Source of the DNA: Nostoc sp. CENA543
GTDB taxonomy: Bacteria > Cyanobacteriota > Cyanobacteriia > Cyanobacteriales > Nostocaceae
Length of the DNA: 64,000 bases
Direction of reading: 5' to 3'
Assembly: GCF_002896875.1 (NCBI RefSeq)
Contig: NZ_CP023278.1
Span: 2,046,001 to 2,110,000 of the forward strand
Numbering within the stretch: the first letter of the stretch is position 1; each line of letters begins with the position of its first letter. Below, piece by piece: positions 1 through 64,000 of the stretch. Under the pieces are notes generated by a model. That model ran no database searches. It was not told the DNA's origin and saw only the letters and a list, made by a program, of their open reading frames with translations. The translations under genes were made by a program, and so were the position numbers.

Positions 1-582
1 GTCTAAGGAATTTAATAAAGATTCTACTGTTTGCCAACCAGACTCAATTTGACCGACAAACCACTGGCTGAGATTAACCAAGGTATCCACCGGAGAAGTT
101 TGCAATTGCGCCAGGCGATCGATTAATGTTTCTATTGGTTGTAGTTGACTTAAAGCTAAGGTCTCGGTGGAAACATTCTTGACAAAACCAAGTATTTGTG
201 CTTCTTTTTCCGCATCATCCACTTGTACCACCACATAACCCACTCTGTCTTCCCAAGTTTCAGGGGGAATCGAGCAGAATTGACTAGAAGCCAGCACAGG
301 ACGACATTCCAGACGACCAACTGAAGACACCTCCAAATCAGCCACATCTGTACATAACTGCATGATGGGGTTCCAACTGTCGCTAGCTGTGAGGTTAGTA
401 GGAATATCCATCATTTGTAAATAATCATTCACTACCCATACAGCTAAAGTATTGAGCCTGACTTGTTCTGCTTTGGCTGAAGTAGGCTGTTGGTTAGCAA
501 ACTGTTGGGCAGTTATACGAGCTGCTTGGGAAATCGGCAGCGTAATTGCGAAATCCTCTAGCTTGAAGGTGTTGTTAGTCAT
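1..582 (-). CDS. DUF1822 family protein, C-terminus beyond window
   Basis: The minus-strand frame is open from an ATG at 580-582 to the window edge, 194 codons with no stop, so the 3' end is missing. The product begins MTNNTFKLEDFAITLPISQ and continues with a hydrophilic N-terminus and a Trp/Val-rich stretch around residues 47-60, typical of the cyanobacterial DUF1822 family, whose function is unknown. No signal peptide is seen. It lies downstream of a CHAT protein and a sigma-like factor on the same strand, a combination I recall from other Nostoc-type genomes. A shared role in a CHAT-associated regulatory module is inference. Confidence 0.8.
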   Translation of the reverse strand, partial: MTNNTFKLEDFAITLPISQAARITAQQFANQQPTSAKAEQVRLNTLAVWVVNDYLQMMDIPTNLTASDSWNPIMQLCTDVADLEVSSVGRLECRPVLASSQFCSIPPETWEDRVGYVVVQVDDAEKEAQILGFVKNVSTETLALSQLQPIETLIDRLAQLQTSPVDTLVNLSQWFVGQIESGWQTVESLLNSLD

Positions 583-683
583 AAGTTCAATCCCCAGTTG
601 ATCAATGCTGCTGTTTATGTATCATCCAAAGTCACTCAATTTATGCCAGAAAATAAATGAATTGTAGATAGTTTTGTGAAATT

Positions 684-720
684 AGGGGTGTAAGGGTGTA
701 AGGGTGTAGGGGTTTAAGGG
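684..720. repeat. G-rich tandem heptamer tract
   Basis: Imperfect tandem copies of GGGTGTA and GGGTGTAA lie between the DUF1822 gene and the CHAT gene. It matches the general style of the short tandemly repeated repetitive (STRR) sequences of heterocystous cyanobacteria. No coding function is seen. Confidence 0.7.
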
Positions 721-782
721 CAGACAAACAAGAGTTTTGATCAATTTCCTCTGCCCAATGCCCTATTTGCCCCATACCCAAA

Positions 783-3587
783 TTACAACCAATTGCCGAT
801 TAACACGTAAGCAGACCAAAAGCTGGGTGCTTGGTAATTGGGATGGCGTAGTAGTTTGAGTTGAGCTAGTTGCAAAGCCTCGGCTTTAGTAATTTTGTTG
901 TTTCTGAGTTCCCGATAAAATTCACCGACAAATAAGGCGGTTGATTCATCATCAATTTGCCATAGAGAGGCTACGGTACTACGTGCGCCGGCTCTGACTG
1001 CTGCTCCTGCTAGTCCCAGGGCGGCGCGATTGTCGCCTACGGCAGTTTGGCAGGCACTTAAAACTAGTAGTTCTATGGGTCTTGTCCTGGTTTGTTCTTG
1101 ATTGCGGAGTAGGTTATCAAATTCTTTGACTTTGATAGGGCCATCGTTAGCTAGAATAAACGTTTCTTCGGCAATAGAACTAAATTGACCATGAGTGGCT
1201 AAATGCACAACGTTAAATGAAACGGTATTTACCTCTTTTTCTAGGGCTTCACGGGTAAATTGCTGATCTAAAAGACTGGTGGTGGAGACTCCAGCACTGG
1301 CAATTAGGTCTACTTCTGATTTGATGGCGGGTAGGGGGGCAAAGTTAGGAAACCCGGCTGGGGGCTGAGTTAATCCAGCAGTTAAGGCTCTAAGTTGTTG
1401 TCTTTGCAGGGGTTGGGGGTCGAGCAGCTGTAACCCGACGCTAAGGGCGATCGCATATTTTTCGATTAAATATTGCTTACCATCGTAAAGAACCGCCATC
1501 GGTATGTTACGCAACGCACCATCTAAGACAAACACCAATGTCTTGACACCACTGGCGGCTAATTGCTTTTCTATGGGTTGGAGTAGCCAGTTATAAACCT
1601 GTTGCGATTGGGTTTTGATAACGTTAGTAGTGGTGGGATTAATCAGATTTTTCCTGAGTTCTGTGAGAACTTGGTTGACTTCTGATTGAGAGACCTTAGC
1701 ACTGTAATGCTGGAGTGGTTGATGAGGTATTTTGACAATAACTTGTAATTGTTGCGGCAAAATGATGGGATACAGAATGGCGGTGGAGGGGTTATCTTGA
1801 TCTACGACTTGATCAATCAGCACACTTTCACCTTGAAGACAGGCTTCCTGAAAGAAGTTATCTAATTCTGCTAATTGCAAAGCTTCAATGCGTCGACGGG
1901 CTTTATCTAAAGTCTTGTCATCTAACTTTGCCACCGGAGACTGTAACAATAACTCTACTGATTGGCGATAGACGGGTTCTACACTGTCGCGAAAGTTAAA
2001 CTGCACATCTTGGTTAACAGCTACTAAGTCATTTCTGAGAGATTTTAATGTTTCTACAGCCGCATCATAAGCTGCGATCGCTCCATTAATATTATTTTGC
2101 GCCCACAGCAATCTCCCTAACTGCCACTCTAAGCGATAACTAATATCAGAAGCATTACTACTCTGTGCCAAAACTAATCCCTGTTGGGTGACATTTTGTG
2201 CTTCTGTCCATTGTTGATTGTTCTCATACAAATTTCCCAAGCTTAACAACCCATAAGCTTCAGCTTGTTTATCTCCCAAAGTGCGGGCTTGTTGGATGGT
2301 ATTGGCTAAGAATTGGGCCATTTGTTGGGGATTGGGGACTGGGGATTGGGAATTGGGGACTGGGGATTGGGGACTGGGGATTGGGTTAAATTGATCCCCC
2401 TGCCCCCTGCCCTCTACACCCTGCCCCCTGCCCTCTACACCCTGCCCCCTCTCCTCTTCTACCTGCCCCCTGTCCTTTCTCTGCCCCCTAGCTAATTTCA
2501 TCAAACTTTGAGCATAGTTAATCTGGGCATAGATGGCTGCACGACTGGGGGGGAGTTGGTTGAGTTGGGGGGGAATTGAGGTGAGCAGATTTTGTGCTTC
2601 TGATAGTTGTTGAGTGTCTATCAGCAAACTAAGTTGATTGAGTCGGGCTTGAATTTGGGTGAGGGGTGAGGCAGATGGCTCAATTTGTTGATAATAGTTA
2701 ATAGCGGTGGCGGCTTCCTGTTTGGCTCGTATGCTGTTACCTAAGCTTTTAGAACGGGAACTATCAGCCCGTGCGTTGTTGCCTAAACTTAATAAACTTA
2801 CTCCCACTTCTCCAGGTAATTGCAGGCGTTGGGCAATGGTTAAACTTTGCTCTAAAACAGTACGCGATTGGGTCAAATCACCAATTACCATCAGAGCATC
2901 ACCCAGCGATCGCAATCCTACAGCTTTTTCTCTCGAATCTGGTTGTGCTTGCAATTTTTGGTTAACTGCTAACAAAATCTGTACTGCACGCCGATAAAAG
3001 CCTTGGTTACGCCAAGCTTGAGCTTGGTTAATCTGCGATCGCACTTCGCCAATGGGGTAATTGATTTTTTGATAAATCTCTGCGGTTTGTTGCCAAGTTG
3101 CTAAAGCTGTCTCTATCTTGCCTGTTGCTAATTGTAAACGTCCTTGAATATCTAGGGTTTGGGCGAGGATTTGCAGAGTTTGCTGGTTCTTTTCGGCGGG
3201 AAGTAATTCCAGACTATTTTTGATTGCTGTTTGTGCGGCTTGCCAGTCACCAAGTTGTTGATAAGCTAGGGACAAGTTACTCAATGTAGCAGCTAATTTC
3301 AGCCTGTCTCCTTGTTGCTTATACGCCTGGGCTGCCTGTTGTAATACTTGCACTGCCTCAGCGAAACGCCCCGCATCATATAAAGTTTTCCCTTGATCTA
3401 TCAATAAATCATTCTGGGATTTGGCTAACTTTACCAAAGATGGGGAAGCAATAGTGTGATTGAGAGCCAACACTGGTAAATTGACTGTCAACATCAACGC
3501 CACAAGAAAGTAAATGAATAGATTGATTTTGATTTTTGGCTTTTTGAATGGGAAATAACGATCAAAAACCCGAAAAAGTTTATTCAT
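783..3587 (-). CDS. TPR-repeat CHAT domain protein (caspase-like peptidase)
   Basis: About 934 aa from the ATG at 3585-3587. A GTG at 3617 is in frame, but the ATG start gives a proper basic-hydrophobic signal or anchor (MNKLFRVFDRYF, then a hydrophobic run). Residues about 60-510 are TPR-like helical repeats. The C-terminal 300 residues form a CHAT domain with the caspase-type dyad: His about 799 in HLATHG and Cys about 846 in LVLSACQT. CHAT domains are caspase-like proteases that often act as effectors. Between the TPR repeats and the CHAT domain lies a low-complexity insert (bases about 2329-2495) encoded by STRR heptamers, rich in Gly-Gln-Gly-Val-Glu and Pro-Ser-Pro. The sigma-like gene lies upstream on the same strand. 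Substrate unknown. Confidence 0.88.
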   Translation of the reverse strand: MNKLFRVFDRYFPFKKPKIKINLFIYFLVALMLTVNLPVLALNHTIASPSLVKLAKSQNDLLIDQGKTLYDAGRFAEAVQVLQQAAQAYKQQGDRLKLAATLSNLSLAYQQLGDWQAAQTAIKNSLELLPAEKNQQTLQILAQTLDIQGRLQLATGKIETALATWQQTAEIYQKINYPIGEVRSQINQAQAWRNQGFYRRAVQILLAVNQKLQAQPDSREKAVGLRSLGDALMVIGDLTQSRTVLEQSLTIAQRLQLPGEVGVSLLSLGNNARADSSRSKSLGNSIRAKQEAATAINYYQQIEPSASPLTQIQARLNQLSLLIDTQQLSEAQNLLTSIPPQLNQLPPSRAAIYAQINYAQSLMKLARGQRKDRGQVEEERGQGVEGRGQGVEGRGQGDQFNPIPSPQSPVPNSQSPVPNPQQMAQFLANTIQQARTLGDKQAEAYGLLSLGNLYENNQQWTEAQNVTQQGLVLAQSSNASDISYRLEWQLGRLLWAQNNINGAIAAYDAAVETLKSLRNDLVAVNQDVQFNFRDSVEPVYRQSVELLLQSPVAKLDDKTLDKARRRIEALQLAELDNFFQEACLQGESVLIDQVVDQDNPSTAILYPIILPQQLQVIVKIPHQPLQHYSAKVSQSEVNQVLTELRKNLINPTTTNVIKTQSQQVYNWLLQPIEKQLAASGVKTLVFVLDGALRNIPMAVLYDGKQYLIEKYAIALSVGLQLLDPQPLQRQQLRALTAGLTQPPAGFPNFAPLPAIKSEVDLIASAGVSTTSLLDQQFTREALEKEVNTVSFNVVHLATHGQFSSIAEETFILANDGPIKVKEFDNLLRNQEQTRTRPIELLVLSACQTAVGDNRAALGLAGAAVRAGARSTVASLWQIDDESTALFVGEFYRELRNNKITKAEALQLAQLKLLRHPNYQAPSFWSAYVLIGNWL
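2329..2495. repeat. STRR heptamer tract inside the CHAT coding region
   Basis: Tandem GGGGATT/GGGGACT heptamers (about 2329-2390), followed by repeated CCCTGCCCCCTGCCCTCTACA-like units, run through the CHAT gene without breaking the frame. They encode a Gly/Gln/Glu then Pro/Ser linker that the second CHAT protein of this window lacks. Confidence 0.85.
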
Positions 3588-3747
3588 AAATATGGGCAAC
3601 CAGCAGATGACAACCACAGGAATAGCCGATGATTAGTTTTAAGCAACTAGAATAATGTTGCCATGAGCATCGGCAATCCCAGCATTGTTTCAACAATTGT
3701 TTGACTCTCCCGTCGCTTTTAAGCAAGAGATAGCTAAATGATTTGTA

Positions 3748-4398
3748 TTATATTAGTCCTTCTGATTCAGCGAATTTACGTAGTTTTGGCAAACACTGAC
3801 GCTGATAAAAACTGCTTAAGGTGGGAATTGCTAGCCCAAATTCCTCAGACAATTCTTTCCAACTCACTTCGGGGGGTAGCCGTTTGAGGATGAGAATCTG
3901 ACAGTTGACATCGGGACGACCTTTAATATGTGTGCTGCGTAATTCTCCACTGGGGTCAGTTTTAATCCAAGTTTCTAATTCATCTAAAATTGGTGGTGCT
4001 TCTGGGGTAGCTGCTAAATTTTCTACAGGATCAATCACATCGCCAATTTCACCTGATTTCGACTGGCGTACCCGCAAAGGAACTGTTGTGGCTTGCTCTT
4101 TATTTTGATTGATATAAAAATCCTGTAATCTGCGCTTTAAATAAGCATTTAACCACGTTACAACACTACCATAGGTAGGATCGTACTTCTGCCCAGTCAA
4201 GCCTTCGCAAATGTTACGACAGAAATATAACCAAGTTTGTTGTAGTGCATCTTGATAATAGGGAGTATTTTCCCGCCAAAGTTTTTTGGAACTGAGGCGA
4301 ATAATTTGCGTTAGTAGTTTCTGACGTTGGGGACTTCCAGGAGGGTGTCCACAAACTTGGGAAACTATGTTACGCAGCTGTTCATCAAATTCAACCAT
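3748..4398 (-). CDS. Sigma-70 family-like RNA polymerase factor (cyanobacterial CHAT-associated type)
   Basis: 216 aa from the ATG at 4396-4398 (MVEFDEQLRNIV); an upstream in-frame start at 4434 is less convincing. Residues about 30-115 look like sigma region 2 (YYQDALQQTWLYFCRNI, then WLNAYLKRRLQDFYINQ). The C-terminus has a region-4-like helix-turn-helix (VSWKELSEEFGLAIPTLSSF) that would recognise the -35 element. The central linker is unusually acidic and Pro-rich. It lies about 160 bp upstream of the CHAT gene on the same strand, so it may control or be co-transcribed with it. It is more divergent than group 1/2 sigma factors. Target promoters are unknown. Confidence 0.75.
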   Translation of the reverse strand: MVEFDEQLRNIVSQVCGHPPGSPQRQKLLTQIIRLSSKKLWRENTPYYQDALQQTWLYFCRNICEGLTGQKYDPTYGSVVTWLNAYLKRRLQDFYINQNKEQATTVPLRVRQSKSGEIGDVIDPVENLAATPEAPPILDELETWIKTDPSGELRSTHIKGRPDVNCQILILKRLPPEVSWKELSEEFGLAIPTLSSFYQRQCLPKLRKFAESEGLI

Positions 4399-4470
4399 GA
4401 TCACTAGATCGCAAAAGGCCAGAGTGTATTGCAAGCAGCAAGAATATCTTATTACTACAAGTCGTCGTAC

Positions 4471-5106
4471 TCAAAAGATTTCTGATCTCTTCTGTCCATA
4501 GGCTTGCCATGCTAAGTCTATCAGCCCATCGGCGATCGCCGCCGCCACAACTGTATTACCTTTACAACTATCAATAGTAATATTGGGAACTAAAGAATCT
4601 TGCAAACGCTTTTTAGCGTTATCTCCGTCAACAAACACCACAGGTGTAGCAATTAGCAAAGCCGGGTGAATCTCTTCGGCTTCAATTAGATCTACTAAGG
4701 TCGTCAATGCAGTTTGCGCTTGACCAACAATAAATATGCCTTCTGGGTAACGTTTAGCTAAGGTTTCTATCCCCCAAGCAGCGCGAGTTTTTGCCGTTTG
4801 GGGACGAGTTGAAGTGTCAGTGCTGCAATAAACTGGATTAGCAAAGGTATTTTGGATTTCGTAAGTAATACCTGTTTGCACCATCGGCACATCTACCACA
4901 ATAGTAGTACGTGCAGCCAATGCTGCTGCTCCAGCCTGCAAAGCACGTTCCGAAAATCTAATTAAAGACTTATACTCAAAGTCAGCCGTAGCGTAAATCA
5001 CCCGCCGCACAATCTCATATTCTGCGGGAGAGAAAACATGATCACCAATTTCACTATCGATGATTGCTAAACTTTGAGCATCAGTTACGTGCCATTCCAT
5101 TGCCAT
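4471..5106 (-). CDS. cobH: Precorrin-8X methylmutase (cobalamin biosynthesis)
   Basis: 211 aa, CbiC/CobH family, which moves the C-11 methyl group of precorrin-8X to C-12 to form hydrogenobyrinate on the corrin pathway. Family blocks visible are EYEIVRRVIYATADFEY, the long TIVVDVPMVQTGI strand-turn, KTRAAWGIETLA, GQAQTALTTL and TPVVFVDGDNAKKRL. The ATG at 5106 and the one two codons later (MEWHV) are both possible. At the position where aerobic CobH enzymes carry the catalytic histidine (MVHACG), this protein has Tyr38 (VIYATA). No other cobalamin genes and no obvious cobalamin riboswitch are adjacent. Confidence 0.9.
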   Translation of the reverse strand: MAMEWHVTDAQSLAIIDSEIGDHVFSPAEYEIVRRVIYATADFEYKSLIRFSERALQAGAAALAARTTIVVDVPMVQTGITYEIQNTFANPVYCSTDTSTRPQTAKTRAAWGIETLAKRYPEGIFIVGQAQTALTTLVDLIEAEEIHPALLIATPVVFVDGDNAKKRLQDSLVPNITIDSCKGNTVVAAAIADGLIDLAWQAYGQKRSEIF

Positions 5107-5149
5107 TGACTTCTGAGAGACTAGCCTTCAGCTTATCAGCTAGGGAAGG

Positions 5150-5228
5150 GAATGGGGAATAGGGAATGGGGAATAGGGACTGGGGAATAGGGACTGGGGA
5201 CTGGGGACTGGGGATTGGGGATTGGGAA
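5150..5228. repeat. STRR1-type heptamer array
   Basis: Tandem GGGGATT/GGGGACT/GGGAATA heptamers between cobH and the Psb32 gene. This corresponds to the CCCCA(A/G)T family of STRR known from Calothrix and Anabaena. Small apparent ORFs across it (5081-5290, 5166-5360) are repeat artefacts. Confidence 0.88.
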
Positions 5229-5318
5229 GATGGGGAAGTGTGGGGAGAGAGGGGGGAAAGATTTCTTCCCACACCTCCCACACCTCCCACACTTCCTGCT
5301 TGCCCGATGCCCTATTTC

Positions 5319-6128
5319 CTATTCCTGACTTTCAACAGATGGACGACTGAAAACAGGTGATAAGAAAGCTACCAACGCCCCAATCAGAAAACCGGAGATG
5401 TTTCTCACTAGAGGCAACCAATCACTAGTACGTGTGACTACAGGGCCGATACCGAAGGCGATAAACAAAATTCCCCACAAAGGAGAGAAAATTAATGCCC
5501 ACTGCCAAGCAAAAACTTGTCCTTCTGTGCGGGGTTGAGCCGCAAATCCGCAAATAATCCCACCAATTACCGAAGTTACTAAGGTTAAAATCCACTGTTC
5601 TCTAGGTAATCCAGGTACAACTGTACAACCACCCTTGAGTAAACAGCCTTTTACAGAATCTAACGCCTGTAAAATCGCTTGGTCTTCTCCTTGTTCCCGC
5701 ACAAAATATAAGTTACCAAAGCGGGTTTGCAATTCTATCCAGAAAGTACGGGGTAAAAGTTCATACACCGCATCACCCACACTAAAACTGAGGATGTTTC
5801 CACCACGGGAGTCAGCAACTAACAGAATGCTTTTATCATCCAAACCCCAGTAATTGATGACTGCTCTACCAGGTGTGCGGTCATATTGAGTTAATACACG
5901 CAATTTCCAGCCAGTATCAGCCTCAAATTCCTCAATTTCCTTAACCAGCTTTTCTTCTTGGGGATCAGGAAGCGATTTAGCTAAATCCACAACTGGTGTG
6001 AAATAGTTAGGTAACAATTCTGGGTTGTCATAAGCCAAGGCTGAAGAAGAATTGCTCACCCAAAGAGACCCAGCCAAGAAAAATACAGTAATAGATACTA
6101 AAATTTTTCGCCAAAAACAAGACTGCAT
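5319..6128 (-). CDS. psb32: TPM domain protein, Psb32-like (photosystem II protection/repair)
   Basis: 269 aa from the ATG at 6126-6128, chosen because MQSCFWRKILVSITVFFLAG begins a standard signal sequence ending near ALAYD. A lumenal TPM-fold domain follows (VDLAKSLPDPQEEKLVKEIEEF, then WGLDDKSILLVADSRGG). Two or three C-terminal transmembrane segments follow (ILTLVTSVIGGIICGF, ALIFSPLWGILFIAFGIG, ISGFLIGALVAFL). This matches cyanobacterial Psb32, implicated in protection of PSII from photodamage. It is the last member of a minus-strand run with the DUF948, YtxH and small membrane-protein genes. Confidence 0.85.
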   Translation of the reverse strand: MQSCFWRKILVSITVFFLAGSLWVSNSSSALAYDNPELLPNYFTPVVDLAKSLPDPQEEKLVKEIEEFEADTGWKLRVLTQYDRTPGRAVINYWGLDDKSILLVADSRGGNILSFSVGDAVYELLPRTFWIELQTRFGNLYFVREQGEDQAILQALDSVKGCLLKGGCTVVPGLPREQWILTLVTSVIGGIICGFAAQPRTEGQVFAWQWALIFSPLWGILFIAFGIGPVVTRTSDWLPLVRNISGFLIGALVAFLSPVFSRPSVESQE

Positions 6129-6434
6129 GGACTTTTTTATACAAATATCAACAGTAGAAGTGAACAAGTTGCTTTAAAAGAGTATGAGAAAAGTGATAGA
6201 TTGTTACACTTGTTTACTTTACTCTAATCTTAGGTAGGAAAGCAAAATATCTTTAATGGGGAATAGGGAATGGGGCATACAAGAGGAATTGGAGCAGGGA
6301 GCAGGGGGTGAGACAGCGCGGTCTTGGGGGTTTCCCCCATGAGCGACTGCGAACCCAAAGGGCAAGGGGGAGAAAAATTTCCCCACTTCTCCCTGCACCC
6401 TGCCCTCTACCTCCTATATCCGAGTCCCCAATCC
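6129..6434. repeat. Intergenic gap with dispersed GC-rich palindromic repeat
   Basis: No gene is supported here. The stretch about 6311-6367 (GACAGCGCGGTCTTGGGGGT..., ending in GCGACTGCGAACCCAAAGGG) is a dispersed repeat of the same architecture as the one inserted in the transposase at 60107-60160. The rest is G-rich low-complexity sequence. Confidence 0.7.
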
Positions 6435-6983
6435 CTAATATTCCTCTTCCTCAAAATCATCCTGATGATAAGAAACACCGTTATAGTTCTCATGAACGCG
6501 GTAGGCTTCTGCTTTGGTGCGGCGATTTTCTGGCTTGAGTGTTTCTCCTCTGAGTGTGAGGGTAGATTGCTCGGTGATTGATAGGCGTTCGACTGTGCGT
6601 TTGGTGTTTTTTTGGCGTGTGAAGGTTTTCCAAGCTGTCTTGACACCAACCAAAATACTACGTGTACCTAATTGGAGATTTTGGGCTTGTCTTTTGGCAG
6701 TATCTAGGCTTTGGTCAACTTGTTTAACGACTTGACTGGCACTTTTTACGCCTTCACTCACATCATCAGTTAAATCTGTGATTTCCATCCCTGTCGCCCG
6801 AATGGCTTCTAAGGTGGGGGGTAGTTCCCGCGATAGCATATCAAATAATTTTTCGGCACTGCGGGCTGCTCTTGCTAATTCTTGCAAAGCAGGTATTGCT
6901 GCCACTAAAACAGCCGTCAGGCTGATGGCTACTAGAAGAATAGAAAGTCCCAACCAAAATAGGGGATGAGCCACGATAATCAA
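6435..6983 (-). CDS. DUF948 domain-containing membrane protein
   Basis: 182 aa. One N-terminal transmembrane helix (LFWLGLSILLVAISLTAVLVAAIPAL) is followed by a coiled-coil region (ELARAARSAEKLFDML, then VSEGVKSASQVVKQVDQSL) typical of DUF948 proteins, often labelled general stress or membrane-anchored coiled-coil proteins. The C-terminal 60 residues are charged and poorly conserved. It is usually paired with a YtxH gene, which is the case here (7111-7461). The molecular role is not known. Confidence 0.8.
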   Translation of the reverse strand: MIIVAHPLFWLGLSILLVAISLTAVLVAAIPALQELARAARSAEKLFDMLSRELPPTLEAIRATGMEITDLTDDVSEGVKSASQVVKQVDQSLDTAKRQAQNLQLGTRSILVGVKTAWKTFTRQKNTKRTVERLSITEQSTLTLRGETLKPENRRTKAEAYRVHENYNGVSYHQDDFEEEEY

Positions 6984-7110
6984 AAATTCAAAGTTAAAAA
7001 TACTCTATGAGAAGTCAGCCACACAATTTAAATGCTCTACCCTAACTAAGATTCGAGGTTAGAACACATTCATCTACTGACTATAGGTAATGTGTACGCA
7101 ATTGCATAAT

Positions 7111-7461
7111 TTATGAGCGTTCTAATTCTTGGGGAAGAGAGTCGGAGTCTGGGGAAGCTTGCTGACGTTTTAAGATTTGGCTTTCACGCTGACTAGCATC
7201 CAAGCCGGCTGCTATGGACTCCCGCAGTCTTTCTAGTGTTTCGTCCCAATTTCGCAAAGCGTTGGCAGAAAGGCGATCTGCTTGAATTTGTACACTTGTT
7301 GATAAATCCTCTGCCAATTCAGGAATTGCATCAGCAGATTTTTTCAAAAGTTTACGAGTTTCGCGTCCGGTGCGGGGAGCTACTAACAATCCTGCTAAAG
7401 CACCAATAGTAGCCCCTAGCATCAAACCACCAATAAATACTCCAGAACGGTTATTAGACAT
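7111..7461 (-). CDS. YtxH domain-containing protein
   Basis: 116 aa from the ATG at 7459-7461 (MSNNRSGVFIGG), preceded on the minus strand by AAAGGAG. A glycine-rich transmembrane helix (GVFIGGLMLGATIGALAGLLVAP) leads into the RTGRETRKLL motif and an amphipathic helical tail, the YtxH/gas-vesicle-GvpP-like pattern. YtxH proteins are small stress-associated membrane proteins. It probably forms one transcription unit with the DUF948 gene. Confidence 0.85.
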   Translation of the reverse strand: MSNNRSGVFIGGLMLGATIGALAGLLVAPRTGRETRKLLKKSADAIPELAEDLSTSVQIQADRLSANALRNWDETLERLRESIAAGLDASQRESQILKRQQASPDSDSLPQELERS

Positions 7462-7590
7462 CTTAAGTGTTTTTCTCCTTTCACCCATTTTAGGTGTGTT
7501 TGCTTCCCTGGCGAAACCTAAATGGTTTAATCTAGTTAATTAATTGTGAAAATGTATCAGCTAGAACTGTTGTTTTGATTCTGGGCTGAG

Positions 7591-7923
7591 TTAGTGAGAA
7601 TTTGATTTTTTAGGGATAGAATCTATTCTACGAAAATAGCGCAGCCAAGTTTGCCTGCCTAGTAAAAGGATGCTGATAATTTGTTTTAGTTGTTGAGTCT
7701 GCATCCTTAGAGATTGATTGCTTTTTCTTAATTGCTGAATGCTGTTCTGCCCTGAATAAATTAGTTCTGGTGCTTTATATAGTAAAGCATAGCTACAGCG
7801 TTCGTATTCCGTGAGGCGATCGCCTATAAAAGCTATTTTCTGTTTTAATTGCCACAATTGCCAAGCTACGTAGAGTAGCATGATGGAAATAAATGTATTA
7901 ATTATGACAACTATTATTACCAT
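7591..7923 (-). CDS. Small membrane-anchored coiled-coil protein, unknown function
   Basis: 110 aa. The N-terminal hydrophobic helix (VVIINTFISIMLLYVAWQLWQL) is followed by a Gln/Leu-rich helical segment (SIQQLRKSNQSLRMQTQQLKQ). The C-terminus is basic (RQTWLRYFRRIDSIPKK). It starts the minus-strand run into the YtxH and DUF948 genes. The layout suggests a membrane-tethered structural role, but no family function is known to me. Confidence 0.65.
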   Translation of the reverse strand: MVIIVVIINTFISIMLLYVAWQLWQLKQKIAFIGDRLTEYERCSYALLYKAPELIYSGQNSIQQLRKSNQSLRMQTQQLKQIISILLLGRQTWLRYFRRIDSIPKKSNSH

Positions 7924-8159
7924 TATTGACCTGCTCTAATTTCCGGTAAAAATGTATGATGTTTGCTTGACTTGGCTTGATTGTGATCATAGCTTTTCCA
8001 GAGGAGGCGGGGGAGAGTAAGGGAGAGTAGGAATAAATACTACTTGATGACAAGAGGAGAGCAAGGGAGCAGGGTGCAGGGGGAGTACCTTAACGGCCGA
8101 AGGTATCCGTCAGTGATTGTGGGCATACTAAAAACAAATGCTGATATCAACTAAAGTTT

Positions 8160-10826
8160 ATGAAACTTCTCTATCATGTTGGCATCGCTGTATTATTTGC
8201 CACATCTAATTGTTTATTTAGCAGCATTACTTTGGCTGAAGCGATCGCCACAGATAAGACTCTATCTACAGATGTTACCTCGAATGATGGGATTAATTTC
8301 ACTATTTCAGGTGGTAGTCAAGTAGGTAGTAATCTTTTTCATAGCTTTAGCCAATTTTCTGTGCCTAAAAACGGCTCGGCAAATTTTAATCATAGTGCCG
8401 ATATTCAAAATATTATTAGTCGAGTTACTGGTAACTTACCTTCTACTATTGATGGTAAAATTCAGGCTAATTCTCATGCCAATCTCTTTTTAATTAATCC
8501 CAATGGCATTATTTTTGGCCGCCATGCTCAATTAGAAATCGGTGGTTCTTTTTTTGCTACTACTGCTAACAGTTTGAAATTTGCTGATGGTACAGAGTTT
8601 TATGCTTCTCCCTCTCAAATTTCGCCTCTATTGAGTGTTAGTGTTCCCATTGGTTTACAGTATGGTAATCGCCCTGCCGCTATTCAATCGCAGGCAGTTC
8701 AATTGACTGTACAACCAAATTACACATTGGCATTAATTGGTGGTGAAGTTAATATCAATGGTGGTCAATTACAGGCGGAAAATGGGCGAATTGAACTAGT
8801 GGGAGCAGGTGCTGGTAGTGTAGTGGGATTACAACTAACACAGAACCAATCTCAACTCAGTTTACCTAGCCATTATGCAAGAGCAGATGTTTTCATTAGT
8901 AATCAAGCTCAACTAACTACCAATGGGGATGGGGGCGGTAGTATTCAACTTACGGGCAAGCAGATCACTATTGAAGATTCTCGCATTAGTGCGGAAACAA
9001 CTGGGTCTATTTCTGGAGCTAATATTACTTTAAACGCATCAGACAAGGTAATAGTTACAAGTAGTAGCACTGAGCAAACTTTTATCAATGGGTTATTTGC
9101 TGAAAATGCTGGTAGTGGTGATAGTGCAGGAATCACTATTAATACTAGAAAACTGCAAGTTAATGGAGAAGCGCGCATCTCCACTGCAACTTTTTCTGAC
9201 TCCACAGGAACAGGAGGAGATTTAACTATTAATGCTAGTGATGCAGTGAAATTAAACGGTGTTGATTCACTAGATTATTCTCTGTTTACAGGGATATCAA
9301 CAGATACCCACGGTAGCGGAATCGGGGGAAATTTAACTATCAACACGGGAAAATTAATTGTGGAAAGTGGGGCGCAAATATCAGCCGCTACTTTTAGTGA
9401 AGCTCAAGGTGGCAATTTGACTATTAATGCTGCTGAATCTGTAGAATTATTAGGTGTTTCCACTAGTGATTATTTAGCCAGTGGTTTGTACACAGCAGTG
9501 CAAGAATCAGCTAGTGGACAGGCGGGGAATTTAACAGTTAATACACAAAAGTTATTTATCCGTGATGGGGCGCAAATTTTTGCGGGTACTTCCGCCCAAG
9601 GAAATAGCGGGGATATAACTATTAATGCTAGTAGTTCTATCAATGTTAGTGGTATTTCCCCTATTTTTCAATTTGCAGGTGGAATATTCAGTAGTACAAA
9701 TCTTGATTCCAAGGGTAATTCTGGAAATATCACTATTAATACTCAGAAATTAACTGTCCAAGATGGAGCAATCATTGCTGTTGAGACATTGGGTTTAGGT
9801 AAGGGAGGACTACTGACTATCAATAGCAGTGACTCTATAGAGTTATTAGGACAAGGGGCTTTGATTACATATGGAGAAAATGCGGCTAATCCCACACCAT
9901 CATTTAGCACTATCTCTGCTGGCATTTTTAACAAAGATAATCCCAATGATGCGGGGAGTGTAGAAATTAATACGAATAAATTATTGATTCTTGGCGGTTC
10001 TCGTTTAAGGGTGGACAATGCGGGACGAGGTAAAGGTGGCAACCTGTTAGTAAGAGCGAATTCCATATTGCTGGATAATGGGGGAAATCCTGATCAGGAT
10101 GCAGGGGGGATTTTAGCCACTACTAAGTCTGGTGAAGGTGGTGATATTACACTCCAGGCGAGAGATATTTTGTTGTTGCGTAATGGTAGCCGGATTACTA
10201 CGGATGCTAAAGATGGTAGTGGTAACGGTGGCAATATCATAATTAATACGAATATATTGGTGGCTGCGGAAAATAGCGATATTACGGCGAATGCTATTCA
10301 GGGACGGGGTGGAAATATTGAAATCACTGCTAAAGGAATTTTTAATATTGAATTTCGTCCAGAATTGACTTTAAAAAGCGATATTACTGCTAGTTCTCAG
10401 TTTGGCTTGAGTGGAAATGTAGAAGTCAATACTTTAGCCGCCGATCCCAGTAAAGGAATTGTCGAGTTACCAGTTCAACCCAATGATGCTTCTGTATTAA
10501 TTAAGCAAGGCTGTGGTGCGAAAAATCCTGAAAAATTCAGTCGGTTTGTAGTGACTGGACGGAGTGGACTACCACAAAATCCAGAGGTGGCTTTGGGTAG
10601 TGACACGATTTTGGAAGATGTGCAGACAGTTCCGATTCATAGTAGCAGCGATCGCACTTCATCTACTATTGTTTCTCAAAGTCCAGCTCCGAATTACCCT
10701 AATGAAATTATCGAAGCCCAAGGGTTAGTAGTCACCCCCCAAGGCAATATTCTGCTGACAACCCAAACACCAGTTACTACCTCTCATGGTTCCGTATTTA
10801 CACCAGTGACTTGTCCGGCTCTGTAA
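8160..10826 (+). CDS. Filamentous haemagglutinin N-terminal domain exoprotein (TpsA-like)
   Basis: 888 aa. A signal peptide (MKLLYHVGIAVLFATSNCLF, ending about residue 27) is followed by a haemagglutination-activity/TPS secretion domain at about 35-190, including NSHANLFLINPNGIIFG. A long right-handed beta-helix follows, built from repeats such as GGNLTINT-x-KL-x-V-x-DGAQI. The C-terminal region has Cys residues (QGCGAKNPEKFSRF and a terminal VTCPAL). TpsA proteins are exported through a TpsB/ShlB outer-membrane pore; none is encoded in this window. The likely role is a surface adhesin or secreted matrix protein. It is transcribed away from the YtxH block. Confidence 0.85.
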   Translation: MKLLYHVGIAVLFATSNCLFSSITLAEAIATDKTLSTDVTSNDGINFTISGGSQVGSNLFHSFSQFSVPKNGSANFNHSADIQNIISRVTGNLPSTIDGKIQANSHANLFLINPNGIIFGRHAQLEIGGSFFATTANSLKFADGTEFYASPSQISPLLSVSVPIGLQYGNRPAAIQSQAVQLTVQPNYTLALIGGEVNINGGQLQAENGRIELVGAGAGSVVGLQLTQNQSQLSLPSHYARADVFISNQAQLTTNGDGGGSIQLTGKQITIEDSRISAETTGSISGANITLNASDKVIVTSSSTEQTFINGLFAENAGSGDSAGITINTRKLQVNGEARISTATFSDSTGTGGDLTINASDAVKLNGVDSLDYSLFTGISTDTHGSGIGGNLTINTGKLIVESGAQISAATFSEAQGGNLTINAAESVELLGVSTSDYLASGLYTAVQESASGQAGNLTVNTQKLFIRDGAQIFAGTSAQGNSGDITINASSSINVSGISPIFQFAGGIFSSTNLDSKGNSGNITINTQKLTVQDGAIIAVETLGLGKGGLLTINSSDSIELLGQGALITYGENAANPTPSFSTISAGIFNKDNPNDAGSVEINTNKLLILGGSRLRVDNAGRGKGGNLLVRANSILLDNGGNPDQDAGGILATTKSGEGGDITLQARDILLLRNGSRITTDAKDGSGNGGNIIINTNILVAAENSDITANAIQGRGGNIEITAKGIFNIEFRPELTLKSDITASSQFGLSGNVEVNTLAADPSKGIVELPVQPNDASVLIKQGCGAKNPEKFSRFVVTGRSGLPQNPEVALGSDTILEDVQTVPIHSSSDRTSSTIVSQSPAPNYPNEIIEAQGLVVTPQGNILLTTQTPVTTSHGSVFTPVTCPAL

Positions 10827-11289
10827 TATTACTGATTTCCAGATATATGATTCACATTTGAATATTTTCCCCAAATCAAGATAGTTTTTGTTGCCTGTTA
10901 CCTGTCCTCTAATTACGTAAATCACTCAATAATGACAGCAGCTTTATCTAGATTAATTGGTGATATTGCCAAGTTTTATCATGTTTAACAATCGGCATTT
11001 GCTAGTCTAATTAATATATCAGTGATCCCACGGTTAACAAAACTCATAAACCTTGAAGTAAAATTTACTCAACTTCATACCGAATATTGCAGCCTCGATA
11101 TTACTGTATTTGTGCTTATAAATGATTTCACAAAGGTGGGATAATTTATAAGCACAAGTACGGTTGCGGCTCAATTTTTTCAATAATTTCACTGAATATA
11201 CTTAAGGTAATTAAGTGTATTTATAGGCTCATACTGACATTATTTTTGCCAATAATGTCCAGTTTTTCATGTTCATTTTTAAGGTAGAT
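10827..11289. other. Intergenic gap upstream of the RiPP precursors
   Basis: AT-rich, no supported gene. It contains a 14-bp perfect inverted repeat (TTGTGCTTATAAAT at 11110-11123 and its complement at 11144-11157, 20-nt loop) with no T-run after it, so more likely a regulatory or MITE-remnant structure than a terminator. An ATG at 11269 is in frame with precursor 1 but lacks a good ribosome site. Confidence 0.6.
11281..11284 (+). promoter_or_regulatory. Ribosome binding site AAGG for precursor 1
   Basis: AAGG lies 5 nt before the ATG at 11290. It favours that start (MAVEKELV) over the upstream in-frame ATG at 11269. Confidence 0.55.
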
Positions 11290-11565
11290 ATGGCTGTGGA
11301 AAAAGAATTAGTAAAACCTGTAGACTCACTGATTGAAGACCTCACCGATGAGGAACTATCTAGCTGTTTTGGGGGTTGTGGGTGGTATAACCAACGAGGA
11401 AATGAATGCGAAGTGGAAACAATTAATGGCAGATATAAGATTACAGAGTATTTCTTCATCAATGGCAAATTGCATTCTTCATCCTATATCACTGATTCCA
11501 AAGCTGGTTTGTGGTATGACCCTAATGGCTCAAACAGATATAAACACCATTTACGCAATATGTAA
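11290..11565 (+). CDS. RiPP precursor peptide 1, double-glycine leader
   Basis: 91 aa. The leader carries LIEDLTDEELSSCFGG, ending in Gly-Gly at residues 28-29, the classic signature of bacteriocin-type/NHLP-Nif11-type leaders cleaved by C39 peptidases. The predicted core of 62 residues starts with Cys (CGWYNQRGNECEVET) and ends with YDPNGSNRYKHHLRNM. That tail is shared with precursor 2 (YDPNGSIRY, then RNI). Only two Cys are in the core. It lies 124 bp before precursor 2 and upstream of a fused YcaO cyclodehydratase on the same strand, so it is the probable substrate. The modified residues and the final product are unknown. Confidence 0.75.
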   Translation: MAVEKELVKPVDSLIEDLTDEELSSCFGGCGWYNQRGNECEVETINGRYKITEYFFINGKLHSSSYITDSKAGLWYDPNGSNRYKHHLRNM

Positions 11566-11673
11566 CAAATAAATATTTCATAAACCAGATAACAAGTGAT
11601 GATGTCATTGATTGCCAGAGCTAAATTCACCTGATTAAAATAAACTAGATATTAACTATAATTTGACATCAAA

Positions 11674-11680
11674 AAGGTGA
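11674..11680 (+). promoter_or_regulatory. Ribosome binding site AAGGTGA for precursor 2
   Basis: AAGGTGA is 9 nt before the ATG at 11690, which supports that start over the in-frame ATG at 11702. Confidence 0.6.
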
Positions 11681-11689
11681 TTTTAATTT

Positions 11690-11953
11690 ATGCCTCATAA
11701 TATGGCGATCGCATCATCACAAAATCTACAGATGCCTGAGAATTTAATTGCAGATTTGTCGGATGAAGAATTGGCAGCAGTCACTGGTGGCTGTAATATT
11801 CAAATCACGACTCAGAAGCGTGAAATTACAGTGATAGTAGCAGAACTACCGCAACTAGATAAAGGCTTTGTCAATGTAGATAATAGTGCTGTGAGTGTAG
11901 CTTATGACCCTAATGGCTCAATTCGCTACCAAAGTTGGATAAGAAATATTTAA
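11690..11953 (+). CDS. RiPP precursor peptide 2, double-glycine leader
   Basis: 87 aa. The leader ends NLIADLSDEELAAVTGG (Gly-Gly at 33-34), very close to the leader of precursor 1 and to NHLP/Nif11-type leaders. The core of 53 residues begins with Cys35 (CNIQITTQKREITV), has no other Cys, and ends YDPNGSIRYQSWIRNI. The core centres of the two precursors have diverged, while leader and extreme C-terminus are conserved. This suggests that both ends are recognised or modified. The fused YcaO gene begins 427 bp downstream. Confidence 0.75.
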   Translation: MPHNMAIASSQNLQMPENLIADLSDEELAAVTGGCNIQITTQKREITVIVAELPQLDKGFVNVDNSAVSVAYDPNGSIRYQSWIRNI

Positions 11954-12380
11954 ACAACCATCGGCTGTAACAATTAAGCAGATTCATCTTTCTTTGTTAT
12001 CGGCTATGATAGGCTTTGTGTGATCAATCTATCATTGGCGATCGCATTGTTTTACTCACAGTGAATGACGGGTATAAAGTAACACTCCCGTAGACTGTAG
12101 ACATCATATTTTTGAACTAGATTCTGTTCCCCGTTAGTGACTTCCCTAGATTCAGTATTTCAGGAATCAAATCATACCATTTCACGAAAAACCTGATACA
12201 GATGTAAACCCTGAAAGTTTTGCTGCATCTAAGTTTTTTAATTGCGTAAAGCCTGCGGCATAGCTGCGCTTAGAGCGTAGCGGGACGTTAGTCCATTGCG
12301 AATTGCGAATTGCGAATTGCGAATTGGTATCAGATTCCTATATCAACATAAATACTTTTCTCCTTCCTCATATCTTTGTG
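11954..12380. other. Gap between precursor 2 and the YcaO gene, with dispersed repeats
   Basis: No gene is supported. It contains a GC-rich dispersed palindromic repeat around 12247-12296 (GCCTGCGGCATAGCTGCGCT, then GCGTAGCGGGACGTTAGTCC) directly followed by an AATTGCG tandem tract (12301-12327). The same pair, in reverse order and strand, occurs at 31205-31310 and in related form at 61825-61950. Confidence 0.7.
12301..12327. repeat. AATTGCG tandem heptamers
   Basis: Four tandem AATTGCG copies. They fall within an N-terminal extension of the YcaO reading frame (start at 12303), which is why that start is rejected in favour of 12381. Confidence 0.85.
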
Positions 12381-14615
12381 ATGAAGCCAAAGTTTAAAGA
12401 GTGCTTTCATGTGGAAGTCTGTCCCCCTCGCACTGTCTTCTTACTAAGTGAAAAGGGACATTTTGTACTGAACGGGTATTTGTACTGTCTTTTAGCACCT
12501 CTACTCACAGGCGTGCATACAGTAGCAGAAATAGCTGCCCATCTTGAGGGTAAAGCGAAGATTGATGAAATTACTTATGGTTTAGAACAGTTAGAACGGA
12601 AAGGCTATATTACTAATACAGATAGCTTACCACCTGCTGAGTCTGCTTTTTGGGAATTGCTCAACCGCAATACGGAGATAGTTGATCAACGCCTGCGGTC
12701 AACTAAAGTTAGTATTACGACATTTGGTAACGTGACTGGGGAAGTCTTAGAAACCATACTTGCATCCCTCAATGTTGGAGTTGCTGATGCGGGGGAATTT
12801 AGTGTTGTACTGACAGATGATTATTTGCAACCAGGGTTAGCAGACTTCAACCGTAAGGCTTTACAAGCAAATCGTTCTTGGTTATTAGTAAAACCTATAG
12901 GTGGCGTGATTTGGATTGGCCCGATGTTTCGTCCTTATCAGACGGGATGCTGGGAATGTCTCGCGCAACGACTGCGAATTAATCGTGAAGTTGAGTCTTT
13001 TATTCAAGAACAAAAACAAAGCAACGAACCTTTATCGGTAGCGCGCGCGGCTTTAGCCTCTACTTTACAGACAGGACTGAATTTGATAGCGACAGAGGTG
13101 GCTAAATGGGTGACTCATCCAGAACACCATTCTCTGGAAGGTACTATTCTCACTTTTGATTTAATCAATCTCAATTTACAACGTCATTTTGTCGTGCGTC
13201 GTCCCCAGTGTCGTTGTTGTGGTGAATTGATGCACTTGGCGCATACACAACCGCAACCATTGCTATTAACTGACAGGAAGAAGCAGTTAGTTGATGATGG
13301 TGGATATCGGCAATATTTACCTGAGTTAGCGGCGGCACAGTATGAACATCATATCAGCCCCATTACTGGGATTATTAAGCAATTATTTCAACCATTTCCC
13401 TATAATGAGCTAGTCCACGCCTATGTTGCAGAACATTGTTTACCTATAGCTAGTAAGGAATTAAAAGATTTAGGTAAGGCGGCGCGTCCTAAAAGTTTTG
13501 GCAAGGGTAAAACGGCAGCACAGGCAAAAATGAGTGCTGTGGGAGAAGCCATAGAACGCTACTCAGGTACTTACACAGGGGAAGAAATCACCATCAAAGC
13601 CACCTATGCCCAGTTGGGAGAATTAGCAATTCATCCCCATGACTTAATGCAGTATAGTGCAGATCAGTACCGCGATCGCCAGATTTGGAATCAGCAACAC
13701 CATATTATTCAATGGGTTGCAGATCCCTTTAATGCCAGTGAAGTGATTGATTGGACACCTATTTGGTCACTAACTCAGCAAAAATTTAAATACATTCCTA
13801 CAGCCTATTGTTATTATGGCTATCCTCTGGCGGAAAATCACTGCTTTTGTTATGCAGATACTAACGGCACATCTGCGGGTACTTGTCAAGAGGAAGCCAT
13901 ACTGCAAGGATTCATGGAATTGGTAGAAAGGGATGCGGTGGCGATGTGGTGGTATAATCGCATATCTCGACCGGCGGTGAATTTGCAGAGTTTTGCAGAA
14001 CCCTATTTAAATCATCTGCAAACCTACTACCAAATTTACGGCAGAGATTTTTGGGTTTTAGATATCACAACTGATTTCAATATTCCTACTTTTGCTGCCA
14101 TTTCCAGAAAAGTGAACCATCAACCGGAAGATATTCTCTTTGGTTTTGGGACTCATTTTGATGCCAAAATTGCCCTATTACGTGCCGTGACAGAAATGAA
14201 TCAGATGGTATTTCTATCACAAGGTGCAAATCCCCATGCGTCAGCTAAGTTTACGCGTCCAGATATGCAGAATTGGTGTATGACTGCGACATTAGAAAAT
14301 CAACCTTACTTAGCTCCCAATCAGAGTTTAGCAGCGAAAACCTATGCAGACTATACACCTTATTGTAGTGATAATCTGCTGACAGATGTTTTAGCCTGCG
14401 TTGATTTAGCAGCGCGACAAGGTTTAGAAATGTTGGTGTTAGACCAAACACAACCAGATATTGGGATGTCTGTAGTCAAGGTAGTTGTTCCTGGTTTGCG
14501 CCACTTTTGGGCGCAGTTTGCACCTGGTAGGCTTTATGATGTCCCCGTAAAGTTGGGTTGGTTAAAAACACCATTACCAGAAAGCGAACTGAACCCAATT
14601 CCGATGTTTATTTAA
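12381..14615 (+). CDS. Fused RRE/E1-like/YcaO azoline cyclodehydratase (TOMM biosynthesis)
   Basis: 744 aa from ATG 12381 (MKPKFKECFHVEV). Residues 1-85 resemble the winged-helix peptide clamp (RRE). About 110-300 form the E1/ThiF-like C-protein part with two Cys pairs for structural zinc, CWEC at 190-193 and CRCC at 277-280. About 330-744 is the YcaO domain with the ATP-binding blocks KMSAVGEAIERYSGTY and CQEEAILQGFMELVERDA. The C-terminus is PIPMFI, resembling the PxPxP tail of YcaO cyclodehydratases. The fused C-D order and length match PatD/TruD/LynD, which make azolines from Cys/Ser/Thr using ATP. No PatA/PatG protease, dehydrogenase or exporter is nearby, and the precursors are not PatE-like. 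Confidence 0.88.
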   Translation: MKPKFKECFHVEVCPPRTVFLLSEKGHFVLNGYLYCLLAPLLTGVHTVAEIAAHLEGKAKIDEITYGLEQLERKGYITNTDSLPPAESAFWELLNRNTEIVDQRLRSTKVSITTFGNVTGEVLETILASLNVGVADAGEFSVVLTDDYLQPGLADFNRKALQANRSWLLVKPIGGVIWIGPMFRPYQTGCWECLAQRLRINREVESFIQEQKQSNEPLSVARAALASTLQTGLNLIATEVAKWVTHPEHHSLEGTILTFDLINLNLQRHFVVRRPQCRCCGELMHLAHTQPQPLLLTDRKKQLVDDGGYRQYLPELAAAQYEHHISPITGIIKQLFQPFPYNELVHAYVAEHCLPIASKELKDLGKAARPKSFGKGKTAAQAKMSAVGEAIERYSGTYTGEEITIKATYAQLGELAIHPHDLMQYSADQYRDRQIWNQQHHIIQWVADPFNASEVIDWTPIWSLTQQKFKYIPTAYCYYGYPLAENHCFCYADTNGTSAGTCQEEAILQGFMELVERDAVAMWWYNRISRPAVNLQSFAEPYLNHLQTYYQIYGRDFWVLDITTDFNIPTFAAISRKVNHQPEDILFGFGTHFDAKIALLRAVTEMNQMVFLSQGANPHASAKFTRPDMQNWCMTATLENQPYLAPNQSLAAKTYADYTPYCSDNLLTDVLACVDLAARQGLEMLVLDQTQPDIGMSVVKVVVPGLRHFWAQFAPGRLYDVPVKLGWLKTPLPESELNPIPMFI

Positions 14616-14718
14616 GTGGGCATGGGGCAAGCAGGAAGTGTGGGAGGTGTGGGAGGATAGGGAAGAAATCTTTCCCCCCTCCCTCTCTCCCCACACTCCC
14701 CACACTCCCCAGTCCCCA

Positions 14719-15747
14719 TTACCCCAAAGTCCCCCGCTTAATTTGTTCACTTTCGATAGCTTCAAATAAAGCGCGAAAATTGCCTTCTCCGAAGCCTTGT
14801 GCTTGAGAACGACGTTCAATAAATTCAAAGAAAAAGGTTGGTTGTCCGAAGATGGGGTGAGTGAAAATTTGCAGTAACACTCCTTGATCAGAATCTTGCT
14901 GCCAGTCTACTAGAATTTCTTGTTGTGCGATCGCTGTTAATTCTACAGGTGATAGGGGTAGTCCTGGGCGATTTTGGAGTTGTTTGTAATAGGTTTGGGG
15001 GACTGAGAGTAATGATAAACCACGCTGACGAAATTGGGCGATCGCTTGGATAAGATTGGCTGTTTTGAGGGCGATGTGCTGAATTCCCGCACCGCGATTA
15101 AAATCTAAAAACTCTTGAATTTGGGAATTGGGGGAGGCTGGTTCATTCACGGGTAACTGTACGCCACCTTGGGGAGAAACCATAACTTGACTGTACAAAG
15201 CCGAACGCGCAGTTTGAATTTTAAAGCTTTGACGGGGTTGAAAACCAAAAATTTTTTCATACCAATGCACGACTCGTTCTAACTCACCTGCGGCGACATT
15301 CAAAACTATATGATCGATGCCAGTAATGAGTTGATGGGGTGCAGTGGGATGGATTTCTGGAGGACTAGCAATTAAGGTATGAGTCAAACCACCCCAAGCG
15401 GCGATTTTGCTGCATTTGTAAGTTGAATTACCTACGTGGCGTTCCTCAACAGATTGTAAGACTGTAGCACCGTTAATTTCCGCATGGGCGATCGCTTCTT
15501 CCACATCTGGAACTGCAAAGGCAATATCTGCTACACCAGGAGGGTGTTGACGCAAAAATTCAGCAACTGGACTAGTAGGTAATAATGGCGAAGACAGCAA
15601 AAACTTGACCACACCACTTTTTACCGCTTCTGTGCAAGTGTGGAAAGAATGGATACTAGCTACTGATGTGAACCCCAGGTAGTTGACAAACCAATCTCGC
15701 CAGACTTTGGCATCTTCTACATAAAAGTGTACGTGATCAATTTTCAT
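14719..15747 (-). CDS. hppD: 4-hydroxyphenylpyruvate dioxygenase
   Basis: 342 aa, the usual bacterial length. This non-haem Fe(II) enzyme converts 4-hydroxyphenylpyruvate to homogentisate (tyrosine breakdown; plastoquinone/tocopherol precursor supply). It has two vicinal-oxygen-chelate domains: about 1-130 begins MKIDHVHFYV, and about 140-320 carries the metal ligands His146 (GIDHIVLN), His224 (GIQHIALKT) and Glu308 (FFFEFIERR). The C-terminal GFGEGNFRALFEAIE helix is intact. It is convergent with the YcaO gene, separated by a G-rich repeat gap. Confidence 0.93.
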   Translation of the reverse strand: MKIDHVHFYVEDAKVWRDWFVNYLGFTSVASIHSFHTCTEAVKSGVVKFLLSSPLLPTSPVAEFLRQHPPGVADIAFAVPDVEEAIAHAEINGATVLQSVEERHVGNSTYKCSKIAAWGGLTHTLIASPPEIHPTAPHQLITGIDHIVLNVAAGELERVVHWYEKIFGFQPRQSFKIQTARSALYSQVMVSPQGGVQLPVNEPASPNSQIQEFLDFNRGAGIQHIALKTANLIQAIAQFRQRGLSLLSVPQTYYKQLQNRPGLPLSPVELTAIAQQEILVDWQQDSDQGVLLQIFTHPIFGQPTFFFEFIERRSQAQGFGEGNFRALFEAIESEQIKRGTLG

Positions 15748-15923
15748 ATATTCTCAAAATCTAGCACCACAGCTAATATCATTGTAGATTTTGTGGTTAT
15801 CACTAAATTTTTGAGTCTTGCCTAAGCAATAATTATCCAGACATTATTCATGATTTTTCCCACTTGCTCTTAGGGACATAGGTATTAAGGATGAATTATC
15901 TCCAAACTCTTACACAACTGGTT

Positions 15924-17207
15924 CTATAAATTGACACATCCTAAAGGCTGATTTTGAGAATTAGTGATTTCATACTCTTTACCGTCGAAATTCAAGGTGA
16001 ATAGGGATGATGACTGCAAAAACTTGATAAAACTAGAACCAAGTTTTAACTTTTTGATAATTGCATTCGGAGATTGCCCACATTTTCTTTGTAATTCGGT
16101 GCTGAGTTTAGATACAGATAATTTATCTTGAGCAGATTTGGTATAATTGGCAATAATTTCTAGCAGTATTTTTTCTAACTCTGTTTGGGAGTTAATTTCT
16201 TGAGGTGAAGCTTTTGTAGTTGGTGTAGTTGTCTGGGTGTAGTTATCTGGTGGTAATTTCTTTTCTTCTTTAGCTGGTTGTTCATACTGCAATTCTAAAT
16301 GACATCGCTCTTGAAATAGATGGGCGATCGCCACCAGATTATTTAGTTTCGCCTCAATAGATTCTTGCTCAGATTTAATCAGGCTTTCTATTTTATGTAC
16401 CACATCTGCCAAGGAAGGAATTTCACTAGATGACGACAGAGAATAGAAAATATATTTTCCAGTATTGCGATTTTCTATATGTAAATTCTGACCTTGTCTG
16501 CGTACCCAATACACTATCAAACCCTGATTTTGCAGGGCATTACATAAATGATTTAAAATACCATCTCCAGAACAGACAAATATTTCCCTAGCATGAGGGT
16601 AATAACTTAAAATATTTGCACCTACAGTCATCATTTTCGCATCTGCACCATCTTTGCCATCAGGTACATGAACAAGTTGATAACCACGTTCATATAAATC
16701 CACATCTTGCTTGCCCAGACTAGTATTTTTCCAGTTAGCAAAGCCTATTTTGACTTGGAGAGGATATTTGCCTACACTAGCTAGAAAATTTTCAAGTTCA
16801 GCATTAATTTTCAAGTTCTCCACATCCAATAATAATACAGCTATGCCTGATGTTTCTGAAGTTGATTTCTGTTGAATTTGCTGCTGAATTCTCTGCACAA
16901 ATTCCCAGACAGCCGGAGATTCTAAATAACCACTATCTAAGAAACTCCGGATTATTTCTTCCAAGAAAATGCCACTCAAACCACCATGAAGATTTTGTGG
17001 TTGAGATGTTTCTGTCATCAGTTCTGGTGCTGGGGAAACTGATATGTGATTATGTCCATTGCTATCAGTTATCAACTCATCTGCGGGAGTATGAGGTAAT
17101 ACATACTCTAGAAATTGTTTACCACAATTTTTACACAGGTAATTTTGCTTACCCTTGCGATGACCATTCTTGCGGTATGAGGTTGATGCACAATGAGGAC
17201 ATTTCAT
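15924..17207 (-). CDS. Zinc-ribbon / NYN (LabA-like PIN) / LOTUS domain protein
   Basis: 427 aa from ATG 17207. Residues 1-36 carry an InsA/IS1-type zinc ribbon (CPHC...CKNCGKQF). About 115-280 form a NYN/PIN-like nuclease domain with conserved acidic residues (LLLDVENL, DGADAKMM, CSGDGIL). The C-terminal 85 residues (LEKILLEIIANYTKS, KLSTELQRKCGQSPNAI) look like an OST-HTH/LOTUS RNA-binding domain. NYN-LOTUS proteins are predicted RNases acting on structured RNA. The extra transposase-like zinc ribbon at the N-terminus is unusual. The gene diverges from the cytochrome b gene. Confidence 0.8.
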   Translation of the reverse strand: MKCPHCASTSYRKNGHRKGKQNYLCKNCGKQFLEYVLPHTPADELITDSNGHNHISVSPAPELMTETSQPQNLHGGLSGIFLEEIIRSFLDSGYLESPAVWEFVQRIQQQIQQKSTSETSGIAVLLLDVENLKINAELENFLASVGKYPLQVKIGFANWKNTSLGKQDVDLYERGYQLVHVPDGKDGADAKMMTVGANILSYYPHAREIFVCSGDGILNHLCNALQNQGLIVYWVRRQGQNLHIENRNTGKYIFYSLSSSSEIPSLADVVHKIESLIKSEQESIEAKLNNLVAIAHLFQERCHLELQYEQPAKEEKKLPPDNYTQTTTPTTKASPQEINSQTELEKILLEIIANYTKSAQDKLSVSKLSTELQRKCGQSPNAIIKKLKLGSSFIKFLQSSSLFTLNFDGKEYEITNSQNQPLGCVNL

Positions 17208-17313
17208 TTTATTCTTCAGCACTGCTTGTGCTGATGATTACCTCTAAGTATGTGATTTGAAAAGTTTGCTTCACATTTTTTAATATAATTGTCTCACCCT
17301 AACATTTAATTCT

Positions 17314-17916
17314 ATGACTACGACGATTCCCCCTAAGATAAGAAAATTACCCACACAAGCACTAGGGGCTAAAATTTTCCACACTATCAACATCGTTAGC
17401 TTATTTTTAATGGTCACAAGTGGACTGCAAATTTACAACGCTAACCCTGTGTTTGGTGGACGTGCGGGTTTACACATACCACCCATATTTACACTAGGGG
17501 GTTGGTTAGCTGGTGGTAGACATTGGCATTTTGCAGCTATGTGGTTATTTTCCCTAAATCTTTTATGGTATGGCATCTATGTTTTAATTACTCGACGCTG
17601 GCGACATCGATTTGTTGGTGTTAACGACATCAAAGCCTTACAAAAAACTCAAAATCCTAAGCGTTTATTTTATGCTTGGCATCGCATTGTTTACACCTCC
17701 ATTATTCCGATTTTGCTATTGGCATTATTTACCGGCATAGGAATGTATAAACCTGCTCAATTTCCTGCTATTGTTGATATGTTTGGAGGGTGGCAAGGAT
17801 TGAGAATTGTCCATTTTATCTCTGTGCCGATGGTAGTTATATTTACTATTATTCATTCATTTTTAGGAAAAAAAGCTGGAGGAGAAGAACTGACATCATC
17901 AATGTTTTGGCAGTAG
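17314..17916 (+). CDS. Cytochrome b/b561-type membrane subunit
   Basis: 200 aa with four predicted transmembrane helices. Candidate haem-ligand histidines are in IFHTINIVSLF, GGRHWHFAAMW, YAWHRIVYTS and IVHFISVP/TIIHSFLG, the pattern of the cytochrome b561/YedZ-like haem b membrane family. The next gene (18126) is a Tat-exported molybdopterin oxidoreductase. The pair resembles a membrane electron-transfer module (quinone pool and periplasmic Mo enzyme), analogous to MsrP-MsrQ. The partnership is inferred from context. Confidence 0.82.
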   Translation: MTTTIPPKIRKLPTQALGAKIFHTINIVSLFLMVTSGLQIYNANPVFGGRAGLHIPPIFTLGGWLAGGRHWHFAAMWLFSLNLLWYGIYVLITRRWRHRFVGVNDIKALQKTQNPKRLFYAWHRIVYTSIIPILLLALFTGIGMYKPAQFPAIVDMFGGWQGLRIVHFISVPMVVIFTIIHSFLGKKAGGEELTSSMFWQ

Positions 17917-17989
17917 TAATCAAACCTCCTGATTCATCCCAGCTACAAATATTCACTGAAAAAACTATGTTAATCAATGTAAAAATACT

Positions 17990-18090
17990 AGTATTCAGTT
18001 GGTAGTAAGGACTTTAGTCCTTTTCTGTTCGCGGAGCTTTCGTAGAGAGAATTTTAGTTCTCTCTACAAACCTTTAATTGTTCACCTTGT
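17990..18090. repeat. Dispersed palindromic repeat (AAGGACTTTAGTCCTT type)
   Basis: It contains AAGGACTTTAGTCCTT and an AGAGAGAATTTT...TTCTCTCT stem about 18007-18066. Variants of the first palindrome occur inside the MITE-like element at 56190-56333. It lies between the cytochrome and Mo-enzyme genes, so it may also be transcribed as a hairpin. Confidence 0.7.
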
Positions 18091-18125
18091 TCTACTGATA
18101 CTGTGCTATTGGTAATATTTTAAAT

Positions 18126-18848
18126 ATGAATTTAATTCGTTTAAATCGTCCTCAATTAACCCGTCGGGGATTTCTGAAGATTTCAGGAATTTCCAGTATG
18201 AGTTTTTTGCTTGGTGGTTGTGGTACACCAACATTTGAAGATTTAATTGGTACTTTATCAGAACCACTAAATCAAAAAGTCGAGAAGCTAATATTTCAAC
18301 CACAAAAGCCAATACCAGAGTTTGCACCTAGCGCAATTCAACCGGAAGCATTAATAGTTAATAGTTTTCGTGGTACACCGATTATTGATATAGAAAAATA
18401 TCGGTTAATTATAGATGGTGAAGTAGAACAGCCATTAAGTTTGAGCATGGCTGAAATTCAGAGTTTGCCCTTAACTTCCATGATTATACGTCATGTTTGT
18501 GTAGAAGGCTGGGCTGCGATCGTGCAGTGGGGAGGTATACGTTTAAGAGAAATTATTGCACTATCCCGTCCTAAAAGTAATGTCAGGTATGCTTATTTTA
18601 AATCTGCTGATGGTTATTACGAAAGTTGGGATATCGCTTCAGTTGTACATCCCCAAACACTATTAGCCTATGAAAAAAATGGTCAACCTTTACCAGTAGA
18701 AAATGGCGCGCCTTTACGTCTAGCCTCACCAATTAAACTTGGTTACAAGCAAAGTAAATGGGTAACTCAAATTACTCTCACCAGTCATTTAACCAATTTT
18801 CGAGGCTACTGGGAAGATTTGGGTTATGAATGGTTTGCGGGTATTTAG
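18126..18848 (+). CDS. Sulfite oxidase-type molybdopterin-dependent oxidoreductase, Tat lipoprotein-like
   Basis: 240 aa. A twin-arginine signal (TRRGFLKISGIS) runs into a lipobox-like LLGGC (Cys32), suggesting Tat export and lipid anchoring. The catalytic domain has the sulfite-oxidase/MsrP fold pattern, with the probable Mo-ligating Cys125 in RHVCVEGWAAIVQWGG. It also has GYKQSKWVTQITL near the C-terminus. It lacks the dimerisation domain of full sulfite oxidases, as in MsrP. The cytochrome b partner gene is 210 bp upstream. The substrate cannot be read from sequence. Confidence 0.85.
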   Translation: MNLIRLNRPQLTRRGFLKISGISSMSFLLGGCGTPTFEDLIGTLSEPLNQKVEKLIFQPQKPIPEFAPSAIQPEALIVNSFRGTPIIDIEKYRLIIDGEVEQPLSLSMAEIQSLPLTSMIIRHVCVEGWAAIVQWGGIRLREIIALSRPKSNVRYAYFKSADGYYESWDIASVVHPQTLLAYEKNGQPLPVENGAPLRLASPIKLGYKQSKWVTQITLTSHLTNFRGYWEDLGYEWFAGI

Positions 18849-18872
18849 GGTTTGGAGTGAGTGGTGAGTGCT

Positions 18873-18967
18873 GAGTAATAAGTAATAAGTAATAAGTAAT
18901 AAGTAATAAGTAATAGGTAGTGACTATTGACTGTTGACTGTTGACTATTAACTAATAACTATTAACT
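18873..18967. repeat. Tandem heptamer array (AATAAGT, then TTGACTA types)
   Basis: Six AATAAGT heptamers are followed by degenerate TGACTGT/TGACTAT units just before pyrF-pyrE. Direct tandem copies without spacers rule out CRISPR. It lies in the 5' leader of the next gene. Confidence 0.9.
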
Positions 18968-18974
18968 AAACAAC

Positions 18975-20408
18975 ATGATTTTTTCTGATAAATTACAAAC
19001 GGTTATTTCGCAAAATCAAAGCTTACTCTTTGTCGGACTTGACCCTAATATAGAGATGATGCCGGCTAGGTATGAGTCTCAAAATATTATTGATGGTTTA
19101 TGGCAATGGCTACAACTTATCATCTCTGAAACTGCTGATTTTGTCTGTGCTTATAAACCAACATTGGGTTTTTACGAAGCTTTGGGAATTCCTGGTTTAG
19201 AATTACTACAAAAAACTTTAGCAGCTATTCCCCATCACATCCCGATTATTTTGGATGCTAAACATAGTGATTTAAATACTAGCACTATCTTTGCTCGCAC
19301 AGTATTTACAGAATGGCAAGTTGATGCAATTACCCTCACTCCCTATACAGGACAGGATCATGTAGCTCCTTTTCTGGTTTATCCTGATAAAGCTGTCTTT
19401 ATTTTGTGTTGTACTTCTAACCCAGGTGCAGAAGCTTTACAACAATATCCTACACCAGAATCACCCCTTTATTTACAGGTAGCAAAAGAATCTAGAAATT
19501 GGGGAACTCCTGAACAATTGGGTTTAGAAGTAGGAACTACCAATGCTGAGATTTTGTCTCAAATTCGTGCTGTCGCGCCGGAACGGATAATTATGGCGCG
19601 TAGTGTATGGGGTGAGGGAAGTAATTTAAATAATATGCTCGCGGCTGGGTTAGATAGTAATAGAAATGGACTATTAATTCCTGTCCCTCAAGATATGTTG
19701 GGTGCAGGAAATTTATCTGAGAAAATTCAGGCGTTACGTACAGAAATCAATCAGATGAGGACGCAGGTAATTCAAAATGATTCTAACTGCGCTGTTTGGT
19801 TTTCAGATGTTATTGTTCCGAATCAGCATCCTTATCAAGATTTAATTTTGCAACTTTATGATATCGGTTGCATTATGTTTGGCAATTATGTTCAAGCATC
19901 AGGCGCGACTTTTCCTTATTATATTGATTTACGCAAGATTATTTCTAATCCTCAAGTATTTAATCAAGTTCTCAGTGGTTATGAAGAAATTCTGAGGAAT
20001 TTGCATTTTGATCGATTAGCAGGTATCCCCTATGGTTCTTTACCTACGGCTACAGGCTTATCTTTACGTTTGCATTGTCCTATGATCTTTCCTCGGAAGG
20101 AGGTAAAAGCACACGGAACTCGGAGATTAATTGAAGGTAATTTTCATCCAGGAGAAACTGTAGCTATTGTTGATGATATTCTCATCAGTGGTAAAAGTGT
20201 CATGGAAGGGGCAGAAAAGTTAAAATCTGCCGGCTTAAATGTGCATGATATTGTGGTTTTTATTGACCATGAACAAGGAGTAAAAGAACGGTTATCAGCC
20301 AATGGCTATTGTGGTCACGCGGTGTTAAAGATTTCCGAAATTACAAATATCCTGCATCAATGTGGGAAGATTGATGATGAGCAATTTTCGGCTTTGAGTG
20401 ATTTATAG
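18975..20408 (+). CDS. pyrF-pyrE: Bifunctional orotidine-5'-phosphate decarboxylase / orotate phosphoribosyltransferase
   Basis: 477 aa. Residues 1-270 are a group 2 OMP decarboxylase (LLFVGLDPN, AYKPTLGFYE with Lys61, ILDAKHSDL with the Asp94-Lys96-Asp99 catalytic set). About 285-477 are an orotate phosphoribosyltransferase with the PRPP loop ETVAIVDDILISGKSV. Together they carry out the last two steps of UMP synthesis. The order (PyrF then PyrE) is the reverse of animal UMP synthase and is found in cyanobacteria. A heptamer array lies just upstream and a permease gene starts 48 bp downstream. Confidence 0.92.
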   Translation: MIFSDKLQTVISQNQSLLFVGLDPNIEMMPARYESQNIIDGLWQWLQLIISETADFVCAYKPTLGFYEALGIPGLELLQKTLAAIPHHIPIILDAKHSDLNTSTIFARTVFTEWQVDAITLTPYTGQDHVAPFLVYPDKAVFILCCTSNPGAEALQQYPTPESPLYLQVAKESRNWGTPEQLGLEVGTTNAEILSQIRAVAPERIIMARSVWGEGSNLNNMLAAGLDSNRNGLLIPVPQDMLGAGNLSEKIQALRTEINQMRTQVIQNDSNCAVWFSDVIVPNQHPYQDLILQLYDIGCIMFGNYVQASGATFPYYIDLRKIISNPQVFNQVLSGYEEILRNLHFDRLAGIPYGSLPTATGLSLRLHCPMIFPRKEVKAHGTRRLIEGNFHPGETVAIVDDILISGKSVMEGAEKLKSAGLNVHDIVVFIDHEQGVKERLSANGYCGHAVLKISEITNILHQCGKIDDEQFSALSDL

Positions 20409-20456
20409 TTTTTTACAATATGATGCGTGGATGTTATCAGGGATAGGCTAACAGGG

Positions 20457-21542
20457 ATGAATATTTCGCTGAATCAATTAATTAAGTGGTTAATTATAAC
20501 TCTGTTATTTCCGCTAGTGTTTCTGAATATTTGGTTGGTTGGTAAATTTTTTCACTATTTCCAGCCTTTAGTAACAATTTTGGTATTGGCGGCTTTACTG
20601 GCATTTATTTTAAACTATCCTGTTTCCCTCCTTCAGCAAAGGGGAATGAAGCGTAACTACGCTGTGGGATTAGTATTTTTTGTCACTTTACTAATATTAG
20701 TAGCTGTAGGGATTATCTTATTGCCCATCGCATTAGAACAGTTGAATGAGATAGTGAGAATGCTACCTCAATGGATAGACTCTACCCAAGCAAAAATCCA
20801 GAATTTAAATGATTTATTTATTAGTGAAAGACTGCATATTGATTTAAGTCAAATCTTGACAAAAATCACTGATAAAATTCCAGATGAATTAGAATATCTT
20901 TCTGATAAGTTTGTCACTATAGTGATAGATACTATTGATAGTTTATCTGAAGCTTTAATTACAGTAGTTCTGGCTTTCTACTTTTTATTAGATGGGTCAA
21001 GGATTTGGGATAGTATTTGGCATAAGTTACCTGGTAATTCTCTTAAAAAAGTCGGAGATTCAATCCAGAAAAATCTGCAAAATTATTTACTGGGACAGGG
21101 GACTCTAGCTTTGTTGATAGGTACTTGTCAAACACTGATGTTTCTGGCTTTTCAAGTGCAGTTTGGGTTACTTTTTGGTTTAGGAATTGGTGTTTTTAGT
21201 TTGATTCCCTTCGGTGATCTTGTCAGCCTGAGTGTGATTACTTTAGTGATTGTGTCTTATGATTTTTGGTTGGCTGTGAAGGTGTTAGTAGTAGCTATTA
21301 TTATCGACCAAATCATTGACCAAGCGATCGCACCCCGTCTTTTAGGTAGTTTAACGGGGGTAAAACCTGTGTGGGTGCTAATTTCCTTGCTTGTTGGTAC
21401 TTATGTTGGCGGTTTGTTAGGCTTATTGGTGGCTGTACCTGCGGCGGGTTTAATCAAAGATATTATTGATGGTTGGGATTCTCTGTCTAGTCAAAAAGAG
21501 GACAAGGGGCAGGGGGCAGGGGGCAAGGGAGAAACCCCATAA
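20457..21542 (+). CDS. AI-2E family (PerM-like) transporter/permease
   Basis: 361 aa from ATG 20457 (MNISLNQLIKWL). Seven or eight hydrophobic helices and the family segments DQIIDQAIAPRLLGSLTGVKPVWVL and GGLLGLLVAVPAAGLI are visible. The family includes exporters of autoinducer-2 and Na+/H+ antiporter-like members; the substrate here is unknown. The last 15 residues (KEDKGQGAGGKGETP) are encoded by a G-rich repeat tract and are probably not functional. It follows pyrF-pyrE closely and may be co-transcribed. Confidence 0.85.
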   Translation: MNISLNQLIKWLIITLLFPLVFLNIWLVGKFFHYFQPLVTILVLAALLAFILNYPVSLLQQRGMKRNYAVGLVFFVTLLILVAVGIILLPIALEQLNEIVRMLPQWIDSTQAKIQNLNDLFISERLHIDLSQILTKITDKIPDELEYLSDKFVTIVIDTIDSLSEALITVVLAFYFLLDGSRIWDSIWHKLPGNSLKKVGDSIQKNLQNYLLGQGTLALLIGTCQTLMFLAFQVQFGLLFGLGIGVFSLIPFGDLVSLSVITLVIVSYDFWLAVKVLVVAIIIDQIIDQAIAPRLLGSLTGVKPVWVLISLLVGTYVGGLLGLLVAVPAAGLIKDIIDGWDSLSSQKEDKGQGAGGKGETP

Positions 21543-21864
21543 ATAAATTGAGGATCATGCTTCTGAAGAAATAGGGGTGTAGGGAATTCCAACTTCAAAA
21601 TTGAGGACAGTTTGAGTCGAAGATTTAACATGATGATTACGCATTTCCATCATTTAGTGAGAAATACGAACTCAAACTTAGTGCTGGTAAGGGTTTTCGT
21701 ACCTAAGAAATTTTACTTAGTTGTTAAATAATCATAAAAGCTATGCAATTTTTGCATTTTCCCGGATGCGTTTATTCCCAGAAAATGTCATTCTCTATGA
21801 TTAGGAATAGAGTTGATGGCATACATCATCAGTACCCCGGCGTTAGCTGGGGTCTTTTTATTGG
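21543..21864 (+). other. Gap with hairpin terminator; possible small RNA
   Basis: No ORF is supported. The 3' part (about 21700-21862) ends in a strong plus-strand terminator, and the 290 nt between the permease stop and the terminator is long for a plain 3' UTR. An independent small RNA of roughly 100-160 nt is possible; I could not assign it to a known family. Confidence 0.4.
21834..21862 (+). terminator. Rho-independent terminator
   Basis: Stem ACCCCGGC / GCTGGGGT (one G-T pair) with a GTTA loop, followed by CTTTTTATT. It is read on the plus strand and would end either the permease transcript or an RNA starting in the gap. Confidence 0.75.
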
Positions 21865-23040
21865 CTAATTTTTAGCCACCATTCCCCAGTTATTCATAAA
21901 ACGACGGTCAATTTTATCTTTCCACCACCACAGTAGTTGATGCGGTGGTAGAGTTAAACAACCTTTGGTGGCGATCGCTCTTTTGTCTCCCGTACCTATT
22001 AAACTGAGATATTGTTGCTGTGGTTTGTAGGGTTGGAGTGGTTGACCCAATACCATACGTCGCAAGTTTTCAAATAATGGCTTTCCTTGTCGCACAGCAA
22101 ATACCCCCGCTTTCGGTCGGGGATGATCCTTCATCGTCGCAATATCACCGGCAGCAAATACCTCTGGATGGCTGAGAGATTGCAATGTATCTTTTACTAA
22201 AATAAAGCCATGTTCATCGGTGGTTAATCCCGTGGATTTTAGCCATTGGGGTGCGGATGCTTGTGTTACCCAAAAGACTTGTTCGCATTCTAACTCCAAC
22301 CCAGACTCACACCTGACTACCAATGCTGCTGTTTTTTTCAGGGATGGTGCAATTTGCGATACGGTTTCCCCTAGATGTAATTTCACACCACGCTCGCTTA
22401 AGACCTGCTGTACTTGATATTGTACAGATGGGTGATGATGTGGCATGAGTTGAGAGTGACGTTGCAATAAATGGATGGCTAAATTTTGCTGCGGTTGTTG
22501 CGCTTGTTGTAAAATACGCTGCAAATGTGCTTGCATAGATAAAGCTAATTCCACACCACCAGCACCGCCACCAACAATCCCTATAGTAACTGCTTTTTGG
22601 GGATTTTGAGAGACATTTGCTAATAATTGATACCAATTTTCTAATAATTTATCTACTGGTTTAGCGGGAGTGGCATATTCTGCTGCACCTGATACGGATA
22701 TTGTGGCAGGGGTGCTGCCAATATCAATAGATAATAGATCAAAATTGACAGGCGGACGTTCAGCACAAATTACTCGGTGATTTTGTAAATCAATGTCTAC
22801 GACTTGATCTAAATATAATTTTGCTTGAGCGAATTCAGTTAATTTTTGTAAGTTAATGTAAAATTCTTCGCGGCTATAAAATCCGGCAATATGTCCTGGT
22901 AACATTCCCGAATAGGGTGTGGTTGATGTGGGTGTAATTAAAGTCAAATTCACTCCCGCTAAGGGTTGCATTCCCCATAGCTTGAGGACAATAGCATGAC
23001 TATGACCACCACCAACTAATACTAAATTTTGGGCGCGCAT
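21865..23040 (-). CDS. FAD/NAD(P)-dependent oxidoreductase, SelD-N-terminal-like family
   Basis: 391 aa. It has an FAD-binding Rossmann motif at the N-terminus (LVLVGGGHSHAIVLKLWG), the TPYSGMLPGHIAGFY block, a second nucleotide-binding motif (GIVGGGAGGVELALSM) at about 155 and the FAD-binding VFAAGDIATM near 290. This matches the pyridine nucleotide-disulfide oxidoreductase family found fused upstream of selenophosphate synthetase (SelD) in many bacteria (TIGR03169), related to NDH-2/SQR. Here no SelD domain follows. The electron acceptor is unknown. Confidence 0.82.
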   Translation of the reverse strand: MRAQNLVLVGGGHSHAIVLKLWGMQPLAGVNLTLITPTSTTPYSGMLPGHIAGFYSREEFYINLQKLTEFAQAKLYLDQVVDIDLQNHRVICAERPPVNFDLLSIDIGSTPATISVSGAAEYATPAKPVDKLLENWYQLLANVSQNPQKAVTIGIVGGGAGGVELALSMQAHLQRILQQAQQPQQNLAIHLLQRHSQLMPHHHPSVQYQVQQVLSERGVKLHLGETVSQIAPSLKKTAALVVRCESGLELECEQVFWVTQASAPQWLKSTGLTTDEHGFILVKDTLQSLSHPEVFAAGDIATMKDHPRPKAGVFAVRQGKPLFENLRRMVLGQPLQPYKPQQQYLSLIGTGDKRAIATKGCLTLPPHQLLWWWKDKIDRRFMNNWGMVAKN

Positions 23041-23272
23041 CGTGAATTATCAGTAATTTAAGATTTTTTCTCAAAATTTTGGTTGTATTATATATAACTT
23101 TATTTAATTTAGCTGAGAATATCAATTAATACATTTTTTATTTACGAAAGATAATTTTTCCGGCAAATTCATGATTTACTGCTAAATATCCCAAAAACAA
23201 TCTAGTTATTACGTATCAATCATAACTGGAAATCACGAATTGCAGCAGTTACATTTTACATACATATAACAA

Positions 23273-24097
23273 ATGAGTGATTTTTCTATTGGTGAACCTG
23301 CATATAATCGTTATATCTACCACTACTCAAATTCTTATAGTATAGAGAAAATAGCACGATATCCTTTTTTGCTAAATGTATTACTGATGTTGAACATAAT
23401 TATTGATTTTTATCATCAATCCACCAAGACATTTATCCATAATCAATTGTCTATATTAAACATCATTCAAAATATAGATTTTCCACAAAATATTTCTCCT
23501 GATGTCATTAGACAAAAGTGTCATTTAGTGGTTCAGTATTGGCAACAGCAAAAAACTGTAGAATTGCTGGCAACCGTCACTCAATTAGAAAACTTAGCGT
23601 GCCATTATCCCCAATATTCTTGGGTAATTCTGGAGTTTCTCAGTGATTTTGTGCGACAGCATACAAAGGTAAATACTAGCCCTACATATAAAATTAGGGC
23701 AGAGATTCAGGCAATTTTAACTGTCATTACTCAAATCCATCGCCAACCAGAAATAGAGAATGCACAACTAGATTTAAGTCATTGTGATTTGCGGGGTGCA
23801 AATCTTCAAAGAGCTAACTTAGAGTGGGCAAACTTATATCATGTAAATTTGGCTGGTGCAAACTTAAGTCAAGCTAATCTTTCTGGTGCCATTTTGAGTG
23901 CAGCTAACCTAAGCGGTGCAAATCTAGCCAATGCCAACCTTTCTGGTGCCATTTTGAGTGCAGCTAACTTCAGTCAGGCTAATCTTACTAGTGCTAATTT
24001 ATATCAGGCAAATCTCTATCTTGCCAATTTACAGCAGGCAAATTTGCATGAAACCATTCTAGATAAAGCAAATCTGCGAGAAGCCAAATTTACGTAA
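23273..24097 (+). CDS. Pentapeptide-repeat protein
   Basis: 274 aa. The first 160 residues are helical and unassigned. Residues about 160-274 form more than 20 A(N/D)Lxx pentapeptides (for example [18 protein letters not shown]), which fold as a right-handed quadrilateral beta-helix. One unit (bases 23879-23910 and 23939-23970) is nearly identical at DNA level, a sign of recent internal duplication. Function unknown; no DNA-gyrase-protection evidence in sequence. Confidence 0.88.
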
Positions 24098-24289
24098 GAG
24101 AAAAACATTAAGTATAATAATTAAGCAAAGAAAATTTCCCTGGCAAATTACATAAATATTCTCCCTTAGCGATTTTTGCCGTAATCACCGCCTCAGTAAA
24201 TTCTTGTGTTATGATGGTGGGAATATCTAACTATTATTCAGTAATAATTCTGTGTGGTGAGAAATATTACTAATATATCTGCCAACAAA

Positions 24290-25717
24290 ATGGCGAAACC
24301 TTGGCAATGGTTAATTGGTACAGTAATTATATTTGTTGGCGGTGTCGTTCTGATTTCATGGTTGTTTGCGACTCCTGATAACTTATCGATTCAAGAACAA
24401 CTACAATACAGAAATCAGGCATTAACTACAATTGCGATCGCCTTTTTGGGATTGGGTTTAACTATCCATGCCTACTATACCGTAAAACGCATAGATGCTA
24501 TACAAAAAAGTGCGATCGCGGCGGAAAAAAACCTCGAAATTAGTCTGCAAAATGTCAAACTATCACAAGATAGATTAATTTCAGAACGCTTAATGTCAGC
24601 TATTGCCCAACTAGGACATGAGAAAATGGCTACCCGCACCAGTGCCATTTATGTCCTAGAAAAAATTGCCCAAGATTTTCCTCAAGAACATTGGACAATT
24701 ATGGAAATTCTCACAGCATTTGTGCGAGAAAATGCTGATTTAGAAGCAGAAAACTACAAAGAAGAAAATACAGCCACCTCTTTAATTCAGCCAAAAAACT
24801 ATGAAGATGATCATCTAGAAGAGTTTCCTAAACTGCGTCGAGATATTCAAGCCGCATTAACTGTAATTGGTAGGCGTAATTCTCAACAGGATGACGCAGA
24901 TAAAAAACTGGATTTGCGATTTACAGATTTAAAGCGCGCAGATTTATTAGGGACTGATTTACAAAGAGTAGACTTGCGCGGAGCAGATTTAAGGGGAGCA
25001 GATTTGCACAGTTGTAACCTCAGTGATGCAAATCTCGAAAACGCTAAACTATCTGGCTGCTTTCTTTATGAAGCCAACTTAGTAAGAGCTAATTTACAAA
25101 GTGCAAATCTCCAAGGTGCAAACCTCAACCGTGCAGATTTGTATGGTGCGAATTTACGAGAAGCAAATCTCACAGGGGCTAGCCTGCGTGCAGCGAACTT
25201 GCAAGGTGCTAATCTCTACAAAGCCAACTTACAACAAGCCACATTAAAAGTAGCAAATTTAACCAATGCGAAATTATTTCTTGCTAACCTACAAGGGGCG
25301 AAATTAGGGAAAGCTAATTTGTCTCTTTGTGGTTTGATTGGAGCGAACTTGCAAGGAGCTAACCTCAATAGTGCGAATCTGTGCGGAGCAAATTTAAATG
25401 CTGCTAAATTAACACAAACAGAAATTATTTTTGCTGACTTTACAGAAGCTAGTTTAACCGAAGCAGATTTATCTAAAGCTAATCTTATGGGTACAAATCT
25501 GCAAAAAGCCAACCTTTACGAAGCTAACTTGAGCCAAGCCAATTTAGTGGGAGCAAATTTAGCCGAAACTGACTTTTTTGATGTCAAATTGGCGGGAGCG
25601 ATTCTGACAGGCGTGAAAAACCTAGTATCTCAACAACTTAGTCTAGCAATTGGCGATCGCACCACGAAACTACCTGATCACATCGAAATTCCCATACATT
25701 GGCGACAGTCTAGTTAA
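24290..25717 (+). CDS. Membrane-anchored pentapeptide-repeat protein
   Basis: 475 aa from ATG 24290 (MAKPWQWLIGTV); a GTG at 24254 is in frame. Two N-terminal transmembrane helices (IGTVIIFVGGVVLISWLF; ALTTIAIAFLGLGLTIHAY) are followed by a helical cytosolic linker (residues 75-200) and about 40 pentapeptide units. The pattern is shared by many cyanobacterial membrane-tethered pentapeptide proteins. It follows another pentapeptide gene on the same strand by 190 bp. Its stop overlaps the end of the convergent small gene at 25714. Confidence 0.88.
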   Translation: MAKPWQWLIGTVIIFVGGVVLISWLFATPDNLSIQEQLQYRNQALTTIAIAFLGLGLTIHAYYTVKRIDAIQKSAIAAEKNLEISLQNVKLSQDRLISERLMSAIAQLGHEKMATRTSAIYVLEKIAQDFPQEHWTIMEILTAFVRENADLEAENYKEENTATSLIQPKNYEDDHLEEFPKLRRDIQAALTVIGRRNSQQDDADKKLDLRFTDLKRADLLGTDLQRVDLRGADLRGADLHSCNLSDANLENAKLSGCFLYEANLVRANLQSANLQGANLNRADLYGANLREANLTGASLRAANLQGANLYKANLQQATLKVANLTNAKLFLANLQGAKLGKANLSLCGLIGANLQGANLNSANLCGANLNAAKLTQTEIIFADFTEASLTEADLSKANLMGTNLQKANLYEANLSQANLVGANLAETDFFDVKLAGAILTGVKNLVSQQLSLAIGDRTTKLPDHIEIPIHWRQSS

Positions 25718-25977
25718 AACTCTGCACTATGTTCTTTATCCCAACACTTGTTATTTATCCAGTTGCGCCCAGTATTTTCACAGTCTAATTTACTGTTAAT
25801 CCAGGGAATTGAAGTAGGATAACTCGATTGCTCGACAGCACCACCATTAAAAATAAAAGACTTAGCGACTAAAATACTAGCTGTTAAAACAGTAGCAGCA
25901 CAAATTGTATAAATAAAAACTTTAGTAAACGTCTCTCCATCAAATCTACTGTCTTCGGTTTCTAGAGGATTGATCAT
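25714..25977 (-). CDS. Small single-span membrane protein, unknown
   Basis: 87 aa. One transmembrane helix (VFIYTICAATVLTASILVA) is followed by an extracytoplasmic tail with two cysteines (LDCENTGRNW and NNKCWDKEH), which could form a disulfide. It overlaps the 3' end of the pentapeptide gene by 4 bp in convergent orientation. No family recognised. Confidence 0.55.
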   Translation of the reverse strand: MINPLETEDSRFDGETFTKVFIYTICAATVLTASILVAKSFIFNGGAVEQSSYPTSIPWINSKLDCENTGRNWINNKCWDKEHSAEF

Positions 25978-26739
25978 AATAATGACTCGACTTTTTTTAG
26001 AGGGGGTTATTAATAATAATCAGTAGCTAGATATAATTAAATGCAAAGAGCATCAACAATCAATACAGTAAGGTTTACTCTCTTAACGTTAATTTTGTCA
26101 AAAAATTTGCAATTTTCTGTAATCTGATAACTATCCGCACCATAGGAATGAATAAAATCTCTGTTCTAGTAAGTCTTGTAGCTGAACCTGATTAGTCCCA
26201 GGTTTAATCAGTAACCATAAAAAACTTTAACCAAAAAAAATAGTCAAAATAATATCAAGAAATATTGCTAATCATTGCTATTTTGTTGCAATTACCGAAT
26301 ATATAGGAGTCCGATTTGATTTCTGAAAAATATTAGTATGTGTAGTGGCGTGGCAAGGATAAAATCGTGTATTAGATATAGGTTGGGTTTCCTTACGTCA
26401 ACCCAACATAGATATCAGTCTTGGGTTTCGCTTTGCTCAACCCAACCTACAATTTTTTTGCAACATTTAAGGCTTGCCACGCTACTACCTATCTACGTAT
26501 CTGTTCAAAAATCAAGTATGAATCCTGTATAAAGATAAGTATAAGATTACTATAGATTAAATCTAGTATTTCTACGTAAGCAGATTCTTATTGTTTTTAT
26601 AAAAAATATATTAAGTCAAGATAATGTAATGTCAAATTCTCGTAAATCGAGATGAATCAAATTGAATTAAATAGAGTATCGGTCATTCTTAACACAATGA
26701 GTTAAGTTAGTGCTAATTTCAATCCGCTTTTAAGTAACC
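25978..26739. other. Long AT-rich gap containing a MITE-like element
   Basis: No gene is supported. At 26343-26487 there is a MITE-like element, listed separately. About 26302-26333 (TATAGGAGTCCGATTTGATT) resembles a segment at 53023-53055. The rest is AT-rich leader or spacer. Confidence 0.6.
26343..26487. mobile_element. MITE-like element, 145 bp
   Basis: Terminal inverted repeats TAGTGGCGTGGCAAG (26343-26357) and CTTGCCACGCTACTA (26473-26487), 14 of 15 matching. Inside is a second hairpin built from GGTTGGGTT and AACCCAACC units. Both ends begin and finish with TA, consistent with an IS630/Tc1-type TA target, and no transposase is encoded. Confidence 0.75.
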
Positions 26740-27231
26740 GTGCTGTTAGTTCATCTGACTTCAACAAACAATCGTAATTCAGTCTTACGTTCTGGGATCA
26801 AGCCGCAATTTCATCGACAGGAATATCCCAAAGGTGTATTTGCTATGCCGGTAATTCCTGATTTCTACATTTCTCATCAATGGTTAAGGGAACTCAAGCG
26901 TTCTGGACAACGGAATATTTGTGGTGTTTATTTTCGCATTCCTGATGAGCAGGAAGTCTATGTCGGACACTATAATCGTCAGCACTTACATATAACCGTT
27001 GCAGAAGCAGCCGGAATTATCATGCAGGCGAAGAATCCCCAAGGGTATGAAGTCTTCATTCCCCGTAAAATCGCTGCTAATGAGATTAAGCATATTAAAG
27101 CTTTACCGCAAGTCTTAGGCTGGCGATATTATCCAGAAGCGCATGGAAAGAAACCCTGTGGATGTCCCGTCTGTTTATTGAGGGGGGAAATCAAATCGCG
27201 GAAAATTCGCCAAGCTTGGGAAGAAGGATAG
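26740..27231 (+). CDS. Conserved hypothetical protein with C-terminal CPVC motif
   Basis: 163 aa from a GTG start (no in-frame ATG before residue 36). The N-terminus HLTSTNNRNSVLRSGIKP resembles the opening of ADP-ribosyl-transferase-fold proteins such as KptA/DarT. GVFAMPVIP, VGHYNRQHLHITVAEAAGI, EVFIPRKIAANEI and a final CGCPVC metal-site-like motif follow. I could not assign a family; an ART-like fold is a guess from the first 20 residues. It is isolated, with repeats on both sides. Confidence 0.6.
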   Translation: MLLVHLTSTNNRNSVLRSGIKPQFHRQEYPKGVFAMPVIPDFYISHQWLRELKRSGQRNICGVYFRIPDEQEVYVGHYNRQHLHITVAEAAGIIMQAKNPQGYEVFIPRKIAANEIKHIKALPQVLGWRYYPEAHGKKPCGCPVCLLRGEIKSRKIRQAWEEG

Positions 27232-27234
27232 TTA

Positions 27235-27290
27235 TTAGTCATTAGTCATTAGTCATTAGTCATTAGTCATTAGTCATTAGTCATTAGTCA
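27235..27290. repeat. Perfect TTAGTCA heptamer array, eight copies
   Basis: Eight exact tandem TTAGTCA copies directly after the stop of the 26740 gene. STRR type; no spacers, so not CRISPR. Confidence 0.95.
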
Positions 27291-27494
27291 GTGGTTATTA
27301 GGGGCGGGTTCTGTGAGAGATTTACGTTGTTAAAAAGATATTTTGGTTAAGAGACTTCTAGAAAATAAATTATCCAATTTCCGAGAGAGAAGATTTTGAT
27401 TTTTCCCCCTGCCCCCTGCTCACCACAGCGACTGTATATTTTTTTAGTTGAAAGTCCCTAAGCCTGCCTGTACATTAGTCAATAGTCTCCCTTG

Positions 27495-28112
27495 TCATTG
27501 TTGAGTGGGTTGTGGGAAAAGTTTCTCGATCAATTGTAAATGCGCTTCTATTAAGGGCATATTTTTAACTGCGAAAGCTTTCAAATCTTGATCTTCACCT
27601 AGTTGCAGCAGACGACTACTAAAGATTAAATTTTCCATGTGAGTATTAATACCAGCTTCATTAATGTACGCCTGATCAAAATTTTCGCCGGATAATTTGG
27701 ATAACTGCTCAATTAAGGCTTGATATTTAACTCCTACATTGCTAGGTGGAGTGATTCCTTTTTGAGTGAGTAATTGCATTAATTCTTGATTTGCAGGTGT
27801 ATGGTCTTTGATCATTTGCTGGGCATACTCTTTCACATTATTATTCTGAGACTTCTGTAATGCTAATTTAGCCATTTCAATTTCTGCCATTCCAGCTTGA
27901 GCCGCTTCTGTGGCGTACCATCTATCAAGTTGAGTTAGTTGGCTAGTTGCAGAAACAGGATTTTGGCTGATATTGGTAGCGGTTGCTTGGGGGTTGATTT
28001 GTAGATTACCAGTGATGGCGATCGCCGCACTTAATCCTATAATGCTAATCAGATTGGTCGTTCTTTGTAAAAATCGCATTTTCTTAATTAGTTTGAAAAG
28101 AAATTTAGACAT
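27495..28112 (-). CDS. DUF4142 domain-containing protein
   Basis: 205 aa from ATG 28112 (MSKFLFKLIKKMRFLQ). A signal sequence (LISIIGLSAAIAITG) is followed by a ferritin-like four-helix DUF4142 domain: DRWYATEAAQAGMAEIEMAKLA, NNNVKEYAQQMIKDHTPANQEL, then GENFDQAYINEAGINTHMENLI. Family members are exported or periplasmic and of unknown function, often stress induced. It is transcribed alone. Confidence 0.85.
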   Translation of the reverse strand: MSKFLFKLIKKMRFLQRTTNLISIIGLSAAIAITGNLQINPQATATNISQNPVSATSQLTQLDRWYATEAAQAGMAEIEMAKLALQKSQNNNVKEYAQQMIKDHTPANQELMQLLTQKGITPPSNVGVKYQALIEQLSKLSGENFDQAYINEAGINTHMENLIFSSRLLQLGEDQDLKAFAVKNMPLIEAHLQLIEKLFPQPTQQ

Positions 28113-28401
28113 AATTACCAACTTGTTGCCAAAATTTCAATATGAGTCAATGACTCTTGTCCAACACTTTTATTTAGTAAGTTAATTATCTTGAATAGCT
28201 CTAACCTCTATCAAATGAAATGAATTAATAGTTACGATCAACTATAAAAAGTCATGTATTTTAAACTGCTAACATAGTTAACATTATTTCACCAACGAGC
28301 AGAGCTATAGATTAAATTAATCTAACTCTCAGGGATGATGTAGGCAGCAACTATTTTTTAAATAAATAGCAGTATTCTCATCATAAATTTCCTGTCAATA
28401 T

Positions 28402-28617
28402 ATGAAAGCTAGAGATAAATCAACAATAGGAAAAGCAGCATCCTTGCAGACAAGAAATACATCTAAGCAAGCTGTAAATACTCCTGATATTCCAGGACAG
28501 AGCCAAAAAATATCTACAAATGATAGTTTCGCTATCTTGCTACGCGGTTTGTTGATTTTAGGGTTGTTAGCTATTTTGTTTGTGGCTGCTATTTACTACG
28601 GCATTATCAATCCTTAA
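28402..28617 (+). CDS. Small single-span membrane protein, PsaX-like tail
   Basis: 71 aa. The first 45 residues are polar and basic. Residues 46-71 form one transmembrane helix (LLRGLLILGLLAILFVAAIYYGIINP) whose end resembles the PsaX transmembrane helix (FLVAAYYFGI-type). It lies 358 bp upstream of a divergent psaB on the same strand. A link with photosystem I is inference; it could equally be an unrelated small membrane protein. Confidence 0.6.
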   Translation: MKARDKSTIGKAASLQTRNTSKQAVNTPDIPGQSQKISTNDSFAILLRGLLILGLLAILFVAAIYYGIINP

Positions 28618-28975
28618 AATCAGGCATCAATTGCCTTAAAGACATTCTTTTTTGGGAAAAATACCTATCATTTCTAAAATTTAGCGAAATATGATGTGCA
28701 ACCATAAAGTTGACAAAAAAATATTGATTTTTAGATTTAAGCTCCGGTACAAAATTATTTAATAGTAATCTCTTCCTCTGGTGTGATGGAAGTAGTAGTG
28801 GATTTTTTTAATACTCCTATCAAGACTAATTACATCACATTGCCTAGAAAATATAGGTCTTAAATTAGCCTGATGTATCTCCGTAAATACCAAGTTTGCT
28901 ATCAAAATTGCCGAAAATTACTAGCACATTCACAATAGCAACTTGGTTTAGTACAGAAGGATGTGATCAACATAC
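28618..28975. other. psaB upstream region
   Basis: No ORF is supported. It presumably holds the psaB promoter and a long 5' leader. TTGACA is present at 28710-28715, but I do not see a clear partner -10 at ideal spacing. No high-light regulatory (HLR1) pair was recognised. Confidence 0.4.
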
Positions 28976-31204
28976 ATGGCAGTAAAATATCCTAAATTTA
29001 GCCAGGATCTGGCTCAAGATCCAACGACGCGGCGTATTTGGTACGCAATGGCTCAAGGTAACGACTTTGAAAGCCATGATGGGATGACAGAGGAAAATTT
29101 ATATCAAAAAATCTTCGCTACTCACTTTGGTCATGTAGCGATTATTTTCCTCTGGGCTTCGAGTTTATTGTTTCACGTAGCTTGGCAAGGTAACTTTGAA
29201 CGCTGGATTCAAGACCCCTTACATATCCGTCCCATCGCCCATGCGATTTGGGACCCGCACTTTGGTAAACCAGCTGTAGAAGCTTTTAGCCAAGGCGGTG
29301 CTAACTATCCAGTGAACATTGCTTACTCTGGTGTTTATCATTGGTGGTACACCATTGGGATGCGAACCAATAATGATTTATACATTGGTTCGGTGTTCCT
29401 ATTGTTATTGGCGGCGTTATTTCTCTTTGCTGGTTGGTTGCATTTACAACCCAACTTCCGCCCTAGTTTGACTTGGTTTAAAAGTGCTGAACCTCGGTTA
29501 AATCACCATTTGGCGGGTTTATTTGGTGTCAGTTCTTTGGCTTGGGCTGGTCACTTAATTCATGTCGCCATTCCTGAATCCCGTGGGGTTCATGTGGGGT
29601 GGAATAACTTCTTAACAACCTTACCTCACCCAGCCGGCTTAACACCGTTCTGGACTGGTAATTGGGGTGTGTATGCTCAAAATGCTGATACAGCAGGACA
29701 TATCTTCGGTACGTCTCAAGGTGCGGGAACAGCGATTTTGACGTTTTTGGGTGGCTTTCATCCCCAAACACAATCTCTGTGGTTGACTGATATGGCACAT
29801 CACCATTTAGCGATCGCAGTTATTTTCATTATCGCCGGTCATATGTACCGCACTAACTTCGGTATCGGTCACAGCATCAAAGAAATGCTCAATGCGAGAA
29901 ATTTCTTTGGTATCCGCACTGAAGGCCAATTTAACCTCCCCCACCAAGGACTTTACGACACCTACAATAACTCTCTGCACTTCCAGTTAAGTATTCACTT
30001 AGCAGCTTTGGGAACAGCCGCTTCCTTGGTAGCCCAGCATATGTACTCCCTACCGCCTTACGCTTTTATGGCGAAGGACTACACCACCCAAGCGGCGTTA
30101 TATACCCACCATCAATATATTGCTGGTTTCTTGATGATTGGGGCTTTTGCCCACGCCGGAATATTTTGGGTGCGGGACTACGACCCCGACCAAAACAAAG
30201 GTAACGTGTTAGACCGCGTCCTCCAACACAAAGAAGCGATTATCTCTCACTTAAGTTGGGTGTCGTTATTCCTGGGTTTCCATACACTGGGGTTATACGT
30301 TCACAACGACGTGGTAGTTGCCTTCGGGACACCAGAAAAGCAGATTTTAATTGAGCCGGTATTTGCTCAATTTATCCAAGCTGCCCACGGTAAATTACTG
30401 TATGGCATGGATGCACTATTATCCAATCCTGATAGTATTGCCTTTACAGCCTATCCCAATCATGGCAATGTCTGGCTACCAGGGTGGTTAGATGCAATTA
30501 ACTCTGGGACTAACTCCCTATTCTTAACTATTGGCCCTGGAGATTTCTTAGTTCACCATGCGATCGCACTTGGTCTACATACCACTACACTAATCTGTGT
30601 GAAAGGTGCATTAGATGCCCGTGGTAGTAAACTCATGCCCGATAAAAAAGACTTCGGCTTCACTTTCCCCTGTGATGGCCCTGGTCGTGGCGGTACTTGT
30701 CAAACCTCCTCTTGGGAGCAAACCTTCTACCTCGCCTTTTTCTGGATGTTGAACCTTTTAGGCTGGGTGACATTTTACTGGCATTGGAAGCATTTAGGTA
30801 TTTGGCAAGGTAACGTTGCCCAATTTAATGAAAACTCTACCTACCTCATGGGTTGGTTTAGAGATTATCTCTGGGCGAACTCTGCACAGTTAATTAATGG
30901 CTATAACCCTTACGGTACAAGTAATTTATCTGTGTGGGCGTGGATGTTCCTCTTCGGACATCTAGTTTGGGCGACCGGTTTCATGTTCTTAATTAGCTGG
31001 CGTGGTTACTGGCAAGAACTAATTGAAACCCTAGTTTGGGCGCACGAACGCACACCATTAGCCAACTTAGTCCGTTGGAAAGATAAGCCTGTAGCTTTAT
31101 CTATTGTCCAAGGTTGGTTAGTTGGTTTGGCACATTTTACCGTCGGTTATGTCTTGACCTATGCGGCATTCCTCATAGCTTCAACCGCCGGTAAATTCGG
31201 ATAA
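28976..31204 (+). CDS. psaB: Photosystem I P700 chlorophyll a apoprotein A2, divergent solitary copy
   Basis: 742 aa, full length with the eleven-helix PSI core pattern. PsaB forms half of the P700/FX reaction centre. The FX iron-sulfur ligands are kept (Cys566 and Cys575 in [10 protein letters not shown]), as is the P700 axial histidine (His662 in FGHLVWATG). It differs from the usual PsaB after the FX loop: [11 protein letters not shown] where DISAWDxFYL is standard, and [17 protein letters not shown] where LGWHLACLG-type sequence is usual. No psaA lies upstream, whereas the main psaA-psaB form an operon. This therefore looks like the extra psaB (psaB2 type) known in Nostoc/Anabaena genomes. 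Confidence 0.93.
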
Positions 31205-31603
31205 AACCAATTCGCAATTCGCAATTCGCAATTCGCAATGGACTAACGTCCCGCTTCTCTACGAGACGCTACCGCGTAGCTTGCTTCCCCGGAGGGGTAC
31301 GCTAACGCAATTAATTCAGCTACACACCAAGGGTGTTAGCGGAACGTTGCGAAGTACGGTTTTAAACCTAACTGTTTGTTTCCAAGAAAGTTTCAAATTT
31401 CCTCTGATTATTTGCCATCATCCCCCTTTATTGCTATCAAAGGGGGATTTTATTTGGGCATTGTTCCCCTGCCCCCTGCCCCCTGCCCCCCTAGGGCTAA
31501 TTCATTGACCAAAGCACTTCGATTTCTCTGCCATGATTTAAATCAGCTTTTTTCTCTTTTGACAATGAATTAGCCCTACTGCCTCCCCTGCTTTCCCCAT
31601 TCC
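31205..31603. other. Repeat-filled gap after psaB
   Basis: No gene is supported. It contains CGCAATT tandem heptamers (31208-31238), a GC-rich palindromic repeat (TCTACGAGACGCTACCGCGT, about 31258-31310), a C-rich tract (31467-31490) and a MITE-like element (31492-31578). Short ORFs over 31281-31573 are artefacts of these repeats. Confidence 0.75.
31492..31578. mobile_element. MITE-like element, 87 bp
   Basis: Perfect 16-bp terminal inverted repeats: TAGGGCTAATTCATTG at 31492-31507 and CAATGAATTAGCCCTA at 31563-31578. Ends in TA on both sides, as expected for TA-targeting IS630/Tc1-type elements. It has no coding capacity. Confidence 0.75.
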
Positions 31604-33595
31604 CTAATTCCGAGAACGCACCCTTTCCGGGCTACCAGTGGGAATGGATGCAATTAATTTTTGTGTATATGCTTCCTTGGGTTCGCGGTAGATGCTTTCG
31701 GCTGTGCCTTGTTCGACAATTTTGCCACGATTCATCACTAAAATGCGATCGCTCATAAATTTGACGACGCTTAAATCATGGGAAATAAAAATATAAGTGA
31801 GTTGAAATTCAGCTTGCAATTCTTTGAGGAGGTTCAATACTTGCGCTTGTACGGACACATCCAAGGCTGATACTGATTCATCACAAATAATAAATTTTGG
31901 ATTTAACGCTAAAGCACGGGCAATACAAATTCTTTGGCGTTGTCCACCGGAAAATTGATGTGGATAACGGTTCATGGCATCTGCACTTAAACCGACTCTT
32001 TCTAACAGGTAAGCTGTGCGTTCACGCCGTTCTTCGCGATTTTTACCAATGGAATGAATAACTAACGGTTCAGCGATCGCATCCCCTACTTTGATTCTAG
32101 GGTCAAGTGCGCTAAAAGGATTTTGAAAAATAATTTGCATTTCCCGCCGTAAATTAGGCATTTTATGACCCTTGAGGATTTTGCGGCGGCGCAGTGCTAG
32201 TTTGACATCTAAATCTAAGGAAATTTCATCCCGTGACCGCAACCAGTTTTTGGGAGAAATTGATATAGAAGGTGCAAAACCAAAAGCATCGATTTTTTCT
32301 GTGATTTCTTGGCCATCAAAGATAATTTGACCGCTTGTTGGTTCAATTAATAATAATAAACTTCTGCCTAGAGTCGTCTTTCCACAACCAGATTCTCCCA
32401 CTAGACCTAGAGTTTCTCCTGGCTTGACATCAAAAGAAACACCATCAACAGCCATGTGATAGCGTTTTGTCCCTCCCAATATCCCTTTAATGGGAAAAGC
32501 TACTTTCAAATCACGCACTTGCAGCAGGGGTGGTTGTGTTTCTAGTTGAATTAATCTTTGGCTAATTTCATGACCATTCACTTCTGGCGGTGCAACAGGT
32601 TCTTTCTCTTGAATCAATAATTGTCCTGTAGGCGTTTCCTCCACAGTCATATAATCTGAGACTGTGAGTAACCTTTGGGGACGACGGTTCAGGGTGGGAC
32701 GACAAGCAACTAAACCTTTAGTGTAGGGATGCTGGGGATGATGGAAAATTTGCTCCGATGCGCCGTATTCTACAACTTTACCTTTGTACATCACCGCCAC
32801 TTCATCGGCGATTTCTGAAATTAAACCTAAATCATGGGTGATGAAAATCAACGCCATCTCACGAGTTTGCTGCAATTCTCTTAGCAGGTCGATAATTGTG
32901 GCTTGAACGGTAACATCTAAGGCTGTGGTTGGTTCATCTGCAATGAGTAACAAGGGGTTGCAAGAAATCGCCATTGCAATCATCACCCGTTGCAATTGTC
33001 CCCCAGAAAGTTGGTGAGGGTAGCGTTCTAGCATAGAGTCCTTATGCTGTTTCACCATCTGCACCACCTGATATTCATCAACGGAGGCGTGGGGGTGAAT
33101 TTCTCGCCAAGTATCGAGGTATTGTTGTTTTAGCTGCTCATCACTAGGTAAAAGTTTAACCTCTTGCAGACCTGCGATCGCTAATTTTTGTGCTTCTTCG
33201 GCGGTGACATTTTGATGACGTTGAATGGCTTCTTGGAGTTGAAACCCAATTGTATACACCGGATTTAGGGAACTCATCGGTTCTTGGAAAATCATCGCGA
33301 TGTCCCCACCTCGGTATAGTTGCATTTCCTGGGGTGGTAACTCTACTAAATTGATGGGATTAGCATCCGCCTGTTGACGAAACCAAATTTCTCCGCCGCT
33401 AATTCTACCGGGATACTGCAATAAACCCATCACCGCTAGGGATGTAACTGATTTGCCGCTACCTGATTCTCCTACAATTCCTAGAGTCTCACCGCGTTTG
33501 AGTGTGAACGAAATCCCATCTACGGCTTTGATAGTATCCCCATCACCGGAGAATTCTACTTGGAGATTGCGAACTTCTAGGACAGTTTCTCTCAT
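31604..33595 (-). CDS. Fused dipeptide/oligopeptide ABC transporter ATPase (DppD-DppF type)
   Basis: 663 aa with two full ABC ATPase domains in one chain. Domain 1 (about 1-340) has Walker [10 protein letters not shown], signature LSGGQLQRV and Walker [15 protein letters not shown]. Domain 2 (about 360-655) has [18 protein letters not shown] and [14 protein letters not shown]. Each is followed by the oligopeptide-transport C-terminal extension ([17 protein letters not shown] and [17 protein letters not shown]). It would energise a peptide importer; permease and binding-protein genes are not in this window. Confidence 0.9.
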
Positions 33596-34001
33596 AGGAG
33601 TATTGGTATGACTATTGAGTAAAAATTATTTGGATTGTAGCAGTAGTTTTGCATTTAAGTAGCTGTCCTGAACTGCATACACAAGAAAACATGAAAAAGT
33701 CTTTCCCTTACACCCTTACACCCCTGTACCCCTACACCCCTTTTTCAAGATAGAACAGCGTAAATATTTGTCTTGAGATGCAGCCATAGTTAGCCCTATC
33801 TTAGCAGTAGCGATCGCATCCGTAAAAGTTCCTAGTCAGAACTTGATTTCTGATTTTCCCAATTTCCACAACCCTTGGGAGTTTAAGCATTATTACTGAA
33901 GTTATCTTCATATTAAATACATAAAATGATACTGAGTTAGATACTTATACAAGTATGTATATGTCTAAAAATCTTGATAAATTTTATTGGGTATAAATTT
34001 A
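33596..34001. other. Gap upstream of the secreted-protein cluster
   Basis: No gene is supported. About 33700-33745 holds CCCTTACACCCTTACACCCC-type tandem repeats. The AT-rich stretch 33890-34001 precedes the first secreted-protein gene and probably carries the cluster promoter. Confidence 0.5.
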
Positions 34002-34604
34002 ATGAAGGGTTATCCATTAATCATAAATGTAGTAGTTTTAGTAGTTTTATCAACCTATTTTTCACCTGTTTTTGCTCAGTCTCAAAGATACCCAAATAAC
34101 ACAGAGTCCAGAGAATTAATCAGGCGTTTTCATCAAGTTCCATCCAATGTAAATGGTGATAAAAAAGACTTTCGTTCTAGCTTAGAAAAGCAAAGATTAA
34201 CTTCTTTTAGCAATTCTTGGTCAAAAGTGTTTCCATCTGTAGCACCTTTTCTGGGTACATGGAGAGGATTGGAAGAATCAATCAGCATTTTTCCATCTAC
34301 TGTTAAAAATAGTGTGTGTATTCTTTATCAAGGGGAGAATAATTCTACAAGTTTTGAAGTTGCCTCAGTATCTAATCGAAAAATAGTTACTAGTAAAGAA
34401 TTTGGTCGTGCTTATATTATTAAGCAAAAAAATCGTCTAGGTGTAATGGGTATTTATAACAATAGCCCAAATATGTCTGCATTTGAATTTCCTGTACCTT
34501 TAAAAAGATTGGAATCTTTACTTAGTGGTAGAGGACAAGACTCTAACAAGATAATTCAACAATTTAAATCATCTGGCTGTACCACATCAAAACCAAATAC
34601 CTAA
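34002..34604 (+). CDS. Secreted protein of unknown function, cluster paralogue A
   Basis: 200 aa from ATG 34002 (the TTG at 33987 is rejected). The signal peptide ends at about VFAQSQRYP. The mature part shares the cluster pattern: a helical N-terminus, SFSNSWSKVFPSVAPFLGTWRG, then SIFPSTVKNSVCILY, and a C-terminal FKSSGCTTS. The two conserved Cys (VCILY and GCTTS) may form a disulfide. It is the first gene of a run of seven. No known domain recognised. Confidence 0.75.
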   Translation: MKGYPLIINVVVLVVLSTYFSPVFAQSQRYPNNTESRELIRRFHQVPSNVNGDKKDFRSSLEKQRLTSFSNSWSKVFPSVAPFLGTWRGLEESISIFPSTVKNSVCILYQGENNSTSFEVASVSNRKIVTSKEFGRAYIIKQKNRLGVMGIYNNSPNMSAFEFPVPLKRLESLLSGRGQDSNKIIQQFKSSGCTTSKPNT

Positions 34605-34710
34605 GTTATGGCAATTTAGTTTTCAATAGTCAGGTACAAATTAGACTTGACGCAAGATATAAATCTCAGGTGCATTTCTCGTTCTCACAAATCAGAAGAT
34701 TAGAAAAATT

Positions 34711-35337
34711 ATGAAAATGCGATCGCTCTTAATTATTGGTAGCAGTTTAGTCATGTTGATGGCTAATCACTCATCAGTATTAGCTCAAATTAGACAGCCA
34801 ACTAATGCAGAACTGAGAAGATTACGCCAAGAATTTCAACAAGTGATTAAATCAGCGATAAATAATAGTGTATCTGCTTCTTATATTCAAGATAGAAGAA
34901 CTCAAAATGAAAAGAATAACAGAAAATCTTTTGTTAATGCTTGGTCAAAAGTTGAACCCAAATTAGCACCTTTTATGGGTGTATGGTCTGGATACGAAAG
35001 TAGCAAGCATATTTACCCTTCAAATATCAGAGGTCGTGTTTGTGTTATTTGGACTAGTGATGGTTCTGGCGGTATGGATACTGGTGTTTTTTCTAATGGA
35101 TTTATAAAAACTAGCCGGGGAGAAGTGCTATTTAAGGAAGGAAATTACTTAGGTTCAGCATTGCTGAAAAATGGTAAATTTATCCGCAATTATGACATTC
35201 CATTCAATTCACCCCGTCCCCTTGGATCACTAACTAAATTGCTTGAATATATGTATGACGCGCAAGCAGAGAAAATTACGGTTTCCCAACAATTTCAAGC
35301 TGCTGGCTGTACTACTTCCACAACGATAAACCGATAA
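34711..35337 (+). CDS. Secreted protein of unknown function, cluster paralogue B
   Basis: 208 aa. Signal peptide ends about SVLAQIRQP. It shares with paralogue A the core SFVNAWSKVEPKLAPFMGVWSGYESS, then IYPSNIRGRVCVIW, and the end FQAAGCTTST. Between them EGNYLGSALLKNG matches EGNYLGVGSISEG of the paralogue at 37453. It is 106 bp after gene A and 28 bp before the next gene, consistent with one transcript. Confidence 0.75.
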   Translation: MKMRSLLIIGSSLVMLMANHSSVLAQIRQPTNAELRRLRQEFQQVIKSAINNSVSASYIQDRRTQNEKNNRKSFVNAWSKVEPKLAPFMGVWSGYESSKHIYPSNIRGRVCVIWTSDGSGGMDTGVFSNGFIKTSRGEVLFKEGNYLGSALLKNGKFIRNYDIPFNSPRPLGSLTKLLEYMYDAQAEKITVSQQFQAAGCTTSTTINR

Positions 35338-35365
35338 TTTACGTGCAATATTAAAGAAAAATCGC

Positions 35366-35920
35366 ATGAGAAAAAAGTTATTACTAATAAATCTAGCTAC
35401 TTTAGGATTGTTGACATCAACAGTTAGCTATGATGTGCCGGCAATTGCGCGTACAGCTAAGATGTCTTTAGAGAAATTTCCGAATGGACGACATTTAATT
35501 TGTACGTCCCAACCACCTAAAAATGATGAAGCAATTTCCGTGACTTGTTTTCGATTTCTTAAACAAGGAAATCGTATTAAGGGATATTTTTACATCACTA
35601 GAATGTCCGATGGCAGTATTTGTATTGATGGTAAGGTGAAGAAAAATATAGTAAATGGCGAAGCTGTGTATTTTATTAAATATAGAGACGTTGCTTTGGC
35701 AGAACGAGAGAGTTCTAAATTTGAAGAGTGGGGATTTAATCCCAGACTACGGACTAGTAGAGCCAGAGCCATTTTAGATCCTAGTGGTGCAGAAAATAAC
35801 AATTTCATTCATTATCGCAGAATTATCCTAGATTTAAATGGAATGAAACCCTATAAGGAACGCAATCCTGGTATGGGGTATCAAGTAGATTGTTTTCCCT
35901 ATAGTTGGATGCGTCGTTAA
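35366..35920 (+). CDS. Secreted protein of unknown function, different family
   Basis: 184 aa. The N-terminal signal (MRKKLLLINLATLGLLTSTV) ends near AIARTAK. The mature protein has Cys pairs (LICTSQ, TCFRF, CIDGK and a terminal DCFPYSW) and reads as a small beta-rich domain (QGNRIKGYFYITRMSDGSIC). It does not share the WSK/VC core of its neighbours. It lies 28 bp after paralogue B. Confidence 0.7.
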   Translation: MRKKLLLINLATLGLLTSTVSYDVPAIARTAKMSLEKFPNGRHLICTSQPPKNDEAISVTCFRFLKQGNRIKGYFYITRMSDGSICIDGKVKKNIVNGEAVYFIKYRDVALAERESSKFEEWGFNPRLRTSRARAILDPSGAENNNFIHYRRIILDLNGMKPYKERNPGMGYQVDCFPYSWMRR

Positions 35921-35972
35921 CTTGCAAAGTTTGTTTTTGAATCAAAATTATTACTGATAGAGCAAGAAAAAT

Positions 35973-36506
35973 ATGCAATTATCTACTATTGTTTCTAGTT
36001 TAGCCGTTTTAGCTATAAATTTAAACCCATCCATAGCCAACACCGAAGCCCGATATCATGCAAGTCTGACTGCAAATGTTGCACCACAAATTCAGTCTTT
36101 AGTTAAGGAAGAAATCAACAATAAAGCAAGTAAAAAACTACCAGTAATTGGAGTAATTAAGAATCGTAATCTTACAGGATGTGGTGGAAGTTTTCAATTA
36201 GTCCAAGACTTTAATAAAAATCTTGATAAATTTATTTTTATATCTCTGGTAGATGGAAATACATTTATGAACTTTAATGGACAAGATATTAAATTAAATC
36301 TTATAAGCACAAATAAGGATAAAAAAGTAAACTTAAGAAATGAAATTTATACGGCAAATCAAATAAAAATTAGAGTTGATTATTCACTAATAGAGCCACC
36401 TAGTGAAAAAACAGGATATGAAGCATCTATTTATCACGCAAAAGTTACAATTAGTGTAGGTATGAATAGTAAGGTTTTACGATTGAAAGGATATCATGGA
36501 TGTTAA
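35973..36506 (+). CDS. Secreted protein of unknown function
   Basis: 177 aa. Signal peptide MQLSTIVSSLAVLAINLNPSIA. The mature domain has one N-terminal Cys (LTGCGGSFQL) and a terminal Cys (KGYHGC*), with a Lys/Asn-rich beta pattern (FIFISLVDGNTFMNFNGQ). No family recognised. Spacing of 52 bp to the gene before and 89 bp to the gene after. Confidence 0.65.
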   Translation: MQLSTIVSSLAVLAINLNPSIANTEARYHASLTANVAPQIQSLVKEEINNKASKKLPVIGVIKNRNLTGCGGSFQLVQDFNKNLDKFIFISLVDGNTFMNFNGQDIKLNLISTNKDKKVNLRNEIYTANQIKIRVDYSLIEPPSEKTGYEASIYHAKVTISVGMNSKVLRLKGYHGC

Positions 36507-36595
36507 TCAACCAAAAATTGATAATTGTGCATGATTCTTTTTTTAAATGAGCGATCGCCTAAAATTCTACACGAGATATTCCAAGGCATACATCA

Positions 36596-37417
36596 ATGAA
36601 ATATAAATTAATTTTCGCTCCGCTTATAGTCTTCAGTGTTCAAATAATTGCCAATAGAACACTCGCGCAAGAAATCAAGAAAGATAGTATCGTTCCACCA
36701 CAAAAAGATGCTGTTGCATTTGCTAAAAGTATCTGTGGAGCAGGTAATTTCACTCAAAAAAAAGGAGTAATTACTTGTAATACTTGTCCATCTTTTACTG
36801 GGTATCGAGATGGTACAGGAACTTTAACATCAGTAGTGTATGGCAGTTTTACTAAAGCTGGTACTCGTGAAGCTTTAGTGGATTTGAGTGACTGCGAACC
36901 CCATGCTGGTAATTGGGGAGGTACGGTCTTACTCCGACGCACTAATAATGGTTGGTCTAGAGTTAGATATGAAAGTGGATTTCGCTCCAATATGTGTTTG
37001 AAAATCACTAACCGCACAGGACGTAATTCTGTTATTTGTCAAGGTTCCTACACAGGTATGGGTTATTTAATCACATGGTTAGACAAATTAGAATTTAATT
37101 CTACTAAAACCACAAATACTAATTTATTAAAACTTGAATCTAATACTGGTAGCTGTCGCCCGCCATATTATGAAATGCTGATTCAAGACTTTAAATTACA
37201 AGACACTAACCAAGATAAGATTCCTGATTTATTTGTCAAAGTCAGTGAAGCTAGAGGGGCAAATAATACTAATATCAGTGGCTCTGACGGCTGTGTAGAA
37301 CCGCGTTTAACAAAACCAAAGTACCACCAGTTAACATTCTTATCTAATGGCAACTTATCATTTCGGCCTACCACCAAGACAGCTAACTTAATAAAGCTTT
37401 TAACTGTGCAGCAATAA
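36596..37417 (+). CDS. Secreted Cys-rich protein with a DxNxD calcium-site-like motif
   Basis: 273 aa. The signal peptide ends at TLAQEIKK. The domain has paired cysteines (SICGAGNF, ITCNTCPSF, DLSDCEP, NMCLKI, VICQGS, GSCRPPYY, DGCVEP) and a loop QDTNQDKIPDLFVK that looks like an FG-GAP or dockerin-type Ca2+ site. A role in extracellular binding is possible but not shown. It sits inside the secreted cluster. Confidence 0.7.
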   Translation: MKYKLIFAPLIVFSVQIIANRTLAQEIKKDSIVPPQKDAVAFAKSICGAGNFTQKKGVITCNTCPSFTGYRDGTGTLTSVVYGSFTKAGTREALVDLSDCEPHAGNWGGTVLLRRTNNGWSRVRYESGFRSNMCLKITNRTGRNSVICQGSYTGMGYLITWLDKLEFNSTKTTNTNLLKLESNTGSCRPPYYEMLIQDFKLQDTNQDKIPDLFVKVSEARGANNTNISGSDGCVEPRLTKPKYHQLTFLSNGNLSFRPTTKTANLIKLLTVQQ

Positions 37418-37452
37418 AAATAGGTAAAAATCCAAAAAATTAAATATCCAAA

Positions 37453-38034
37453 ATGAGGTTTACAAAGATATTTTCGTCATGTTTAGGAATCATTTGCATA
37501 ATTATTTGTTCTCCTGTTTCGGCAAATTCTGATAGGTATCCCACCAGCGCAGAAGTTGAGAGTAAGCGCGGAGAACTTCGCAACCAAATTCAAACTGCAA
37601 GTCCTGATGTTCGCACTTTAAAAGAAAAGCGTGCGCGACAATTATTAGTCAGCCATTGGTTGAGACATGATCAAGCAACTGCACAATTTTTAGGCAATTG
37701 GTCAGCATTTGAATCATCAATGTCGGTATATCCAGCCAAGACCAGAAATCGTGTGTGTTTGGTTTATATCGGTCTGGGACAAGTTGAGTTTGAACTTGGT
37801 CGAGTTGTAGATGGTAAATTACGCAATGCTAGGAAGAATTTATTGTTATTAGAAGGCAATTATCTGGGGGTTGGATCTATTTCAGAAGGTCGTGTATCTA
37901 TGTATCTGATATATCATTCCCCTAGAGCATTAGCAAGTATTCACAAAGTTGTCTCCGAAGCAACAGAGTCGAGTAATGCTCAAAAGGCTAAATTGATTCG
38001 TGACTTTAAAAAATACGGATGTATTAATCCCTAA
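37453..38034 (+). CDS. Secreted protein of unknown function, cluster paralogue C
   Basis: 193 aa. Signal peptide ends about PVSANSDRYP. It shares the cluster core: LLVSHWLRHDQATAQFLGNWSAFESS, VYPAKTRNRVCLVY, LEGNYLGVGSISEG, then RALASIHKVV and the terminal FKKYGCINP. Compared with paralogue B, spacing of the two Cys is conserved. 35 bp after the Cys-rich gene. Confidence 0.75.
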   Translation: MRFTKIFSSCLGIICIIICSPVSANSDRYPTSAEVESKRGELRNQIQTASPDVRTLKEKRARQLLVSHWLRHDQATAQFLGNWSAFESSMSVYPAKTRNRVCLVYIGLGQVEFELGRVVDGKLRNARKNLLLLEGNYLGVGSISEGRVSMYLIYHSPRALASIHKVVSEATESSNAQKAKLIRDFKKYGCINP

Positions 38035-38065
38035 ATATATCAATAATTTTGTCAGGATATAAAAA

Positions 38066-38938
38066 ATGAAATTACGATTTATCGTTTGCTGTGCTATTGG
38101 TGTATTATTAGCACTTTCAACTGATTTACCTGGTTTAACCCAACCTAAAACTGACGATACCTCTGCTATTCTTAAGCTGGTACGCCGTGGTTATGGGCCT
38201 GTTGATGCTGTTGTCATAATTGATAATTATGCAGCATTAAATTATCGTCTTGGACAAAATACAGGTAAAGTGACTTTAAAGCGTCAAAATGGTATTTGGA
38301 AAATTATTGATGGTAATCCTCGAAAATTTGATTATTGTGCGGAAGTTAGTTGCTTAGTAAAAAAGGGTGTACCTGCGAAAGTTGCTAACCAACTTCTCAC
38401 TCGGTTATCAACTGCACACCAAAAACAAAGTAACGATTTAAAAATTTTTCAAGTAGCTTGGGCTAAAATTCACGGTAATACCGTTACTTTTTTGGGATAT
38501 TTCGACAACCTCACTTTCCCTGAAGGGAGTTCTGTGTTAACAGTTTCGATTCTACCTTCATATACACCAAATAAAGTTTGTATAGTTGGCATTACAGAAA
38601 ATTCCCAGTATGTGGAGATTGGTAAAGTTTCAGGAAAAACTATTAATACAGAAAACGAAAAGCTGGTTTTAGGAAAAGACTTATCTGGAGCTTATGATAT
38701 CATCACATCTGAAAAAAGAAATTTAGAGTTATCCGCGATCGCACCCCCTAATACTTGGTATTTTAGTGCAGACACAAATAAGAAATTAAACCAGGTAGGT
38801 TGTACTACTTCTCTGCCAAAAAACGCTCTCAGCACCAATTTTATCCAGAGCAATACTCCAGCCATCAATTATTTTAGCTTTGCTCCTCGGACTATCAATC
38901 GTAACCACAACCAACCTAACCCAGAACCAATAAAGTAA
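38066..38938 (+). CDS. Two-domain secreted protein, cluster paralogue D
   Basis: 290 aa. After a signal peptide, residues 30-110 form a separate domain (DAVVIIDNYAALNYRLG, LKRQNGIWKIIDGN, CLVKKGVPAKVANQLL). Residues about 115-255 repeat the cluster core (FQVAWAKIHGNTVTFLGYF, LPSYTPNKVCIVG, LNQVGCTTSLP). The last 23 codons overlap the convergent DUF2809 gene by 70 bp. It is the last gene of the run. Confidence 0.72.
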   Translation: MKLRFIVCCAIGVLLALSTDLPGLTQPKTDDTSAILKLVRRGYGPVDAVVIIDNYAALNYRLGQNTGKVTLKRQNGIWKIIDGNPRKFDYCAEVSCLVKKGVPAKVANQLLTRLSTAHQKQSNDLKIFQVAWAKIHGNTVTFLGYFDNLTFPEGSSVLTVSILPSYTPNKVCIVGITENSQYVEIGKVSGKTINTENEKLVLGKDLSGAYDIITSEKRNLELSAIAPPNTWYFSADTNKKLNQVGCTTSLPKNALSTNFIQSNTPAINYFSFAPRTINRNHNQPNPEPIK

Positions 38939-39270
38939 TAGGGGAAATCTAACCAGGTGAAAGCAGTACCCATTACCATTTTTCCCCACCAAAATGAGCG
39001 TATCCAATTTAAAAACGGCGGATGCCACAATTGCAAAAACTCTATTAAGCAAGTAATTACCAACACCCATAAAGGGATTTGCCAAACTGAAGAACGAGTA
39101 GGAATCAAAAGAAAGGCAAATAAACACCAAAATATTTCATAAAAAATTCCTCCCATCTCTTGGTTTAACCATCCAACTGAATAACGATAGTGGCTATATA
39201 AAAGTCCGATGGGAAGAATAATAGCCAGAGAAAAGATAGTTCGCCAGCGAATATTTGTAAGGAATGACAT
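38869..39270 (-). CDS. DUF2809 (VanZ-like) small membrane protein
   Basis: 133 aa with three or four hydrophobic helices and the segments SLAIILPIGLLYSHY, FWCLFAFLLIP, LWVLVITCLIEFLQLWHP and GKMVMGTAFTWLDFPYYFIGSGLGW, characteristic of DUF2809. Function unknown. It is convergent with, and overlaps by 70 bp, the last gene of the secreted cluster. Confidence 0.8.
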   Translation of the reverse strand: MSFLTNIRWRTIFSLAIILPIGLLYSHYRYSVGWLNQEMGGIFYEIFWCLFAFLLIPTRSSVWQIPLWVLVITCLIEFLQLWHPPFLNWIRSFWWGKMVMGTAFTWLDFPYYFIGSGLGWLWLRLIVRGAKLK

Positions 39271-39558
39271 TATATCGGGATAACAGGGAATTCATCGATT
39301 TTAAACCCTATTCCTCTAAGCGTCTAAAAAGCAACAGCAAAAACTCAGTGTCAACTGTTAGAGTAGCCAAAAGAGTATTTTTCTTGACTAGGAAGCTTGC
39401 GTGGGACTGATTTTTATAGTACATTTTTACTATAAGCCTGCTGAGAGTAAGCCTCTAGTCCCTACCTACCTCCAGTGTAGGGATTTTACTTTATGGGTTG
39501 ATTTTTTCTCCCGATATAGTTGTCAGACGACATCGGGAGATAATCAATAAGAACTTCC

Positions 39559-40086
39559 CTAAAACGGAATATCATCTGGATCTGGTTCTTCCGCAGGTTG
39601 ATAGCTGCTGGGTTTAGTGGTGGGTTCGTAGGTGTTCACCTGGGGAGAGACATTGACAGGAGTGGCTACTGGGGTAGGGGTGGGACGTGGCGGTTCGTAA
39701 CTGGGAACGTTGACTGGTGGGGGTGGTAGTGTTTCTGTAGCTGCTGGTGTTCTCGCTGGTGCTGGTGATGTGATGAAACTACCGCTTCCTACGGATTGAA
39801 TTTGCTGTACAGTTAATTCAGCGCGTTTTTCTTTGAAACCTTCTTGACGTTCGACGGTGTGCATTCCTAAACGTCCTGCGATGATGACGCGATCGCCTTG
39901 ATGATAATTTTGCTGAATCTCTGTAGCTAAATTTCCCCATCCCACAACTTTTAAGGTTGCTGGTGGATCTTCTGGCTTTTGCGAATTGGGAAACTGCACC
40001 AACATTTCGGTGACAGCTAAGTTATCTGATGTATAACGTAATTGCGGTTCTTGAATAATTTCCGCCAACAACACACAGCTATTCAT
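39559..40086 (-). CDS. ssb: Single-stranded DNA-binding protein
   Basis: 175 aa. The OB-fold (about 1-105: MNSCVLLAEIIQEPQLRYT, LKVVGWGNLATEIQQNYHQGDRVIIAGRL) is followed by a Pro/Thr-rich linker and the acidic tip DPDDIPF that recruits partner proteins. It binds ssDNA in replication, recombination and repair. Heterocystous cyanobacteria usually carry more than one SSB, so this may not be the main copy. A stem-loop (TCTCCCGAT/ATCGGGAGA, about 39509-39541) lies just beyond its stop. Confidence 0.9.
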   Translation of the reverse strand: MNSCVLLAEIIQEPQLRYTSDNLAVTEMLVQFPNSQKPEDPPATLKVVGWGNLATEIQQNYHQGDRVIIAGRLGMHTVERQEGFKEKRAELTVQQIQSVGSGSFITSPAPARTPAATETLPPPPVNVPSYEPPRPTPTPVATPVNVSPQVNTYEPTTKPSSYQPAEEPDPDDIPF

Positions 40087-40335
40087 TGCATCCTCCTGAC
40101 TTCATAATTCATAACGTATGCGTAAATTATGAATTAATTTAGAAATTGTCTATTGTGCTTCATTCCTAGCATAAAAGCCAAGCGATGGCGTTGCCTAGCA
40201 GTTGTCACACCACAGGACACTTTCGCTTGACTAGAACGAGCATTGATCTTGCATGAGTAGTATAATTGTACCATTAATTGCCTATTGCCATCGGATTTTA
40301 CGAAAAGTAGAGTGATTTTTCCCCCTGCTTTTGCA

Positions 40336-41550
40336 TTAGCACTCATCCACATGGACAGGGAACACACCTAAAGCAATTAATCTAGCTGGTAAATCCCGTA
40401 AAATCGGCAAGCGTAACCAAGCTGGAGGTTGAAAAGTGCTGTTAGAGGAGAGAATAGGGGCAAATACTCGTTTTTGAATCAAAGTTTGAAATGCTTGAAT
40501 GATGCGTGTGGGTAATTCGCGTTGTTGCTGCACTTTTGCGAGGTCTTTTAATTCTACATGGTGATTTTGTAGAGGCTTCGTCAACACATTTGCAGCTACC
40601 ACAGCATCCTGAATGGCGTAGTTAATTCCCACACCGCCAACAGGTGACATAACATGAGCCGCATCACCAATGAGTAACAACCCTGGACGATGCCAGCATT
40701 GCACAAGGCTAGACTCCACAGACAAAAAAGCCACCTGTGACCAATCTTGTAAATGCTCAATGCGGTTAGCTAATTCTGGCACAACCTCCACCACAGAAGT
40801 TTTTAAAGCCGCTAAACCCTCAGCACGTAGCTGTTGATAACCTCCCTTGGGGATGACATAAGCAAGTTGCCATTCATCGCCACGGTCAAGCATCGCTACA
40901 ATGTGACCAGAAGCAAAACGTCCCATTCCTCCCTCAGCGTCTTCTGGTTGACGGGGTAAGCGAAACCACAGCACATCCATCGGTGGTGAAGTTTCGACGG
41001 CTGTGAAATTACCTAACTGTCGTAACTTAGAATGACGACCATCTGCACCCACCGTCAGCATAGCGCGGATTTCATGCCAACCACCGCCACCCCGATAGCG
41101 TACACCCCGAATTACACCATCCTCTACAATCAGTTCTTGAACATTTGCCCCCATAACTAATTGAAAAGTGGGATATTGTTGTGCTTCCTGGGTGATGAAT
41201 TCCAGAAATTTCACTTGAGGCAACATTGTAATGTAGGGATAGCGGGTTTTCAGGTGACTAAAATCAGCCAGAGTAGTAGTAGTTTCCGGCGTTTGAATCT
41301 TGATTTGGCGCATTTTAGCATGGGGTAATTGCAACAAGCGATCGCTCAACCCCAACTCCTCCATAATTTCCATCACCGATGGGTGAATCGTATCCCCCCG
41401 AAAATCCCTGTCAAAATCCTTGTGTGCTTCCAGTAGCATCACCTTCACACCCCGACGCGCCAGCAAAAAAGCCAACACCGCACCAGCCGGGCCACCGCCA
41501 ACAATGCAACAATCTGTAGTTTGTACGTCTACAATGTCATGGATAGCCAT
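40336..41550 (-). CDS. FAD-dependent aromatic-ring-type monooxygenase (UbiH/PHBH-like)
   Basis: 404 aa. FAD-binding GXGXXG motif at the N-terminus (DCCIVGGGPAGAVLAFLLARRG), the DG motif TVGADGRHSKLRQL near 170, and the second FAD motif LLIGDAAHVMSPVGGVGINYAIQDA near 290. These are the three fingerprints of class A flavoprotein monooxygenases. Substrate unknown. It reads away from the ABC ATPase gene across an STRR tract. Confidence 0.88.
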   Translation of the reverse strand: MAIHDIVDVQTTDCCIVGGGPAGAVLAFLLARRGVKVMLLEAHKDFDRDFRGDTIHPSVMEIMEELGLSDRLLQLPHAKMRQIKIQTPETTTTLADFSHLKTRYPYITMLPQVKFLEFITQEAQQYPTFQLVMGANVQELIVEDGVIRGVRYRGGGGWHEIRAMLTVGADGRHSKLRQLGNFTAVETSPPMDVLWFRLPRQPEDAEGGMGRFASGHIVAMLDRGDEWQLAYVIPKGGYQQLRAEGLAALKTSVVEVVPELANRIEHLQDWSQVAFLSVESSLVQCWHRPGLLLIGDAAHVMSPVGGVGINYAIQDAVVAANVLTKPLQNHHVELKDLAKVQQQRELPTRIIQAFQTLIQKRVFAPILSSNSTFQPPAWLRLPILRDLPARLIALGVFPVHVDEC

Positions 41551-41560
41551 AGGATTAGAG

Positions 41561-41742
41561 GGACTGGGGATTGGGGATTGGGGACTGGGAAAAGTTTTTT
41601 GTAACTTAGAATTACCTTACTGTTATGCTAACTCTTGACTAATGACCATTGACCATTGGCTAATGACTAATGACTAATGACTAATGACTAATGACCATTG
41701 ACTAATGACTATTGACTATTGACCATTGACTAATCACTAAAC
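41561..41742. repeat. Two STRR tracts: GGGGATT and TAATGAC/TTGACCA heptamers
   Basis: GGGGATT/GGGGACT units at 41561-41590, then a long run of TAATGAC, CATTGAC and TATTGAC heptamers at about 41638-41742. The second array abuts the GTG start of the ABC ATPase gene and so forms part of its leader. Confidence 0.9.
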
Positions 41743-41744
41743 CC

Positions 41745-43028
41745 GTGGCGCAAGTTGTTATAGAAAACGTATATAAAAGTTTCCCTCCCCGTCGAGGGGA
41801 AAATGTGGCTTCAGTCAGCACATCTGGTCAAAAAACAGATAAAACACCAGAACAAGCCGGAAATATCAATGTCTTACGTCGGATTAACCTCACCATCGCC
41901 GACGGGGAATTTATGGTGTTGGTGGGGCCTTCTGGTTGTGGGAAAAGTACCCTACTGCGGTTAATTGCTGGCTTAGAGACGATGACAGGGGGGAATATTT
42001 GGGTAGGCGATCGCCTGATCAATGACTTACCTCCCAAGGAACGCGACATTGCAATGGTATTTCAAAATTACGCCCTTTACCCCCATCTAACGGTGTACGA
42101 TAACATCGCCTTTGGGTTGCGTCGGCGTACATTAGAAAATGCAGACAATCAGCAAAACCCAATTCCGCAGTTACTGGAAAATACGCTGGTAGGTGTGACA
42201 AGAAAGTTACCTAAAGGACTACGCTATATTTCCGATAAAGAAAGACAAGTAGACCAACGGGTAAGAGGTGTAGCGGAATTATTGCAAATTGAAACCTTGT
42301 TAAATCGCTTACCTAAACAACTCTCAGGAGGACAAAGACAAAGGGTAGCATTAGGAAGGGCGATCGCGCGCAATCCTCAAGTATTCTTAATGGATGAGCC
42401 GCTTTCTAACCTAGATGCGAAACTCCGCGCCGAAACTCGCGCCCAAATCGTTAAACTCCAACGCCAGTTAGAAACAACCACAATCTACGTCACCCATGAT
42501 CAAACCGAAGCGATGACAATGGGCGATCGCATCGCCATCATGAATCAAGGTCAAATTCAGCAAGTCGCCTCCCCAATAGAACTTTATAACAACCCAATTA
42601 ATCGCTTCGTTGCAGAATTCATCGGTACACCACCCATGAATTTTATCCCTGTAGAATTTCACGCCCCTCTGTTAATCACCCATGCACAATTCCGTCTCAC
42701 CCTCCCAGAAATTTGGGCTAGTCCATTGCAAAGATACGACGGACAAACCCTCATCTTAGGTATCCGTCCCGAACATTTAAACGTCGGCTTACCTGCCACG
42801 AAAAACTTACAAGTGCAAGTAGACTTAGTAGAAAACCTCGGTAATGATGCCTTCATTACCGCCAAATTAGTTGATCAGCAACCTCAATTTGCCCACCTGA
42901 TTCATCCCTTGCAAGTACGCGTTCCACCCGAACGCCTCATTAGCGTAGGTGAAGAACTCTGGTTATCCCTCACACCCGATAAAATTCACTTTTTTGACCC
43001 TGATACTGAGTTAGCGATTGGCAGGTAG
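41745..43028 (+). CDS. Carbohydrate-type ABC transporter ATPase (UgpC/MalK family)
   Basis: 427 aa from GTG 41745 (MAQVVIENVYKSF). Walker A GPSGCGKST, Q-loop MVFQNYALYPHLTVYDNIAFGL, signature LSGGQRQRVALGRAIA, Walker B VFLMDEPLSNLDA and a C-terminal TOBE-like regulatory part (LGIRPEHLNV). It has two additions compared with MalK: about 25 extra residues after SFPPRRGE, and about 35 in the helical subdomain before RGVAELLQIETLL. Permeases and binding protein are not in the window. STRR arrays flank it on both sides. Confidence 0.9.
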   Translation: MAQVVIENVYKSFPPRRGENVASVSTSGQKTDKTPEQAGNINVLRRINLTIADGEFMVLVGPSGCGKSTLLRLIAGLETMTGGNIWVGDRLINDLPPKERDIAMVFQNYALYPHLTVYDNIAFGLRRRTLENADNQQNPIPQLLENTLVGVTRKLPKGLRYISDKERQVDQRVRGVAELLQIETLLNRLPKQLSGGQRQRVALGRAIARNPQVFLMDEPLSNLDAKLRAETRAQIVKLQRQLETTTIYVTHDQTEAMTMGDRIAIMNQGQIQQVASPIELYNNPINRFVAEFIGTPPMNFIPVEFHAPLLITHAQFRLTLPEIWASPLQRYDGQTLILGIRPEHLNVGLPATKNLQVQVDLVENLGNDAFITAKLVDQQPQFAHLIHPLQVRVPPERLISVGEELWLSLTPDKIHFFDPDTELAIGR

Positions 43029-43060
43029 GGGTGTAGGGGAAGTAGGGGAGACAAGGTAGA

Positions 43061-43224
43061 AGTAATGAGTAATGAGTAATGAGTAATGAGTAATGAGTGC
43101 TGAGTGCTGTTAGCGGTAGCGCGGCGTTTAGCCGGTGCTGAGTAATGAGTAGTGACTATTGACTATTGACTATTGACTGTTGACTAATGACTAATGACTA
43201 ATGACTAATGACTAATGACTATTG
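43061..43224. repeat. STRR array with a palindromic element inserted
   Basis: GTAATGA heptamers (43061-43098) and TGACTAT/TGACTAA heptamers (about 43153-43222) are split by a GC-rich palindrome (TTAGCGGTAGCGCGGCGTTT, about 43110-43135). GTGCTG flanks this palindrome on both sides, which looks like a target duplication. Confidence 0.8.
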
Positions 43225-43225
43225 C

Positions 43226-44332
43226 CTAATTCACCAAAACCTCTTCCCTCATCATGACTCTGTGAGGTTCATAGTTGGTTACTAATTCGCGGTAGACAGC
43301 CAAGGTTTCCGCGTGAACTCTCGCTGCATGGAATCTTTCTAGGTTTTGTGAGGCGCGGCTTTTCCATTTGTAGAGTTGGGCGGGATCTCTGAGTAATCGT
43401 CCTAAAGCGTCTGCTAATGTCTGACTATCTTTTGCTGGGACTAACAAGCCTGCTTGTCCATAATCTAAGGTTTCTGGAATTCCATCTACATTGCTAGCAA
43501 TAATTGCACAACCCGCTTCTCGCGCTTCTGTTAATACCAAACCAAAGGATTCGCAATGGGAAGCGAGAACGAAAATATCGCTTGCTAACATATACCTTTG
43601 GGGTTCTGGCTGGAAACCTTCAAAATGAATGCGGTGTTTGACATTGGTATTTTGTGCCATTGTCTCAAACAAGACGCGATCGGGGCCATCTCCCACTAAA
43701 TATAAATGTGCTTGGGGAAATTCGGCTGCAATTTTTGTAAAGGCGGCGATTAACTCAGCAATACCTTTACGGGAATACATCCCCGCAACGGTAGTAATAG
43801 CTGGACTATGCAAAGGTAGTGGTTGATAATCTGTCAATTTGCGATGACGAGGGCTACCTAAAGTCCCATTAGCCACAATTCTTAATTTCTGTTGGGGAAT
43901 ACCACGCCGCACCATTGCAGATGCTACTGCTTGGCTGACTGCAATAACTTTATCTGCCAATCCCATCAGGATTGCACTACGTTGAAATTCGTTGTGTACT
44001 GTCGAAACTAAACTGTAATTGCTGGTATTTTTCCAAAATCCTGCTAATACTACACCCGTCATCATGTGGGCGTGAACGATATCGGGTTGAAAATCTTGGA
44101 TAATCTCCCGCAACCGCCAAGCCGCTTTCATGATCTTTAGTGGTTTGCGAGATTGATCTAGGTGAAAATGTTTAGCACGATAACTTGCTAGTAGTGTTTC
44201 GTATTCTCCTCCAGCCGAAGCCACAGCTACTTCATCACCATTTTGGGCTTGCAAACAAGCGAGGTCTACAGCTACATTAACAATGCCATTACCAATTTTT
44301 TGAACGTGGTTAGTAATATGTAATATTCTCAT
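43226..44332 (-). CDS. Glycosyltransferase family 4
   Basis: 368 aa, GT-B fold. The N-domain begins MRILHITNHVQKIGNGIVNVAVDLA. The C-domain carries TTVAGMYSRKGIAELIAAF, HFEGFQPEPQRYMLASDIFVLASHCESFGLVLTEA and the nucleotide-sugar EX7E-type motif. It transfers sugars in polysaccharide or glycolipid assembly; donor and acceptor not readable. It belongs to a block with two other GT4 genes and a PIG-L deacetylase. Confidence 0.88.
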   Translation of the reverse strand: MRILHITNHVQKIGNGIVNVAVDLACLQAQNGDEVAVASAGGEYETLLASYRAKHFHLDQSRKPLKIMKAAWRLREIIQDFQPDIVHAHMMTGVVLAGFWKNTSNYSLVSTVHNEFQRSAILMGLADKVIAVSQAVASAMVRRGIPQQKLRIVANGTLGSPRHRKLTDYQPLPLHSPAITTVAGMYSRKGIAELIAAFTKIAAEFPQAHLYLVGDGPDRVLFETMAQNTNVKHRIHFEGFQPEPQRYMLASDIFVLASHCESFGLVLTEAREAGCAIIASNVDGIPETLDYGQAGLLVPAKDSQTLADALGRLLRDPAQLYKWKSRASQNLERFHAARVHAETLAVYRELVTNYEPHRVMMREEVLVN

Positions 44333-44451
44333 TTAATTGATTCTCTAAATAATATTTAATGGTGTTTTTAGATTCATAATTAAAGACATGAGATGTAGCA
44401 AGAATTTTCTGAGTTACACCTATCACCTGATTTTAGTGAATTTTTGTTAAT

Positions 44452-44480
44452 CCAAAATCCAAAATCTAAAATCCAAAATT
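44452..44480. repeat. AAAATCC heptamer tract
   Basis: Tandem AAAATCC/AAAATCT units between the GT4 and PIG-L genes. The same unit occurs at 53309-53338. Confidence 0.8.
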
Positions 44481-44524
44481 GCTAGATGCAGCCCTAATAA
44501 TTTCATATATCTAGAGAATTTCTT

Positions 44525-45304
44525 CTAAAACTGAGTCTTGAAGAAAATCTCATAAGAAGTTAAAAATTGCTTAACAAAGCCTTGTGGTAAACTTTGCAGT
44601 TGTGAGGAGTAAGCAGCGATCGCTTGTTGTTTTTTTTCTTGAACAGCAGTAATGGAAAACCTGTAAGCCGCCGCTAAGTCAGATAATTTTAACATTAAAA
44701 ATAAAGGCGATCGCCAGAATAGCCAAATCGGATACTGTAACAAATCTGGATGAATTTTAGCTGACTGAATAGCCGATTTAACTAGAGTAAATGTTGCTTC
44801 ATGATCTCGATGGCAATCTTTACGATGAGGCACATAAACTTCTTCCGGTTGATACAATTTTAACAATTCAGCTACCTGTGCGATCGTCTGTTGTTTTTCT
44901 GGCTCATTTAAATTTTGTAAATATCCGTCTGGTTTAGATAAAAAGTGAATATCTGAGGTTTGAACGCCTAAAATTTGTAGTGCTGTTACTGCTTCTTGTC
45001 TACGAGTAGCAATAATTTGATTTTTTAAGTCTAGATTACAACCACCCGCCGCGTCTCCATTGGTTAAAAATACAACTACAACCTTGATTCCCTGGGCTGT
45101 TTTATGAGCAATCATCCCTCCACAGCCGAAGGTTTCATCATCTTGGTGCGGAGAAAAAACCATTGCTGATTTATGACTAAAATCTTTTGGTTGACTACCA
45201 TCAGATAACAACCATCTCCAGATAAAATGAGAATGTAAATATTGGAGATTTTCTAGCCATTGTGCGGGAATTATTTTCTGGATTTTTTGCAAATAAACTT
45301 TCAT
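44525..45304 (-). CDS. PIG-L/LmbE family deacetylase
   Basis: 259 aa from ATG 45304 (MKVYLQKIQKIIP). It has the Zn-binding signature PHQDDETFGCGG (family AHPDDE) and the second HRDHEA motif (PHRKDCHRDHEATFTLV). The family removes acetyl groups from GlcNAc-containing substrates. Given its glycosyltransferase neighbours, a GlcNAc-bearing exopolysaccharide or glycolipid intermediate is a likely substrate (inference). Confidence 0.87.
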   Translation of the reverse strand: MKVYLQKIQKIIPAQWLENLQYLHSHFIWRWLLSDGSQPKDFSHKSAMVFSPHQDDETFGCGGMIAHKTAQGIKVVVVFLTNGDAAGGCNLDLKNQIIATRRQEAVTALQILGVQTSDIHFLSKPDGYLQNLNEPEKQQTIAQVAELLKLYQPEEVYVPHRKDCHRDHEATFTLVKSAIQSAKIHPDLLQYPIWLFWRSPLFLMLKLSDLAAAYRFSITAVQEKKQQAIAAYSSQLQSLPQGFVKQFLTSYEIFFKTQF

Positions 45305-45955
45305 GTTATGCACTAGCCTTATCCCAGTCAAGAAGCAAGATAAAATTTTTCATATCTATAATTAATTACACATCTGGTCAATTACTTATAGACACCAGAG
45401 AAATCATATATCAACAACTGCAAAATACAATAAAGATTTGATGTGATAAATATTTGTTTTTATTGTTTCTTTTAATAAGGTACTAAAGTCATGATGTATG
45501 ACATACTATAACCCTAATAAAATAGGTATAATTATAGTGTGCCAACCCTGACATATATCAAGAACTAATTGTTTTTACAAATGATTTATTTTTTATAAAA
45601 TTGTTATCACAAACACATATTTTTTGAGAATTTATCATATTTTTCAGAATATCTAAAAGTATGAATATTTACTTCAGTCTTATTGTTTTAGTAGCTTTGG
45701 TAAAAAGATTGCATCATTTGTAACAAAAACTGGGTTAACTATTTTAGTCAGCAAATATTCTGTAGCTTTTAGCAATTATCAATCAAAAATTCTCTAAAAA
45801 ATCTTCATCTAGTCAGACGTAAAGCTTACTGATGATGATGAAAAATGACTGAATATAAATACTAAACAGTATTAATGTACTGTTTTATATAAAAATTTCA
45901 TTAGTCTTTGTATAAAAGTCAACCTATGTATTAAATTTAAGCGTGGAGAATCATT
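45305..45955. other. Long AT-rich divergent promoter gap
   Basis: 651 bp between the divergent PIG-L deacetylase and glycosyltransferase genes, with no ORF or clear repeat. It probably holds promoters for both directions. No NtcA-type GTA-N8-TAC site was convincingly found by eye. Confidence 0.5.
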
Positions 45956-47122
45956 GTGGGAGAACAACAAGAAAATATTTGTGCGAGTTCTGCGTCTATT
46001 CTTACCATTGGAACAGGCTGGTTTCCGCAAAGTCCAGGGGGCTTAGAAAGATATGTTTATGATTTAATTCATACATTTGTCGCTCATCAAGACCAAGTAG
46101 AATTATGTGGACTTGGTTTACCAGATATTCAATTAAATACATCAATTAAGTTAACTAACTTAGCCTCACCAAATAGTCCAATTTGGCAGAGATTTTGGTC
46201 AATTCGCCGTAACTTCCAGAAAACTAGAGTCAGTAAACCGGATGCAATTAATTTACATTTTGCCCTATATAGTTTTCCGGTGTTAGACATTTTACCCAAG
46301 GGAGTACCGATTACATTTAACTTTCATGGCCCTTGGGCGTTAGAAAGTCAACAAGAGATTAAAAGTAATCCATTGGGTATTTTAATTAAGCGTCGCTTGA
46401 TTGAACAAACTACTTATAGTCGTTGCGATCGCTTTGTGGTTTTGAGTAAAGCTTTTGGTAATATTTTACACCAAAAATATCAAATTCCTTGGAGCAGAAT
46501 TCATGTGATTCCTGGGGGTGTCAATATTCACCGCTTCCAGCCCGACTCACCCCAAATAGCGCGTCAACAACTAGGCTGGCCGCAAAATCGCCCGATTTTG
46601 TTCACATCGCGGCGTTTAGTCCAGCGTATGGGACTAGATAAACTCCTAGCAGCCATAGCTACCATTAAACCCAAAATACCAGATGTGTGGTTAGCGATCG
46701 CCGGTCGTGGTCATTTACAAGCCACTTTAGAACAACAAATCCAAGAACTAGGGTTAGAAAATAACGTTAAATTATTAGGATTTCTCCCCGATGAACAATT
46801 ACCGTTAGCTTATCAAGCTGCTAACTTAACTGTAATGCCTAGCCAATCTTTTGAAGGCTTTGGTTTAGCTATTGTCGAATCTTTAGCTTGTGGTACACCA
46901 GTTTTGTGTACACCAATTGGGGGAATGCCAGAAATTTTACAACCATTTTCACCCCAATTAATTACTAATTCTCCTGAAACTTCAGCCATTGCAGAGAAGT
47001 TAGAACAAATATTACTAGAACAACTACCCATCCCTTCCCCATCAGACTGCCGTCAATATATTATCAATAACTTTGATTGGCAAAAAGTCGGTCAACAAGT
47101 CAGAGAAGTAATCTTAGCTTAA
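45956..47122 (+). CDS. Glycosyltransferase family 4
   Basis: 388 aa from GTG 45956. N-domain: LTIGTGWFPQSPGGLERYVYDLI. C-domain: LFTSRRLVQRMGLDKLLAAIA, KLLGFLPDEQLPLAYQAANLTVMPSQSFEGFGLAIVESLACGTPVL, the conserved GT4 EX7E region. 12 bp before the next glycosyltransferase, hence co-transcribed. It acts in cytoplasmic polysaccharide assembly; exact product unknown. Confidence 0.88.
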   Translation: MGEQQENICASSASILTIGTGWFPQSPGGLERYVYDLIHTFVAHQDQVELCGLGLPDIQLNTSIKLTNLASPNSPIWQRFWSIRRNFQKTRVSKPDAINLHFALYSFPVLDILPKGVPITFNFHGPWALESQQEIKSNPLGILIKRRLIEQTTYSRCDRFVVLSKAFGNILHQKYQIPWSRIHVIPGGVNIHRFQPDSPQIARQQLGWPQNRPILFTSRRLVQRMGLDKLLAAIATIKPKIPDVWLAIAGRGHLQATLEQQIQELGLENNVKLLGFLPDEQLPLAYQAANLTVMPSQSFEGFGLAIVESLACGTPVLCTPIGGMPEILQPFSPQLITNSPETSAIAEKLEQILLEQLPIPSPSDCRQYIINNFDWQKVGQQVREVILA

Positions 47123-47134
47123 AAATTTCATCAT

Positions 47135-48286
47135 ATGAAAATATTATTTTTAGACCAAAGTGGTAAACCAGGCGGTGCAGAACTCTGTTTAATTGATATC
47201 GCCAAACCTTATCGAGACTGCGCTTTAGTCGGTTTATTTGCAGATGGTGATTTTAGAAAATTATTAGTACAAAATCACATCCCTGTAGAAGTTTTAACCA
47301 ATCAATCGATTGCAGTTCGTAAACAAAGCAATTTACTCCAAGCCTTCGCCAGTGTCGGACAACTTGCCCCATTAATCACCAAGGTAGTTAAAATAGCCTA
47401 TCAATATGATTTAATCTACGCCAACACCCAAAAAGCATTAGTTGTAGGTGCGATCGCCAGTATAATTACTCGTCGTCCCTTGGTGTATCATTTACACGAT
47501 ATTCTTTCTTCAGAACACTTTAGCCAAACCAATCTCCGCATCGCTATTAACTTAGCAAATCATTGTGCGTCCTTAGTAATAGCTAATTCCCAAGCCAGTC
47601 GAACAGCCTTTATCCAAGCAGGCGGTAAACCAGAAATCACCGAAGTTGTATATAACGGTTTTGAACCTCAAAATTATCACACTAGTAATGATGAAATTCA
47701 AAAAATCCGCCAGCAATTAGGGCTAGAAAATAAATTTGTCGTTGGGCATTTTAGCAGACTTTCACCGTGGAAGGGTCAACATATCCTCATTGCAGCCCTA
47801 GCCCAATTACCTCCACAAGTCACGGTCATTTTAGTAGGTGATGCTCTATTTGGTGAACAAGATTATGTAGCACAATTACATCAACAAATTGCCCAATTAG
47901 GATTAGAAAACAGGGTAAAATTTCTAGGGTTCCGTGCTGATATTCCCCAACTAATGGCAGCTTGTAATTTAGTTACCCACACCTCCACTGCTCCCGAACC
48001 CTTTGGTAGAGTCATAGTAGAAGCCATGCTGTGTGGAACACCTGTAATAGCAGCCAAAGCAGGCGGTGCAGTGGAATTAGTAGAACAGGGAGTGAACGGT
48101 TTTTTAGTAACCCCAGGAGAACCCCAAGCCCTAGCACAAGTAATTAATACCTGCATTCAAGAAACAGAAATAACTGCAAAAATCGCTACTCAAGCACGGG
48201 ATATTGCCAGTCAGCGTTTTCATGTCACCAATGTTAATCAGCAAATAGCACAGTTAATATCTCATCTCCAAGGGAACAGGGAATAG
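47135..48286 (+). CDS. Glycosyltransferase family 4
   Basis: 383 aa. N-domain MKILFLDQSGKPGGAELCLIDIA. C-domain VVGHFSRLSPWKGQHILIAALAQL, KFLGFRADIPQLMAACNLVTHTSTAPEPFGRVIVEAMLCGTPVIAAKAGG. It shares the GT4 fold with its upstream neighbour (gap 12 bp) but is clearly diverged from it. Sugar donor unknown. Confidence 0.88.
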   Translation: MKILFLDQSGKPGGAELCLIDIAKPYRDCALVGLFADGDFRKLLVQNHIPVEVLTNQSIAVRKQSNLLQAFASVGQLAPLITKVVKIAYQYDLIYANTQKALVVGAIASIITRRPLVYHLHDILSSEHFSQTNLRIAINLANHCASLVIANSQASRTAFIQAGGKPEITEVVYNGFEPQNYHTSNDEIQKIRQQLGLENKFVVGHFSRLSPWKGQHILIAALAQLPPQVTVILVGDALFGEQDYVAQLHQQIAQLGLENRVKFLGFRADIPQLMAACNLVTHTSTAPEPFGRVIVEAMLCGTPVIAAKAGGAVELVEQGVNGFLVTPGEPQALAQVINTCIQETEITAKIATQARDIASQRFHVTNVNQQIAQLISHLQGNRE

Positions 48287-48349
48287 AGAGGGGTTGTCCG
48301 AATATTAGGGAACACCAAAAAATAAACTATCCCAAATAAACAGCTTAGT

Positions 48350-48411
48350 AGGGTGCGTCAGTATGAATAACCTCTTGGTATAGTTAGGGTTTTCTCGCAC
48401 TGACGCACCCT
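48350..48411. repeat. Dispersed hairpin repeat (GGGTGCGTCAG type)
   Basis: Perfect 13-bp inverted repeat AGGGTGCGTCAGT (48350-48362) and ACTGACGCACCCT (48399-48411). I recognise it as a dispersed cyanobacterial hairpin repeat. Lying between convergent genes it may also stop transcription, although no T-run follows. Confidence 0.75.
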
Positions 48412-48418
48412 TGTATAT

Positions 48419-50995
48419 TTAAGAGAAGTCAACCCCATCTCCCATTTCCGGTTCCTCGTTTTTACCCGTACATTGACTCTTGAGTAACTTTGTTGCTGCT
48501 TCACTATCTAAAGGCTGCGAGTAAAAGTATCCCTGACCATATTCACAACCCAATAATTGCAGTTGATCTTGTTGTGTGATTGTCTCCACACCTTCAGCAA
48601 TGACATTCATACCTAATGTGTGGCTTAACATGATAATTGTCCGCACAATGGCTGCATCTTCATTAGTTTCACCCATGCGGCTGACAAAGGATCGGTCTAT
48701 TTTTAAGGTGTTAACTGGAAACCTGTGTAAATAACTTAAAGAAGAATATCCAGTACCAAAATCATCAATGCTGAGACGAATATTTAAAGTCCTCAATTGC
48801 AGCATAATCGTGATGGCAGTTTCTACATTTTTCATCGCCACACTTTCTGTAATTTCTAATTTTAAACTTGTACCATCCAATCCAGTTTTTTGCAGAACTT
48901 TTTGAATATACTCCACTAAATCTGGTTGGGATAACTGCTGTCCCGAAATATTCACACTCATCATCAGTGGTGGCTCTTGAGGAAATTGAGATTGCCAACT
49001 AGATAACTGTGAACAAGCAGCTTCTAAAATCCACTGTCCTAAAGGAATAATTAAACCTGTTTCCTCAGCAATGGGAATAAATTCTACTGGGGAAATAAAT
49101 CCATTTTGCGGATGCTTCCATCTTAAAAGAGCCTCAAAACCAACAATTTGATGATTTTCTAAGGAGACAATGGGTTGATAATAAAGAAAAAATTCCTGCT
49201 GTAAAATAGCGCGGCGCAAGTCTGTCTCTAACTGAAAACGTCTCACAACTTGGGTGTGCATTCCCACCGCAAATACTTCATGACGCGCCTTACCTAAGTC
49301 TTTAGCTAAATACATAGCTGTGTGAGCATCCCGCAACATATCTTCGGGTTGATGCTCAAGTTGAATTTGATTAAAAGCAATACCGATACTGATGCTAGTA
49401 AATATCTCCTGCCCATTAATTTTAAAGGGAGAAGTCATCTGTTTTTGTAACTGGTCTGCAATGCTATTAGCAAAACTCGTTTCAGAAATGTTTTCCAACA
49501 AAATAGCAAACTCATCTCCCCCTACCCTGGCGATAATGCCTTTACAGCCTATACAGCTAGATAATCTTTGGCTGAAGTTGATTAAAAATTGATCACCAAC
49601 ATAATGAGTTAAACTTTCATTGATCACTTTGAAACGGTCAATATCTAGAAACAGTAAAGCAAAACAGTTATTTCTGCCTAGTTTCGACCTGTTGATGGCC
49701 GCTTGTAAATACTTGAGAAATAGCGATCGATTAGGTAGCCTAGTCAAACTGTCATACAATGCAATCTGCCATTGTTTATATGCCATCACACAGACTGCTG
49801 TGGTGAGGAAGGTTAAGGCAGGAGGTAATAAAGGTATCCATCCATACTGTGTAAATATACTTAAACAAATGCCACATAACACTGTTAGGGAAAATATTCC
49901 AGCTATTCCTAACGCCAGTGGATGTTGCAGCCGCCAAACTAAGATACCTCCAATTAATGCCCACACCCACATCCATAAAATTTCAGCCCATTCAGGCCAA
50001 AACCAAAACAAGGGGCGATCATCAACAATTGTACTGAGAATTTGACTCACCAGTTGAGTGTGTAATGTTACTCCTGAAACACCAGGGCTTGTTGATTTAG
50101 TTGCACTGTAGGGAGTAAAAAACAAGTCTTTTAAACTTGGGGCTACTGTCCCAATCAATACCACTTTGTTTTTCACCAAATTGGGGTCAAATTTATCCTG
50201 TAGGATGTCATTCAGTGATATCTTTTGTGCTACATTCTCGGCGGAACGGTAGGCAATCAGGACTTGATAGCCGGTACTGTCAACATTATGGTAACTACCT
50301 GCATCAGAAGATATGGCAGGAAATCTGGTTTTTCCCAGATATAAAGCATCTGGAGTGACTTTGAGAGTAACACCCCGATTTGCTAAATATTTCAAGCTTA
50401 AGCGGAGAGCAAAAGAGTAAAATTTTTCTTCCCCATCGTAAGCGTAGATAAAATTGCGGCGTACTACCCCATCAGGGTCAACTACAAAATCGTTAAACCC
50501 AATTTGCTCTGGAGGTAAACCTGAAATGGGTGCAACTCCTTGGGTTTTTGCATCTCCAAGGTTAGTAATGGTGACTACATTGGGCTTTTGCAGTTCTTTT
50601 AGCAGCATTTCCCGTCCTGGTGGGTGGGGAATATTGCGATAAATATCTAAGCCAATAACCTTGGCTTGAGCTTTCTGTAACTTTTGTAAAACTTGGGCAA
50701 GGGTAAGATCAGACAATGGCCATTGTTGCTGTTGTTGGAGGTCATCTTCAGTAATTCCTACAATTAACAGTCGCGGATCAGGCCCCGCATCTGCTTGCAA
50801 ACGTACTAGATGATCAAAAGCCGCTAGTTCTAATATTTGTAATCCACCCAGTTGTCTGATGCCCAACAACAGCCCTGTCATCATCATACTGGCTAAGATT
50901 ACAGTCTGCTTGATACTCAAAGTTGGATATGGCCGTTTGAGATAAGTTAATACTGATGCTAGCGAATGAAGCTTTTTGAAGGATTGAATAATCAC
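48419..50995 (-). CDS. CHASE2-GGDEF-EAL sensor (cyclic-di-GMP enzyme)
   Basis: 858 aa from a GTG at 50995. The extracytoplasmic CHASE2 sensor (about 60-310: LLIVGITEDDLQQQQQWPL, KVVLIGTVAPSLKDLFFTPYS) is followed by three transmembrane helices (about 330-410). A GGDEF domain follows with an intact motif (RVGGDEFAIL, about 490), then an EAL domain with GFEALLRWKHP (about 620) and DDFGTGYSSLSYL. Both diguanylate-cyclase and phosphodiesterase signatures look intact, so net activity cannot be predicted. CHASE2 is often linked with CHAT/DUF928 genes in cyanobacteria, as here. Confidence 0.92.
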   Translation of the reverse strand: MIIQSFKKLHSLASVLTYLKRPYPTLSIKQTVILASMMMTGLLLGIRQLGGLQILELAAFDHLVRLQADAGPDPRLLIVGITEDDLQQQQQWPLSDLTLAQVLQKLQKAQAKVIGLDIYRNIPHPPGREMLLKELQKPNVVTITNLGDAKTQGVAPISGLPPEQIGFNDFVVDPDGVVRRNFIYAYDGEEKFYSFALRLSLKYLANRGVTLKVTPDALYLGKTRFPAISSDAGSYHNVDSTGYQVLIAYRSAENVAQKISLNDILQDKFDPNLVKNKVVLIGTVAPSLKDLFFTPYSATKSTSPGVSGVTLHTQLVSQILSTIVDDRPLFWFWPEWAEILWMWVWALIGGILVWRLQHPLALGIAGIFSLTVLCGICLSIFTQYGWIPLLPPALTFLTTAVCVMAYKQWQIALYDSLTRLPNRSLFLKYLQAAINRSKLGRNNCFALLFLDIDRFKVINESLTHYVGDQFLINFSQRLSSCIGCKGIIARVGGDEFAILLENISETSFANSIADQLQKQMTSPFKINGQEIFTSISIGIAFNQIQLEHQPEDMLRDAHTAMYLAKDLGKARHEVFAVGMHTQVVRRFQLETDLRRAILQQEFFLYYQPIVSLENHQIVGFEALLRWKHPQNGFISPVEFIPIAEETGLIIPLGQWILEAACSQLSSWQSQFPQEPPLMMSVNISGQQLSQPDLVEYIQKVLQKTGLDGTSLKLEITESVAMKNVETAITIMLQLRTLNIRLSIDDFGTGYSSLSYLHRFPVNTLKIDRSFVSRMGETNEDAAIVRTIIMLSHTLGMNVIAEGVETITQQDQLQLLGCEYGQGYFYSQPLDSEAATKLLKSQCTGKNEEPEMGDGVDFS

Positions 50996-51586
50996 AAAAA
51001 GTATTACTGAATGAGGTAATTTCTATCTGAAACATCGATGACATCAAAAACTGCCCAACATTTGCAAGTAGGATTACACTTTTAGTTTAAATGCCCAACA
51101 AAGTGATTATTAGTAAAATCCTGAGTCAGCATGAACTTTTTACTGAGCCATCACAATTGAATGCTCAGTATCCAGTATTTTTGACTATACCAAACACGAC
51201 TTTCTCTAGCACTATAGAACTAATGTACTCATCCAGAGAACATCTGTATTAGAAAAGCGAAGATTTAAAATTACTTGATATACTTAATACCATTTTGGAT
51301 TTTAGATTTTGCGGAAAGTTCTGTAGGTGGGTTTCCCGGCTTAAGAAACTTGTCAAGGCGGATTTTGGATTGTGGAACGCTTTACTGGTAAGCTTTTGGG
51401 CAATCCATTTATCGCAATAATTTGTCAAATTGGTATAAGCTTTAAGCATAATTTTCGGGATGTGAATTTCGCCTAGCATTGGCGTATTCACAATGGAATA
51501 ACCTCCCGCCTCTGTCTACGACACGCTACACTAACGGTTGACACTCCTGTATCGCTAACGCTACGCTAACACCACTTGTTTTAGAC
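50996..51586. other. Repeat-containing gap
   Basis: No convincing gene; an 80-codon ORF (51249-51491 minus) spans repeats (ATTTTGGATTTTAGATTTTG) and has no family pattern. GC-rich palindromic repeats (TCTACGACACGCTAC, GCTAACGCTACGCTAAC) lie at about 51517-51570, next to the end of the DUF928 gene. Confidence 0.6.
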
Positions 51587-52348
51587 TTATCTCACCGCAG
51601 AAGATATTTCATTGAGATTCGCATCTACAATACCTTCTTGGGCAATTACTTCTAACTTAAGTGCTTGTAACACCTGTAACCATTTAGCAGTTAGCTGGGG
51701 GTCACGGGGGTTTTGGTGATGTAAGGTTGCTAATTTTACAAGTGCATCTTGCCAAATACCTAAATTAGCATAGATACTAACTTGTTCTGTAGATGTTGCA
51801 GATTCTAACTGTTGAGCAATGTTTGGTTCTAATTTTACTCTGCTAATCCAACCGTCTACGGAAATGTCATTTTCTCTTTTATCTGGATTGCAAATCATGG
51901 AAAAGAACCAACGATATTTTTTACCAACAGCAAGTTGCGGTAGAGAATTCTGATCAAGCAGGCTGATACTCACAATACCTGGATATTTGTTAGGGGCGAA
52001 ATTTTTCTCATAGATTATATTTTCTTGTTCGTCTTGTAAAACAAACTCCAAGGTTTTGGGTGTAGTGGAAGGTGGTAAATATATAAATAAATTCGGTTTT
52101 GGTGATGTTGTCAGTAGTAAATTGCTTTCTGGGATTAATGCAATCAGCTTTTTATCGCCAAACGAACATTCTCCACGCGTTCCCCCTCCGACTCTGCGTC
52201 CAGGTAAACCTTCTCGCCCTTTAGAAGATTGTGCCATTACCTGTTGTGGATAACTATTAGCAGATATGACAAGGAACATTAAAGAAAGAATCGTGAATAT
52301 TTTTTTTAACTGAGTCTTCTTGCTGAACATATGCCTAGCCTGATTCAT
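51587..52348 (-). CDS. DUF928 domain-containing exported protein
   Basis: 253 aa (alternative start MFSKKTQL at 52330). Signal peptide with LKKIFTILSLMFLVISANSYP, followed by the DUF928 domain: GLPGRRVGGGTRGEC, LIALIPESNLLLTTSPKPNLFIYLPP, GKKYRWFFSMICNPDKRENDISVDGWISRV. The C-terminal WQDALVKLATLHHQNPRDP is helical. DUF928 genes commonly sit beside TPR-CHAT genes in cyanobacteria; here it is divergent from one. Function unknown. Confidence 0.85.
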   Translation of the reverse strand: MNQARHMFSKKTQLKKIFTILSLMFLVISANSYPQQVMAQSSKGREGLPGRRVGGGTRGECSFGDKKLIALIPESNLLLTTSPKPNLFIYLPPSTTPKTLEFVLQDEQENIIYEKNFAPNKYPGIVSISLLDQNSLPQLAVGKKYRWFFSMICNPDKRENDISVDGWISRVKLEPNIAQQLESATSTEQVSIYANLGIWQDALVKLATLHHQNPRDPQLTAKWLQVLQALKLEVIAQEGIVDANLNEISSAVR

Positions 52349-53341
52349 TGTATATGAGATAAGCTGACGAGCATTTAAGTTTCATAAAACCAAGCTGAAC
52401 CCCTTACTAAAAGTGACTCATCCTGGAAAAATGAGTAATGATAAGGTTTGTTTAATTAAATGACAGATACTGATTGTAATCCAGTATAAAATAGAGCATT
52501 TTTTTTGAGACAATAGAAGTATACGCCAGTTTGATTAATACATACATAGTTGAGAGCAGCAATAATTTACTGAGTTTTTAATTATACTAAATTTCTTGAT
52601 TTGTGATTATGAATTAAATTTAGTATTAAGTGGATTTTGCGCGTCAATTTTATACTAAACATAGTTAATGAAATAGGGTATTTATCGGTACTCTTTTTAA
52701 TAGTATTTTAAAGATTGAACTTATGCTATAGATCTTCTGGATTATTCTTCCCTATTGATTCTCACGACTAACAGAGAGCAAAGTTAGAGAACCTAGCGTT
52801 AGTAAAAAAAAGAAAGATGAGATTGTAAATAGTTACTATAGAAATTTTGGTTATAACCATAGGCAATTTACGTATAAATACATATTTATTGATGCGATAC
52901 TCTTGTGAAAGATGCTGTTAACATTTTTTTTAGCCGGCTAAATATCATTGGTATTACTAGGCGAAGATCGTCGATTTACCAGATGAGAATATTTTGTTGG
53001 CTTAGATTCTCAGTAGTTTTACTATAGGAATCCGACTTCATTATTGAAATTACTTACGTAGGTAAGTAACTCTTCACGGGGAACAGAGGTGTACCTAGCT
53101 TTGCAGGAATCAAATATGATTTCTATATTGTCTTGAGTTCCTTTTGACGGATTTTGATGCGTCCACAAAAGTATCGGATACCAAATTGGGATAAATATAG
53201 GAATCTTATTTGATAAGGGAAATGTACAAAGTTTTGTTCAAAAATACAATAAGAATCCTATAGTCTTGTTTCTAACTGTGGGAATAGTTTATGAATCAGG
53301 GGTTTGCATCCAAAATTCAAAATCCAAAATCCAAAATAGGG
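52349..53341. other. Long AT-rich divergent gap before the second CHAT gene
   Basis: About 940 bp, no ORF supported. Visible: a 12-bp palindrome TGGTTATAACCA (52848-52859) and a segment at 53023-53055 resembling 26302-26333. An AAAATCC-type heptamer tract (53309-53338) overlaps the 5' codons of a longer reading of the CHAT gene. It probably contains promoters for both DUF928 and CHAT. Confidence 0.5.
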
Positions 53342-55960
53342 ATGAAATATTTCTCTTGTAAGCATAAATACTCTATTGGGGACTACCGTCGATTTTGTGT
53401 TTTTATCCTTTGGACTTTGTTAGGAATAGTGTTAGCAGTTGTGTTAGGGTTAGGAATTTTGCCTGTTTCTTTACCCAAGTCTTTATCGTTGGCGATCGCC
53501 CATGCTCAGGTAGTGAGTGAGACTGCACAACAGGAGCAACAAGGGAGAGTTTACTATGAAACAGAAAATTTTGCTCAAGCTATTCAAGTTTGGCAACAGG
53601 TGCTTGATGTGTATCAATCGCGCCAAGATAGATTAAATCAGGCTAGGGTGTTGAGCAACCTTGCATTGGCGTATCAAAAACTGGGACAATGGCCACAAGC
53701 AACTCAAGCAATTTCACAAAGTTTGCAATTAGCTTCAGCACGACAGGGTAAGTATTCGGTAGCAGAGTTAAAAGTCTTGGCGCAGGCTTTAAATACACAA
53801 GGCAGTCTACAGTTAGCTAGGGGAGATACACAAGCAGCACTCACCACCTGGGAAAAAGCCCACACTACATATACTCAAGCCCAAGATGAACGGGGAGTGA
53901 TTCGGACTCTGTTGAATCAAGCTCAAGCTTTGAAGGTTTTAGGACTACACCGTCAAGCCTTGTCAAGACTCAATCAAGCTCATGAAATCCTGCAAAAACA
54001 GCCGGAATCGTTAATTAAAGCGGTTGCATTACGCAACTTAGGTATTAGCTTGCGGTTGGTGGGGAATGTAGTCCAAGCCAAGCAAGTTTTACAACAAAGT
54101 TTAGCGATCGCCCAAAAATTACAATCTCCACTAGACATAAGTGCAGCTTTCATCGATTTGGGTAATGTAGCTCGTGTCCAGTCAGATTTACCCGCAGCTT
54201 TGCAATTATACACACAGGCGGCGACGATTGCTCCGGCTCAATATCTGCAAGTCCGCGCCCAACTTAACCAGTTAAACGTTGCTATTGACACCAAACAATG
54301 GACATTAGCGCAGTCTTTACAGCAATCAATTCCACCAAAATTGACGGCATTACCAAATAGTCGTCATACTATTTACGCCCAGTTAAATTTTGCCCAAAGT
54401 CTAGTTCGTCTCCACCAAGCCAATATTCCCGACACGCCAAATTTAGAGAAAATTGCTCAATTAGTCGCCAACACAGTAATTCAGGCGGAAAATTTAGGAG
54501 ATAGATACGCCCAAGCCTATGCACTTGGTAAACTAGGTAGGCTGTATGAAAAAACACAACAGTGGTCGATAGCCGAAGATTTAACCCAGCAAGCCTTAGC
54601 CTTAGCGGAAACCATCAACGCACCAGAACTAGCTTATAGTTGGCAATGGCAATTAGGGAGAATTTTTAGAAAACAAGGAGAGATAACTAAAGCGATCGCA
54701 GCTTATACTCAAGCTGTGAACACGCTGAAATCCATCAGAAATGACTTAGTTGCAGTTGATCCAGATATTCAGTTTTCCTTTCAAGAAAGTGTCGAACCTG
54801 TTTATCGAGGACTAGTGAGTTTGTTGCTACAACCCAGCCAACAATCTAACCCAGAAGCTTTAAATCAAGCCCGTCAACTGATGGAGTCCTTGCAAGTAGC
54901 AGAATTAGAAGATTTCTTTCGGGAAGCTTGTTTGGATATCAAACCCACACTGATCGATAAATTTGATACGCAAGCGGCAATTGTTTATCCGATTATTCTA
55001 GCTGACCGATTAGAAATCATTTTGAGTTTGCCACAAAAATCGCTACAGCACTATAGCATTCCTGTGCCACAAACCGAACTAGAAACCACAGTAGAAAAAC
55101 TGCGACAAATGCTAGTCATTCGTAGTAGAAAATCGTTTCTGCCATTGTCCAGAAAACTCTACGATTGGTTGATTCGTCCGGTGGAAAATGACCTAGTGAA
55201 CAGTCAAACCAAAACACTAGTATTTGTTTTAGATGGTGTGTTGCGGAATATTCCCATGAATAGCCTCAATGATGGACAGAAATACTTATTAGAAAAATAT
55301 GCGATCGCCTTAACACCAGGATTACAATTACTACCTTCTCTACCACTACAACAGGAAAAAGTGCAGGTACTGGGCGCAGGCTTAACTGAAGCTAGACAAG
55401 GTTTTTCCGCCCTAGATTATGTTGCCCAAGAGATGAAAATGATTAAATCAGAAGTCTCTAGTCAAGTGCTACTCAATCAAGAATTCACCCTCAAAAATCT
55501 GCAAAATAAACTTCAAGACAACTTTTTCCCGATAGTTCATATCGCCACACATGGCAAATTTAGTTCCAGAGCCATAGACACATTTGTTTTAGCTTGGAAT
55601 GAAAAAATCAAAATTGATGATTTAGATAATCTCTTACAAGCACCAGGGAAAAAAACACAAAAAGCCGTAGAACTTTTAGTATTGAGTGCGTGTGAAACCG
55701 CCACAGGAGATAAGCGGGCTGCTTTAGGATTGGCGGGAATTGCTGTGAGAACCGGAGTGAGGAGTACATTAGCCACATTATGGTCTGTAAATGATGAAGC
55801 CACCGCCGATTTAATGGGTTTATTTTATAAAGAATTAACTAACACCAAGCAATCTAAAGCTGAGGCTTTACGTCAAGCTCAATTAGCTCTTTTAAAAAAT
55901 CCCAAATATGAGCATCCGGTCTATTGGTCGCCCTATATTTTAGTAGGTAATTGGCTATAA
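53342..55960 (+). CDS. TPR-repeat CHAT domain protein (second copy)
   Basis: 872 aa from ATG 53342, preceded by AGGG. The upstream ATG at 53291 would add 17 residues encoded by an AAAATCC repeat. A signal/transmembrane segment (LLGIVLAVVLGLGILPVSL) is followed by TPR repeats (about 60-500) and a CHAT domain with His about 737 (HIATHGKFSS) and Cys about 784 (LVLSACETATGD). It resembles the CHAT protein at 783-3587 along its whole length but lacks the low-complexity linker. Caspase-like peptidase effector; target unknown. It diverges from DUF928. Confidence 0.9.
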   Translation: MKYFSCKHKYSIGDYRRFCVFILWTLLGIVLAVVLGLGILPVSLPKSLSLAIAHAQVVSETAQQEQQGRVYYETENFAQAIQVWQQVLDVYQSRQDRLNQARVLSNLALAYQKLGQWPQATQAISQSLQLASARQGKYSVAELKVLAQALNTQGSLQLARGDTQAALTTWEKAHTTYTQAQDERGVIRTLLNQAQALKVLGLHRQALSRLNQAHEILQKQPESLIKAVALRNLGISLRLVGNVVQAKQVLQQSLAIAQKLQSPLDISAAFIDLGNVARVQSDLPAALQLYTQAATIAPAQYLQVRAQLNQLNVAIDTKQWTLAQSLQQSIPPKLTALPNSRHTIYAQLNFAQSLVRLHQANIPDTPNLEKIAQLVANTVIQAENLGDRYAQAYALGKLGRLYEKTQQWSIAEDLTQQALALAETINAPELAYSWQWQLGRIFRKQGEITKAIAAYTQAVNTLKSIRNDLVAVDPDIQFSFQESVEPVYRGLVSLLLQPSQQSNPEALNQARQLMESLQVAELEDFFREACLDIKPTLIDKFDTQAAIVYPIILADRLEIILSLPQKSLQHYSIPVPQTELETTVEKLRQMLVIRSRKSFLPLSRKLYDWLIRPVENDLVNSQTKTLVFVLDGVLRNIPMNSLNDGQKYLLEKYAIALTPGLQLLPSLPLQQEKVQVLGAGLTEARQGFSALDYVAQEMKMIKSEVSSQVLLNQEFTLKNLQNKLQDNFFPIVHIATHGKFSSRAIDTFVLAWNEKIKIDDLDNLLQAPGKKTQKAVELLVLSACETATGDKRAALGLAGIAVRTGVRSTLATLWSVNDEATADLMGLFYKELTNTKQSKAEALRQAQLALLKNPKYEHPVYWSPYILVGNWL

Positions 55961-56379
55961 TAACGCGATGTGCAACTTATTTGTGAAACCCCTCTCCCCT
56001 GCAAGGAGAAGCCACTGCATTGCGCGGGTTTCCCGCATTGTAGAAAGTGGCGTTAGAGGCTTTAAATCTTGCTCCCCTTCCCTACAAGGGAAGGGGTTGG
56101 GGGTTAGGTTTGAGAAGAAAGTTGCCCACGGCGTTATAATACTATTTATGTGTAAAACTGCCTTAAATATTCACTTTTTCAACGCCAAGGTAAGTAGAAC
56201 GGTGTAGATAATTTAAGGTTTGTAGTGAGGACTTTAGTCCTCTAATAAGGACTGAAGTCCTTACTACGAACTAGATATCAATTTTTTTTACATTACTTCA
56301 CATAGTTTGGTTTTTTCAAGTCGTTCTACTTACACAAAGATTTTCTGATAATAAAACAAACTCCACTAGTAAAATCCAA
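55961..56379. other. Repeat-rich gap with MITE-like element
   Basis: No gene is supported. It contains a G/C-rich palindromic repeat (CCCTTCCCTACAAGGGAAGGGG, about 56078-56098, split here only for naming) preceded by CGCGGGTTTCCCGC (56020-56037). A MITE-like element at 56190-56333 follows. The first unit recurs at about 59371-59392. Confidence 0.7.
56190..56333. mobile_element. MITE-like element, 144 bp
   Basis: Perfect 12-bp terminal repeats GTAAGTAGAACG (56190-56201) and CGTTCTACTTAC (56322-56333). The interior holds tandem palindromes GAGGACTTTAGTCCTC and AAGGACTGAAGTCCTT. The TA at each end is compatible with a TA-targeting transposase. Confidence 0.75.
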
Positions 56380-56973
56380 ATGGCAACTGTCACCCTCAAC
56401 GTTCCACCAGCCGTAGGTCTTACAGATGAGCAGTTTTATCAACTGTGCATAGCCAACGATAAATGGCGGATAGAATTGACCGCACAAGGAGAGTTAATCA
56501 TTATGCCCCCAACTGGCGGCGAAAGCGGCATCAGAAATTCGGATTTAAATCTAGAAATAGGATTATGGAATCGTCAAGCAAAACTAGGAAAAGTCTTTGA
56601 CTCCTCAACAGAATTTCGCCTAGCCAATGGGGCTTTTCGTTCGCCGGATGTAGCGTGGGTCAAAAAAGAACGTTGGGAAGCATTGACGGCTGAACAAAGA
56701 CGACGCTTTCCGCCACTCTCGCCAGATTTTGTCATTGAATTGCGTTCTGAAACCGATTCCTTAAAAAAATTAAGGGCGAAAATGCAGGAATATCGAGATA
56801 ATGGGGTGCGTCTCGGTTGGTTAATTGACCCTCAAACACCTCTAGTAGAAATTTATCGTCCAGGTTTGGAGGTAGAAACCCTTAATTTCTCCATAGACCA
56901 ACCACCACAACTTTCAGGAGAAGACGTATTACCAGGATTTGTCTTAGATTTAAGCCTCATCCTCAACCCGTAA
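56380..56973 (+). CDS. Uma2 family endonuclease-fold protein
   Basis: 197 aa. Uma2/DUF820 pattern (PD-(D/E)XK superfamily): LTDEQFYQLCIANDKWRIEL, GELIIMPPTGGESG, DSSTEFRLANGAFRSPDVAWV, PDFVIELRSETDSLKKLRAKMQEYRDNGVRLGWLIDP. Cyanobacterial genomes carry many copies, often beside mobile elements, as here. The annotation as nuclease rests on fold; activity unproven. Confidence 0.85.
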   Translation: MATVTLNVPPAVGLTDEQFYQLCIANDKWRIELTAQGELIIMPPTGGESGIRNSDLNLEIGLWNRQAKLGKVFDSSTEFRLANGAFRSPDVAWVKKERWEALTAEQRRRFPPLSPDFVIELRSETDSLKKLRAKMQEYRDNGVRLGWLIDPQTPLVEIYRPGLEVETLNFSIDQPPQLSGEDVLPGFVLDLSLILNP

Positions 56974-57133
56974 AAAAACTTTGAGGCAACCGAACCGTGT
57001 TGGATGGAGATTGAAACCTCGCCCAACATCTTAAACCCCCACACCCCTACACCCCTAATAAAACCCAATTCCCCATGCCCAATTTTAAATCCCTATCTAT
57101 CATGGAACAAAGCCTGTAAATTAAAACCAAGCA

Positions 57134-58315
57134 ATGCTGACCCTGATTAAAGATTTAGCCACAAAACTAGCACCCCGCCTCATCGAGATTCGTCGTCACA
57201 TTCACTCTCATCCAGAACTTAGCGGTCAAGAATATCAAACTGCGGCGTTTGTGGCCGGTGTCTTATCGTCCAGTGGTCTGCGTGTACAGGAGGGAGTTGG
57301 TAAAACTGGTGTGGTGGGAGAACTACACGGTAGCAGTCAAGATCAGCCTTTCCTGGCGATTCGTACCGATATGGATGCTTTACCCATTCAAGAATCTACC
57401 GCCTTGGAATATGCTTCCCGCAAAGAAGGAGTGATGCACGCTTGTGGACATGATGTGCATACAACAGTGGGTTTAGGAACAGCAATGGTGCTTTCCCAAA
57501 TGGCGGAGGAGTTAGGCGGAAATGTGCGGTTTTTATTTCAGCCTGCGGAGGAAATCGCCCAAGGCGCGAGTTGGATGATTGAAGATGGGGTAATGAAAAA
57601 TGTTGCAGCTATCTTAGGGGTTCATGTTTTCCCTTCTATTCCGGCTGGTTCAATTGGTGTACGTTATGGGGCATTGACGGCGGCGGCGGATGATTTAGAA
57701 ATTATCATTATGGGCGAATCTGGTCATGGTGCGCGTCCCCATGAAGCGATTGACGCAATTTGGATTGCAGCACAGGTGATTACAGCTTTGCAACAAGCCA
57801 TCAGCCGCACTCAAAACCCTTTGCGTCCAGTGGTGTTGAGTATTGGGAAAATTAACGGTGGTCGAGCATCCAATGTAATTGCGGATAAAGTACAGTTATT
57901 AGGAACAGTGCGATCGCTCCACCCAGAAACCCGCGCTCAACTCCCCAACTGGATTGAAAAAATTGTCGCTAATGTTTGTCATTCCTATGGTGCAGGTTAT
58001 CAAGTGAATTATCACCAAGGTGTACCAGGTGTAAATAATGACTATGCACTCACACAACTATTTCAATCAGCCGGAGAAGAAGCTTGGGGAAGCGATCGCG
58101 TCCAAGTTTTACCAGAACCCTCTCTAGGTGCAGAAGATTTTTCCGTATATTTAGAACACGTTCCTGGGGCGATGTTTCGCTTGGGTGTAGGCTATTCAGA
58201 CCGAATTATCAACCATCCCTTACATCATCCTGAATTTGAAGTGAATGAATCTGCTATTGTGACAGGAGTAATTACAATGGCCTACGCCGCGTGTAAGTAT
58301 TTTCAACCAAGATAA
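57134..58315 (+). CDS. M20 family metallopeptidase / amidohydrolase
   Basis: 393 aa. Metal-binding residues are visible in MHACGHDVHTTVG, QPAEEIAQGASWMIEDGVM, AILGVHVFPSIPAG and the C-terminal HPLHHPEFEVNESAI. A lid/dimerisation domain lies at about 185-290. The family includes N-acyl-amino-acid and IAA-conjugate hydrolases (hippurate hydrolase type). The substrate is unknown. It precedes the 58344 gene by 28 bp, so probably one operon. Confidence 0.9.
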   Translation: MLTLIKDLATKLAPRLIEIRRHIHSHPELSGQEYQTAAFVAGVLSSSGLRVQEGVGKTGVVGELHGSSQDQPFLAIRTDMDALPIQESTALEYASRKEGVMHACGHDVHTTVGLGTAMVLSQMAEELGGNVRFLFQPAEEIAQGASWMIEDGVMKNVAAILGVHVFPSIPAGSIGVRYGALTAAADDLEIIIMGESGHGARPHEAIDAIWIAAQVITALQQAISRTQNPLRPVVLSIGKINGGRASNVIADKVQLLGTVRSLHPETRAQLPNWIEKIVANVCHSYGAGYQVNYHQGVPGVNNDYALTQLFQSAGEEAWGSDRVQVLPEPSLGAEDFSVYLEHVPGAMFRLGVGYSDRIINHPLHHPEFEVNESAIVTGVITMAYAACKYFQPR

Positions 58316-58343
58316 ATCTTCAACTTACTGACGGAGATGATTC

Positions 58344-59123
58344 ATGCAGGTTCTTGAATTTCCCAGTGTCGCAGTTATAGCCGGAGAAAACGCTGTGGCT
58401 GTGACTCAACTTCCTCCTGTATGGCAAGATATTGCTCAGGGTACTGTTAAGACTGGACTGTGCAACCCACAAATCTATGTAGAGATGGCACAGTTATTTT
58501 TATACAAGTTAGAACAGGGTGATGTTGACTTATTTAACGAACGTCCAGAACTCACCCACCTGAAGCCATCATTTTGTCAATTATTTGGGCAATTAGCACG
58601 AGAAACCTTAGAATTCTATGGTCATGATTTCATGACTCATCACTATCCCAATTTTGCAGAAATTTTGCAAGAGTTGGAGAGTTACGGGTCTGACTATGCA
58701 GATGAAATCAAAGTAGCGAAAATTGGCTTAGAACTGTTCGATGAATTTGGTTATGAATTGCCAGCCAGCTTTTATCATGTGCATTTAGCACCAATTTATC
58801 GAGATCATGTGTTTGAAGAACGCGCCTTAAGATTTGACAAGCGGGACATTGAACACAAGCGTCCTTGGGATGCCATGCTTCATGCGTGTAAAGTATTTGC
58901 CATGCAAATGAAAGTGCAGAGTATCGCTTCCAAATATGGCTTTACTTATCAGCATGGTTGCGGTTGTAACTCCCACCTCTCAGCAATTGACTTATCACAG
59001 GGCAAATTTGAGTATGAATTAAGTCCAGAAAAACGCGATCGCTGGATTCGCAGTTTCATCTGGACAGCTTGGTATGAGTATGCTTTCTTTGCGATCGTGC
59101 CGAATACTAGTTATTTGGTTTGA
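58344..59123 (+). CDS. Conserved hypothetical protein, His/Cys-rich
   Basis: 259 aa from ATG 58344, preceded by GGAG at about 7 nt. Largely helical, with conserved-looking blocks GHDFMTHHYPNFAEIL, PASFYHVHLAPIYRDHVF, PWDAMLHACKVFAM and a HGCGCNSHLS motif that could bind metal. It ends YAFFAIVPNTSYLV. No family recognised. It is in the same short-spaced unit as the M20 hydrolase. Confidence 0.6.
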   Translation: MQVLEFPSVAVIAGENAVAVTQLPPVWQDIAQGTVKTGLCNPQIYVEMAQLFLYKLEQGDVDLFNERPELTHLKPSFCQLFGQLARETLEFYGHDFMTHHYPNFAEILQELESYGSDYADEIKVAKIGLELFDEFGYELPASFYHVHLAPIYRDHVFEERALRFDKRDIEHKRPWDAMLHACKVFAMQMKVQSIASKYGFTYQHGCGCNSHLSAIDLSQGKFEYELSPEKRDRWIRSFIWTAWYEYAFFAIVPNTSYLV

Positions 59124-59426
59124 TTAACCTTCGGTTGAGGAATTGGGGACTGGGGATTGGGAATTGGAAGGTAGACAAGGTAGAATTCATTTCTCAACTC
59201 ATTACTCATGACTCATTACTCAGCCTGACTTTTCACGGGATATGGAAAACCCCTCTCCATAGAGCGAAGCTCTTCTCGTAGAGTACCTCTGCCCCACGGG
59301 GGGAGAGGCTTTGAAAGCTAGGTTTATTTTTTTCTCTGATTGTATGAAACCACCCTGCTTTAACTTTTCCCCCTTCCCTACTAGGGAAGGGGGCTAGGGG
59401 GTTAGGTTTTGCGTGAACTTTTCCAC
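59124..59426. repeat. Dispersed-repeat region left of the IS
   Basis: No gene is supported. It holds GGGGACT/GGGGATT heptamers (59141-59168), a GAGCGAAGCTCTTCTCGTAG palindrome (about 59261-59285) and the CTTCCCTACTAGGGAAGGGG repeat (about 59371-59392) with a GGGGGTTAGGTTT tail shared with 56098-56112. Confidence 0.75.
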
Positions 59427-59503
59427 ATATCCCTCTTCTGTCACTTTCCGAGTATTCTGAATAAAAGGATGAAAAGAAAAAACTCTGGAAGGTAAGCAGG
59501 GCA

Positions 59504-60886
59504 ATGGATGTAGAATTACAAATCCTCAAACATTTGGCAAGAGATGCTCATCCAACAGTTGCGCTCATAGATGAATATTGTGCAGAGTATAAAAACCTGT
59601 TCAAAGAGGTAAGAAATTATGAGTGCTTTAAATATTTCCATTTGGGGATAATATTAACAATAAAAAGAAAATCGTTACCAGAAATAGCGAAGGTGGTAAG
59701 TATAAACTCAGCGCAGTCATTACATCATTTTATAGCTAACTCAGATTGGTCAGTAGATGAATTAAAACAACGAAGATTAAAGAAAATCAAGCAAGCCTTG
59801 AATGGTCAGGCGATTACAGTAGTAATAGATGAAACCGGAGATAGAAAAAAAGGTAAAAAGACTGATTATGTCGCAAGACAATATTTAGGAAGTGTGGGAA
59901 AAGTTGATAATGGAATAGTTTCAGTCAATGCTTATGGAATTTATTCTAATATAACTTTTCCTTTAAGTGTAAAAGTATTCAAACCAAAAGGGACGCTAAA
60001 ATCAGGAGATAAATATAAAACTCAAATAGAGTTAGCGTCAGAAATAATTACAGAGTTAATTGAAGAGGGTGTTAATATTGAACTGGTACTGGCAGATAGT
60101 TTATATGGTGAGCAGCGCGTTGGGCGGCTTTGCCGACTTGAAGCGACTGCGAACCCGAAGGGTGAAAGTAGCCAGTTTCTGAGAAAACTGGATGAATATA
60201 ACTTAGCTTATGTTGTAGCAATCAGAAGTAATCATGGTGTCTGGATGCCATCAGGGCAGAGCGTTAGGGCGAATAAGTGGTGCAAATTTGAGAGAACATT
60301 TAGTAATCAAAAATCAGAAACTAGATATATAAGAGAAATAGTTTATGGTAAAAAAAGAGCCATAACTTACTGGGAAATAACAACTGACCCAGAAACCATG
60401 CCAGAAAATTCTACCTCTTTTGTGATGACGAATCTTCAAGGGAACTTGAAGAAGATTTTAGGTGACTTATATGGATTAAGAACCTGGGTTGAATATGGGT
60501 TTAGGCAATGTAAACAGGAACTAGGCTGGACAGATTACCGTTTTACAAATTTCCAACATATTGAGAGATGGTGGGAGATTATTTTTAGTGTTTATACGAT
60601 GATTAGTTTAAATTCTCCAGTCTTTTTAGGCTTGAATCAATCTCATCAACTTGAGACTGAAGCACAAGAAAATAATGATGTTGATTTTTCTAATCATCCG
60701 CAATGGAATCATGAATCTGGATGGAAGAATACTTTAAATAATCTGCGTCTTATTATCCAACCACTTTTACTATTTTGGTTAATTTATCCCTGGTTAAGTA
60801 TTTTCCCTAATTCAGATTTGTTACTGGGATTCAATCATTTAATTGCCACAATGAATCAATTTAAACCCTATTATGCTTCTGGATGA
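59504..60886 (+). CDS. IS701-family (DDE) transposase with an in-frame repeat insertion
   Basis: 460 aa. IS701/IS4-type DDE pattern: VIDETGDRKKGKKTDYVARQY (first Asp about residue 108), ELVLADSLYGE (second Asp about 195), and LRTWVEYGFRQCKQELGWTDY carrying the conserved Glu. Between LYGE and SSQF there are 18 extra residues. They are encoded by a 54-bp dispersed repeat flanked by GGTGA on both sides (60107-60111 and 60161-60165); removing it restores LYGESSQFLRKL. Start ATG 59504. Whether the enzyme still works is unknown. Confidence 0.9.
   Translation: MDVELQILKHLARDAHPTVALIDEYCAEYKNLFKEVRNYECFKYFHLGIILTIKRKSLPEIAKVVSINSAQSLHHFIANSDWSVDELKQRRLKKIKQALNGQAITVVIDETGDRKKGKKTDYVARQYLGSVGKVDNGIVSVNAYGIYSNITFPLSVKVFKPKGTLKSGDKYKTQIELASEIITELIEEGVNIELVLADSLYGEQRVGRLCRLEATANPKGESSQFLRKLDEYNLAYVVAIRSNHGVWMPSGQSVRANKWCKFERTFSNQKSETRYIREIVYGKKRAITYWEITTDPETMPENSTSFVMTNLQGNLKKILGDLYGLRTWVEYGFRQCKQELGWTDYRFTNFQHIERWWEIIFSVYTMISLNSPVFLGLNQSHQLETEAQENNDVDFSNHPQWNHESGWKNTLNNLRLIIQPLLLFWLIYPWLSIFPNSDLLLGFNHLIATMNQFKPYYASG
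60107..60165. repeat. Dispersed repeat inserted in the transposase gene
   Basis: GCAGCGCGTTGGGCGGCTTT, followed by GCGACTGCGAACCCGAAGGG, flanked by 5-bp direct repeats GGTGA. It has the same architecture as the repeat at about 6311-6367. The insertion length of 54 bp keeps the reading frame. Confidence 0.85.
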
Positions 60887-61104
60887 TTTAGCTTCTGAAC
60901 TATTTGCTTATTCCGGAAAGTGACAGAAGAGGGATATCTCACGCAAAGGCGCAAAGGCGCGAAGGAACAAAGGAAAAGAAAGGTATTTCTGGCATTTCAT
61001 CTTCTAATTCAGCAACGCCCCATTTGCTTTATGCCGGGAAACCCGTCCACCGCAATGGCTCACCTTTTTACTTTTTATTTTTGCCTTTTTGATGCCCATT
61101 CAAG

Positions 61105-61680
61105 TCATCGGGCATGAAATTCTACTGTTTTTTCTAAGATTTTGATGTCGTAATGACCAAAGAAATCATTACCTAGTAACCCGATGGGGGCTTTAGGGGC
61201 GATCGCTACGTCTAAATTCTGCACCGCCGCACCACCAGCCGCCATTGATTTCACCGTACCTATGGGGAGTTCAATTTGCGTTCCGTCGGCAATTTGTGCT
61301 GTCATCACTCCTGTTTGTTCAACTTGTAGGGCATTGGCAATTCCCATTGTAATCAGGGTGTTGTTTGCACCTGTGTCAACAATCATCTCAAAGGTTTTGT
61401 TGTTATTAAAGGTGACATCAATTACCGGAGTTCTCCCCAAACGGCGTTTAATCGGGACACGAAAGACTTTCTTTTCTGGCTGTGGAGATATTCTTTTTTC
61501 ACTGTTAGCACTGCAAAGTTTTTCTAATTTAATTGTTCTCCCTGAAGCATCAATCATGAAACATTCCCCAAGGTCTTCAGCCTTTGTCTGATGGGGCAAT
61601 GAGAAAAACATCAGTGTTGGTAAGGATGCCAATAAGACTGAATTAATATATTTAATAATGTTTTTTGTAGATTTTTTCAT
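61105..61680 (-). CDS. Retropepsin-like aspartic protease, exported
   Basis: 191 aa. Signal peptide (NIIKYINSVLLASLPTLMFF). The C-terminal domain (about 85-191) is a single-lobe retropepsin: PVIDVTFNNNKTFEMIVDTGANNTLITMGIA with the catalytic Asp in DTGA, then IGLLGNDFFGHYDIKI. Single-domain aspartyl proteases act as dimers. The cellular target is unknown. Confidence 0.85.
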   Translation of the reverse strand: MKKSTKNIIKYINSVLLASLPTLMFFSLPHQTKAEDLGECFMIDASGRTIKLEKLCSANSEKRISPQPEKKVFRVPIKRRLGRTPVIDVTFNNNKTFEMIVDTGANNTLITMGIANALQVEQTGVMTAQIADGTQIELPIGTVKSMAAGGAAVQNLDVAIAPKAPIGLLGNDFFGHYDIKILEKTVEFHAR

Positions 61681-62011
61681 AGGAGTTTTATTGTTTGTTT
61701 AGTAAGTTTTTCTCAGACAATTAACTTACTACTTTTGACTCTAATTCATATAGTACATATATTTACTTATCAATAAATTAAAGTTTAAGTGAAGACTAAA
61801 TAAAACTACTGACTAGGAATAAAACCAATTCGCAATTCGCAATTCGCAATTCGCAATTAAACTAAACCACCCACAAGGGGTGGGATTTTTACCTACCTTG
61901 CAATACAAGGACTGTTTCGCGCACCAAGGGCGTTAGCGTAGAGGGACGCAAGTCCAGTTTTGAACCTTCACTTTTTGATAAAGTGTTGCTAAATTTAGCT
62001 TTTTTGCTAGT
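61681..62011. repeat. Gap with dispersed repeats
   Basis: No gene is supported. It contains CGCAATT tandem heptamers (61827-61858), a hairpin CCACCC/GGGTGG followed by ATTTTT (61867-61889) and GGGCGTTAGCGTAGAGGGAC (61928-61947). The hairpin lies between two minus-strand genes and so is probably part of the repeat, not a working plus-strand terminator. Confidence 0.65.
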
Positions 62012-62785
62012 TTATTCACAGTTAGTAGCAGCATAGATAGCAGTAGCGATCGCATTTTTTACAGCTATATCTTTCTGAGATAAATTCACCGCTTCTGTAA
62101 TGGTGCGTTGTGCTACCACTGCACACACAGCCGCCGCCGCAAAACCGTAGACTCCCGCCATTTTGAATAATGTGCCGCATTCCATCTCATAGTTGAGGAT
62201 ATTTAGCTGCCGATATTCTGCTGTAATACCCTGTAGCGATCGCATTAAATAAGGATTAGCAGAATCAGTGCGTTCCTGTCCTTCATAAAAGGTATCGACG
62301 GAAGCCGTAACTCCCATATAATATTCTACCTGTAATGCTTGTGCAGCCTTGACCAAAGCCACAGTTAAAAACGGATCGGCGGCGGCTGGATATTCCACTG
62401 GTGCAATATCATTGGCTGCACCTTGACGACATAACGCCGCACTACTAATGACAATACTACCGATGGGAATATGGGTTTGAATTGCACCACAAGTCCCAAT
62501 ACGAATAATCTGTTTAATTCCTAGCTGCACCAACTCATTGACCACAATACTTAAAGAAGGCGCACCCATCCCACTGGTAGCAGATATAATCAAGCGACCA
62601 TTGGGTAAATATCCTAGATAGCTATTGAGTCCGCGATTCTCAGACAGCAAACGCACATCCTGTAAATAAGTGTGAGCAATTAACCGCGCCCTTTCAGGGT
62701 CGCCAGATAATAGCGTCATGGTGGGAGGTGTAGCACCTAAATCATCTAGCCCAAAGCCAAGATGATAAAAGTATTGATTTGGCAT
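62012..62785 (-). CDS. Uridine phosphorylase family nucleosidase/phosphorylase
   Basis: 257 aa. PNP_UDP_1 pattern: NQYFYHLGF, TLLSGDPERARLIA, GLNSYLGYLPNGRLIISATSGMGAPSLSIVVNEL, IIRIGTCGAIQ and NYEMECGTLFKMAGVYGFAAAAVCAVVAQR. The enzyme cleaves uridine (or a related nucleoside) with phosphate in pyrimidine salvage. It is transcribed alone, away from the broken gene upstream. Confidence 0.9.
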   Translation of the reverse strand: MPNQYFYHLGFGLDDLGATPPTMTLLSGDPERARLIAHTYLQDVRLLSENRGLNSYLGYLPNGRLIISATSGMGAPSLSIVVNELVQLGIKQIIRIGTCGAIQTHIPIGSIVISSAALCRQGAANDIAPVEYPAAADPFLTVALVKAAQALQVEYYMGVTASVDTFYEGQERTDSANPYLMRSLQGITAEYRQLNILNYEMECGTLFKMAGVYGFAAAAVCAVVAQRTITEAVNLSQKDIAVKNAIATAIYAATNCE

Positions 62786-62870
62786 AGCTTTATTTAGAAT
62801 AAAATTATAAAAAGTAGGTTAGTTTAAGGGACGCGAAACCCGACATCTTGAGGAATTATATTTAGATTAC

Positions 62871-63434
62871 TTACGAACCGTTTTTCTCTTTCCATGTCAG
62901 ATGCCATTGTTCATAAAACTTAGAACTCGGATTAATTTTTTGGCGGATTTCTGCCATTTCTTTGGAACGGTTAATACTTTGCATCAAATAACCATTCTCA
63001 AAAATCAGTTGATAAACTTCCTCATATTTATAAGCTGGTTGAAAGCCAATATGGACATATAGGTTATTCATAAACTTATTAGCTGTTAATAAGCTGCCTG
63101 TAAATTCCACAAAATGTTTTAGTTGTTCATAAACAGCACTAGGATGACCCACAGGCGTATTGCGGCTATGAGGGAAGACACCTAAAAAATCTCTGGCTCT
63201 ACCATGTTTTACAAACAGTTTTTCTTTTAAACCCAGGGACATAATTAATTCTTTTAAGTAGAGTTTTTCTTTTATTACCTCATAAGTGCAACAATAGCCT
63301 CGATAACAAGCGGTTGTACCCTACTGAGGAGAAAAGCCGTGTTGTGTTGGTTCAAATAATCCTGTACCCTCAACGCCAGCAATGCAGAATTTTTGATTTT
63401 CATGTATTAATAAATCACTAATTTGTCCAGTCAT
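62871..63434 (-). pseudogene. Hypothetical gene split by an in-frame TAG
   Basis: From ATG 63432-63434 the frame reads MTGQISDLLIHENQKFCIAG for 37 codons, then a TAG at 63321-63323. After it the same frame continues without another stop (TACYRGYCCTYEVIKEKLYL) straight into the 123-codon ORF 62871-63242. The whole would make about 187 residues. A single nonsense change in an otherwise intact gene is the simplest reading; a re-start at 63242 could give the shorter protein. No family recognised. The LysR gene ends 23 bp upstream on the same strand. Confidence 0.75.
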
Positions 63435-63457
63435 TTATTATGTTCATTAAATATGAA

Positions 63458-64000
63458 TTATTGCCCGTAATCTGAAACCCAGGGATCTAACTTAAATTCA
63501 TGAGACAGGAAATCAATCAAACAACGCACTTTCGCTGCTACAAACCGACTGCGACGATAGACAGCTTGAATAGGTAGTGGAACAGGTTGATAGTCTTTGA
63601 GAATCATCTTCAGATTGCCATTTTCTAACACGTCACCAAATAACCAAATCGGAGAAACCGCAATCCCTAACCCCGCAAATACGGCTGCTCTAATGGCTGT
63701 AGAATTATTTGCTTGAAAGTTACCATTTACTGCAACTTTGATCACTCCCTGAGTTCCTTGAAAGTGCCATTCATTACCTGTAGCTAGACGAGTATAAACA
63801 ATACAATTATGCTTGACCAATTCTTCTGGTGTTTGCGGTTCACCTGCTCGCTCAAAGTAAGATTGATGTCCAATTGTAATTCGCCTTGTAGTTCCAATGC
63901 GTCGGGTAATCAGGGAAGTATCCTGCACGTTACCGATACGAATTGCTAAATCTACCCCTTCTTCTATCAAATCTACAAACTGATCTGCCATCATTAAATC
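63458..64000 (-). CDS. LysR-family regulator, C-terminal part; N-terminus beyond window
   Basis: The frame is open to the window edge; the Met at 63994 is internal (Asp-Leu precede it). The visible 181 residues are the effector-binding domain of LysR regulators: MMADQFVDLIEEGVDLAIRIG, LITRRIGTTRRITIGHQSY, NNSTAIRAAVFAGLGIAVSPIWL and a final MILKDYQPVPLPIQAVYRRSRFVAAKVRCLIDFL. The DNA-binding part is not seen. It would regulate genes upstream, outside this window. Confidence 0.88.
   Translation of the reverse strand, partial: DLMMADQFVDLIEEGVDLAIRIGNVQDTSLITRRIGTTRRITIGHQSYFERAGEPQTPEELVKHNCIVYTRLATGNEWHFQGTQGVIKVAVNGNFQANNSTAIRAAVFAGLGIAVSPIWLFGDVLENGNLKMILKDYQPVPLPIQAVYRRSRFVAAKVRCLIDFLSHEFKLDPWVSDYGQ

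Follow-up and report, generated by a model that had tools for sequence, protein, structure and literature searches.

A putative YcaO peptide locus of Nostoc sp. CENA543 combining double-glycine precursors with a surface exoprotein gene

Analysis of a 64,000-nucleotide stretch of the Nostoc sp. CENA543 genome (hereafter the window) pointed to a YcaO peptide locus composed of an exoprotein gene, two small precursors of the secreted type and a cyclodehydratase. It is reasonably probable that this locus encodes a YcaO peptide pathway of cyanobacteria, centred on a surface exoprotein and operating in the steps proposed below. Its features are as follows.

8160..10826, + strand: two-partner-secretion (TPS; TpsA-like) exoprotein, 888 aa (PF05860, E 1e-58; TIGR01901)
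11290..11565, + strand: precursor P1 (type B), 91 aa (ORF, AAGG five bases 5' of the ATG, dN/dS)
11341..11358, + strand: P1 leader motif LTDEEL, of the form L(x)4L (family alignment)
11371..11379, + strand: P1 Gly-Gly-Cys, predicted to be cleaved by C39 and a candidate for azoline formation
11515..11538, + strand: P1 tail YDPNGSNR (invariance of Ser and Arg in the family)
11690..11953, + strand: precursor P2 (type A), 87 aa (ORF, AAAGGTGA nine bases 5' of the ATG, dN/dS)
11756..11773, + strand: P2 leader motif LSDEEL, of the form L(x)4L (family comparison)
11786..11794, + strand: P2 Gly-Gly-Cys (family comparison)
11903..11926, + strand: P2 tail YDPNGSIR (family comparison; PF13884 in relatives)
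12381..14615, + strand: fused leader-binding and YcaO cyclodehydratase, 744 aa (profiles, PDB homologues, tree)

A sequence-only reading had described two small ORFs with similar leaders, Gly-Gly-Cys and a common tail, together with a fused YcaO ORF, all of which were confirmed in the sequence. Its interpretation as a cyanobacterial RiPP locus of the YcaO/azoline type is likewise supported by the sequence comparisons, such loci being from mostly Nostocales cyanobacteria. It had omitted the exoprotein gene directly next door: the unit reaches upstream to this gene at 8160, beyond the interval 11290-14615 previously delimited, and P1 and P2 are placed between a large predicted surface protein gene upstream and the fused cyclodehydratase gene downstream.

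The enzyme contains fused C (leader-binding) and D (YcaO) domains and scored 156.1 bits with TIGR03882 (cut-off 36.9), 279.5 bits with TIGR03604 (cut-off 219.25) and above cut-off with PF02624. Alignment to relatives indicated that its start is most likely ATG 12381 rather than TTG 12303. Among solved homologues in the PDB, MusD, which we take to be a proteusin enzyme, was the best match (2.9e-226), followed by LynD (7.5e-218) and TruD (2.9e-208), the last two being aligned over nearly the whole length. In a YcaO tree, 14 cyanobacterial rows formed a separate clade (SH-aLRT 100) that clustered with enzymes of the cyanobactin type; support for this grouping with cyanobactin cyclodehydratases was 98 in a quick tree computed without bootstrap. 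YcaO enzymes are capable of both thioamide or amidine and azoline chemistry, and this versatility, as well as a TfuA gene located elsewhere in the window genome, could be taken to mean that thioamides or amidines are made here instead of azolines. However, that TfuA gene is unlinked to the locus, TfuA had no match in three of the six genomes holding the locus, and both the fused leader-binding domain and the closest solved relatives, the cyclodehydratases MusD, LynD and TruD, argue against such products. Thioamide chemistry is unlikely for this enzyme, and such a reading as a whole was considered very improbable.

P1 and P2 aligned with 37% identity. The leader LTDEEL..GG-C and tail YDPNGSNRY of P1 correspond to LSDEEL..GG-C and YDPNGSIRY in P2, and each gene ends eight residues past the tail Arg. 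The longest word common to the two cores was six residues, a length reached by 2 of 20,000 shuffles. A DNA pattern covering YDPNG and part of the next codon had two matches in the 7.2-Mb genome, P1 and P2 themselves, and the same pattern read backwards, as a control, had one. The start of P1 is most likely ATG 11290, preceded by AAGG, with ATG 11269 as a possible alternative. Assignment to the CTB family bacteriocins was rejected: NF038167 gave only a weak match with P2 (20.6 bits, curated cut-off 32 bits), and neither P1 nor any of the nine precursors tested from relatives was matched.

All 14 loci of the enzyme clade were found to carry the P1/P2 precursor family (tblastn at 1e-6 recovered it in 13 loci and missed the divergent precursor of locus L034). 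The family comparison was based on 25 precursors, 12 of them of type B, an earlier alignment having taken in 24. Leaders, in the precursors measured, were 29-46 residues long and displayed L(x)4L in 24 of the 25 cases and L(x)4I in the remaining one. This is the leader motif bound by cyanobactin and proteusin cyclodehydratases, as exemplified by LynD and MprC leaders in the available text of PMC12455567. The previous statement that the precursors are not PatE-like is thus half true, their leader motif being of the cyanobactin/proteusin type. The residue following Gly-Gly was Cys in 20 precursors, Thr in four and Leu in one. Two residues of the tail, the Ser and the Arg at the second position after it, were invariant (24/24 aligned precursors and 25/25 in the full comparison), which supports the earlier guess that the tail Ser may be modified. 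In 4 of the 12 type-B precursors, the Cys after Gly-Gly and the tail Ser are the only Cys, Ser or Thr of the predicted product; because these four leave two possible sites, the chemistry is directly testable. The L034 precursor has Leu after Gly-Gly and Gln before the tail Ser, and therefore neither candidate site shows the favoured context in every family member.

In 9 of the 14 clade loci, the precursors extend beyond the tail into a Peptidase_S74 domain with a Ser-Lys dyad. The domain follows within a few residues of the tail in 16 of the 25 precursors, with SD..xKE present, and PF13884 scored 40.3-45.5 bits in the precursors of three relatives and 49.3 bits in G061 (cut-off 22). The spacing of 5 between Ser and Lys (S-D-x-x-x-K) is the same as in the MYRF (S587/K592) and endoNF (S911/K916) dyads, as given in the available part of PMC8326128. 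A PDB sequence search with one S74 domain yielded nothing significant, so that the assignment rests on PF13884 and on the dyad; the predicted structure of one S74-bearing precursor (A4, first row L030) had a mean pLDDT of 48.3 and a pTM of 0.23. The conserved tail would then be the stretch just before the predicted S74 cut. PF13884 and the dyad are shared with S74/ICA chaperones (endoNF, phage tail fibres, MYRF); here, however, the domain is found on a short double-glycine peptide beside a YcaO gene instead of on a large fibre, and it was lost in the window lineage.

The distribution of precursors was also evaluated by wider searches. An order-wide search of 388 genomes with precursor A3 matched 12 of them. 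The matched genomes included G000, G010, G015 and G061 as well as G084, whose locus is the same as L034, and G406 contained two full-length matches. S74 proteins without the leader were found in G113, G281 and G264. In G301 and G211 the matches were short peptides, leader-like in the matching part, and the stretch read around them gave no YcaO match. G228 was a further genome matched by A3. When the G061 precursor was used in a class-wide search of 388 genomes, the leader-plus-S74 form was found in G061 only; in the other five matching genomes the alignment lay outside the leader, starting no earlier than residue 71. Orphan precursors with no convincing YcaO match within the 20 kb read were found in L023 (a good family member) and L026 (degraded-looking).

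As described in PMC8326128 and PMC3742443, S74 acts as a chaperone that trimerises proteins of the triple-beta-helix type, and it is possible to regard the precursors as small secreted trimeric fibre-like proteins, whose tail is a beta-turn stalk into S74 and whose modification by the enzyme is minor or non-azoline. The cores look strand-rich by eye, and L120, an unrelated S74 protein, has a looser version of the word, EPEGGWR, in a comparable position near the cut. DPNG being plausibly a plain beta-turn, tail conservation could therefore be structural. However, the tail is retained in lineages without S74, the precursor family stands beside the enzyme in all 14 clade loci, and none of 12 distinct S74 proteins outside the YcaO clade (those caught by the script's pattern) had a [DN]P[NDE]G match among the 25 preceding residues. 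We consider the fibre-like interpretation unlikely and retain the YcaO peptide pathway as the preferred one.

In the window itself, PF13884 matched neither P1 nor P2, nor any sequence of the whole genome at E 1e-5. No S74 remnant was detected near the two genes, one chance-level match being located elsewhere in the window. In Mojavia, a truncated precursor is followed by a decayed S74 remnant. With no such remnant in the window, S74 loss there is deduced from the tree together with the case of Mojavia. The missing domain, and its visible decay in Mojavia, might alternatively mean that P1 and P2 are decaying leftovers of a locus that is no longer productive. However, the P1, P2, YcaO and TPS genes are under purifying selection (dN/dS 0.09-0.40). 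In four comparisons with two relatives, values were 0.18 and 0.21 for P1 and 0.40 and 0.18 for P2, those for YcaO being 0.09-0.14, and leader and tail are intact in the window, L028 and L021. Decay of the locus appears extremely unlikely.

Comparison with known systems showed that cyanobactins (PatD/TruD/LynD and PatE) resemble the clade in their fused cyclodehydratase, with which its enzymes group, in the L(x)4L motif and in their cyanobacterial hosts. However, PatG-type protease, macrocyclase and oxidase are lacking in 14/14 clade loci, which are further distinguished by a Gly-Gly leader, one core per precursor, an S74 follower in 9/14 and a TPS neighbour. The PatG family was present in 12 of 19 cyanobactin-like loci and in none of the 14 clade loci, these counts referring to the loci only. 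Because PatG parts (oxidase/nitroreductase, S8 and C-terminal domains) are absent from the 14 clade loci searched, the locus would not be a cyanobactin locus. A reduced cyanobactin pathway could still be imagined, in which proteases of the PatA/PatG type, with genes elsewhere, cut out the heterocyclised peptides, the tail serving as an AYDG-like macrocyclisation signal; the occurrence of AYD in P2, the common leader motif, the grouping of the enzyme with those of cyanobactins and its nearly full-length alignment with LynD and TruD are in its favor. Given the PatG counts, and S74 occupying the position of a cyanobactin follower, this proposal was judged improbable. Proteusin/NHLP azoline peptides (MusD, MprC) are alike in providing the best PDB match and in the L(x)4L motif of MprC substrates, but the leader of MprE has 81 residues (both as given in the available text of PMC12455567) and is longer than those measured in the clade. 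No match to NHLP or Nif11 families was obtained in the profile scans made.

Two absences weigh against the preferred pathway: none of the genes in the window locus was recognisable as encoding a leader protease, and no cyanobactin-type dehydrogenase was found in the 14 clade loci. The earlier remark that no exporter is present is correct only locally: a gene for a C39-peptidase ABC exporter occurs in 5 of the 14 clade loci, none being seen in the other nine, and an 86% homologue of the exporter from locus G010 is encoded elsewhere in the window genome. The G061 exporter is only 29% identical to that of G010, and C39 exporters were also present in 13 of 52 other YcaO loci, i.e. they are common in YcaO loci generally. 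Seven clade loci have in common a PAS-GGDEF gene after the enzyme gene. With exporter, CHAT and ShlB genes set aside by script, four different sets of surroundings were distinguished around the trio of exoprotein, precursor and enzyme genes; with only the trio set aside there were two, the counting of exporter, CHAT and ShlB genes linking 13 of the 14 loci. Part of the neighbourhood conservation thus appears to be simple common descent.

The trio itself is conserved. A TPS exoprotein gene adjoins 14/14 clade loci, versus 1/19 cyanobactin-like and 0/52 other loci, and the neighbouring exoproteins of clade loci form their own clade (100/99). In the window protein, the TPS domain (PF05860) is N-terminal, covering residues 29-264. 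A ShlB-type gene (PF03865) adjoins the exoprotein gene in L034; tblastn with this TpsB (ShlB/FhaC) gene at 1e-6 matched only L034, L030 and L032 among the 14 loci and had no match in positions 2381-24616 of the window, whose exoprotein may have its TpsB partner elsewhere. A general link between TPS proteins and RiPP loci was not adopted: this genome also contains a LanM locus close to a TPS gene, yet such a gene accompanied just 3 of the 21 LanM stretches examined (its own one and 20 around the best of 43 further matches).

The azoline chemistry and modified residues, self-cleavage, export route and exoprotein partnership were deduced from these sequence data. The N-terminal domain of the YcaO enzyme would bind P1 and P2 at their L(x)4L leader, followed by ATP-driven conversion of one or two Gly-Cys/Thr/Ser sites to azolines, the best candidates being the Cys or Thr that directly follows Gly-Gly and, in the tail, the Ser of DPNGSxR. 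In the nine S74-bearing loci, the S74 domain would then trimerise and self-cleave at its Ser-Lys dyad, leaving a product of 40-54 residues that ends shortly after DPNGSxR; in the window lineage, which presumably lost S74, the genes end close to the old cut site. A C39-peptidase ABC exporter, its gene being elsewhere in the genome, would subsequently remove the leader at Gly-Gly and secrete the peptides. Outside the cell, these may act with the TPS exoprotein of the adjacent gene, a putative surface beta-helix protein, as decoration, ligand or cargo.

No published description of an S74-bearing RiPP precursor or of a YcaO/TPS locus was found among the matches listed, as far as their available text goes. 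A broader and distinctly tentative proposal, held to be rather doubtful, is that of a class of RiPPs in which the ancestral precursors came with a folding and scissor module of the viral-fibre type: they would be modified by YcaO, form homotrimers through S74, release themselves by Ser-Lys cleavage just after a modified DPNGSxR, lose their leader to C39 and be mounted on a dedicated TPS surface protein, the window lineage making the same product without the scissor. RiPPs normally depend on dedicated proteases for the removal of their leaders and followers. If true, a precursor that brings its own trimerising self-protease would represent a novel means of ending and shaping a ribosomal peptide. 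Additionally, the lasting link with a TPS exoprotein suggests that some modified peptides may belong to structures of the cell surface instead of being diffusible antibiotics.

The locus is made up of four genes.

8160-10826, + strand, two-partner-secretion (TPS) exoprotein gene
11290-11565, + strand, precursor P1 gene
11690-11953, + strand, precursor P2 gene
12381-14615 (from its ATG), + strand, fused cyclodehydratase (YcaO) gene

The sequence-only reading had claimed shared leader and tail motifs for P1 and P2, and both motifs were borne out in the window. The longest word common to the two cores, six residues, was reached in 2 of 20,000 shuffles. As a DNA pattern, YDPNG plus part of the next codon occurred in the CENA543 genome only at P1 and P2 (the reversed pattern, as a control, gave one match) and had matches in 12 of 99 genomes, including the five in which a precursor-YcaO locus was found. 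Ratios of dN/dS by a simple counting method, against the loci L028 and L021 of Nostoc sp. CMAA1605 and genome G010, respectively, were 0.18 and 0.21 for P1, 0.40 and 0.18 for P2 (dS exceeding 1 for both precursors against L021), 0.09 and 0.14 for the YcaO gene, and 0.24 and 0.20 for the exoprotein gene; function at the locus is maintained. A short tandem repeat (gcgaatt) is located at 12297-12326, just 5' of the YcaO gene.

The cyclodehydratase scored above the cut-offs of TIGR03882 and TIGR03604 and aligned with LynD and TruD over nearly its full length, and with MusD in two stretches. For phylogenetic placement, the best 80 of 233 relatives confirmed in the genome collection were retained and combined with the window and the loci of G010, G015, G030 and G061 (85 rows; quick method, without bootstrap). 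One clade of 14 rows was obtained (SH-aLRT 100), comprising the window, Nostoc sp. CMAA1605 (L028), G010 (L021), G015 (L022), G030 (L025), Mojavia pulchra (L029), Calothrix membranacea (L030), Nostoc carneum (L031), Nostoc linckia FACHB-104 (L032), Nostoc sp. 106C (L033), Aphanothece sp. (L034), Calothrix brevissima (L035), Nostoc sp. T09 (L036) and G061 (L150). In this quick, unbootstrapped tree, 19 cyanobactin-type rows and two further rows group with it.

Each of the 14 loci carries one or two members of the P1/P2 gene family. A precursor tblastn at 1e-6 recovered 13 of them, missing the divergent L034 precursor, versus none of the 19 cyanobactin-like and none of the 52 other control loci; G061 and L034 each carry a single precursor, transcribed divergently from the exoprotein gene. 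The leader motif L(x)4L was found in 24 of 25 precursors (24 at clade loci plus one orphan, the scope of all residue counts here) and L(x)4I in the remaining one; PMC12455567 describes both leucines as important for LynD and MprC. A cyanobactin pathway is improbable on a search for PatG parts, including the S8 domain: none of the 14 clade loci has them, and the PatG family present at 12 of the 19 cyanobactin-like loci is not shared by any of the 14. Thioamide chemistry is also unlikely, TfuA having no match in three of six genomes with the locus. Assignment of P2 to NF038167 (CTB family bacteriocin) was rejected, its score being below cut-off. The locus likely encodes an azoline-type YcaO peptide pathway. 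Two isolated precursor-like genes were also observed: an orphan of P1 type in G015 (L023, 9652-9918; 60% identical to P1), with only a short weak YcaO match in the surrounding 20 kb, and an apparent relic in G057 (L026, 9560-9799), a P2-like ORF in which leader and tail are degraded. In seven loci (L022, at 13883-14824, plus six more of the clade) the gene directly 3' of the YcaO gene encodes a PAS-GGDEF protein (diguanylate cyclase).

The TPS domain was found at 14 of 14 clade loci, versus one of the 19 cyanobactin-like loci, where it lies some 8 kb from the enzyme, and none of the 52 others (1/71 controls together). The control loci are shorter on average (16-18 kb vs 21 kb), with many non-cyanobacterial ones among the 52. 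The 14 neighbouring exoproteins formed one clade (100/99) in a tree of 33 rows, separate from three TPS rows of other clade loci and from 16 further ones of the CENA543 genome, some of these being pieces of one gene. When the trio of exoprotein, precursor and YcaO genes was set aside together with the exporter, CHAT and ShlB families, the loci fell into four sets without a further common gene (window/L028/L021; L022/L029/L030/L031/L032/L033/L035/L036; L025; L034/L150); with the trio alone set aside, two sets remained, 13 loci and L025. The trio has therefore been kept together across some changes of surroundings, and part of its conservation is due to common descent. The exoprotein appears to belong to the precursor-YcaO unit, and the 14/14 versus 1/71 contrast and the exoprotein tree held when the counts were checked. 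A search of window positions 2381-24616 gave no match to a ShlB-type partner of the exoprotein. Elsewhere on the CENA543 contig C1, about ten genes for TPS exoproteins are arrayed in tandem at 2215712-2241633, and a LanM lanthipeptide synthetase (PF13575, PF05147) is followed by a C39 ABC exporter, an HlyD-like gene and a TPS exoprotein at 841408-852000 (L117, 3409-14001); of the 21 LanM stretches examined, three had a TPS gene close to LanM.

A C39-peptidase ABC exporter occurs at 5 of 14 clade loci and also at 13 of 52 other YcaO loci, the G061 exporter being only 29% identical to that of G010. An 86% homologue of the latter lies at C1:3459661, about 1.4 Mb from the locus; the large gene next to it begins much like the gene 3' of the G010 exporter. 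In the window itself, a TPR-CHAT (caspase-like) protein is encoded at 783-3617 (CHAT matches in 6/14 clade loci), and a 432-aa protein at 15924-17222 has an IS1/IS1595-type zinc-binding N-terminus and a long remainder without strong family match.

At 9 of the 14 loci precursors reach 169-197 residues, running on beyond DPNGSxR into a Peptidase_S74 domain (PF13884; 40.3-45.5 bits in three tested and 49.3 in G061, cut-off 22), the remaining S74-bearing precursors being assigned by alignment with those tested. The motif SDxxxKE is present in 16 of 25 precursors. PMC8326128 and PMC3742443 give the self-cleavage dyad of MYRF and phage endosialidase endoNF as Ser plus Lys five residues later, with the MYRF cut just before the dyad Ser and trimerisation needed. 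The conserved tail is, on alignment, the stretch ahead of a predicted self-cleavage domain, and the predicted products would have 46-54 residues in type A (P2-like) and 40-45 in type B (P1-like), a split made in this analysis that L034 fits poorly either way. All nine precursors lacking S74 (two each in the window, L028 and L021, one each in L029, L034 and the L023 orphan) stop 4-9 residues after the tail Arg. In Mojavia pulchra a decayed S74 remnant lies 3' of the precursor stop codon (L029, 9734-9900; tblastn E down to 3e-7), as two recognisable pieces in different reading frames; no such remnant was found in the window. Since G061 and G030, near the clade base, carry S74, its loss in three lineages would be the simplest history.

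All 25 precursors have the tail Ser and an Arg at +2 (the two columns are likewise invariant in 24/24 of the alignment). The residue before the Ser is Gly in 24 precursors and Gln in the other; that after Gly-Gly is Cys in 20, Thr in four and Leu in one. In 4 of 12 type-B precursors (L022, L030, L031, L032) this post-Gly-Gly residue and the tail Ser are the only Cys/Ser/Thr of the predicted product. These two positions are the candidate sites at which the enzyme may form azolines. Among S74 loci recovered by the search pattern (L142 and L184-L192 are among those it did not recover), none of 12 different S74 proteins of other clades has [DN]P[NDE]G in the 25 residues before the cut; one of the 12, L120, has a looser EPEGGWR in that region.

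Among the literature matches listed, no account of an S74 follower or an exoprotein partner of a YcaO peptide pathway was found. With this follower and this partner, the architecture is a new one for an azoline-type YcaO peptide pathway.
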